Shown here: piece by piece, positions 1 through 37,262 of the stretch
How positions within the stretch are numbered: the first letter of the stretch is position 1
Layout of the letters: the number at the start of each line of letters is the position of its first letter
From: Gammaproteobacteria bacterium
GTDB taxonomy: Bacteria; Pseudomonadota; Gammaproteobacteria; Steroidobacterales; UBA11654
DNA: 37,262 nucleotides
Assembly (NCBI GenBank): GCA_002717445.1
Contig: PBDY01000014.1
Coordinates: 18,635 to 55,896 of the forward strand
Direction of reading: 5' to 3'
Position numbers and translations under genes: made by a program
The notes under the pieces: model-generated
Seen by the model: the letters and a program-made list of their open reading frames with translations, nothing else
Told to the model about the DNA's origin: nothing
The model's database searches: none

Positions 1-1005
1 GAACAAGCCCCGACATTGATTGAAAATTCAGAATTTGCAAGATACCAAAACAGAACCTATTTTAAGATCCCATATGGCGACTACACCGTCACGATGGTCA
101 ATCCAAAGCTATCGATTGAGGCTGGATCAACATACTTATTCGAAGTAATCACTCTGATCAGCCTCTCAATACTTTTATTGGCATATCTTTCTGTGAAAAG
201 ACTGATCAATCCGATTCAAAATATTCAGCAGGCTGCCACCAAGATTGGAGAAGGAGACTTGAAACACAGAATAGATCTTAATAGAAAAGACGAGCTTGGT
301 CTCTTGGCAAAAGAAATCAATTTTCTTGCTGACAATGTGGTAGAAATGCTAGAAGCAAAGCAACGATTGAACATGGGTGTCAGTCATGAACTTAGGTCCC
401 CTCTCACAAGGGCTAAGCTTCAGGTTGAGATGCTCAATGATCCCATCCAACGAGAGAATCTATTGGATGAGATTCAAGCGATGGAAAGCATTATTTCAAG
501 CTTACTAGAAAGCGAGGCAATCAATTATGGACACAAAAAATTAGACTTATCCAGAGTCGATACTGGCAAAGCAGTAAGGAACTTAATGTCTGCTTCTGGC
601 TTCCTAAAAGACATAAAAATTGAACTGGATATTGATGAAAAGCTTTTCATTGAGGCAGATCCGATATTGTTTCAAGTTATGTTGAAGAACATTCTTGAAA
701 ATGCATCCAGATATACGGTCAATGAAAAAAATCAAATTGATATTGCTGTGTCTCAAATTGATGTCGATACAATAAAAATAATCATAAAAGATTATGGTCC
801 TGGATTGAAAACCTCAGACCTCGAAAAAGTTTTTGAGCCTTTTTATAGGGCTGAAGAATCAAGGAGCAGAAACAGCGGTGGCTATGGATTGGGTTTATAT
901 CTAACAAAACAAATAGCGGTCGCACACGGTGGCAGAATTTCAATTCAGAATCATGAAAATGGAGGCGCTGAGGTGTGCTTAATTTTACCCATCAAGCAGA
1001 GTTGA
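1..1005 (+). CDS. Sensor histidine kinase, C-terminal part (cut by window edge)
   Basis: The reading frame is open from the first base, so the N-terminal sensor domain lies outside the window; a TTG at 16 is unlikely to be the true start. Residue numbers here count from that TTG. Visible in order: the end of an extracytoplasmic domain, one membrane segment (about 41-60), a HAMP linker (about 61-113), the HisKA dimerisation helix with the phospho-accepting His124 in SHELRSPLTR, and a HATPase_c domain with the N box (NILENASRY), the G1 box (DYGPGL) and the G2 box (GGYGLGLYLTKQ). Family knowledge: it autophosphorylates in response to an envelope signal and passes phosphate to a response regulator, whose gene would be expected just upstream. 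The layout resembles CpxA/RstB-type kinases, but the ligand cannot be read from this part. Confidence 0.9.
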   Translation, partial: EQAPTLIENSEFARYQNRTYFKIPYGDYTVTMVNPKLSIEAGSTYLFEVITLISLSILLLAYLSVKRLINPIQNIQQAATKIGEGDLKHRIDLNRKDELGLLAKEINFLADNVVEMLEAKQRLNMGVSHELRSPLTRAKLQVEMLNDPIQRENLLDEIQAMESIISSLLESEAINYGHKKLDLSRVDTGKAVRNLMSASGFLKDIKIELDIDEKLFIEADPILFQVMLKNILENASRYTVNEKNQIDIAVSQIDVDTIKIIIKDYGPGLKTSDLEKVFEPFYRAEESRSRNSGGYGLGLYLTKQIAVAHGGRISIQNHENGGAEVCLILPIKQS

Positions 1006-1045
1006 TTCTTTTTGTTTTCTTCATATAGAAAAATAGAAAGATCTA

Positions 1046-1054
1046 TGCTCTAAT
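1046..1054 (+). promoter_or_regulatory. Possible extended -10 promoter element for the ferredoxin gene
   Basis: TGC followed by TCTAAT (5 of 6 matches to TATAAT) gives an extended -10 element; no good -35 is seen. A start near 1061 would leave a short leader containing the strong Shine-Dalgarno TTAGGAGAAG just before the ATG at 1078. Inference from base pattern only. Confidence 0.35.
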
Positions 1055-1077
1055 CGGCGTAGTTCTTAGGAGAAGTC

Positions 1078-1395
1078 ATGCCAAAAATACATGTTATCGA
1101 TAGCGAAGGTGAAGAGCATACTGTTGAGGGACAAGTAGGACTCTCATTGATGGAGAGTTTGAGAGATCTAGATAATGGAGTTCTGGCACTTTGCGGGGGA
1201 ATGTGTTCTTGTGCAACATGTCATTGTTATATTGAAGAATCATGGGCAAGTAAAATGGGTGATCGTGAGGACGATGAACAAGAACTTTTAGAGGATCTTG
1301 ACTCCTTTAGGGAAGATCAGTCAAGACTCTCTTGTCAGGTCGATTTCTCAGAGGAAATGGACGGAATTAGGGTTGAAATTGCTCCCGATGAATAA
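1078..1395 (+). CDS. [2Fe-2S] ferredoxin, adrenodoxin/putidaredoxin type
   Basis: A small acidic electron carrier of 105 residues. The cluster ligands Cys39, Cys45, Cys48 and Cys86 have the spacing, and even the numbering, of putidaredoxin; two further cysteines (43 and 50) sit inside the binding loop. Family knowledge: such ferredoxins pass single electrons from an NAD(P)H-dependent reductase to a cytochrome P450 or ring hydroxylase; the related Isc-type ferredoxin serves Fe-S cluster assembly. No iscSUA-hscBA genes or P450 are nearby, so the partner is unknown. A good Shine-Dalgarno (AGGAG) precedes the ATG. The GST-like gene follows after 9 bases, so the two are probably co-transcribed. 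Confidence 0.9.
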   Translation: MPKIHVIDSEGEEHTVEGQVGLSLMESLRDLDNGVLALCGGMCSCATCHCYIEESWASKMGDREDDEQELLEDLDSFREDQSRLSCQVDFSEEMDGIRVEIAPDE

Positions 1396-1404
1396 GGACA
1401 TCAT

Positions 1405-2022
1405 ATGATTACACTGTTTCATGCCCCAGGAAGTCGATCGGTTAGAATTATCTGGCTTCTCGAAGAGCTGGGATTGGATTATGAACTCGAGGTTTTAAAA
1501 AGAGGGGAGATCAATCAAGCCTTCATCAAAGCGAGCCCCTTTTCAAAATTGCCTACGATCATAGATGGTGAAGTTGTGATGTCAGAATCTGTCGCGATCG
1601 TTCAATATATTCTGCAAAACTATGGCGAAGGAAGATTGGAGCCGAATCATGACTCTGAAGCATATGCTGAGTATCTCCAATGGTTGCATTTTGGTGAATC
1701 TGTCTTGATTGATCCAATCGTTTCAATTTTGATCAATAAGGTGTTCAGGCCAGAGGAGCATCGACATGAATATTCCATTAAAAGCGCTGAAAAATCTTTC
1801 ATGAAAGTAATAAAAACCCTGAATTCAATAATGGAAGGCAGAACCTATATCATGGGAGATGATTTTACTGCTGCTGACATTATCAATGGTTATACTTTAA
1901 GATTGGCAGACAATTTGAAATTACTCTCGGACGCGCCTGAAACAGAAAACGTCGTTTGTTATTTTAGATCTTTACAGAGTAGGGCTGCCTATCAAAAGGC
2001 AATATCTGATACTACACATTAG
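1405..2022 (+). CDS. Glutathione S-transferase-like protein
   Basis: A 205-residue cytosolic GST-fold protein. The N-terminal thioredoxin-like domain (about 1-78) opens with ITLFHAPGSRSVRI, has the cis-proline loop FSKLPTIIDG, and then the glutathione-contacting E-S pair in VMSESVAIVQYIL. The all-helical C-terminal domain (about 90-200) keeps the N-capping/hydrophobic staple motif around DDFTAADI. Family knowledge: it conjugates or reduces substrates with glutathione, or acts as a maleylacetoacetate-isomerase-like or thiol-transfer enzyme; the exact substrate is not readable. It lies 9 bases behind the ferredoxin gene and overlaps the convergent amidase gene by 11 bases at the 3' end. Confidence 0.88.
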   Translation: MITLFHAPGSRSVRIIWLLEELGLDYELEVLKRGEINQAFIKASPFSKLPTIIDGEVVMSESVAIVQYILQNYGEGRLEPNHDSEAYAEYLQWLHFGESVLIDPIVSILINKVFRPEEHRHEYSIKSAEKSFMKVIKTLNSIMEGRTYIMGDDFTAADIINGYTLRLADNLKLLSDAPETENVVCYFRSLQSRAAYQKAISDTTH

Positions 2023-3502
2023 GCCATTGATTAGACCAAGGCTTGGCTTGTTCAAGTTCAAGCGAGAGTTCCAATAATTCTTCTTCGTTTCCAAAGTTCG
2101 CATGCAGGTGTGTTCCAATGGGGAGACCGGATGATGACCAATGCATGGGCAATGAAATCGCAGGATCTCCTGTGACATTAGCAAGCGGTGTGAATGTAAC
2201 GAAGTTAAGAGATCTTTCAAGCAATGTTTCAAACGAGACATCGGGTGACATCGACCCTATTTTTGGTGCCACTGTTTGTGTGACGGGAGAGAGTATGAAG
2301 TCAAAAGAATTAAATAATTCACGAGTTTTCAATGTGTCTTCTTTCAGTCTTGAAACCGCCAACTCAACATGACCCTCGGGTTGAGCGTCAAACCACTTTC
2401 CTAAATCTAAGGTCCATGGTTCGAGCAATGAATCAATTGCTGTTTGATCAGAGACAAAATTTTGTTCAGCAAAATCAATGAGACCTTTTGCTCCATAAGC
2501 CCACATGGTCAGGAATGAATCAGTAAAACGATTGCCGTCAATGAATGGTTTTATTTCCTCTACACGATGGCCAAGATCTTGACAGATAAGCGCAGAACTC
2601 TTGATCGCATCTTTGACTTCGGGCTCGGCTTCTTGTCCGAGCATATTTGTCGTGATCATCCCTATTTTGAATTTTTTTCCTTTCGGGACGATGTTTTGAG
2701 GCACAGGCTTCAATCCTGGACGATCCATTGATTGCATGTGATGAAGCGCAGTGATCGTGTCTCTTATGCTTCGTGTGTGAACAAATCTTACGCTCAAATC
2801 AACTGGACGGTTTGGTTGGGCATCATCGATTGTTCTGTGTATTGTGGGTTTTAATCCCACGATGCCGCAACAGGAAGCCGGAACTCGAATTGATCCGCCC
2901 CCATCAGAAGCCGAGGCAATAGAAACCATTCCAGAAGCAACTGCGGCAGCAGAACCGCCACTGGATCCTCCAGGGGAGTGATCGAAATTCCAAGGGTTTC
3001 TTGCAGGGCCCAATAGGAAAGATTCAGTGACTCCCAATAAACCAAACTCGGGGGTATTGGTTTTGCCTAATGAAATCAGTCCCATATCAAATGCGGCCTG
3101 AACATTGGAAGAATTTCTGTTGGCAATACGATTTGCAAACATTCGTGATCCACTCGTGGCTCTCACGCCTTTATGAAGCAGAAGATCTTTGATGAGGTAA
3201 GGCACACCCGGAAAAGCACCTTTCTTGTCATGGTTTTTTGCTGCCGACAATGCTTTTTCGAACGACCTAGTCACTACAGCATTCAAATAGCCATCAACGG
3301 CTTCGATTCTATTGATGGCTGACACGACCATTTCTTCGATGGAAACCTCTCCTTTTCTGATGAGTTCGGCTTGAGCAGTCGCATCCATTGTGAAGAACGG
3401 ATCATTTTTGGCAAGAAGCTCTTGGATGGAAATAAGGTTGGAGAGACCAAGGCCCAAGCCTGTTCTTAGAAGTGTTCTTCTGTGTTTATTCGGCTTGCTC
3501 AT
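2012..3502 (-). CDS. Amidase-signature hydrolase with Tat-like signal
   Basis: A 496-residue amidase of the amidase signature family (GatA/FAAH-like), which hydrolyses amide bonds to acid plus ammonia or amine. The Ser-cisSer-Lys triad is visible as Lys105 (in PYLIKDLL), cis-Ser180 (in [10 protein letters not shown]) and nucleophile Ser204 (in [10 protein letters not shown]). The spacings 75 and 24 are the same as in FAAH. The N-terminus has a twin arginine ([10 protein letters not shown]) followed by a weakly hydrophobic stretch, which suggests Tat export to the periplasm. No gatB or gatC is nearby and the signal is unlike GatA, so a tRNA amidotransferase role is unlikely. It is the last gene of a leftward operon, 3 bases behind arsC. 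The substrate is unknown. Confidence 0.9.
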
Positions 3503-3505
3503 TCT

Positions 3506-3853
3506 CTATATTAATTCTTGCACATTCTCAGGCGGTCGACCAATGATTGCCGATGTGTCGTTATAAACGATCGGGCGTTCAATGAGGACTGGATGCTCAA
3601 CCATCATGGAAATTAAATCATCATCAGAGGTACTGGATAAATCAATGTTTAGATCCTTGATGATCGATTCACCTTTTCTAATCAAATTCGATGCTTCAAT
3701 TCCTAGCTTCCCAAGCAATGCTTTAAGCTCAGTTTCACTGGGTGGATTTTGAAGATAGAGAATAATTTCTGCTTCAATATTATGGTTTTCAATTATTTCT
3801 AATGTCTTCCTTGATTTACTGCATCTGGGATTATGTAATATTGATAGCACCAT
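3506..3853 (-). CDS. arsC: Arsenate reductase (glutaredoxin-dependent), ArsC family
   Basis: A 115-residue protein of the ArsC/Spx thioredoxin-fold family. It has the active-site loop HNPRCSKSRKTL with nucleophile Cys11, and the arginines Arg59, Arg93 and Arg106. These match Cys12, Arg60, Arg94 and Arg107 of plasmid R773 ArsC with a constant offset of one, which favours a true arsenate reductase over a YffB or Spx relative. Family knowledge: it reduces arsenate to arsenite using glutathione and glutaredoxin. It sits between the SDR gene (6-base gap) and the amidase gene (3-base gap), clearly in one operon. No arsR, arsB or arsH is in the window, so the arsenite exporter must be elsewhere or the physiological role is different. 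Confidence 0.88.
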   Translation of the reverse strand: MVLSILHNPRCSKSRKTLEIIENHNIEAEIILYLQNPPSETELKALLGKLGIEASNLIRKGESIIKDLNIDLSSTSDDDLISMMVEHPVLIERPIVYNDTSAIIGRPPENVQELI

Positions 3854-3859
3854 AATAGG

Positions 3860-4621
3860 TTACATCCTTTGTGCTCCATCAAGATCAACACATCTACCGG
3901 AGTAATAATCGTTCATGAAGATAAATTCAGCCGCTTGTGCAACTTCATCTGGCTCTCCAATTCGACCAACAGGCACCATTTTTGAAAGTTTCTCTTTCAC
4001 ATTATCGGGCATCCCAGCGACCATTTCTGTATTGATAAAACCTGGAGCGATTGAGTTCACTCTTATTCCGTACTTTGAGAGTTCTTTCGCCCATACAACC
4101 GCCATGGATTGGACGCCTGCTTTAGTGGCTGAGTAATTTGTTTGACCAAAATTTCCATGCCTTGCAACACTCGAAATATTAATGATCACTCCGCCTTGTC
4201 CGCCTTCAATCATATATTGAGCAGCTTCCCTCCCGCATAAAAACACACCGGTCAGGTTTATGTCAATTACCGCTTGCCAGTCTTCAAGAGACATTCTCTT
4301 TACCAATTCTCCATCTTTGAATTTCACCAATAGACCGTCGCGTGTTATGCCTGCGTTATTGATTGATCCAACCAAAGGACCCATTTGATCAACCACTTCT
4401 GCATATGCATTAGCGACATCGTCTTCTTTTGTGACATCGGCAGAAACACACATGACCTGTGCCCCAGCATCTTCACATGCTGATGTTGTATCAGCAATAC
4501 TGTTTTTATCGAGATCAATAAGTCCCAACTTACAGTTGTGCGAAGCCAGTCTTTTTGCCATTGCTGCTCCAAGTCCTCTTGCAGCACCAGTGATAATAAT
4601 TGTTTTGCCTTTAATATCCAT
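3860..4621 (-). CDS. Short-chain dehydrogenase/reductase, FabG-like
   Basis: A 253-residue classical SDR. The cofactor motif TGAARGLG lies at 11-18, the structural NNAG at 88-91, and the catalytic Ser150, Tyr163 and Lys167 (YSATK) have the 13- and 4-residue spacing of FabG. The Asp at the end of the second beta strand (LIDLD, about 36) favours NAD(H) over NADP(H), by family rule. Likely reaction: oxidation or reduction of a 3-hydroxyacyl/3-oxoacyl thioester or a related secondary alcohol. A loop of roughly ten extra residues (around [14 protein letters not shown]) precedes the LEDW helix. It leads the leftward SDR-arsC-amidase operon and is divergent from the thiolase gene, which fits a role in acyl-CoA metabolism. 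Confidence 0.88.
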
Positions 4622-4879
4622 AATGTCCTCTTTATGTATTTTTTATAAAAATCTAGATTTTGAATTGTAACCGAAAATTTGATTAATTGACTAAAAAATA
4701 GGTACTTTATATCTCTAAAAAAAGAACGATGATGACACCCAAAATCTCAATGAAAAGATGTAATCTTTATTGCCATTATCCATTGAAGAAATTGAGTAAA
4801 TATTGAGTTTTCTGTAAACTAACTTGCAATATTTTTTTCTTTAAAATTACCAAGTTTTTTTATATTTAAAAGGTGAGCT
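4622..4879. promoter_or_regulatory. Divergent intergenic region between the SDR and thiolase operons
   Basis: A very AT-rich 258-base spacer that must hold the promoters of two divergent operons. On the plus strand TTGAGT at 4803-4808 stands 16 bases before the poor -10 TGCAAT (4825-4830). The thiolase Shine-Dalgarno AAGGTGA is just before 4880. No RNA gene, convincing terminator or clear operator palindrome was found. Confidence 0.4.
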
Positions 4880-6085
4880 ATGACTGACGCATATATTTTT
4901 GACCATGTTAGAAGCCCAAGAGGCAAGGGCAAATCTGACGGATCTCTTCACGAGGTAACGCCAATTGAATTACTATCTCAAGTATTGGCAGCATTGAGGG
5001 ATAGAAATAATCTTGATACAAGTCGCGTTGATGATGTAATCATGGGAGTGGTACATAACCAAGGAGAGCAAGCTTCTAATCCTGCTCGAGTGGCTGCAAT
5101 CAATGCTGGATATGCAGAAGAAGCCGCAGGAAAACAGTTGAATCGTTTTTGTGCATCTGGACTTGAAGCGGTCAATTCCGCAGCAGCGCAAGTAATGTCC
5201 GGCATGTCTGATCTATGCATCGGTGGTGGTTTGGAATCCATGTCCAGAGTTCCAATGGACACTGTCGGAGGAGCGCTTGCAGTAGATCCACAAGTGGCCT
5301 ATGGAAGTTATTTTGTTCCTCAAGGGATCAGCGCCGATCTGATTGCGTCTAAATATGGTTTTACCCGAGAAGATGTTGACTCGTATGCTGTTGAGAGTCA
5401 AAAAAGGGCAGCTCATGCCAGAAATGAGGGTTATTTTGATAACTCAATTGTTCCAATCAAAGACAATCTTGGCGATGTCTTATTGGATCATGATGAATGC
5501 ATAAGGGCAGAAACAACCATGGAGGATTTGGCAAAGCTCAAGCCATCTTTTATTCAAATGGGAGAATTTGGTTTCAATTCAGTTGCAATCCAGAGGTACC
5601 CTGAAGTAGAAAAAATGCAACACGTCCATCATGCAGGCAACTCAAGTGTAATTGTTGACGGAGCCAGTGCGGTAATGGTGGGTACAAAAGAGATTGGTGA
5701 AGAGTTGGGATTAACTCCAAGAGCAAGAATCGTTGGTTTTTCATCCACAGGTACCGAACCAACAATCATGCTGACGGGCCCCGCGCCATCAGCCGAGAAA
5801 GTTCTAAAAAGATGTGGAATGAGCAAGGGTGATATCGATTTATTCGAGCTCAATGAAGCCTTTGCTGTTGTTGTTCTGAGGTATATGCAACAAATGGATA
5901 TTGATCATGAAACAATCAATGTCAATGGCGGTGCAATTGCTATGGGGCATCCGCTAGGCGCTACTGGTGGCATGGTTTTGGGAACCCTTATTGATGAAAT
6001 GGAAAGAAGGGATCTGAATACCGGCTTAGTAAACTTATGCATCGGTGGCGGTATGGGAACATCAACGATTGTTGAACGTGTATAA
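4880..6085 (+). CDS. Acetyl-CoA acyltransferase (thiolase)
   Basis: A 401-residue thiolase, the usual length for the family. The nucleophile is Cys91 in NRFCASGLEAVN; the other catalytic residues are His357 in GGAIAMGHPLGATG and the acid/base Cys387 in LVNLCIGGGMGTS. It either cleaves 3-ketoacyl-CoA to acetyl-CoA plus a shortened acyl-CoA or condenses two acetyl-CoA. The next gene, 24 bases downstream, is a hydratase/dehydrogenase fusion, so the degradative direction (beta-oxidation) is the better reading. The order thiolase then multifunctional enzyme is that of fadI-fadJ rather than fadB-fadA. A good Shine-Dalgarno (AAGGTGA) fixes the start. Chain-length preference cannot be judged. Confidence 0.93.
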   Translation: MTDAYIFDHVRSPRGKGKSDGSLHEVTPIELLSQVLAALRDRNNLDTSRVDDVIMGVVHNQGEQASNPARVAAINAGYAEEAAGKQLNRFCASGLEAVNSAAAQVMSGMSDLCIGGGLESMSRVPMDTVGGALAVDPQVAYGSYFVPQGISADLIASKYGFTREDVDSYAVESQKRAAHARNEGYFDNSIVPIKDNLGDVLLDHDECIRAETTMEDLAKLKPSFIQMGEFGFNSVAIQRYPEVEKMQHVHHAGNSSVIVDGASAVMVGTKEIGEELGLTPRARIVGFSSTGTEPTIMLTGPAPSAEKVLKRCGMSKGDIDLFELNEAFAVVVLRYMQQMDIDHETINVNGGAIAMGHPLGATGGMVLGTLIDEMERRDLNTGLVNLCIGGGMGTSTIVERV

Positions 6086-6109
6086 CTAATTATTTAAAAG
6101 GGAATACTG

Positions 6110-8251
6110 ATGAGTAAAAACATTAATATGAGCGTCGATCAAGACGGGATTGCGGTCATTGAAATCGATGTTCAAGAACGGCCAATGAATGTAATTACAG
6201 TAGATTTTGCTGATGAATTTAAAAATTGTGTTGAGCAAGTACTTGGTGATGAAAAAGTCATCGGTGCAGTTGTCACTTCAGCAAAAAATGATTTCATGGC
6301 TGGCGCAGACTTAAAGACAATGTTGCCAAGCCTAATTGGTCTTGGTGATGCCTCAGCCATGGCTGAGAGAATAATTGAGAGTCATAAGGTTAATCGTGCC
6401 ATGGAAACTGGAGGTAAACCATTTGTTGCTGCAATCAATGGCACGGCTTTAGGTGGGGGTTTAGAAATAACACTTTCATGTCACCACCGAATTGCAGCAG
6501 ATAGAAAAGATGCTGTACTCGGCTTACCAGAAGTGATGGTTGGTCTCCTGCCAGGAGGTGGGGGAACCCAAAGACTTCCACGAATTATTGGGATACAGCC
6601 TGCATTAGAGCTCATGACACAAGGCAAGCATCTTAAACCTCAACAGGCAATGGCAATGGGTATTGTCAATGAACTGGCAGCTCCAGATGAATTATTGAGT
6701 AAAGCCAAGCATTGGATATTGGACGGTGGGAAAGCCGTTCAGCCTTGGGATAAAAAAGGATTCAAAGTTCCAGGTGGATTTGATCCAAATACCAAAGGAA
6801 CAATACAGATGTTCTCAGTGGTTAATGCAATGGTTGCAAAAAATACAAACCATAATTATCCAGCTCCAATCTCCATTGTTTCTTCAGTCTATGAGGGATG
6901 CTTGCTTCCAATCGATAAAGGACTTGAAATTGAAGCCAAATACTTTGTTGGTCTACTCATGGACCCAGTTTCTGGGAATATGATCAGAAGCCTCTTTAAC
7001 AATAAACAATCGGCAGATAAATTAAGAGCCAGACCCGATGGAGTAGAAAAACACACTGTCAAAACTCTGGGTATGCTCGGAGCAGGAATGATGGGGGCTG
7101 GAATTGCCTTGGTGAGTGCTCAAGCTGGGATGAAAGTCTACCTCTTGGACTCATCATTAGAGAATGCTGAGAAGGGCAAGGCTTATTCAGAAAAGTATTT
7201 CCAGAAAAGTGTTGCTAGAAAGAAGATGACTGAGGAGAAGAAAGTTGCAGTCTTGAAAAATATCATTCCAACTACTGATTACAATGATCTTAAAGATTGT
7301 GACTTAATTATTGAGGCAGTTTTCGAAAGCAGAGAAATCAAAGCTGATGTGACACAAAAAACTGAAGCAGTGATCGGAGAAGACATTGTCTTTGCATCCA
7401 ATACTTCGACATTGCCAATATCTGGACTGGCCGAGTCATCTGGCAGACCTCACAATTTTATTGGTATGCACTTCTTCTCCCCTGTAGAAAGAATGCCTTT
7501 GGTCGAAATGATCATGGGAGAAAAATCTTCAGATGAAGCATTGGCTAAATCCTTGGATTATATTGCTCAGATTAAGAAAACACCCATAGTCGTTAATGAT
7601 AGTCGAGGTTTTTACACCTCGAGAGTATTTAGTACCTCATGCAATGAAGCCAACGAGATGATTAAAGAAGGCGCCAATCCCGCATTAATAGAGAATGCTG
7701 CGAGGCATGCAGGATATCCGGTTGGACCGATAGCGGTTCAAGATGAAACCACCATTGATCTCTCTATCAAGATTCACAAACAATCAACCGAGGATTTAGG
7801 AGACGAATACAAACCAATGTCTTCAATTGATGTCATGCAAAAGATGTATGATCTTGGAAGATTGGGCAAGAGATTTGGCGGAGGTTTCTATGAGTACCCT
7901 GAGGGAGGAAAGAAATTCCTTTGGCCGGGCTTAGCCGAAATCTATCCCGTCAAAGAGGAGCAGCCAGACATACAAGAAATCAAGGATAGGCTGATGACTG
8001 TTCAATCGCTAGATGCATACCGATGTCTCGATGAAAATGTTCTCACCAATCCAGATGATGGGGATTTAGGCTCAATCTTTGCATGGGGATTTCCACCATG
8101 GACAGGCGGTGTTTTCTCATATATTGATATGGTGGGCATCGAGAACTTTGTTGCCCGTTGCGATGACTATTGCGAACGGTTCGGGCAGCGATTTGAGGTT
8201 CCAGAGAGTCTGAGAGAAATGGCAGAGAAAAAAGAGAAATTCTATTCCTAA
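6110..8251 (+). CDS. fadJ: Multifunctional enoyl-CoA hydratase/3-hydroxyacyl-CoA dehydrogenase
   Basis: A 713-residue fusion that carries out the hydration and NAD-dependent oxidation steps of beta-oxidation. The N-terminal crotonase domain (about 1-190) has the oxyanion-hole loop around FMAGADLK and the catalytic glutamates Glu119 (GGGLEI) and Glu141 (GLPEVMVG), matching Glu119 and Glu139 of FadB. A linker follows, then the NAD-binding Rossmann motif GMLGAGMMGAG (321-331), the dehydrogenase His454 in GMHFFSPVERMPL, and two C-terminal helical dehydrogenase domains (GKRFGGGFYEYP). The length is close to E. coli FadJ (714) and the gene follows its thiolase as in fadIJ, so fadJ is the preferred symbol; FadB-type membership is not excluded. 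It is probably co-transcribed with the thiolase. Confidence 0.92.
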   Translation: MSKNINMSVDQDGIAVIEIDVQERPMNVITVDFADEFKNCVEQVLGDEKVIGAVVTSAKNDFMAGADLKTMLPSLIGLGDASAMAERIIESHKVNRAMETGGKPFVAAINGTALGGGLEITLSCHHRIAADRKDAVLGLPEVMVGLLPGGGGTQRLPRIIGIQPALELMTQGKHLKPQQAMAMGIVNELAAPDELLSKAKHWILDGGKAVQPWDKKGFKVPGGFDPNTKGTIQMFSVVNAMVAKNTNHNYPAPISIVSSVYEGCLLPIDKGLEIEAKYFVGLLMDPVSGNMIRSLFNNKQSADKLRARPDGVEKHTVKTLGMLGAGMMGAGIALVSAQAGMKVYLLDSSLENAEKGKAYSEKYFQKSVARKKMTEEKKVAVLKNIIPTTDYNDLKDCDLIIEAVFESREIKADVTQKTEAVIGEDIVFASNTSTLPISGLAESSGRPHNFIGMHFFSPVERMPLVEMIMGEKSSDEALAKSLDYIAQIKKTPIVVNDSRGFYTSRVFSTSCNEANEMIKEGANPALIENAARHAGYPVGPIAVQDETTIDLSIKIHKQSTEDLGDEYKPMSSIDVMQKMYDLGRLGKRFGGGFYEYPEGGKKFLWPGLAEIYPVKEEQPDIQEIKDRLMTVQSLDAYRCLDENVLTNPDDGDLGSIFAWGFPPWTGGVFSYIDMVGIENFVARCDDYCERFGQRFEVPESLREMAEKKEKFYS

Positions 8252-8313
8252 AAGAGTTTTTTTACTTTAACCTATAGGGTCTCAAAATATATACATAGAA
8301 AAAGGGAGTCAAT

Positions 8314-8655
8314 ATGGCCAATCAAATGGGCGATGCATCTGAAGGGAGACCATCAGGTAAGGGCAAGCCACTCAATTCCATTGAACATAAAAGGTCCAAA
8401 TCAGCAAAGACTTGGATCAAGAAGGAGCTTGCTCAGCAGCAAAAAAGGTTCAAGAAGATTCTTCAGAATATGGAGGACCTTACACCTAAGAGAAATAAAT
8501 GGTATGCAGAGTTCTTAGAAACAGTTTCTACACGTGGAACCAATATCGATGGTGATACAAGAGCGGTTGTGGCAAAACAAGACTTACCTAAGCCACCAAG
8601 AAAAAAACACAGAGTTACCTATGAGGCAAAAGACCTCAAAGGCTTTGATCATTAA
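8314..8655 (+). CDS. Small basic protein of unknown family
   Basis: I do not recognise this 113-residue protein. It is lysine-rich and strongly basic. A Gly/Ser-rich N-terminus (about 1-20) is followed by a probable amphipathic helix or coiled coil (about 30-55, TWIKKELAQQQKRFKKIL), then a segment with Trp and aromatic residues (KWYAEFLETV), and a proline/lysine-rich tail (LPKPPRKKHRV). There is no signal peptide, membrane segment or cysteine. A strong Shine-Dalgarno (AAAGGGAGT) and codon use like the neighbours support a real gene. It lies 62 bases after fadJ and 20 bases before the bicupin gene, within what looks like one catabolic operon. RNA or DNA binding, or a scaffold for the CoA enzymes, are only guesses. 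Confidence 0.75.
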   Translation: MANQMGDASEGRPSGKGKPLNSIEHKRSKSAKTWIKKELAQQQKRFKKILQNMEDLTPKRNKWYAEFLETVSTRGTNIDGDTRAVVAKQDLPKPPRKKHRVTYEAKDLKGFDH

Positions 8656-8675
8656 TTTTTTAGAAGGGGAATAAA

Positions 8676-9578
8676 ATGCCTAGACCACATATTGAGCCTT
8701 ATGACGAAAGACCGGATGCATTCAGAAGAATGACACTGCCTGGCTTCGGCAAAGGCATGCACTATAAAGTGCTTAGCATGGATACAGATACTGGTGCTTG
8801 CTCGCTTCTTGTTAAGTTTGAAAGCGGCTACAAATTACCTCCAGGAATGAGCTATTCAGAATTGGAGATGTTTGTTGTTTCTGGTTCAGTGACTTACGGA
8901 GATACAACTTATGGAGAAGGGTATTACTTTCTAATTCCTCCTGGTGTATCGATGCCAGAGATGAGTGTAAAGCGAGGGGCTAAAGTCCTGATGTTCTATA
9001 ACTACGGAGAACCAAGCTTCATACCTTCTGACGAGGATCATCCTCTTGCTGAAAGAGAACGTTTTTCGATCATTAATTCAATGGAAGATATTGCCTGGAT
9101 GCCAGGGAATAGAATTGTTCCATCGGTTGCCTCTGGATGCATGCTTAAACTATTGAAATATGATATTCACACAGAAGCACATACTTTCTTATACTGCATG
9201 ACACCTGGTTTTAACCAAGACAACATTTCTTATCATGATTGTTGTGAGGAGTCTTACCACATATGGGGAACCTCATGGATGATGCAGTTTGGGGATCTCC
9301 CAACCGGCGGATATTTCTGGAGACCTCCTTATATTAACCACGGAGCTTTTGCCAGTAAAAATGGAATCATTGCCATTGGAAGAACAGATGCACATTTGCA
9401 TAACTACTTCCATCATAATCCATGGTCCACTCCCAAAGAGAATGCTGACAGGGCAGCTGCTAGGTTGAGACGCCTGAGGCCTTCGCTTTATAAGTGGATT
9501 CAGTCACCAGACGGGCACAATCATTTTACAGACTTTGAGTATCCGCACTACCACGATCACGACCACGATCACGGCTAG
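8676..9578 (+). CDS. Bicupin protein with C-terminal His/Asp metal-binding tail
   Basis: A 300-residue protein with two cupin barrels. The first (about 40-110) keeps the glycines and the glutamate (YSELEMFVVSGSV) but lacks the HxH and later His ligands of cupin motifs 1 and 2, so it probably binds no metal. The second (about 155-240) keeps candidate ligands His187, Glu191 or Glu192, His195 and His222 (HDCCEESYHIWG ... PPYINHG). The C-terminus ends in HYHDHDHDHG (291-300), a likely metal chelator. Family knowledge: such cupins can be dioxygenases, isomerases or hydrolases. Placed between beta-oxidation genes and a CoA-transferase, a role in breakdown of an oxygenated or aromatic acid is plausible but inferred. 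The start follows AGAAGGGGA. Confidence 0.8.
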   Translation: MPRPHIEPYDERPDAFRRMTLPGFGKGMHYKVLSMDTDTGACSLLVKFESGYKLPPGMSYSELEMFVVSGSVTYGDTTYGEGYYFLIPPGVSMPEMSVKRGAKVLMFYNYGEPSFIPSDEDHPLAERERFSIINSMEDIAWMPGNRIVPSVASGCMLKLLKYDIHTEAHTFLYCMTPGFNQDNISYHDCCEESYHIWGTSWMMQFGDLPTGGYFWRPPYINHGAFASKNGIIAIGRTDAHLHNYFHHNPWSTPKENADRAAARLRRLRPSLYKWIQSPDGHNHFTDFEYPHYHDHDHDHG

Positions 9579-9598
9579 TAGTCGATACTTTAATCAAT

Positions 9599-10795
9599 AT
9601 GTCCGGGCCACTCAAGGGACTCAAGATACTGGAACTCACCAGTGTTGTTCTGGGTCCTTGGGCAGCACAAATACTTGCAGATATGGGAGCCGAAGTCATA
9701 AAGGTTGAGGCTCCTTTTGGCGACAGTAACAGGCAGTTGGGCGCATCAAGAAATCCCGGTATGGCTGCTTTATACCTATCTAATAATCGAAACAAAAGAA
9801 GTCTAGTTCTTGATCTGAAGCAAGAAAGTGCAAGGGATGCTCTTTTTGAAATCATTAAAGATTCAGACGTTTTTCTACACAACAATAGGCCACAAGTTAT
9901 GACCAAGCTGGGATTGGAATACAAACAAATCTCTGAGGTCAACCCAAGCATCGTTTACTGCGGTACATATGGATATGGAAAAGAAGGGCCTTACGGTAAA
10001 AAAGGCGCACTGGATGATTCAATTCAGGCCGTCAGTGGAATTGCCAGTTTAAATGAGTTGGTGCTGGGAGAGCCCAGATACTTGCCGACAGTCGTTGCAG
10101 ACAAGACCACCGCCATTACTGTTGTTTATTCAATTCTCGCTGCTCTTTATCATCGAGAAAGAACTGGAGAGGGTCAAGAAGTTGAAGTTCCAATGTTTGA
10201 ATCAATGGTTTTTTTCACTATGGCAGAGCACATATGGGGAGAAATTTTTGAGCCTGCGCTGGGCCCTGCTGGTTATACCAGACTCATGTCGCACCATCGG
10301 AAACCATATAAAACCAAAGACGGCTACATTGCAGTACTGCCTTACATGAATAATCATTGGAAGACCTTTTGCGAAAAAGGCGGCAGACCAGATTTAGTTG
10401 AAGATGAGCGCTTCAAAGATCTCTCCTCAAGAGTTAAGAATATTGATGAAACTTATTCAGAGACTGGAAAGATCTTAGAATCAAGAACCACACAGGAATG
10501 GCTAGATATTTTTGATGAAACCAAGGTTCCTGTGATTGTCGTGAATAGTTTAGACGATCTTTTTCACGATCCACATCTCAACGAAGTGGGTTTTTGGCAA
10601 GAATACGAACATCCAACAGAAGGAAAGCTCAAGATGCCAGGTTTTCCTGCCAATTTCTCCAAAACACCTGCAACAATCAGGAAGCATGCCCCTAAGCTAG
10701 GAGAGCATACGATTGAGATTCTAAAAGAGGCAGGAATCAATGATGAAACCATCGAAGAGATGATTTCCTCTAAAGCAACATTGGTTTCTGATTAA
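9599..10795 (+). CDS. Family III CoA-transferase (CaiB/BaiF type)
   Basis: A 398-residue CoA-transferase of family III. It has the N-terminal signature GLKILELTSVVLGPWAAQ, the cofactor-binding segment LADMGAEVIKVE, and the catalytic aspartate in the DDSIQAVSG region. The late NSLDDLFHDPHLNEVGFW segment is typical of the interlocked-ring dimer fold. It moves CoA between carboxylic acids (for example succinyl-CoA to a substrate acid), activating a substrate for the hydratase/dehydrogenase and thiolase encoded upstream. The gap to the bicupin gene is 20 bases with a weak ribosome site, so it is probably the last gene of the operon. It overlaps the convergent peroxiredoxin gene by 4 bases. The acid substrate cannot be deduced. 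Confidence 0.93.
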   Translation: MSGPLKGLKILELTSVVLGPWAAQILADMGAEVIKVEAPFGDSNRQLGASRNPGMAALYLSNNRNKRSLVLDLKQESARDALFEIIKDSDVFLHNNRPQVMTKLGLEYKQISEVNPSIVYCGTYGYGKEGPYGKKGALDDSIQAVSGIASLNELVLGEPRYLPTVVADKTTAITVVYSILAALYHRERTGEGQEVEVPMFESMVFFTMAEHIWGEIFEPALGPAGYTRLMSHHRKPYKTKDGYIAVLPYMNNHWKTFCEKGGRPDLVEDERFKDLSSRVKNIDETYSETGKILESRTTQEWLDIFDETKVPVIVVNSLDDLFHDPHLNEVGFWQEYEHPTEGKLKMPGFPANFSKTPATIRKHAPKLGEHTIEILKEAGINDETIEEMISSKATLVSD

Positions 10796-11334
10796 GCTTT
10801 TTTCTGAAGCGTTTTAAGTTCCTCGATCACTTCGTCAGTGTGCCCATCAGGATCTACGCTTTTATAGTGTTTAACTATTACACCACTTGGATCAATGATG
10901 AATGATTCTCTTTTTGTGATCGTCATCATCATAAACTTACCCAAAACCCCGTAATCCACTGCAGACTCTCTTTCTACATCTGCCAGGATTGGATAAGGAA
11001 GACTGTATTTTTCACTGAACTCTTTGTGTGAATCCACATCGTCCAGACTGATGCCTAGAATTTTAGTATCAAGATCATCGAACGCAAAGATGTTGTCTCG
11101 GAAATTACATGCTTCAGTGGTGCACCCAGGTGTTCCATCTTTGGGATAAAAGAAAAGAACCACGTACTGACCCCTATAGTCTTCTAGTGTGTGCCAATCA
11201 CCATTTTGATCTTGAAGCTTAAATGTTGGTGCCGAGTCTCCCACATTGGGTTGGGCATCAGTGTAGGCATTAGCCCATGCAAAAATTGAAATTAAAGCCG
11301 TCAATGACAACAGTTTTAAAAAGCTATTTTTCAT
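10792..11334 (-). CDS. Bcp/PrxQ-type peroxiredoxin with signal peptide
   Basis: A 180-residue thiol peroxidase of the AhpC/TSA superfamily. A Sec signal peptide occupies about 1-23 (positive start, hydrophobic core, AWANA cleavage site), so the mature enzyme is exported. The peroxidatic Cys71 lies in DGTPGCTTEAC and the resolving Cys76 is five residues on, the arrangement of atypical 2-Cys Bcp. Family knowledge: it reduces hydrogen peroxide and organic or fatty-acid hydroperoxides using thioredoxin-like donors. E. coli Bcp is cytoplasmic, so an exported form needs a periplasmic thiol donor not present here. It is divergent from the patatin gene with only 56 bases between the starts. Confidence 0.92.
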   Translation of the reverse strand: MKNSFLKLLSLTALISIFAWANAYTDAQPNVGDSAPTFKLQDQNGDWHTLEDYRGQYVVLFFYPKDGTPGCTTEACNFRDNIFAFDDLDTKILGISLDDVDSHKEFSEKYSLPYPILADVERESAVDYGVLGKFMMMTITKRESFIIDPSGVIVKHYKSVDPDGHTDEVIEELKTLQKKA

Positions 11335-11390
11335 AAATCATTCCTTAAGTTCGTTGTACTCCATTAGAACATATGTATTAATTAGTTTAC

Positions 11391-12530
11391 ATGGAATTTT
11401 TCGATCAGAAATTGGGTTTGGTTTTGCCTGGCGGAGGAGCCAGAGGTGCCTATCAAGTGGGCGTTTTAAAGGCGATCTCAGATATTCAAGGCAAAATAGA
11501 AGCGTCACCATTCAGAGTCATTAGTGGGACATCTGCTGGAGCGATCAATGCAAGCATGATCAGCAGCAGAATTGAAGATTTCCATCGGTCGATTCTTAAT
11601 CTTGAGGATATATGGGAAAATTTCTCAACCAATCATATTTACAAGACCGAAAAGTTATTTATGCTGAAGCAAAGCCTTCATTGGTTGTTGACATTGGTCA
11701 GTGGTGGTGTATTGACTAAAAATCCCAGGTCTCTTTTGAACAACCAGCCTCTGAGAGGCTTGCTTGAGAAAACAATCGATTTTGAGTCCATAAATCATAA
11801 TATCTCTTCAGGAGTTTTGGATGCTTTTATTCTTACAGCAGCGTCCTATGAGGAAAAACAATCAGTGTCATTTTTTTCGACCAACAGCAAGGTGGAGGAT
11901 TGGCATAAAGTTGGAAGGTCAGGCAGGCAATCCAAGATCAATATTGACCATTTGATGGCGAGTGTTGCACTTCCCTTAATTTTCCCTGCAATCATGATTG
12001 ATGGACAATATTATGGGGATGGCGCCATGCGTCAGGAGACGCCACTGTCACCTGCTATTCGTTTGGGAGCAACAAATCTTCTGATTATATCTACCGAGTC
12101 ATCTATTGATGACTCGGTAGATCTCTCAAGAGTGCATTACCCTAATATTTCTGAGATTGGTGGATATGTTTTAGACGGATTATTTTCAGGCAGTCTTTAT
12201 TCTGACCTTGAACGATTGGATCGCATCAACCAAGTGATCGCTCAAAATGATAACCAACAGGTCCGAACAAAAACCAAAGAACTCAGACATATAGACTATT
12301 TGGTTATCTCCCCTTCAAAAGATATAAATGAAATTGCCATGAATTGTTACGAAGATATTCCCTTGAGTATAAGGATGTTATTCAGAGGCATCGGAATTAA
12401 TAGGTCTAATAATTCAGAGTTATTGAGCTTTTTACTATTTGAATCTAGTTTTTCTAAATCTCTAATTGATTTGGGCTTCCAAGATGCCATGAAGAGAAGA
12501 GAAGAGATCAAGAAATTTCTAGAGATTTAA
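11391..12530 (+). CDS. Patatin-like phospholipase
   Basis: A 379-residue patatin-family lipid acyl hydrolase. The oxyanion hole PGGGARGAYQVGVL (13-26) is followed by nucleophile Ser48 in GTSAG (GxSxG), and the second member of the Ser-Asp dyad is Asp210 in YYGDGAMRQETPL (the DG[A/G] motif). There is no signal peptide, so it may act on the inner face of the membrane. It probably releases fatty acids from phospholipids or acyl thioesters; the substrate is unknown. The C-terminal extension beyond about 300 is not recognised. The coding sequence contains a perfect 15-bp inverted repeat (12089-12122) just after the core domain. It overlaps the convergent mgtE gene by 4 bases. Confidence 0.9.
   Translation: MEFFDQKLGLVLPGGGARGAYQVGVLKAISDIQGKIEASPFRVISGTSAGAINASMISSRIEDFHRSILNLEDIWENFSTNHIYKTEKLFMLKQSLHWLLTLVSGGVLTKNPRSLLNNQPLRGLLEKTIDFESINHNISSGVLDAFILTAASYEEKQSVSFFSTNSKVEDWHKVGRSGRQSKINIDHLMASVALPLIFPAIMIDGQYYGDGAMRQETPLSPAIRLGATNLLIISTESSIDDSVDLSRVHYPNISEIGGYVLDGLFSGSLYSDLERLDRINQVIAQNDNQQVRTKTKELRHIDYLVISPSKDINEIAMNCYEDIPLSIRMLFRGIGINRSNNSELLSFLLFESSFSKSLIDLGFQDAMKRREEIKKFLEI
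12089..12122. repeat. Perfect 15-bp inverted repeat inside the patatin gene
   Basis: Left arm ATCTACCGAGTCATC (12089-12103), loop TATT (12104-12107), right arm GATGACTCGGTAGAT (12108-12122): fully complementary with a 4-base loop. It encodes in frame a Ser/Asp-rich stretch after the patatin core (STESSIDDSVD). In RNA it would be a very stable hairpin; there is no T-run, so it is not a standard intrinsic terminator. Confidence 0.9.
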
Positions 12531-13840
12531 AGCAGGAATAGGGTGGCAAGCCCAAGAAAAGTGACGAAGCCTAAGACGTCTGTAAGCGTTGTCATCATCA
12601 CTCCACTGGCAAGAGCAGGATCAATGCCAATTTTTTTAAGTAAAAAAGGAATAGTGACCCCTGCAATTGCTGATGCAAAGATATTTAGCAGCATCGACAC
12701 GCCAACGATGATCCCTATTTCCCAACTGGTTTGAAATAGCTGAACCGAAAAAAACGAAACAATAATTGCCCAAAATGTTCCATTGACCAGTGACACCATT
12801 ATTTCTTTTGAAAGCAAGCGTACTGCATTTGAGCTTTGAATTCTGCCCATAGCAATGCCTCTTATAACTAATATCAGAGTCTGATTGCCTGCCACACCAC
12901 CCATGCTAGCTACAATTGGCATCAGAACAGCCAATATAACGATTTGGTCAATCGTTGATTGAAATAAACTTACCGCTGATGCGACCAAGAATGCCGTGAA
13001 TAGATTCGCACCAAGCCAAACGGCCCTTCTTCTTGAACTGACAAGAATCGGTGCAAAAATATCATCTTCATCATCAAGCCCTGCCATATTGAAGATCTCA
13101 CTATTGGCCTGATCTTGGATAGCATCAACGACATCATCAACTGTTATTTCGCCCAGCAATTTGTTTTCTTTATTCACGACAGGAAGTGAAATCAAGTCAA
13201 GGTTTTGGAAGGTAGATATAACTTGATCAGCAGGAGAGGAGGCACTGATTGGGCTGATCTCGCTATCCATGATTTGCTCAATTGTTGCATCTGTGTCTTC
13301 GGTAAAGAGATCAACCAATTTCACTGAGCCAATATATTCATTCCTTCGATTGATGACATAAATAAAGTTTGTGTTCTCTGGCAATTTCTCTAGAGATCTT
13401 AAGTATCGAATAAGGCCTTTTATATTCAGACCCCTTCTGATTGAAAGAATATTTGGATTGGTTAGACCTCCTGCAGTATCTTCATCATATGACATGACTG
13501 ATTCAAGTCTGATTTGATCCTGTCTATCGAGTGCACGGATAACTTCGTCGGTAATCTGATCGGGTAAATCGTTAAGAATATCCGCCAAGTCATCTAACTC
13601 AAGGTCTTGTGTTGCAGCAATAATCTGGTTTGTATCCATCTGATCAATGAAGTTCTGACGGACATCCTCAACAAGTTCTTTAAGAACCTCGCCTCCGTCC
13701 TCTTGATCAACCATACGCCAGAGGATTTCTCTCTTTCTTGGCTCCATGGACTCTAATAATCGAGCAATTTCATATGGGCTGAGTGAGGAGAGCTTGCTTC
13801 GAATTCCTATTGATCTTTCCCTTTCAAGATCATGCAGCAA
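12527..13840 (-). CDS. mgtE: Magnesium transporter MgtE
   Basis: A 437-residue magnesium channel of the MgtE/SLC41 family. In order: an acidic N-terminal helical domain (about 1-125, with LADILNDLP), two CBS domains (about 125-255) that sense cytosolic magnesium, a plug helix, and five membrane segments (about 275-437) containing the conserved GGVAGNQT and GIDPALASG motifs; the latter supplies the pore aspartate. No ATG lies near the expected N-terminus. The frame runs up to a stop near 13884, and TTG at 13840 is the first usual start, though it lacks a good ribosome site. An ATT at 13868-13870 lies 6 bases behind a GGGGA and could be the true start. The gene overlaps the patatin gene by 4 bases and follows lptB by 80 bases. 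Confidence 0.93.
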   Translation of the reverse strand: MLHDLERERSIGIRSKLSSLSPYEIARLLESMEPRKREILWRMVDQEDGGEVLKELVEDVRQNFIDQMDTNQIIAATQDLELDDLADILNDLPDQITDEVIRALDRQDQIRLESVMSYDEDTAGGLTNPNILSIRRGLNIKGLIRYLRSLEKLPENTNFIYVINRRNEYIGSVKLVDLFTEDTDATIEQIMDSEISPISASSPADQVISTFQNLDLISLPVVNKENKLLGEITVDDVVDAIQDQANSEIFNMAGLDDEDDIFAPILVSSRRRAVWLGANLFTAFLVASAVSLFQSTIDQIVILAVLMPIVASMGGVAGNQTLILVIRGIAMGRIQSSNAVRLLSKEIMVSLVNGTFWAIIVSFFSVQLFQTSWEIGIIVGVSMLLNIFASAIAGVTIPFLLKKIGIDPALASGVMMTTLTDVLGFVTFLGLATLFLL

Positions 13841-13920
13841 CTGTGTTAGATTCTTTTCAGTATTTGAAATTTTATTTCCCCAATGTAATCAATTTGCCAA
13901 AATGAAAGAGAAAAATCTAT

Positions 13921-14646
13921 TTACATCCTGAAGCTTTCTCCAAGGTAAACCTTTTTCACTTGTTTGTTTTCAAGGATCTGGTCTGGCGTTCCATAAGCAA
14001 TGGATGTACCTTCACTGACAATATAGCCTCGATCACAAATACCCAAAGTCTCTCTAACATTGTGATCCGTGATAAGTATTCCGATGCCCTCGGATGCAAG
14101 TGATTTTATAATCCTTTGTATATCCAGAACAGAAATTGGATCAACGCCTGCGAATGGCTCATCAAGCAGTATAAATTTAGGCTCAATTGAGAGCGTTCTT
14201 GCAATCTCAACCCTTCTCCTTTCTCCGCCTGAGAGACTCATCCCAATTGTATTTCTTATTTCATTGAGATTGAGTTGATCGATAAGCTTTTCAAGAATCT
14301 CAGATCTTTTTGTTTCTGATAGGTTGCCTCTCATTTCAAGCACAGCAAGAATATTTTCTTGAACTGTAAGCTTCCTAAAAACCGAGGCCTCTTGAGGCAG
14401 ATAGCCTATTCCAATCCTTGCTCTTTTGTGTATCGGATAATTGGTGATGTCTAGATCATCCAATGTGATTTTTCCGCTACTGCATGAGACTAGTCCAACA
14501 GTCATATAAAAAGCTGTTGTTTTTCCCGCTCCGTTTGGTCCAAGCAATCCAATGATCTCTCCACTTTTAATATTGAAGCTCAGATTGTTGACTACCTTTC
14601 TGGAACGATATTTCTTTTCAAGTGATTCTGCTATCAATATGCTCAT
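13921..14646 (-). CDS. lptB: LPS export ABC transporter ATP-binding protein
   Basis: A 241-residue ABC ATPase that powers lipopolysaccharide extraction from the inner membrane with LptF and LptG. Walker [10 protein letters not shown] (Lys42), Q-loop Gln85, signature [13 protein letters not shown] (139-150), Walker B FILLDEPF with Glu163, and switch His195 in ITDHN are all present, with Lys42, Glu163 and His195 at the same numbers as in E. coli LptB. The gene is 6 bases behind lptC, so they form one operon. lptA, normally between them, is missing. The usual rpoN after lptB is also absent; mgtE follows instead. Confidence 0.96.
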
Positions 14647-14652
14647 GTTTCA

Positions 14653-15201
14653 TTAGTCCACCGAAATTGGTGCATTTCTTGTTCTAAATTTAATTTGATT
14701 CTTCTCAAGCGTTGCATTAAAACCAACAGCCTCAATGGTATTATTATTTAGAGTAATTGTTACCTCTTTATTCGTAGCTATTGTCATTTTATTGGGGTTT
14801 ATTTCTATATATTCTGTTTCTATGAGTGATGGTCTAAGAGTAGAGCTATTCTTAATCACGACATTGCCCGATAAAACTAGAAGATTAGCGTCGTCATACA
14901 TTTCACCTTTTTCTGACGAAATCTTCCAGTCATTTAGCTCATCCGAATAATACTTGAGTTCAACTTGTTCCAATATGATCTGGCTATTCCCACTTTCAGT
15001 TTTAGCTTTTTTAGAGAAAACCTTATAGGTTAGCTTTCCATCTGGGTCTGATCCAAAAAATTCTGCATTTTTTAGGCTGTAAATCTTTTCGCTGGAATCA
15101 AGTGATGTCTCAATTTCAAGTTGATTGGTAGATAGGTACGCAAGGTAGCTCCCAGTTGTTAAAAAAAGCAGGAGGGTCAATTTAAAGAAAAATTTAAACA
15201 C
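14653..15201 (-). CDS. lptC: LPS export protein LptC
   Basis: A 182-residue bitopic inner-membrane protein. It has one N-terminal membrane anchor (about 4-23) and a periplasmic beta-jellyroll (OstA-like repeats around EYIEINPNKMTIATNKEVTI) that passes LPS from LptB2FG to LptA. The length is close to E. coli LptC (191). Identification rests on the anchor, the beta-rich pattern and the position between kdsD and lptB, because the family is poorly conserved. It is 10 bases behind kdsD. No LptA domain is fused to it, so LptA must be encoded elsewhere. Confidence 0.85.
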   Translation of the reverse strand: MFKFFFKLTLLLFLTTGSYLAYLSTNQLEIETSLDSSEKIYSLKNAEFFGSDPDGKLTYKVFSKKAKTESGNSQIILEQVELKYYSDELNDWKISSEKGEMYDDANLLVLSGNVVIKNSSTLRPSLIETEYIEINPNKMTIATNKEVTITLNNNTIEAVGFNATLEKNQIKFRTRNAPISVD

Positions 15202-15211
15202 AAGCCTTTTT

Positions 15212-16186
15212 CTACATTAAGCCGGCTCTAAATAGATCATGGATATTCAGGGCTCCTATTACTTTATTTTCTTTAGCGACGATAATTGAAGTGATCTTTT
15301 TTTCTTGAATGAGACTTACAGCATTGTAGGCAAGAGTATCAGCCGAGAGCACAAATGGATTTGCGGTCATGACTTCAGACATTTCTGTTGCTTGAATATC
15401 TATGTTTGATTCAAGCGTTCTTCTGAGATCCCCATCAGTAAAAATACCCACCAGTTGATTGTTTTGATCAACCACTGTGGTCATTCCCAATGCTTTCTGC
15501 GACATTTCAATCAGACCCCTTGCAAGCGTGTCATTTGAATAGACAACCGGTATTTCATCCTCAGTGTGCATGATGTCATTGATGGTCAGCAGTAATTGCT
15601 TACCAAGAGAGCCTCCTGGATGAGATTTTGCAAAATCTTCCTTGGTGAATCCTTTGCGCTCAAGAAGCGCTACGGCAAAGGCATCTCCAACTGCCAATGC
15701 AGTTGTAGTGCTGGCTGTTGGAGCAAGATTCATAGGACAAGCCTCTTCTTCTACAGGAACATGTATATGAACGTCTGACTCTTGAGATAGTTTAGAGTCA
15801 GCATTACCAGTGAAAGCCAATATCTTGATTTCTTTTTTCTTGAGGTATGGAATCAAAGAGACTATTTCTTCTGTTTCTCCAGAATAAGAGAATATCAATA
15901 CGATGTCTTTCTCATCGATCATCCCAAGATCGCCATGGATTGCTTCACTGGGGTGAATAAAGTAGGAGGGCGTACCCGTGCTTGAAAGCGTTGCTGCGAT
16001 CTTATCCGCAATATGCCCAGACTTACCTAGACCCATAACGATTAATTTGCCAGTACATTCAAGGCATAATTCACATGCTTCGATAAATGCTTCATCAATA
16101 TGATCAATTTGCTTAGCAAGAGCCTTAGATTCTATTTCCAGAACCTTCTTTGCAACACCTATGTAATCAAAATTTGTCATGAACAT
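15212..16186 (-). CDS. kdsD: D-arabinose 5-phosphate isomerase
   Basis: A 324-residue enzyme that converts D-ribulose 5-phosphate to D-arabinose 5-phosphate, the first step to the Kdo sugar of LPS. An SIS sugar-isomerase domain (about 40-180; GLGKSGHIADKIAATLSSTG, FSYSGETEEI, NLAPTASTTTALAVGDA) is followed by two CBS domains (about 205-324). The length is close to E. coli KdsD (328). It leads the leftward kdsD-lptC-lptB operon. The kdsC phosphatase gene that usually follows is missing. The start may be ATG at 16186 or at 16180; the 67-base spacer to the divergent ibaG holds both promoters. Confidence 0.94.
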   Translation of the reverse strand: MFMTNFDYIGVAKKVLEIESKALAKQIDHIDEAFIEACELCLECTGKLIVMGLGKSGHIADKIAATLSSTGTPSYFIHPSEAIHGDLGMIDEKDIVLIFSYSGETEEIVSLIPYLKKKEIKILAFTGNADSKLSQESDVHIHVPVEEEACPMNLAPTASTTTALAVGDAFAVALLERKGFTKEDFAKSHPGGSLGKQLLLTINDIMHTEDEIPVVYSNDTLARGLIEMSQKALGMTTVVDQNNQLVGIFTDGDLRRTLESNIDIQATEMSEVMTANPFVLSADTLAYNAVSLIQEKKITSIIVAKENKVIGALNIHDLFRAGLM

Positions 16187-16253
16187 TTAAAACAAAAAGC
16201 ATAATGAGTTTCTCTATGTATAATCTCAACGAATTAAGAATATAATAAATAAA

Positions 16254-16478
16254 ATGAATCCTGAACAAATAACTCAATTAATACAGTCTGCAATTCCTGA
16301 TGCTGATGTTTCTGTTTCTAGTGATGATAATGTCCATTTCACTGCGATTGTGATCTCTTCATCGTTTGTGAATCTTTCATTAATTGATCGGCATAAGATC
16401 ATTTATGCTTCTCTGGGGGGCAATATGCGACAAGAAATCCATGCACTCAGCATAGACGCTAGGACGCCAGAGTCCTAG
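16254..16478 (+). CDS. ibaG: BolA-family protein IbaG
   Basis: A 74-residue BolA-like protein. It begins with the helix MNPEQITQLIQSAIPDA and ends with the conserved block DRHKIIYASLGG followed by IHALSIDART, the family pattern with the invariant His that helps bind a [2Fe-2S] cluster with a monothiol glutaredoxin. IbaG is linked to acid tolerance and envelope integrity in related bacteria. It lies 13 bases before murA, the same pairing as in E. coli and Pseudomonas. A TATAAT lies at 16219-16224 upstream, but without a matching -35. Confidence 0.92.
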   Translation: MNPEQITQLIQSAIPDADVSVSSDDNVHFTAIVISSSFVNLSLIDRHKIIYASLGGNMRQEIHALSIDARTPES

Positions 16479-16491
16479 TTCAAAAATACCG

Positions 16492-17745
16492 TTGAAAAAG
16501 TTAGTAATTAATGGTGGGTATCCTCTAAAGGGGGCTGTAAAAATATCAGGCGCAAAGAATGCAGCATTACCAATGATGACTGCATCCATTTTATCGGATC
16601 ATGATATTACTCTCCATAATGTTCCTGAGCTAGCCGATGTCAGAACCATGATGACCTTGCTCGAATCCATGGGAATGAGGATAAACAAAAACCATGATGA
16701 CTCATTGAAATTGAATGGCGCTCAAATCGAGTCAAAGTTTGCATCATACGACTTGGTCAAAACGATGAGGGCATCGATCATGGTCTTAGGACCATTGCTT
16801 GCAAAGTATGGTGAGGCAAAAGTTTCATTGCCCGGCGGATGTGCGATTGGTGCGCGACCAGTTGATCTTCACATACAGGGATTGGAAAAACTTGGAGCAA
16901 ACATAGAGATCAAAGACGGTTATATATTGGCCTCTGCAGAACGTTTAAAAGGTTCGATGTATCATTTTCCAATAAAGAGTGTGACCGGTACCGCGAATAT
17001 TCTGATGGCCGCGACCCTAGCAGAGGGTGAAACAAAGATCCATAATGCAGCTTGTGAGCCTGAGATTACCCATCTTGGCGAACTTCTAAATTCTATGGGA
17101 GCAAAAATTAAAGGCCTCGGGAAAGAATGCATCACTGTGGAAGGTGTGGAGAATCTTGGTGGCGCTGAAATCAAAATTATTCCGGATCGAATCGAAGCAA
17201 TCACGATGATTATTGCTGGAATCATAACTCGAGGTGAGCTCACCATTCAGAACATCAATCCTTTACATATGCGACAACCGATTGAGTTGATCAGGCAGAG
17301 TGGAGCAAGGCTTGAGATTTTTGAGGATAGTTTGTTTGTGGACGGTTCAAATGAAATTCTTCCCATTGATTTTGAAACCCAGCCATACCCAGCTATACCC
17401 ACTGATATACAAGCGCAATTGATGGTATTAAATGCCATTGCCGAGGGTGACTCTAAGGTCACTGAGACCATTTTCGAGAATCGATTTATGCATGTACTTG
17501 AGCTTAAGAGGATGGGTGCCAATATTAGGATTGCTGGCAATACCGCTGAAGTAAGAGGGGTTTCAAGATTAAACTCTGCCCCAGTAATGGCTACAGATTT
17601 AAGAGCTTCTGCAGCATTGATTCTTGCGGGTCTTATTGCGGATGGAGAAACGATTATTGATAGAATTTATCATTTAGATCGAGGTTATGAGAATCTTGAA
17701 GAAAAGCTTTCCAATATTGGTGCAAAAGTTCAAAGAATTGACTAA
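16492..17745 (+). CDS. murA: UDP-N-acetylglucosamine 1-carboxyvinyltransferase
   Basis: A 417-residue enzyme for the first committed step of peptidoglycan synthesis, transferring enolpyruvate from PEP to UDP-GlcNAc. The phosphoenolpyruvate/UDP-GlcNAc signature ISGAKNAALPMM (18-29) is near the N-terminus, and the catalytic, fosfomycin-target Cys117 lies in LPGGCAIGARPVDLH, so the enzyme should be fosfomycin-sensitive in principle. The start is TTG; the N-terminal alignment to known MurA (a short lead before the first beta strand) supports it, although no good ribosome site is seen. It lies 13 bases after ibaG, probably in the same transcript. Confidence 0.96.
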   Translation: MKKLVINGGYPLKGAVKISGAKNAALPMMTASILSDHDITLHNVPELADVRTMMTLLESMGMRINKNHDDSLKLNGAQIESKFASYDLVKTMRASIMVLGPLLAKYGEAKVSLPGGCAIGARPVDLHIQGLEKLGANIEIKDGYILASAERLKGSMYHFPIKSVTGTANILMAATLAEGETKIHNAACEPEITHLGELLNSMGAKIKGLGKECITVEGVENLGGAEIKIIPDRIEAITMIIAGIITRGELTIQNINPLHMRQPIELIRQSGARLEIFEDSLFVDGSNEILPIDFETQPYPAIPTDIQAQLMVLNAIAEGDSKVTETIFENRFMHVLELKRMGANIRIAGNTAEVRGVSRLNSAPVMATDLRASAALILAGLIADGETIIDRIYHLDRGYENLEEKLSNIGAKVQRID

Positions 17746-17764
17746 TGATTTTTGTATATTCGTG

Positions 17765-17770
17765 TATAAT
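17765..17770 (+). promoter_or_regulatory. Consensus -10 element upstream of petA
   Basis: A perfect TATAAT lies 26 bases before the petA GTG. The only -35-like element is TTGACT at 17738-17743, with a long 21-base spacer and overlapping the end of murA. It probably marks the pet operon promoter, perhaps activator-dependent. Confidence 0.35.
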
Positions 17771-17795
17771 CGCACATGATTTTTAGGGTGAATCG

Positions 17796-18386
17796 GTGAA
17801 TAAAATCCATATGGAAAAAAACATTAACAGAAGAAAGTTCTTATCAATCGCTACGAGTGTTACCAGTGCAGTTGGTGGAATTTTTGCAGTCGGCGCATTT
17901 GTCTCATCCCTTCAGCCCAGTAAGAAAGCAAAAGCACTCGGTGCTTCTATCAAAGTAAATTTATCAAAACTCGAACCTGGCTCTATCATCAAAGTAATCT
18001 ACAGAGGCAAGCCTATATGGGTTTTACGAAGAACTGAGCAAATGATCAATGAATTGGATAATGAGAATTCAAACTTAAGGGATCCAGAGTCAGACCTATC
18101 TATCCAGCCAGATTTTGCTAAGAATCAATTTCGGTCTAAGAATCCTGAATATTTTGTAGTCGAAGGCGTCTGCACCCACTTGGGATGCGCCCCAATTGAG
18201 AAATTTGCTATTGCACCCGCAGACATGGGGCCAGACTGGAAGGGCGGTTTTTATTGCCCATGTCATGGATCTAAGTTTGATTTATCAGGAAGGGTGTATG
18301 CCGGTGTTCCAGCTCCTTCAAACCTTAGGGTGCCGGCCCACCAGTTTGTTGATGGAACCACTTTATTAGTGGGCGAGAATAGCTAA
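17796..18386 (+). CDS. petA: Ubiquinol-cytochrome c reductase, Rieske iron-sulfur subunit
   Basis: A 196-residue subunit of the bc1 complex that takes one electron from ubiquinol and passes it to cytochrome c1. A Tat-type twin-arginine N-terminus (NRRKFLS, 11-17) and a membrane anchor (about 19-40) are followed by the Rieske domain. The cluster ligands are Cys126 and His128 (CTHLGC) and Cys154 and His157 (CPCHGS); the stabilising disulfide would be Cys131-Cys156. GTG at 17796 is preferred as start because AGGGTGA stands at the right distance; ATG at 17811 is an alternative that keeps the twin arginine. It is followed directly by petB and petC. Confidence 0.95.
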   Translation: MNKIHMEKNINRRKFLSIATSVTSAVGGIFAVGAFVSSLQPSKKAKALGASIKVNLSKLEPGSIIKVIYRGKPIWVLRRTEQMINELDNENSNLRDPESDLSIQPDFAKNQFRSKNPEYFVVEGVCTHLGCAPIEKFAIAPADMGPDWKGGFYCPCHGSKFDLSGRVYAGVPAPSNLRVPAHQFVDGTTLLVGENS

Positions 18387-18390
18387 TCAA

Positions 18391-19644
18391 ATGGCAAAAA
18401 ATACAGAAAGCATATTTACAAATCCAATCTTAAGATGGATAGATGACAGATTCCCTCTGTCTTCTCTAATCAAGGATCATGCAACTGAGTATTATGCTTC
18501 CAAGAACTTCAATATATGGTACCTATTTGGAGTTTTATCCATGGTTGTTTTGGTGATCATGTTGTTGACAGGATTTTTTCTTACCATGAATTACAAGCCA
18601 TCGACTGAAGATGCGTTCAACTCAGTGGAATATATCATGCGCTCTGTCGAAAACGGTTGGCTTATTCGATATATGCACTCAACCGGCGCCTCATTCTTTT
18701 TTATTGTAATCTACCTTCACATGTTCAGAGCCATGCTCTATGGATCATACAAAAAGCCACGAGAACTTATATGGGTCCTCGGAATGCTGCTTTACTTTTG
18801 CCTAATGGCAGAAGCATTCTTTGGCTATTTATTGCCATGGGGAAATATGTCTTATTGGGCAGGACAAGTGATCGTGAATTTATTTGGATACATCCCATTC
18901 ATTGGAGAGTCTTTAACAGAATGGATCAGGGGTGATTACTTTATTTCTGATATTACACTGAATCGTTTTTTTGCATTTCATGTTATATTTTTACCCCTTT
19001 CGATTATTGGTTTAGTGGCCGCTCATATACTCGCACTTCATCATGTTGGATCGAATAATCCAGACGGTGTTGAAATCAAGGAACACTTAGATGAAAACGA
19101 CAAACCTATTGATGGCGTTGCTTTTCATCCATTTCACACCAGTAAAGATTTAGTTGGGATTACGGTCTTCTTGATTTTTTATTTTGCAGCCGTATTTTTT
19201 GCGCCAGAGATGGGTGGATACTTTCTTGAAGTAGACAACTTTGAGCCTGCTGATCCACTTAAGACTCCAGAGCACATTGTACCTTCTTGGTATTTCACGC
19301 CATATTATGCAATCTTAAGGGCTGTTCCAAATGCTGCATTGGGTGCATTATTCCTAGTATTGGCAGTCCTTTTATTTGTATTCTTGCCATGGCTCGATAA
19401 GTGTGAGGTTAAATCGATTCGATACAGAGGCTGGCAATACAAGTTTGCTCTTGCTCTATTTTCCATATCATTTGTTGCTCTTGGTTATCTGGGTCTTCAG
19501 CCAGCAACTGGAATTTATGTCGCTTTAGCCAGATTTTTTACCATTACTTATTTTGCATTTTTCTTGCTGATGCCTTTTTATACCAAGCTTGAAAAAACAA
19601 AAACCGTTCCTGAAAGAGTGGTTTACGAAAAGAAAGAATCATGA
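18391..19644 (+). CDS. petB: Cytochrome b subunit of the bc1 complex
   Basis: A 417-residue, eight-helix membrane subunit with the two quinone sites of the bc1 complex. The heme b ligands are His96 and His110 (HSTGASFFFIVIYLH) and His197 and His212, the second pair with the longer spacing seen in other gammaproteobacteria. The Qo-site motif, PEWY in mitochondria and alphaproteobacteria, reads PSWY at 298-301. It starts 4 bases after petA and overlaps petC by 4 bases (ATGA), so translation is coupled. Confidence 0.96.
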   Translation: MAKNTESIFTNPILRWIDDRFPLSSLIKDHATEYYASKNFNIWYLFGVLSMVVLVIMLLTGFFLTMNYKPSTEDAFNSVEYIMRSVENGWLIRYMHSTGASFFFIVIYLHMFRAMLYGSYKKPRELIWVLGMLLYFCLMAEAFFGYLLPWGNMSYWAGQVIVNLFGYIPFIGESLTEWIRGDYFISDITLNRFFAFHVIFLPLSIIGLVAAHILALHHVGSNNPDGVEIKEHLDENDKPIDGVAFHPFHTSKDLVGITVFLIFYFAAVFFAPEMGGYFLEVDNFEPADPLKTPEHIVPSWYFTPYYAILRAVPNAALGALFLVLAVLLFVFLPWLDKCEVKSIRYRGWQYKFALALFSISFVALGYLGLQPATGIYVALARFFTITYFAFFLLMPFYTKLEKTKTVPERVVYEKKES

Positions 19645-20306
19645 AGAAGTTGCTTCTAATTTGTCTTGCATTCGTATTCATCCCTGGGATGGTAAATGCT
19701 GCCGGCTCTATGAATCTTGATGAATACATAGAAGGCATGGATGTAAAGACATCCGATGCGAAGTCATTACAAAGAGGCGCAAGAAATTTTTTCAATTACT
19801 GCTCAGGCTGCCATACCCTCCAGTACATGAGGTATAACCAAATTGCTGACGATCTAGGCATCACTGAAGACCAACTTATGAAGAACCTCATCTTTACTGA
19901 AAGCGCTCCTCAAAATTTAGTGAAGAATAATATGCTAAAAGAAGACGGTGATCGTTGGTTTGGAAAGGCCCCACCAGACCTTACGCTTGTTACAAGGCGA
20001 AAAAGCTCAGAGTATGTTTATGGATTTTTAAATTCTTTTTATGAGGACAGTAGTTCACCCACTGGGGTAAACAATCATGTCCAAGACGCTTCAAGCATGC
20101 CTAATGTTTTATGGGATATTCAAGAAAGATTTTCAGATGAACAGTACAGTCAATTTCTCAATGACACTGTGGGCTTTTTGGTTTATGCCGGAGAACCCAT
20201 TATTGAGAAGCGAAAATCAATGGGCGTTTGGGTTATTGGGTTTTTACTTATTTTTTTAGTATTAAGTTATGCTCTTTATAAAGATATTTGGAGGGAGGTT
20301 AAATGA
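19641..20306 (+). CDS. petC: Cytochrome c1 subunit of the bc1 complex
   Basis: A 221-residue membrane-anchored c-type cytochrome that accepts electrons from the Rieske protein and reduces soluble cytochrome c. It has a cleavable signal peptide (1-20, ending VNA), the heme-binding CSGCH (54-58), a probable axial methionine in ASSMPNVLW, and a C-terminal membrane anchor (about 195-213) ending with basic residues. Its start overlaps the petB stop (ATGA), and its stop overlaps the sspA start, also as ATGA, so the four genes form one tight operon. Confidence 0.95.
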   Translation: MKKLLLICLAFVFIPGMVNAAGSMNLDEYIEGMDVKTSDAKSLQRGARNFFNYCSGCHTLQYMRYNQIADDLGITEDQLMKNLIFTESAPQNLVKNNMLKEDGDRWFGKAPPDLTLVTRRKSSEYVYGFLNSFYEDSSSPTGVNNHVQDASSMPNVLWDIQERFSDEQYSQFLNDTVGFLVYAGEPIIEKRKSMGVWVIGFLLIFLVLSYALYKDIWREVK

Positions 20307-20932
20307 CCAACGTTTCTAATAGAAGATCAATGATGGGTTTGTTCTCAGGGAATACCTGCATAAGATCCCATCAAGTTAGGTTTGTACTCAGAGAAAAAGG
20401 AATCACAACTGATATTCAAAATGTAGATGGCAAAAAAGTTCCTGAAGATCTGATTGCGCTCAATCCATATGCTTCAATCCCAACTCTCACTGACAGAGAA
20501 CTCGTTATATATGACTCTGGCGTAATCATTGAATATCTTGACGAAAGATATCCTCATCCACCACTTATGCCCGTTAATCCTGTTGACAGAGCAAAGGTAA
20601 GACTTGTGCTGGTTTCACTGGAAACTGACATCGTCTCGAACGCAATTGAGCTTGACGGTGCACTCGGTACGAAGAATGAAAACAGCCTCAGGAAAAAACT
20701 CAAATCAATGTTGAATGCATCATTGGATTTATTTTCGATGAATAATTATTTTCTCAATGATGAGTTGACAGTAATAGACTGTGTATTGGCTCCAATACTT
20801 TGGAGATTAGGTTACTTTGGTATTTCACTTGGCAAGGAACATAAGGCCATTACAAATTATATGGAGCGAGTGTTTTCGCGTGAAACATTCCAAAATAGCT
20901 TGAGCGAGGATGAAGAAGAAATGCACCTATAG
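20303..20932 (+). CDS. sspA: Stringent starvation protein A
   Basis: A 209-residue GST-fold protein that binds RNA polymerase and modulates transcription under stress. The N-terminus (NRRSMMGLFSG) aligns with E. coli SspA (NKRSVMTLFSG), and the surface-exposed functional patch YPHPPLMPV is conserved, which separates it from ordinary GSTs. The position behind petABC matches Pseudomonas and other gammaproteobacteria. sspB, normally next, is missing: rsmI begins 5 bases later. It overlaps petC by 4 bases. Confidence 0.94.
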   Translation: MTNVSNRRSMMGLFSGNTCIRSHQVRFVLREKGITTDIQNVDGKKVPEDLIALNPYASIPTLTDRELVIYDSGVIIEYLDERYPHPPLMPVNPVDRAKVRLVLVSLETDIVSNAIELDGALGTKNENSLRKKLKSMLNASLDLFSMNNYFLNDELTVIDCVLAPILWRLGYFGISLGKEHKAITNYMERVFSRETFQNSLSEDEEEMHL

Positions 20933-20937
20933 CCTTC

Positions 20938-21792
20938 ATGAATGAAACTCATATGACAGGCACTCTTTATCTTGTTTCCACACCAATAGGCAATATCAAT
21001 GACATTACAATTCGAGCGATCGATATTCTAAACAATGTTGATATTATTCTGACTGAAGATACAAGAGTCACAACTAAGCTCTTAAAGCATCATTCAGTGC
21101 TAAAAAAAGCACCCTTGGAATCATTTAATCAGATCAATGAGGACAAGAAGACTCCAAAGATTATTTCAGGATTAAAGTCAGGTAAAAATATTGCGCTTGT
21201 TTCAGATGCTGGAACACCATTGATTAGTGATCCTGGATATAAATTCATTAAGACTGCAAGAGAAAATAACATTAAGGTGGAACCGGTCCCAGGGTGTTGT
21301 GCTCTTATAGCTGCAATCACATCATCAGGCTTGCCTTCTGATCGGTTTTCTTTTCATGGTTTTTTACCCAGAAGCAGCTCTAAAAGGATCACTGAGCTCA
21401 ATGCATTAAATCATAATAAAGAGACTCTTATCTTTTATGAATCGGTTCATCGCATTCAATCTTCAATCGAAGACATGATCAATGTTTTTGGTGGCAGCAG
21501 ACCTGCTGTGCTTTGCAAGGAGATCACGAAGATGCATGAGTCTTTCATTGGCGATACATTATTGGATATTTTCAACTTTATAAAAAACAATAAAGAGAAG
21601 ATAAAAGGAGAATTCACCATCGTTATCCAAGGTTCTTCTGAAGGAGAAGTTGCAGAAGAAGAGATTGATGCAATTTTGAGAATGCTGATGGAGGACCTAT
21701 CGCTTAAAAAAGCTGTGGAGATCGCTGCCAAGGTATCCAATCTCAGTAAGTCCAGGATTTATGATCGAGCGCTCAAGATTAAGAACCAATAA
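20938..21792 (+). CDS. rsmI: 16S rRNA (cytidine1402-2'-O)-methyltransferase
   Basis: A 284-residue SAM-dependent methyltransferase of the tetrapyrrole-methylase fold that methylates the 2'-OH of C1402 in 16S rRNA. The N-terminal signature GTLYLVSTPIGNINDITIRA, the EDTR block, SDAGTPLISDPG and the PGCCALIAA region are characteristic. The start could be ATG at 20938 or the ATG at 20953, just before GTLYLV. The companion enzyme for the same nucleotide, rsmH, lies 2.1 kb downstream. It is followed by rnpB, as in Pseudomonas. Confidence 0.95.
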   Translation: MNETHMTGTLYLVSTPIGNINDITIRAIDILNNVDIILTEDTRVTTKLLKHHSVLKKAPLESFNQINEDKKTPKIISGLKSGKNIALVSDAGTPLISDPGYKFIKTARENNIKVEPVPGCCALIAAITSSGLPSDRFSFHGFLPRSSSKRITELNALNHNKETLIFYESVHRIQSSIEDMINVFGGSRPAVLCKEITKMHESFIGDTLLDIFNFIKNNKEKIKGEFTIVIQGSSEGEVAEEEIDAILRMLMEDLSLKKAVEIAAKVSNLSKSRIYDRALKIKNQ

Positions 21793-21794
21793 GC

Positions 21795-21823
21795 TTGTAT
21801 TTTTAAGCATCATGATGAATAAT
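21795..21823 (+). promoter_or_regulatory. Probable rnpB promoter
   Basis: TTGTAT (21795-21800), a 17-base spacer and AATAAT (21818-21823, 5 of 6 consensus). The expected start is about 7 bases on, at the first base of the predicted RNase P RNA. The -35 overlaps the region just behind the rsmI stop. Confidence 0.5.
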
Positions 21824-21830
21824 CCAGCTT

Positions 21831-22162
21831 GGAGTTGGCCAGGCAATCGCTGAATTTCAGAGGAAAGTCCGGGCTCCAACGGGAACGATGCCAGGTAACA
21901 CCTGGAGGGCGCGAGCCTATGGAAAGTGCATCAGAAAATATACCGCTTTAACTATTTAAAGTAAGGGTGAAAAGGTGCGGTAAGAGCGCACCGCCTCATT
22001 GGTAACAATTGAGGGCATTGCAAACCCCATCGGGAGCAAGACCAAATAGAAGAGTAATGATATCCCGTAATCACTCTTGGGTAGGTCGCTTGAGGTGCTT
22101 GGTGACAAGCATCCCAGATGAATGATTGTACAAAGACAGAACCCGGCTTATAGGCCAACTCC
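21831..22162 (+). ncRNA. rnpB: RNase P RNA, bacterial class A
   Basis: The catalytic RNA that matures tRNA 5' ends, about 332 nt (E. coli 377). The closing helix P1 is perfect: GGAGTTGGCC (21831-21840) pairs with GGCCAACTCC (22153-22162). The universal core is present as AGGAAAGTCCGGGCTCC (21861-21877) and, near the 3' end, ACAGAACCCGGCTTATAGGCC, which together form the P4 long-range helix. CAGGTAACACCTGGAGG, the GGAAAGTGCATCAGAAA block and GGTGAAAAGGTGCGGTAAGAGCGCACC also match the class A consensus. No clear intrinsic terminator follows. The placement between rsmI and mraZ is the same as in Pseudomonas. Confidence 0.95.
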
Positions 22163-22190
22163 AAAACCCTTTAATTATCCCTTTTATCTA

Positions 22191-22218
22191 TTGACATCAT
22201 TTGTATATAAACTATAGT
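22191..22218 (+). promoter_or_regulatory. Sigma70-type promoter of the dcw cluster (mraZ promoter)
   Basis: TTGACA (22191-22196, perfect), a 16-base spacer, and TATAGT (22213-22218, 5 of 6). The predicted start near 22225 is just before the MraZ-type boxes. It is the best promoter in the window and the only obvious one found within the first part of the cluster, so mraZ, ftsZ and rsmH should depend on it. Confidence 0.7.
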
Positions 22219-22227
22219 TATCTATTA

Positions 22228-22242
22228 GTGGTAAAAAGTGGG
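22228..22242 (+). promoter_or_regulatory. Putative MraZ operator boxes
   Basis: GTGGT (22228-22232) and GTGGG (22238-22242) repeat with a 10-base period, resembling the TGGGN direct repeats bound by MraZ upstream of its own gene in gammaproteobacteria and other bacteria. Only one is a full match and a third repeat is not seen, so the site may be weak. The location right after the promoter suits autorepression. Confidence 0.5.
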
Positions 22243-22272
22243 ATAAAACGCTTGATCTTACTGATAAACATG

Positions 22273-22719
22273 ATGTTTAGAGGATTAAATAAAATTAGTT
22301 TAGATACTAAGGGACGGATATCCATTCCTACAAGGTATCGATCAGAACTTGCAAAATACGACTCAAATAAGCTCATATGCACAATAGATATTGATCAATG
22401 TTTGCTCTTATATCCAAAAAAGATTTGGCTCAAGATTGAGAAAACAATCATGGCGTTGCCTTCGCTGGATAAGTCTAGCAGAATCCTACAACGCCTAATG
22501 GTTGGGCATGCCAGCGAATTAGCAGTCGATAGCCATAATCGAATTTTGGTGCCATTAGAACTGAGGGAATTTTCTGGCATTAATAAGTCAGCCATGCTTA
22601 TAGGTCAAGGGCAACGTTTTGAAATATGGAACTATGATTCATGGACTAAATCAAGGGATTCATGGCTCAAGAAAAATGATCTCACATTAACTGAACAGCT
22701 TAGAGAAATATCGATTTAG
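22273..22719 (+). CDS. mraZ: Transcriptional regulator MraZ
   Basis: A 148-residue protein of the AbrB-like MraZ family that binds the dcw promoter and represses the cluster. The two signature DxxxR repeats are DTKGRISIP near the start and DSHNRILVP in the second half. The start is set at the second ATG of a pair, giving MFRGLNKISLD, as E. coli MraZ starts MFRGA. The frame is open further upstream, but that part overlaps the promoter and boxes and is not credible as protein. It is 10 bases before ftsZ. Confidence 0.94.
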   Translation: MFRGLNKISLDTKGRISIPTRYRSELAKYDSNKLICTIDIDQCLLLYPKKIWLKIEKTIMALPSLDKSSRILQRLMVGHASELAVDSHNRILVPLELREFSGINKSAMLIGQGQRFEIWNYDSWTKSRDSWLKKNDLTLTEQLREISI

Positions 22720-22729
22720 GTGACCTCAT

Positions 22730-23905
22730 ATGGGTGAATTTGCATTTGAATTAATGGATACAGACAGCCAAAGAGCCAACATAAAGGTTATTGGTGTTGG
22801 CGGCGGCGGCGGAAATGCAGTCAATCATATGATCAAGCAGGGCATTCAGGGTGTAAATTTTGTTTGTGCAAATACTGATACTCAAGACCTTTCGTCCTCA
22901 CCTGCTGAAGAAAAGATCCAGCTTGGAGTTGAGACTTCAAAAGGATTGGGTGCGGGAATGAATCCAGAGATTGGAAAGGCTTCTGCCGAAGAGGCAGTTG
23001 ATTCTATAAAAGCACTTCTTTCAGATACGGATATGCTATTCATAACGGCAGGATTTGGTGGAGGAACTGGTACTGGAGCCAGCCCAATCATTGCTAAAAT
23101 TGCAAAAGAGATGGATATCTTAACCGTTGGTGTCGTCACCAAACCATTTAAATGGGAAGGCGATGAAAGATCTTCTCTCGCACAACAAGGACTTAGGGAT
23201 CTTGAGCAACAAGTCGATTCTTTGATTGTTATTCCCAACGATCGATTGCAATCATTGGGTAAAAAAATTACGGTTTTTAATGCATTTGATGCAGCCAATG
23301 ATGTTTTATTAAATTCTGTTCAAGGAATTGTGGAGTTAATCACGGTTCCTGGTGTCATCAATCTCGATTTTGCAGATGTAAGGGCAGTGATGGGCAAGAA
23401 AGGACGAAGCATCATGGGGTCAGCGGTCGCATCAGGACCCGATAGAGCAAGGCTTGCCGTTGAGAAAGCTATCAAAAGCCCTTTGTTAGAAGACATCAAC
23501 TTGGAAGGAGCTTCTGGAATATTGCTCAATGTCACAGTGGGAACTGATCTTGAGATTTCAGAATTTAATCAAATTGGAGATATCGTTCAAGGCTATGCAG
23601 CTGAGAAATCAAAAGTGATTGTTGGTACAGCATTGTCGAGTGATTTAGATAATGACAGCATTAGGGTGACACTGGTTGCCACAGGTTTAAATACGGAAAG
23701 CTCAGAGACAAGCACAGAGCAAAGCCGAGAAAAATCCTTTGATGACCTAGACCGTCCAATCACAGCAAGAAATGGATTGCGACAACAAGCAACTCAAGAC
23801 ATGTTCGAAAGCTTTGAAAAAGCAAAACCATCGGGTGATCATGATGAAGAGTTGCTGGATATACCTCGCTTTTTGAGAAGACAAGATCCTGATTTAGATT
23901 TCTGA
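22730..23905 (+). CDS. ftsZ: Cell division protein FtsZ (in an unusual position)
   Basis: A 391-residue tubulin homologue that forms the division ring. The GTP-binding loops GVGGGGGNA (22-30) and GFGGGTGTG (108-116) and the T7 catalytic loop NLDFAD (211-216) are intact. A variable linker (about 320-372) leads to the C-terminal peptide DIPRFLRRQ (377-385), which binds FtsA and ZipA, so the gene looks fully functional. It normally follows ftsA; here it is second in the cluster, 10 bases after mraZ, with a GGTGA ribosome site, and is about 8.9 kb from ftsA. This should place FtsZ level directly under the mraZ promoter. Confidence 0.97.
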   Translation: MGEFAFELMDTDSQRANIKVIGVGGGGGNAVNHMIKQGIQGVNFVCANTDTQDLSSSPAEEKIQLGVETSKGLGAGMNPEIGKASAEEAVDSIKALLSDTDMLFITAGFGGGTGTGASPIIAKIAKEMDILTVGVVTKPFKWEGDERSSLAQQGLRDLEQQVDSLIVIPNDRLQSLGKKITVFNAFDAANDVLLNSVQGIVELITVPGVINLDFADVRAVMGKKGRSIMGSAVASGPDRARLAVEKAIKSPLLEDINLEGASGILLNVTVGTDLEISEFNQIGDIVQGYAAEKSKVIVGTALSSDLDNDSIRVTLVATGLNTESSETSTEQSREKSFDDLDRPITARNGLRQQATQDMFESFEKAKPSGDHDEELLDIPRFLRRQDPDLDF

Positions 23906-23919
23906 TTCTGGCAAGCACC

Positions 23920-24837
23920 ATGGTCGATGAATCATTTCATATCCCGGTATTGACTGAGGAAGTCATTCAGCATCTTATTCAAAACGCAGATGGCGATTAT
24001 TTGGATGCTACCGGAGGCTTTGGCGGTCACTCTGCTGCTATTTTGGGAAAAATTGGTTGTGGCTCGCTCATTGCAACGGATCGAGATCCAGAAGCTATCA
24101 AATATTTAAACTCAAAATTTAAAGCAGAGGAAAAAATCAGTATCCACCAGGCTTGTTTCAGCGAACTAACTGAATTATTTAGAGAATTAGAGTTCGATGG
24201 GATTCTTGCTGACATAGGGGTTTCTTCTTATCAGCTTGATAATGCATCGAGAGGTTTTAGCTTTAAACAAAATGGTCCTCTCGATATGAGAATGAATCAA
24301 AGTATTGGCCAAGATGCTTCACAATGGTTGAATAATGCTTCAGAAAAAGAGATATCAAATGTTATCTGGAAGTATGGTGAAGAAAAAAAAGCGAAGAAAA
24401 TCGCAAAGATAATTGTAGAAGCAAGAATCAATTCTGAAATTAAATCAACAAAAGAACTGGCAGAAATTATTCTTGAAGAAATTCCACGAAAGTTCAATGA
24501 CAAGAAACATCCGGCAACAAAAACTTTTCAAGCAATAAGGATCTTTATCAATAATGAGCTGTTAGAGCTGGAGATTCTTTTAGAATTTATTGCAAAACAC
24601 CTAAAGATTGGCGGAAGGGCTTGCATCATTAGTTTTCATTCATTGGAAGACAGAATGGTCAAGCGATTCTTCAGAGATAAATCAAGAAGAGATCCAAAAT
24701 TATCTAAGCTCCCAAACCTACCCGATGATTCATCTTTTAAGTTAGTAAGCAAGGCGTTAAAACCAAGCGACAACGAAGTGAATGATAACCCACGGTCAAG
24801 GAGTGCCACACTTAGAGTGATTGAGAAAATAAAATGA
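23920..24837 (+). CDS. rsmH: 16S rRNA (cytosine1402-N4)-methyltransferase
   Basis: A 305-residue SAM-dependent methyltransferase (formerly MraW) acting on N4 of C1402 in 16S rRNA. The motifs HIPVLTEEV, DATGGFGGHS (the SAM-binding loop), ADIGVSSYQLD, RGFSF and PLDMRM are all present, as is the C-terminal ISFHSLEDRMVKRFF. It starts 14 bases after ftsZ and ends overlapping ftsL by 4 bases (ATGA). ftsZ separates it from mraZ, its usual immediate neighbour. Confidence 0.96.
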   Translation: MVDESFHIPVLTEEVIQHLIQNADGDYLDATGGFGGHSAAILGKIGCGSLIATDRDPEAIKYLNSKFKAEEKISIHQACFSELTELFRELEFDGILADIGVSSYQLDNASRGFSFKQNGPLDMRMNQSIGQDASQWLNNASEKEISNVIWKYGEEKKAKKIAKIIVEARINSEIKSTKELAEIILEEIPRKFNDKKHPATKTFQAIRIFINNELLELEILLEFIAKHLKIGGRACIISFHSLEDRMVKRFFRDKSRRDPKLSKLPNLPDDSSFKLVSKALKPSDNEVNDNPRSRSATLRVIEKIK

Positions 24838-25124
24838 AACCCGGTGGCATAAAATATAAATGGCTTTTTCTCTGGTACATCATGGTCTGTCTTTCTGGCT
24901 TATATGAGGTGCAATTACACTTTAATAAAAGAAATTTATTTCAGGAATATCAGGTCATTGCCTCTGAAACTGAAAGACTTGAAATGGAATGGAGAGAGCT
25001 TCAGCTTAATTATTCTGAATTCACATCAGGCCAACAGATTGGATCAGTTGCTCAAGAAAAGGCCAAAATGAATCTTCCTGACTCTAGAAAAATAAACTTA
25101 CTCAAGAAAGATGAAATCAACTGA
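24834..25124 (+). CDS. ftsL: Cell division protein FtsL
   Basis: A 96-residue bitopic membrane protein of the FtsQBL complex. A short cytoplasmic part and one membrane segment (about 9-26) are followed by a leucine/glutamate-rich coiled coil (about 34-65), which pairs with FtsB, then the ARLxM-like tail EKAKMNLPD. Sequence conservation in this family is low; the call rests on architecture and position. It overlaps rsmH by 4 bases and ftsI by 14 bases. Confidence 0.9.
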   Translation: MKPGGIKYKWLFLWYIMVCLSGLYEVQLHFNKRNLFQEYQVIASETERLEMEWRELQLNYSEFTSGQQIGSVAQEKAKMNLPDSRKINLLKKDEIN

Positions 25125-26781
25125 AAAAGGATTAATTAGATCAAGATTTATTTTCTTATTGGCCTTGATATCAATCATGCTTTTAGGTTTATTTGCTCGT
25201 TCTTTTTATTTGCAATATCTCGAATCTGATTTTTTAAACACAGAGGGTGACAAGAAACATATTAAATACAAAAATATTCCAGCAAACCGTGGAAGCATTT
25301 ATGACCGAAACGGTATTCCGCTAGCTGTCAGTATTCCGGTGTATAGATTGATAGTTGATCCAAAGACAATGCTTGCAAAGGAAAACTACATAGAACTTCT
25401 CAACTCCCTATCTAAGATTATTTCAAAGCCAGTGAGTGAGATTGATACAGAAATAAAAAAGAGAAGCGCCAAGAGATATTATGTGCTTAAACGAGAATTA
25501 AGGAAATCTGAGGTCGAAATTGTTCGTCAAGACAGTTTCGGAAATTATATTTGGCTAGAGACTTTCTATAAGAGATTTTATCCAAATGGAGAAACATCAG
25601 CTCATTTATTAGGTTTTACTGACAGCGAGGGAAAGGGGCAAGAAGGTTTAGAGTATGCCTTAAACAAGGGTCTGTCAGGAAAAAGTGGCCTGAAGAAGAC
25701 ACTGACAGATGTGCATCAAAATAGCATTGCTGATATAGAAATCATCAATGATGCTGTGATCGGTGAGGATTTCTATTCAAGCATAGATATCAAAATCCAG
25801 CATTTTGCTCATCAAGCACTGAAGTCAGCAATTGAGAAAAATAATGCAAAGGGTGGCTCCGTGGTTGTAATGGATGTGACGACTGGAGAGATACTTGCAA
25901 TTTCAAATCAGCCTGCTGGAGATCTTTCTCTATCCGTGAATCGAGTTCCGAAAATTTATAAGAATAAGGCAATCACAGATAAGTTTGAGCCTGGGTCAAC
26001 TTTCAAGACTCTGACGATGGCAGCAGCTTTGAAGTACCAAACCTTCCAGCCTGAAGACACTATAGATACATCTGCTTACAAGATTGGCGCAAGAACTATA
26101 CAAGATCCGAGGAATCATGGCGTGCTATCCATGGAAGAGGTTCTCATCAAATCAAGCAATGCTGGAATATCAAAGATTGCCTTAGAGATTGAGCCATGCA
26201 GTTTGTATTCTTTTTTCAATAGCCTTGGATTTGGCCAAGTCACATCTACAGGTTTTCCAGGAGAGGCATCCGGAACCCTGGATTATCAATGCTCTCGCTG
26301 GAGAGACGGTATGATTGCATCTCTTTCATATGGCTATAATGTCGATGTCAGTCTCATACAACTCGCAGGCGCCTATGCTGCAATTGCAAATGGTGGAATC
26401 AAATTACCCATAACTTTGAAAAAGATTGAGCCTGAAACAATAGATGGCGTTCGTGTTCTTTCAGAAGAAACATCCAAGGACATTATGTCAATGCTTGAGA
26501 AAGTTGCTGTAAGGGGCGCGCCTCGTGCAAAGATCAATGGTTATCGAATTGGCGGTAAGACTGGAACAGCACAAATTGCTGCCGCAAACTATGCATCGGA
26601 TCGACACAATGCTCTTTTTGTTGGTTTGGCACCATTGACAGAGCCTAGACTATCAATCGCAGTGATTGTTAATGAGCCCGGAGGAAAAGAATATTATGGT
26701 GGGCAGGTTGCAGGCCCAGTCTTTTCTGAAATAGGCTCGCACACTCTCAGACTCTTAGGAATAGCTCCCGATGATAAATAA
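25111..26781 (+). CDS. ftsI: Peptidoglycan D,D-transpeptidase FtsI (PBP3)
   Basis: A 556-residue class B penicillin-binding protein for septal cross-linking. A single membrane anchor (about 12-30) precedes the pedestal domain (ANRGSIYDRNGIPLA) and the transpeptidase domain with nucleophile Ser296 (GSTFK, the SxxK motif), SSN at 348-350 (SxN) and KTG at 483-485. It overlaps ftsL by 14 bases. murE and murF normally follow; here there are only 64 bases before mraY. Confidence 0.96.
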   Translation: MKSTEKGLIRSRFIFLLALISIMLLGLFARSFYLQYLESDFLNTEGDKKHIKYKNIPANRGSIYDRNGIPLAVSIPVYRLIVDPKTMLAKENYIELLNSLSKIISKPVSEIDTEIKKRSAKRYYVLKRELRKSEVEIVRQDSFGNYIWLETFYKRFYPNGETSAHLLGFTDSEGKGQEGLEYALNKGLSGKSGLKKTLTDVHQNSIADIEIINDAVIGEDFYSSIDIKIQHFAHQALKSAIEKNNAKGGSVVVMDVTTGEILAISNQPAGDLSLSVNRVPKIYKNKAITDKFEPGSTFKTLTMAAALKYQTFQPEDTIDTSAYKIGARTIQDPRNHGVLSMEEVLIKSSNAGISKIALEIEPCSLYSFFNSLGFGQVTSTGFPGEASGTLDYQCSRWRDGMIASLSYGYNVDVSLIQLAGAYAAIANGGIKLPITLKKIEPETIDGVRVLSEETSKDIMSMLEKVAVRGAPRAKINGYRIGGKTGTAQIAAANYASDRHNALFVGLAPLTEPRLSIAVIVNEPGGKEYYGGQVAGPVFSEIGSHTLRLLGIAPDDK

Positions 26782-26845
26782 TTTTACTGTGTTTAGTGTT
26801 AATCTAACGAACGATGGTTTTAAGCCAGTCTTCAGGGAGTAGGCC

Positions 26846-27925
26846 ATGTTTTTGTATTTTTCAGAATATTTGATTGAGTGGTTCTCACCACTTAATGCCT
26901 TTACGTATATCACAACGAGGGGCATTCTTGCTGCATTAACAGCCCTTGCTATTTCTTTCTTATTTGGACCTAAGATCATTGAAATCCTACAAGGAAATGA
27001 TATTGGTGAAACCATTAGAACGGACGGCCCATCAACACATTCTTCAAAAGGTGGAACCCCTACCATGGGAGGATTAATGATCATTCTTTCGATTTTGGTC
27101 AGTGTTCTTATCTGGTCAGACCTAAGCAATGTATATAATTTAGTCCTAGTTGCTTCGATCATTTCTTTTGGGTTTATAGGATTTATTGATGATTTTAAAA
27201 AGCTCAAAAAAAGCAAGAAAGGCATGTCTGCAAAAACAAAGTTTATTTTACAATTCATTGTTGCAGCATCCGCGACTTACTATCTTTTAGGTCAGGGAAG
27301 CGGTCCACTCAGTTCAGAGGTGCTGATACCTTTCACTAATAATATTCGTCTTGATTTAGGATGGGCATTTTTTCCATTTGCAATCTTTGTCATCGTTGGA
27401 TCAAGCAATGCGGTCAATCTGACAGATGGCCTAGATGGGCTAGCAATCATGCCTGTATCAATGATCGCAATTGCCCTTGGTATTTTTGCTTATGTGACTG
27501 GCAATTTAAATTTTGCTGAATATTTGGATTTGCCATTTCTCCTAGATGCAGGCGAGGTATTTGTTTTTTGCTGTGCCATCTCGGGTGCCGGCCTGGGGTT
27601 TTTGTGGTTTAACACTTATCCTGCGCAGATTTTTATGGGCGATGTGGGTGCTGTTTCGCTGGGAGGAACTCTTGGAATGATTGCTGTTATTGTGAAGCAA
27701 GAATTAGTATTGGCAATCATGGGTGGTGTTTTTATCATGGAAACATTATCAGTGATTCTGCAGGTGGGTTCATTCAAACTTAGAGGCAAAAGAATTTTCG
27801 GCATGGCTCCAATTCATCATCATTTTGAACTAAAAGGATGGGCAGAACCCAAAGTGATTGTGCGGTTCTGGATCATCACAGTTTTTCTAGTTTTGATTGG
27901 TTTAGCAAGTCTTAAGATAAGGTAA
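26846..27925 (+). CDS. mraY: Phospho-N-acetylmuramoyl-pentapeptide-transferase
   Basis: A 359-residue integral membrane enzyme that makes lipid I from undecaprenyl phosphate and UDP-MurNAc-pentapeptide. Ten hydrophobic segments are expected. The catalytic/metal aspartates Asp115 and Asp116 lie in GFIDDFKK at the E. coli numbers; NAVNLTDGLDGLA and IFMGDVGA carry the other conserved residues, and the HHHFE block near the end is present (MAPIHHHFELKG). AGGGAG before the ATG and the match to the E. coli N-terminus support the start. It should begin a new translation unit after the 64-base gap behind ftsI. Confidence 0.96.
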   Translation: MFLYFSEYLIEWFSPLNAFTYITTRGILAALTALAISFLFGPKIIEILQGNDIGETIRTDGPSTHSSKGGTPTMGGLMIILSILVSVLIWSDLSNVYNLVLVASIISFGFIGFIDDFKKLKKSKKGMSAKTKFILQFIVAASATYYLLGQGSGPLSSEVLIPFTNNIRLDLGWAFFPFAIFVIVGSSNAVNLTDGLDGLAIMPVSMIAIALGIFAYVTGNLNFAEYLDLPFLLDAGEVFVFCCAISGAGLGFLWFNTYPAQIFMGDVGAVSLGGTLGMIAVIVKQELVLAIMGGVFIMETLSVILQVGSFKLRGKRIFGMAPIHHHFELKGWAEPKVIVRFWIITVFLVLIGLASLKIR

Positions 27926-27927
27926 TT

Positions 27928-29079
27928 ATGAGCACGGCTACAGGAGAATCAAACGAAGCATTTGATCGGCTTTTTCTTATAGCCTGCGCGTTTTTAATAA
28001 TTGGAGGCATCGTAATGTTAGCCTCAGCATCTATGCCAATTTCAATGAAGCATTTTGGAAGTCCTTTTGGCTATGTAAATAAGCAACTTTTTTCAATAGG
28101 ACTTGGTTTGATTGGAGGTCTTTTTATCTTTGTTATACCCACCCAATTTTGGGAAAAACTAGGAATATTCTTACCACTGATATCGTTGATTCTTCTGGCG
28201 TCTGTATTTATTCCAGGAATGGGCCTGACTGTCAATGGTTCAACTAGGTGGTTGGCCATCCCAGGCCTTCCCAATATTCAGGTCATTGATCCAGCAAGAT
28301 TATTGCTCATGATGTATATGGCGGGATATTGCTATAGGCAACAAGAGAATGTAAAAGACAATTTTATGAGTTTTATTAAACCCATGATTTTCATTGTCCC
28401 GGCTTGTCTTCTATTATTGATTCAGCCAGACTTTGGCTCAACCGTGATCATATTGTCCGTGACCGCTGGACTCTTTTTCTTAGCAGGATTTAAGATGAGA
28501 TACTTCACTTTATTGGTCATGATTCTCATTTCTGCATTTGCAGTGCTCATATATATTGCTCCATATAGGATGGCCAGGCTGACATATTTTCTTGAACCAT
28601 GGAATGATCCATTAGGAGCAGGTTATCAACTCACAAATTCTTTGATCGCAATAGGCTCTGGTGGGTTATTTGGTTTAGGGCTTGGTGAAAGTTTGCAGAA
28701 ACTTTTTTATTTACCAGAAGCACATACTGATTTTATATTCGCAATCATTGCTGAAGAGCTCGGATTGGTGGGCACGATGATGCTCTTGTTGTTATACGGT
28801 CTTTTAATTTATCGAGTGTTTATAATTGGATTCACGGCGCTGAATGCAAAAAGAGTTTTTCAGAGTTACTTATGTATGGCGATTGGTTTGTGGTTGGCAA
28901 TGCAAGTCATTATCAATCTGGGAGTCAATATGGGCATGCTACCAACCAAAGGATTGACTTTGCCGCTTATCAGTTATGGAAGCAGCAGTATTTCCATGAC
29001 ATTGGTGACACTGGCCATTGTTTTAAAAATTGGATATGAGAATCCAAGGCAAAAGAAAAATCTAAGATCAAATGGATAA
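27928..29079 (+). CDS. ftsW: Septal peptidoglycan polymerase FtsW
   Basis: A 383-residue SEDS-family glycosyltransferase that polymerises glycan strands with FtsI. Ten membrane segments are visible by hydrophobicity. The conserved blocks are FGSTVIILSVTAGLFFLAG, the long periplasmic loop with DPLGAGYQLTNSLIAIGSGG and GEGLG-like GLGLGES, and the C-terminal PTKGLTLPLISYGSSS. It starts 2 bases after mraY; murD, usually between them, is missing. It overlaps murG by 8 bases. Confidence 0.95.
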   Translation: MSTATGESNEAFDRLFLIACAFLIIGGIVMLASASMPISMKHFGSPFGYVNKQLFSIGLGLIGGLFIFVIPTQFWEKLGIFLPLISLILLASVFIPGMGLTVNGSTRWLAIPGLPNIQVIDPARLLLMMYMAGYCYRQQENVKDNFMSFIKPMIFIVPACLLLLIQPDFGSTVIILSVTAGLFFLAGFKMRYFTLLVMILISAFAVLIYIAPYRMARLTYFLEPWNDPLGAGYQLTNSLIAIGSGGLFGLGLGESLQKLFYLPEAHTDFIFAIIAEELGLVGTMMLLLLYGLLIYRVFIIGFTALNAKRVFQSYLCMAIGLWLAMQVIINLGVNMGMLPTKGLTLPLISYGSSSISMTLVTLAIVLKIGYENPRQKKNLRSNG

Positions 29080-30214
29080 AAAATGCACAATTCTTATTGC
29101 TACAGGAGGCACTGGCGGTCATATTTATCCTGCAATTGCTCTAGCTCGTAAGTATAAACAGGATGGGAATCGTGTCATCATTGTTGGAACCGGGAATGAG
29201 ATAGAGAAGAAAATCTTTTCATCTGAGAATTTTGAAGTTAAATATTTCCAATCAAAACTCAAGGGCTATTCCACATTCAAAAAACTTTTTCTAAGCTTTA
29301 GAGTTGATAAGGATGTTAAAAATTTCGTAAGGAAGAATAAACCTGACTTGATTCTGGGAATGGGAGGATATGCTTCATCAGAAGTTTGTCGTGCAGGCAA
29401 TAAGGATTCATGTGTGATCATTCATGAACAGAATTCAGTAGCGGGAAGAGTCAATAGATTTCTTCTTTTCCTCAAAGCAAGTGCTGCAATACAAGGATTG
29501 CCAGGTTCATTCAGTTGGATTGATAGGCTATTTATGCATTTTTCAGATGACTTGAAATTTTTGGGAAATCCGATCAGAAGAGAGATCTTGAATCTTAGAA
29601 AAGATTCTTATGGGAAGGATAATTCAAACGCATTAAAGATTTTTATAATGGGGGGCAGTCAAGGTGCAAGATCAATAAACCAAAGCGCTCCTGAAGCCTT
29701 AGCAATAGCTAATCAGAACATAAAAATTCAAATCAGGCATGACACTGGAGAACATGATTATGAGAATGTTAGAGACGCATACAGAAGGCTTGATTTGGAG
29801 GCAAAGGTTACTAAATTCAATCCAAATATAGAATCCGAATACGCGTGGGCAGATTTATTTATTGGAAGAGCTGGCGCAATGACGGTTTCTGAACTAAGCG
29901 CCATAGGGCTTCCATCAATCCTTATTCCTTATCCGCATGCTATGGATAATCATCAATTTTATAACGCCCGTTTTTTGGAAGGAAAAGGTGGAGCAGTCAT
30001 CATCAATGATGAAAATCTCACTTCCGAACTCTTAGCGGCCGAGATCAATGCTCTCAGCAAAGACAGAAAAACCTTAATCAAAATGTCTGAATCAGCATTT
30101 GATGATCATTTTATTCATGCGACCGATAATATTGTTGAGTTTACCTACGAGGTGATCAAGAAGCATAAACTAATGACCATGCATCAGGACTTAAGAGGTG
30201 GCGGGAGTTATTAA
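29072..30214 (+). CDS. murG: Lipid II synthase (UDP-GlcNAc:lipid I transferase)
   Basis: A 380-residue peripheral GT28 glycosyltransferase that adds GlcNAc to lipid I. The N-terminal glycine loop ATGGTGGHIYPA, the second loop GMGGYASSE, and the C-terminal sugar-nucleotide site GGSQGARSIN with the later E-LSAIGLPSILIPYPHAMDNHQ block are typical. It is slightly longer than E. coli MurG (355). It overlaps ftsW by 8 bases and is followed 8 bases later by murB; the murC gene expected here is missing. Confidence 0.95.
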   Translation: MDKKCTILIATGGTGGHIYPAIALARKYKQDGNRVIIVGTGNEIEKKIFSSENFEVKYFQSKLKGYSTFKKLFLSFRVDKDVKNFVRKNKPDLILGMGGYASSEVCRAGNKDSCVIIHEQNSVAGRVNRFLLFLKASAAIQGLPGSFSWIDRLFMHFSDDLKFLGNPIRREILNLRKDSYGKDNSNALKIFIMGGSQGARSINQSAPEALAIANQNIKIQIRHDTGEHDYENVRDAYRRLDLEAKVTKFNPNIESEYAWADLFIGRAGAMTVSELSAIGLPSILIPYPHAMDNHQFYNARFLEGKGGAVIINDENLTSELLAAEINALSKDRKTLIKMSESAFDDHFIHATDNIVEFTYEVIKKHKLMTMHQDLRGGGSY

Positions 30215-30222
30215 AAAAGCAA

Positions 30223-31101
30223 ATGACTCAGCTTCAAGAAAATTGTACCCAGAATGAGCCTCTAGCAAGGCATACGTCCTGGAAGGTCGGCGGGCCAGCC
30301 GATATTTTTTTTACACCGAGCAGTCGAAGTGAACTTTCACAATTCCTAAAATCAAATGATGGCATCATCACATGGCTAGGAAATGGAACGAATGTTTTGG
30401 TCAGGGATGGAGGCATCAGAGGTTCTGTCATATCAACAAAGAAGTTTTTCAAACAAATAGAGTTGATCGAAGAATCGATTTGCAGAGTAGAGGTCGGTGT
30501 TTCATGTTTTGAATTAGCGATGTTTGCAACAAAAAATAGCTTGGGACCAGCTGCATTCTTTTCTGGAATACCTGGATCAATTGGAGGAGCGCTCACTATG
30601 AATGCAGGTTGTTTTGGCCATGAAACGTGGGAATTTATTAAAAGTGTCGAAGTCATTGATCGGAAAGGTGACATTCATCAGTTGGATCCTGAAGAATTTT
30701 CTTACTCCTATCGATCAGTTAAATTTCCCTTCCCGCTTTGGTTCTTGTCATGCGAGATGACTTTTCCGGGTCGAGAAGTAACAACAATAGAAGAACTGAG
30801 GGGTTTGAGAGATTCTCGAATAGAACGCCAACCCCTTAATGAGAGTACATGCGGTTCGGTGTTTAAAAATCCAAAAGGACATCATGCAGGTGATCTAATA
30901 GAAAGATCAGACTTGAAAGGTTATAGAGTTGGTGGTTGTTTCGTATCTGAAAAGCATGCAAATTTTATCATCAATGACAAAGAAGCAACTGCTAGTAATA
31001 TTGAAAAACTGATCAAACATATACAGGATACTGTTAAGGAGCGCTTTGGAGTAGACTTGGAAACTGAGGTCAGGATTATCGGTGAGCATGATGAGCGATA
31101 A
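30223..31101 (+). CDS. murB: UDP-N-acetylenolpyruvoylglucosamine reductase
   Basis: A 292-residue FAD enzyme that reduces the MurA product to UDP-MurNAc with NADPH. Motifs: HTSWKVGGPAD at the N-terminus, the FAD-binding WLGNGTNVLVRD and GIPGSIGGALTMNAG, YSYRSVKF with a substrate-contacting Arg, and the catalytic-Ser segment STCGSVFKNPKGHHAGDLIE. The length and the short loop suggest a type II MurB rather than the longer E. coli type I. It overlaps ddl by about 20 bases. Confidence 0.95.
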   Translation: MTQLQENCTQNEPLARHTSWKVGGPADIFFTPSSRSELSQFLKSNDGIITWLGNGTNVLVRDGGIRGSVISTKKFFKQIELIEESICRVEVGVSCFELAMFATKNSLGPAAFFSGIPGSIGGALTMNAGCFGHETWEFIKSVEVIDRKGDIHQLDPEEFSYSYRSVKFPFPLWFLSCEMTFPGREVTTIEELRGLRDSRIERQPLNESTCGSVFKNPKGHHAGDLIERSDLKGYRVGGCFVSEKHANFIINDKEATASNIEKLIKHIQDTVKERFGVDLETEVRIIGEHDER

Positions 31102-32011
31102 AATAAAACCTTTTTCAAAAGTGGCAGTGCTTTATGGCGGAAGTTCCTCTGAGAGGGAAATTTCACTTATAACCGGTAAGGCTGTATTTGAATCTTTACA
31201 GTCCAAAGGAGTCAAAGCAATTCTAATCGATACAATTGAGCCTTTCGTTGAAGCTTTAAAAACTGAGAAAGTCAGTCATGCATGGATAGCTCTTCATGGC
31301 TCTGATGGAGAAGATGGGAAGATACAATCAATTCTCAGAATGCTGAATATAAAACATACAGGCAGTGACCCCATTACTTGTTCAATTACAATGAATAAGT
31401 ACTTCACGAAGTCAATATTGCAATCAAATGGATTTAAAACACCCAAATTCATGGTGGCTGATTCAAGCACTCAGTATGAAAATATTATAAATGAATTGAG
31501 TGAACCCTTTGTCTTGAAGCAATGTTCAGAAGGGTCAAGCATCGGCATTTTTATCATTGAGAACAAAGATCAATACCTGACCCATTTTTCTGAAATAGAG
31601 AAAAACAATGATTGGATAATTGCAGAAGAGTTCATGCAAGGCGATGAATATACCTCAACTTATTTGAATGGCAAAGCTCTGCCAATCGTCAAAATTAAAG
31701 CAAAAAATCATGAATTTTATGACTATGAAGCAAAGTACTTGAGTGATGAAACGGAATATATATGTCCCTGTGAGTTAGACCAAGAAATAGAAATGGAAAT
31801 CAATCATCAATGCGAAAAGGCATTCAAGCTATTCAATGTAAAAGGATGGGGCAGGCTTGATTTTTTTCTTGATGAGGGAAATTGCCCCGTAATTCTTGAA
31901 ATCAATACAGTTCCTGGAATGACAACGCATAGTTTGGTACCGATGTCGGCGAAACAAGCAGGAATTGATTTTGAATCATTATGTTTTGAGATATTAAAAT
32001 CATCGGATTGA
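31082..32011 (+). CDS. ddl: D-alanine--D-alanine ligase
   Basis: A 309-residue ATP-grasp ligase that makes the D-Ala-D-Ala dipeptide for the pentapeptide stem. Motifs: LYGGSSSEREISL at the N-terminus, HGSDGEDGKIQS, the ATP-site KQCSEGSSIGI, and the C-terminal EINTVPGMTTHSLVP, which carries the metal ligands. The length is close to E. coli DdlB (306). The start may be GTG at 31082 or, more likely, one of the ATGs at 31088 or 31091, since GGTGAG stands just before them; all overlap the murB end. It is the only amino-acid ligase of the pathway left in the cluster. Confidence 0.95.
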   Translation: MSMMSDKIKPFSKVAVLYGGSSSEREISLITGKAVFESLQSKGVKAILIDTIEPFVEALKTEKVSHAWIALHGSDGEDGKIQSILRMLNIKHTGSDPITCSITMNKYFTKSILQSNGFKTPKFMVADSSTQYENIINELSEPFVLKQCSEGSSIGIFIIENKDQYLTHFSEIEKNNDWIIAEEFMQGDEYTSTYLNGKALPIVKIKAKNHEFYDYEAKYLSDETEYICPCELDQEIEMEINHQCEKAFKLFNVKGWGRLDFFLDEGNCPVILEINTVPGMTTHSLVPMSAKQAGIDFESLCFEILKSSD

Positions 32012-32014
32012 GTT

Positions 32015-32776
32015 TTGGCATTTTTTTCAAAAAAAAGATCGAAGAAGAACAGAAGAAGACGCGGCTTTTCTTCTAGAAGAAATTCCCATCCAGAAAGAAA
32101 ACCAAGAGGGATCATTAAGAAATTAGTCTTATTGATTGCTCTATCATCCATTCTTTTCTTTTCATCCTCTTTTCTTAATCAAAGTATCACCGAGGTTCAA
32201 TATTTAAATACAATGAAGAGAGTTTCCTCAGATGACTTGGAGGCCATATCATTAAAAATCTATAATCAAGGTTTTTTGCTAATTGATCTCAGCCAGATTA
32301 AAAAAGAAATAGAAGGAATCAATTGGGTAAAAAGCGCGAGCCTTGAAAGGCGATGGCCAAATGAGGTTAATATCTTTATTGAGGAAGAGGACATTATTGG
32401 TTGGTGGAATAAAGATTCCATTATCAATTCAAAAGGCGATCTTTTTATTTTAGATAAACAATCAATGCCAGTTGGTTTGGTTGAATTCTATGGACCCAAT
32501 GGTCAGCAAGCGATGGTTTTTGAAAAGTATTTATTATTCTCAGAAGAACTAGCCGCAAGAGGAATCTTGATCGAGAAAATGACGCTTGATTTTAAAGGGT
32601 CATGGAGCATAACAATTAGACCTGATCTCACTGTAAGGTTTGGAAAGGAGAATATTAGTGAACGATTTGATCGATTTTTAATGATCTGGGATCAATCTCT
32701 ATTAGATAATTTGGCGGTAATTGAATATATTGACCTAAGGTATACAGAGGGTTTTTCAGTTAAGAGAAGAAACTAA
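32015..32776 (+). CDS. ftsQ: Cell division protein FtsQ
   Basis: A 253-residue bitopic division protein. The N-terminus is highly basic (many Lys/Arg over about 35 residues) and is followed by one membrane segment (about 36-52), a POTRA domain (about 56-125, ITEVQYLNTMKRVSSDDLEAI and WVKSASLERRWPNEVNI) and a beta domain that ends in YIDLRYTEGFSV, the family's typical C-terminal strand. It recruits FtsB and FtsL. The start is TTG, three bases after the ddl stop; no ATG is present before the membrane segment. Confidence 0.93.
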   Translation: MAFFSKKRSKKNRRRRGFSSRRNSHPERKPRGIIKKLVLLIALSSILFFSSSFLNQSITEVQYLNTMKRVSSDDLEAISLKIYNQGFLLIDLSQIKKEIEGINWVKSASLERRWPNEVNIFIEEEDIIGWWNKDSIINSKGDLFILDKQSMPVGLVEFYGPNGQQAMVFEKYLLFSEELAARGILIEKMTLDFKGSWSITIRPDLTVRFGKENISERFDRFLMIWDQSLLDNLAVIEYIDLRYTEGFSVKRRN

Positions 32777-32784
32777 ATATTCAG

Positions 32785-34017
32785 ATGGCAAGAAGTAGCT
32801 CAAGCGAGATCATCGCATCACTAGATATTGGGACATCCAAGATCGTAGCATTGATTGCAGAAATCAATGGCGATGATGAGTTAAAAATCATTGGAGTGGG
32901 GACAGAGCCATCTCGAGGATTGAAAAAAGGTGTTGTGGTCAATATTGAGTCCACCGTGGACTCCATTGGGAAAGCAATTAAGCAAGCAGAAAGAATTGCG
33001 GAATGTGATATCAATACCGTATTTGCCGGCATAGCAGGCAGTCATGTCAGAAGCTATGACGGCCACGGCTTTGTTCGGATTAATGAAGGCGAAGTGTCTC
33101 AAGAAGACATCGATGGAGCAGTCGATGCATCCATTGCTATGAAAATACCCTCAGAGGAGAGAATACTGCACGTGCTTCCAAAGGATTTTGTTATTGATGG
33201 TCAAGATGGAATCTCCGAGCCTATAGGTATGTCAGGAATAAGACTTGAAGCAGATGTTCACATCGTAACCATATCGAGAACAGCAGAAGAAAACATTGTG
33301 AAATCACTTGATCATTGTGAACTTGATATTCAGGAAGTTGTTCTTGAGCCTCTTGCATCCAGCATGTCTGTCCTATCACAAGACGAGAAAGAACTGGGCG
33401 CTTGCTTGATTGATATTGGTGGTGGAACAACGGATATTGCAATCTTTAAGGATGGTCAGATCATAACCACTAAGGTCATTCCAGTGGGCGGTGATCATGT
33501 CACAAGGGATATAGCGCATGAATTAAAAACGCCAGTCGATGAGGCAGAAATCATTAAGGTTGATCATGCCTCAACGCTTTCAAAACTAAATGGCTCAGAT
33601 GAACTCATCGATGTCCCAAGTGTTGGCGATCGAGAAACAAGGAAAACGGATAAGAAAATACTGGCTTCAGTTGTTGAGCAAAGGTATGAGGAAATATTTG
33701 AGGTTGTAAAGAGTGAAATTGGAAAGATCAATCTAGAAAGCTTGAGGGCAGGTGTAATTTTGACTGGAGGTGCCTCTAAATTGGAAGGCGCAGTTGAATT
33801 GGCTGAGGCCGTTTTCAGCTGTGATGTAAGATTGGGTTATCCCAAACCAATGAGCGGAGCATTTGAGTCTATTAATGGTCCTGAAAATGCCACTGGCGCA
33901 GGGCTTTTACTGTATGCACTCGAAAAATATAAATTCAAGCCAGATGATTTAGTTAAGCAAAAATCTTCTGCACCAATTTTTAGGAAAATACAAAATTGGT
34001 TTTCATCAAATCTATAA
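32785..34017 (+). CDS. ftsA: Cell division protein FtsA
   Basis: A 410-residue actin-like ATPase that tethers FtsZ to the membrane. The phosphate-1 motif ASLDIGTSKIVALI, the SHS2-type 1C domain, phosphate-2 LIDIGGGTTDIAIF and the adenosine motif VILTGGASKLEG are visible. The C-terminus ends in a short amphipathic stretch (FRKIQNWFSSNL) that should bind the membrane. It begins 8 bases after ftsQ. Its partner ftsZ, normally right after it, is instead near the start of the cluster; lpxC follows after 80 bases. Confidence 0.96.
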   Translation: MARSSSSEIIASLDIGTSKIVALIAEINGDDELKIIGVGTEPSRGLKKGVVVNIESTVDSIGKAIKQAERIAECDINTVFAGIAGSHVRSYDGHGFVRINEGEVSQEDIDGAVDASIAMKIPSEERILHVLPKDFVIDGQDGISEPIGMSGIRLEADVHIVTISRTAEENIVKSLDHCELDIQEVVLEPLASSMSVLSQDEKELGACLIDIGGGTTDIAIFKDGQIITTKVIPVGGDHVTRDIAHELKTPVDEAEIIKVDHASTLSKLNGSDELIDVPSVGDRETRKTDKKILASVVEQRYEEIFEVVKSEIGKINLESLRAGVILTGGASKLEGAVELAEAVFSCDVRLGYPKPMSGAFESINGPENATGAGLLLYALEKYKFKPDDLVKQKSSAPIFRKIQNWFSSNL

Positions 34018-34097
34018 AAAAAGATGCTTGGGATGCAAATCTCCTTTATGGTAGTCTTTATCAGCCTATATTATTGATTTATAGATAAAAAAGACAG

Positions 34098-35012
34098 ATG
34101 CTACACCAAAGAACAATAGCAGATTCCATAGAAACATCAGGCGTTGGATTGCACAGCGGGAAAAAAGTGCAAATGACTCTCAGGCCTGCTTCTGAGAATT
34201 CTGGGATTAGATTCAGAAGAATGGATACTGATCCGATCAAGGAAGTCCATGCGGTTGCAGAGCATGTAACAGATACAAATCTTGGGACAACCGTATCTCA
34301 AAATGACACTTCGATCATGACTGTTGAGCATTTACTTTCTGCATTGGCCGGACTTGGCATAGACAATGTATTCATCGACCTTCACGGTCCTGAGATTCCG
34401 ATTATGGATGGAAGTGCAGCGTCATTTATTCTACTCATAGAGTCAGCAGGCATACAAGAGCAGTCGGCTCCAAAAAAATTCCTTAGAATCAAAAAAAATA
34501 TAAGAGTAGAGGAAGATGGAAAGTTTGCAGAATTTAGGCCATTCGATGGTTATCGTCTGACTTTTGATATTGAATTTGAGCATCCAATGATTCAGAACGA
34601 ATTGACCCATTTCAGTTTTGATTTTTCCACAATGAGCTTTCTTGAAAACATCTCAAGAGCAAGAACGTTTGGTTTTTTGAAAGATATTGAATCATTAAGA
34701 GCAAATAATTTAGCCCTGGGCGGAAGTTTAGACAATGCCATTGTGCTCGATGACTATACAATTATTAATAAAGATGGGCTTAGATTTGAGGACGAGTTTG
34801 TCAGACACAAGATATTGGATGCAGTCGGTGATTTATATCTAATGGGACACATTTTGGTGGGCGAATACTATGGATATAAGTCTGGCCATGACCTCAATAA
34901 TAAATTGATTAGAAAACTCTATGCTGACTCTTCAGCTTGGGAAGAAGTGGAAGAAAAGGACATTAAAGAAATTCCGATCTCTTATTGGACCGCTGCACTG
35001 GGGAAGGTTTAA
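34098..35012 (+). CDS. lpxC: UDP-3-O-acyl-N-acetylglucosamine deacetylase
   Basis: A 304-residue zinc deacetylase, the committed step of lipid A synthesis. The zinc ligands His78 (TVEHLLSAL), His237 and Asp241 (RHKILDAVGD) and the catalytic His264 (SGHDLN) are each one less than in E. coli (79, 238, 242, 265). Glu77 is the general base. The 80-base spacer behind ftsA holds TATATT/TATTAT (34067-34074) as a possible -10, without a good -35. It overlaps the convergent dciA-like gene by 4 bases. Confidence 0.96.
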   Translation: MLHQRTIADSIETSGVGLHSGKKVQMTLRPASENSGIRFRRMDTDPIKEVHAVAEHVTDTNLGTTVSQNDTSIMTVEHLLSALAGLGIDNVFIDLHGPEIPIMDGSAASFILLIESAGIQEQSAPKKFLRIKKNIRVEEDGKFAEFRPFDGYRLTFDIEFEHPMIQNELTHFSFDFSTMSFLENISRARTFGFLKDIESLRANNLALGGSLDNAIVLDDYTIINKDGLRFEDEFVRHKILDAVGDLYLMGHILVGEYYGYKSGHDLNNKLIRKLYADSSAWEEVEEKDIKEIPISYWTAALGKV

Positions 35013-35296
35013 TTTTCAATTACTGTTCTGAATTTGATTTTTTCAGGACGAATATTTATCTTATCTAATATTCTCAGAATCTCTCTTTCGTCATACCTCA
35101 AAGATTCTGTTTCTTCTGCACTTTTGTTCTCAATATAGAGTGTATTTTCCTTTAAATAGGCATTCTCAATTTTATATGGTTTATCTTTTAGGCAATCCTT
35201 AAGATGCTTGAGTATTTTTGTTTTTTGATCAAGTAAGCTTGAATTTTCCCTATTCAGCCCTAAATCTTTAGTGATGACATCTGATATGTGTTTCAT
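35009..35296 (-). CDS. DciA-like (DUF721) protein
   Basis: A 95-residue protein with a DUF721/DciA-like pattern. The N-terminal helix ISDVITKDLGL precedes a short alpha/beta domain with LYIENKSAEETESLRYDEREILRILD and the closing IRPEKIKFRTV, which resemble the 'L.V.V.SSA.A.ELR..K..LL..LN' core and 'V..IRFR' end of the family. Family knowledge: DciA loads or helps the replicative helicase DnaB in bacteria without DnaC. The gene also lies between lpxC and secA in Pseudomonas-like genomes, which supports the call. It is shorter than usual. Confidence 0.7.
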   Translation of the reverse strand: MKHISDVITKDLGLNRENSSLLDQKTKILKHLKDCLKDKPYKIENAYLKENTLYIENKSAEETESLRYDEREILRILDKINIRPEKIKFRTVIEN

Positions 35297-35320
35297 GATT
35301 AAATTGTGTGAAGTGAACTA

Positions 35321-35352
35321 TTGGGCAAAATTATTTTTCTTACCAGTATAAT
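35321..35352 (+). promoter_or_regulatory. Possible secA promoter
   Basis: A perfect -10, TATAAT (35347-35352), with TTGGGC (35321-35326) 20 bases upstream, a wide spacer. The predicted leader runs to the TTG at 35413 and contains a 7-bp inverted repeat. Confidence 0.4.
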
Positions 35353-35365
35353 ATCAGCCTAATAA

Positions 35366-35393
35366 TTCCATGGACATCAATTTGCTCATGGAA
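35366..35393 (+). repeat. Inverted repeat in the secA leader
   Basis: TTCCATG (35366-35372) and CATGGAA (35387-35393) are complementary, with a 14-base loop. The stem ends about 10 bases before the ribosome site (AAAGAG) of secA. It might affect translation, but a 7-bp stem in AT-rich DNA could be chance. Confidence 0.4.
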
Positions 35394-35412
35394 AATTTAA
35401 AAGAGCTTTTAA

Positions 35413-36900
35413 TTGAAAAAATTATTCAAAAAATTTTTTGGCAGTCGAAACGACAGACTGCTGTCTGATTACTCAAAGATTGTCGATCAGATCAATCTCT
35501 TTGAGGATCAGCTAAAGGAGCTTTCAGATACAGCAATTTTGGCTAAGACTGATGAGTTGAGGACACAATATGCTGAACACAAGGATCTTGAGCGAATACT
35601 TCCAGAGGCATTTGCAGTTGTAAGAGAAGCATCCGTTAGGACATTGGGATTGAGGCACTACGATGCACAAATGATTGGTGGGATCACTCTTCATCAAGGG
35701 AAAATTGCAGAGATGAAAACCGGAGAGGGCAAGACTCTGGTTTCAACACTACCAGCATATCTAAATGCCATTTCAGGAGAGCCTGTGCACATTGTCACAG
35801 TCAATGAATATCTGGCAGAAAGAGATGCTGAATGGATGAAACCCATCTATGAGTTTCTAGGGTTGACCGTTGGTTGCATTAAGTCAGAGCATAATCCGAG
35901 AGAAAGAAAAGAATCGTATGCTTTCGATATCACGTATGGCACAAATAACGAATTTGGCTTTGATTATTTAAGAGACAATCTGGCCTTTGAAAAGGAGAAT
36001 CAATCTCAGGGATCTTTAGGGTTTGCGATCGTTGATGAGGTGGATTCGATTTTAATTGATGAGGCCAGAACACCGCTCATCATATCTGGCAGAGCAGAAG
36101 ACAGCACAGAGCTTTATCAAAGCATTAACTCAATCGTGCCCAAATTATATGCAGCGGTTGATGAAGATGACACCAAAGACTTCACGGTTGATGAAAAAAC
36201 AAAGCAGATCTATCTGACAGAATTGGGACATACAAATGTTGAGAAGATTCTAAATGAGATGAATTTACTGCAACCAGGTGAGAGTTTATATGACCCTCAA
36301 AATATACGCTTAATGCACCACATCAACGCGGCCATCAGAGCACATAGGTTATTTCAAAAAGATGTTGATTATATTGTCAAAGACGGCGACGTAGTCATTG
36401 TCGATGAGTTTACGGGCCGGACAATGGCGGGTAGAAGATGGTCAGACGGATTGCATCAAGCAGTTGAAGCAAAGGAAAACCTGAGAATCAAGGAAGAAAA
36501 TCAGACCATTGCCTCAATTACATTTCAGAATTACTTTAGGTTGTATAATAAATTATCTGGGATGACCGGAACAGCTGATACCGAAGCATTTGAGTTCCAG
36601 CAAATATACGGCTTAGAAGTTGTTGTCATACCCACCCATGAACCAATGATTAGAGAAGATATGCCTGACCTTGTCTATCTCAATCAAGATGGTAAATTTC
36701 AGAACATCATTAAAGATATCAAGGAGAAGCAAGACATAGGCCAGCCTGTTTTGCTTGGTACGGCATCCATTGAAAATTCGGAATACATTTCAAAGCTTTT
36801 GCAGAAAGAGAAAATCAAGCACGAGGTTCTGAATGCAAAGCAACATAAAAAAGAATCCATGATCATTACACAGGCCGGCCGACCGGGGCAAGAGCTATGA
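35413..36900 (+). CDS. secA: Preprotein translocase ATPase SecA, truncated after about 490 residues
   Basis: The N-terminal part of the SecA motor that drives Sec-dependent export. The start is TTG (AAAGAG ribosome site 7 bases before), giving [17 protein letters not shown], like the family N-terminus. The DEAD motor NBD1 has Walker A KTGEGKT (102-108), DYLRDN, Walker [16 protein letters not shown], and the pre-protein domain; NBD2 begins at about residue 425. The normal sequence ends at ITQAGRPG (about 492), after which the frame reads QEL and stops. A complete SecA of about 850-900 residues continues with VTIATNMAGRGTDI, the helical wing and the zinc tail, none of which is found here. The rest is therefore lost, outside the window, or separated by an assembly fault. 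Confidence 0.93.
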
Positions 36901-36903
36901 AGG
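36885..36903 (+). repeat. Direct repeat copy 1 at the secA break
   Basis: GGGGCAAGAGCTATGAAGG; identical at 18 of 19 positions to the copy at 37187. The first bases still belong to secA, and the repeat proper (GCAAGAGCTATGAAGG) starts right at the break. Confidence 0.85.
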
Positions 36904-36960
36904 TTTCTTTCCCGAAAAACTGTCACTAAGGCTATTGTGCAACTTACTACTCTCAACTAC

Positions 36961-37029
36961 GCTTCGCTCAACGCTTCGCTCCAGTGCTTCGCTCGGCGCA
37001 TCGCTCGGCGCTTCGCTCGGCGCTTCGCT
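36961..37029 (+). repeat. Six-copy tandem repeat, 12-base period
   Basis: Six units of GCTTCGCT (one is GCATCGCT), at 36961, 36973, 36986, 36998, 37010 and 37022, separated by 4-5 bases (CAAC, CCAGT, then CGGC three times). Units 3 to 6 have the period-12 form GCTTCGCTCGGC. The repeats are far too short for CRISPR. Confidence 0.95.
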
Positions 37030-37186
37030 CCGCTTTGGATGGATTTTGTTGATTTGTTCAAATAATTATTGTATTTTGATGGTTTTCGATCCCCCCAGCC
37101 GTCAGATTGCAAAAACGACACTTTGGACATCACCCCCCAACCCGTGCGCATCTTCTGACACAGTACTGCTGCCAACCGGCCTTTTG

Positions 37187-37205
37187 GGGGCGAGAGCTAT
37201 GAAGG
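37187..37205 (+). repeat. Direct repeat copy 2
   Basis: GGGGCGAGAGCTATGAAGG; 302 bases after the first copy, one base different. Confidence 0.85.
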
Positions 37206-37262
37206 AAAAAAACCTTTAAAGGGGCTCCTATTGTCAGTTTCCGCCCAGATGTTTGGTTGTTG

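Follow-up and report, generated by a model that had tools for sequence, protein, structure and literature searches.

A small protein family tied to one clade of DUF4437/Cupin_7 dicupins: a candidate accessory subunit of a putative cupin metal enzyme

In protocatechuate 4,5-dioxygenase (LigAB), a small helical subunit sits beside the catalytic subunit, and HapCD and PnpCD are type II hydroquinone 1,2-dioxygenases, PnpCD having a cupin fold. The type II hydroquinone 1,2-dioxygenase HqdAB is described as an alpha2beta2 enzyme built from two different subunits (PMC3222310). In such systems the genes of a small and a large subunit are adjacent and together give one ring-cleaving dioxygenase, and the locus studied here resembles them in its gene layout. 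At this level of gene order, a small gene next to a cupin gene was present at 39 of 40 loci. Among the open-licence papers listed on DUF4437 or on cupin dioxygenases with small subunits or accessory proteins, none dealt with the pair formed by this small protein and its dicupin.

The small gene and its surroundings in the window

The window, i.e., the whole stretch of 37,262 nt that was analysed (contig PBDY01000014.1 of a Gammaproteobacteria bacterium), carries a same-direction run of genes from 4880 to 10795, separated by gaps of 24, 62, 20, and 20 nt:

4880-6085, + strand, thiolase (acetyl-CoA C-acetyltransferase) gene
6110-8251, + strand, gene for a FadJ-like multifunctional beta-oxidation protein
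8314-8655, + strand, small gene, 113 aa, ATG start, predicted helical protein
8676-9578, + strand, dicupin gene (DUF4437/Cupin_7), 300 aa
9599-10795, + strand, class III (CaiB-type) CoA-transferase gene, 398 aa, a frequent but inconstant third member beside the pair

The first-pass annotation had described a basic ORF of 113 residues with a strong ribosome site between fadJ and a bicupin gene, and this description was confirmed: sequence inspection showed a ribosome-site-like GGGAG 5 nt ahead of the ATG, and the encoded protein has a pI of 10.1 and a net charge of +12. The gene upstream is FadJ-like, its top NCBIfam model being FadJ/PRK11154 with 600.6 bits, below the model cut-off of 869. The small-gene frame, whose conservation in relatives had been singled out as worth checking, was stop-free and of full length in each of the 10 genus genomes searched, the own genome included. 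Its dN/dS was 0.033 to 0.041 against the four closest genomes, while among the five remaining comparisons four had a saturated dS and one gave 0.11 at a dS of 2.4. The intact frame across the genus and the low dN/dS thus show that 8314-8655 is no chance ORF but a genuine gene, on which purifying selection acts strongly. Neither promoter-like sites (7, versus 15.3 in shuffled sequences) nor terminators (7, versus 6.0) exceeded the shuffled background, and the scan placed no promoter-like site on the + strand between fadJ and the small gene.

Linkage of the small gene to one dicupin clade

Whether homologues of the small gene recur beside the bicupin gene had also been raised from the sequence, and they do so at both scales at which we looked. 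In 39 of the 40 loci read, the dicupin gene lay immediately 3' of the small gene on the same strand, 0 to 78 nt past its stop, L038 being the sole exception; since several loci come from one genome or from close relatives, these do not amount to 40 independent events. The set leaves out duplicate fetches of one place and the genus genomes G002, G004, and G005, whose coordinates likewise put a dicupin directly 3' of the small gene. In the order sample, a dicupin was found directly 3' of 78 of the 92 small-gene matches, with gaps of -1 to 181 nt.

The two genes also occur together across genomes, as counted in relative, class, phylum, and order samples that overlap. Among 59 relative genomes, 22 carry the small gene, and a dicupin with 57% or greater identity to that of the window is found in those 22 and in no others, all remaining dicupin matches in these relatives being 35% identical or less. 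The small gene and a close dicupin were each present in 4 of the 369 genomes of the class sample, the same four genomes in both cases, and the phylum sample yielded the small gene in 1 of 398 genomes, the own genome alone. Of the 296 genomes of the order sample, the small gene was present in 75 and a close dicupin in 73, the two coinciding in 72, and 220 had neither; a Fisher test on these counts takes no account of descent, and its figure is not to be taken as a probability. This leaves three genomes with the small gene only, namely, G921, where the dicupin is cut by the contig end, G880, where the locus runs off contig ends twice, and G911, where the locus is decayed, and one with the dicupin only (G854), in which the dicupin lies 76 nt from the contig end.

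The exceptions to direct adjacency in the order sample were of few kinds. Fourteen of the 92 small-gene matches had no intact dicupin directly 3'. Five of these lie at contig ends, where either the dicupin is cut (G921:C63 and G884:C71) or the small-gene locus itself runs off (G880 twice and G876:C17). In seven more, the small gene stands before a CaiB gene with an amidohydrolase_2 gene beyond (G037, which is L038, G816, G897, G826, G840:C42, G876:C125, and G884:C151). One locus has no dicupin, the small gene being followed by a transporter gene (G912:C42), and the last is that of G911 (L129, 4200-5153), where the small-gene frame breaks off midway and continues, in frame, as the N-terminal half of a truncated dicupin. 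This apparent natural fusion was set aside as evidence, since the truncated dicupin makes the locus look decayed. Conversely, 15 of 100 dicupin matches had no small gene within 1600 nt upstream: seven belong to the genomes with a separated pair, three to contig ends (G854 and two neighbouring matches at the start of G884:C59), and five are left over (G935:C26, G012:C344, two in G856, and G840:C41), every one of them in a genome that has a small gene at another place.

All seven genomes in which the small gene precedes CaiB keep a lone dicupin elsewhere, 65 to 67% identical to that of the window, and the retention of both separated genes in one genome is, in our view, the strongest individual indication that they share a task. 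The same seven arrangements could be taken to mean that the small protein belongs with the CaiB-type CoA-transferase, as its subunit or partner, or with a larger assembly that includes the transferase, in keeping with the close CaiB-type gene found near 24 of the 40 loci. The remaining 16 loci, however, had no close CaiB in the stretch fetched, some of their contigs being short, and class III CoA-transferases are not known to require a small subunit of this kind; we consider this role improbable.

Over the 33 loci for which both proteins were in the alignments, the distance matrices of small protein and dicupin correlated with r = 0.75, a value reached in 0 of 2000 permutations, and nearest neighbours agreed in 23 of 33 loci; this correlation is confounded by descent, which alone could also produce it. 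Charge complementarity between the two proteins, sought over the same 33 loci, was absent, the charges correlating positively (r = +0.50). Overall, the small family appears to be tied to one dicupin clade, and a partnership of the two is well supported by genomics.

The wider neighbourhood is less constant. For neighbour genes, matches below 90 bits were dropped, and one comparison also dropped those below 40% identity (fadJ, thiolase, and fabG) or 45% identity (CaiB). On this basis fadJ and thiolase were found nearby in 7 of 40 loci, all from the genus of the window, and we therefore rejected them as general partners of the small gene. The initial reading of the locus as a CoA-catabolic operon thus applies in full to the genus of the window alone: proximity to fadJ is a feature of that genus, whereas the dicupin neighbourhood is general. 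Within the fadJ-small gene interval, two loci carry genes for a FAD_binding_4 oxidase and an M24 peptidase-like protein and an unnamed gene of 332 to 337 aa (L025, 6379-10219, and L026, 5982-9840), and in L027 and L028 the M24 gene stands there alone.

Around the pair, the neighbours vary by lineage and include genes for amidohydrolase_2, isochorismatase-like, Rieske oxygenase, PuuE-like deacetylase, TonB receptor, transporter, aminotransferase, and methyltransferase proteins. The nearest solved relative of the amidohydrolase_2 neighbour is an uncharacterised protein, followed by 4-oxalomesaconate hydratase, and that of the isochorismatase-like neighbour is N-carbamoylsarcosine amidohydrolase. 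A recurrent cluster in L037, L040, L071, and L074 consists of a TonB receptor, an isochorismatase-like hydrolase, a PuuE-like deacetylase, the small gene, and the dicupin, joined in three of the four loci by a Rieske oxygenase, a transporter, and a short-chain dehydrogenase; its make-up suggests a catabolic route that is still uncharacterised and may serve a nitrogen-containing compound.

Named genome contigs were scanned with two peptide patterns, a search that picks up only part of the small family; it gave 25 loci, every one from a metagenome-assembled genome labelled Gammaproteobacteria, Alphaproteobacteria, Proteobacteria, Rhodospirillales, Steroidobacteraceae, or Chromatiales. Plasmid and phage records contained no small-family match.

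Sequence and predicted structure of the two proteins

Members of the small family are about 85 to 113 residues long and share a core of about 85 residues, corresponding to residues ~22 to 104 of the window protein; in the genus of the window this core is flanked by an N-terminal extension of about 20 residues (~1 to 20) and a C-terminal tail of 9 (~105 to 113). In an alignment of 39 rows, from which L025 was left out for an unknown base, W34, I49, R60, F67, G75, P95, and V101 were invariant and Q42, R45, W63, I71, R74, D81, and P92 nearly so. The protein had been called unrecognised, and profile searches agree. The best Pfam match of the window protein scored 14.7 bits against a cut-off of 25. 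For the 39 members, the best matches reached E values of 0.014 in Pfam and 0.0061 in NCBIfam, scattered in both cases over unrelated families, and the top match of a PDB profile search was an intermediate-filament protein (E 0.0096), which is unconvincing. The small protein thus belongs, by these searches, to an unnamed family for which Pfam, NCBIfam, and PDB offer nothing convincing.

Much of the first-pass annotation turned on the basic character of the protein, from which binding of acidic CoA esters or regulation of expression had been suggested. A regulator whose positive charge binds nucleic acid or acidic CoA esters would be in line with the pI of 9.7 to 11.7 calculated for 30 of the 39 members. 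In the other 9, however, the net charge is 0 or below; basic charge is therefore not a trait kept by the whole family, and a charge-based function was rejected as its shared role. CoA-ester binding is accordingly unlikely as a shared function, and regulation through charge is a misfit for the family as a whole. Together with the lack of a convincing DNA-binding family match or a fold match, and with the absence of fadJ and thiolase around 33 of 40 members and of a close CaiB around 16 of 40, this makes the regulator reading very unlikely.

Modelled alone, the small protein was predicted to form two helices (29-55 and 57-73) and two short strands (76-79 and 82-84) followed mostly by coil, with disordered ends; confidence in this model is modest (pLDDT 73.5, pTM 0.48), and Foldseek returned no match for it in the PDB and viral libraries. 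The conserved polar residues, with R60 invariant and Q42, R45, R74, and D81 nearly so, might suggest an enzyme in its own right, or a protein that acts on a pathway substrate without contacting the dicupin. Such a role appears extremely unlikely for a protein of this size that is predicted as a helical hairpin, lacks any fold match, and shows neither His nor Cys nor Ser at the invariant or nearly invariant positions of the 39-row alignment.

The dicupin of the window matched DUF4437 (71.1 bits, cut-off 24) and Cupin_7 (54.3 bits, cut-off 27), the only Pfam families found at E values up to 1. Five residues of its C-terminal cupin, H187, E191, E192, H195, and H222, were kept in 33 of 33 aligned dicupins, and since they fit the general cupin motif, which is a metal-site pattern, they likely form a metal site; the N-terminal cupin, by reading, has none of the usual motif histidines. 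The predicted fold, taken from the model of a small protein-dicupin fusion, is nearest, among the best 50 matches listed, to the putative dioxygenase 2qdr (Z 22.8, rmsd 2.6, 245 aligned residues), followed by ChrR (Z 17.9, rmsd 3.1, 214 aligned) and then by quercetin dioxygenases (Z about 16, rmsd about 3.0, 225 aligned). It supports a cupin enzyme, and from the fold and the gene neighbours we infer an oxygenase chemistry. The Nostoc protein 2qdr and the window dicupin are alike in fold and in belonging to the DUF4437/Cupin_7 family; they differ in that 2qdr lacks H187 in the alignment, whereas the partner clade keeps its own set of H187, E191, E192, H195, and H222.

Dicupins of the partner clade are mostly preceded by the small gene, whereas a distant dicupin in the own genome is not. 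This distant dicupin (L126, 9318-13301, contig C8) is about 30 to 33% identical, has no small gene upstream, and is followed by an amidohydrolase_2 gene and by genes that by reading encode AMP-forming-ligase-like and DsbA/isomerase-like proteins. Tandem dicupin pairs behind a single small gene were seen in L031 (10254-12163), L037 (8011-9946), and L071 (8242-10177).

The dicupin of the window ends in a His-rich stretch, HYHDHDHDHG (9546-9575), and such a tail is found in many aligned dicupins, with longer versions in some, e.g., in L128; storage or delivery of metal is a possible function. The tail bears on the proposal that the small protein serves in maturation or assembly, delivering metal to the dicupin or helping it to fold, and is not itself part of the active enzyme. 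That proposal draws on the same gene linkage and on the metal handling to which the tail may point. It fits less well with the occurrence, in the loci read, of one small gene per dicupin or tandem dicupin pair, and with the conserved columns of the small family: as these contain no Cys or His, the small protein is unlikely to carry metal itself. We regard a maturation factor as unlikely.

The fusion model was obtained from L028, whose small gene was read through in frame into its own dicupin, the stop being taken as glycine. It had a whole-model pTM of 0.79 and gave the small protein the same helices and strands as when modelled alone. Mean pLDDT rose to 81 and 92 for small-protein residues 21 to 30 and 31 to 40, versus 71 and 87 alone, and fell for residues 1 to 20. 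The two input sequences are 74% identical, their alignments differ, and the output contains no interface score, so that the fusion model is no demonstration of contact.

A proposed role for the pair

From the genomic linkage, we consider that the small protein is, on balance, probably a dedicated accessory (small) subunit or an obligate partner of the downstream dicupin enzyme. This retains, in narrower form, the earlier idea of a scaffold: a dicupin subunit or partner, and not a scaffold for the enzymes in general. In the mechanism that we propose, the helical hairpin (29-73), the conserved R-G-x-N turn, and the proline-bearing arm (~74-101) would dock on the dicupin, the conserved arm and turn having the look of a docking or capping element. 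Once docked, the small protein would complete, cap, or stabilise the metal-bearing C-terminal cupin. Judging from fold and neighbours, the pair would probably act as an oxygenase or a related metal enzyme in the breakdown of an aromatic or nitrogen-containing compound. In the genus of the window, the product of the pair may next be converted to a thioester by the CaiB-type transferase and broken down by FadJ and the thiolase.

The pair may work in the manner of a type II hydroquinone dioxygenase; it is not a member of the PnpCD family, since neither protein shows sequence similarity to it. The own genome contains no match to PnpCD_PnpD_N (PF18191) at E 0.001, and the comparison was made with a PnpD homologue located in G533, to which the dicupin showed no similarity (E 2.6). 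The gene beside this homologue, a single comparison sequence taken to be PnpC from its position, gave an hhalign probability of 0.1 with the small family. It reads like a single cupin, with no Pfam match, whereas the small protein is a predicted helical hairpin. PnpD was also absent from the best 50 fold matches listed for the fusion model, which excludes nothing. The likeness to LigAB is similarly partial: the partner here is a dicupin, and the 39 small-family members between them match six Pfam families at E 0.05 or better, none of which is LigA.

A bolder and distinctly tentative possibility is that the pair represents an undescribed class of two-component cupin oxygenases, in which a helical cap completes the C-terminal cupin active site by way of its R-G-x-N turn and its arm with prolines, and that this module has been reused across Proteobacterial catabolic pathways, accompanied by a Rieske oxygenase, an isochorismatase-like hydrolase, an amidohydrolase, or a CoA-transferase with beta-oxidation. 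As all 25 named loci found in the contig scan come from metagenome-assembled genomes, work on cultures has probably missed the pathways in which the module sits.

With the accessory subunit or partner as the favoured reading, an orphan ORF becomes part of a module of two genes that is open to testing. Should the small protein and the dicupin make up a single enzyme, substrate searches for these dicupins would need both genes, and a dicupin expressed alone could be inactive.
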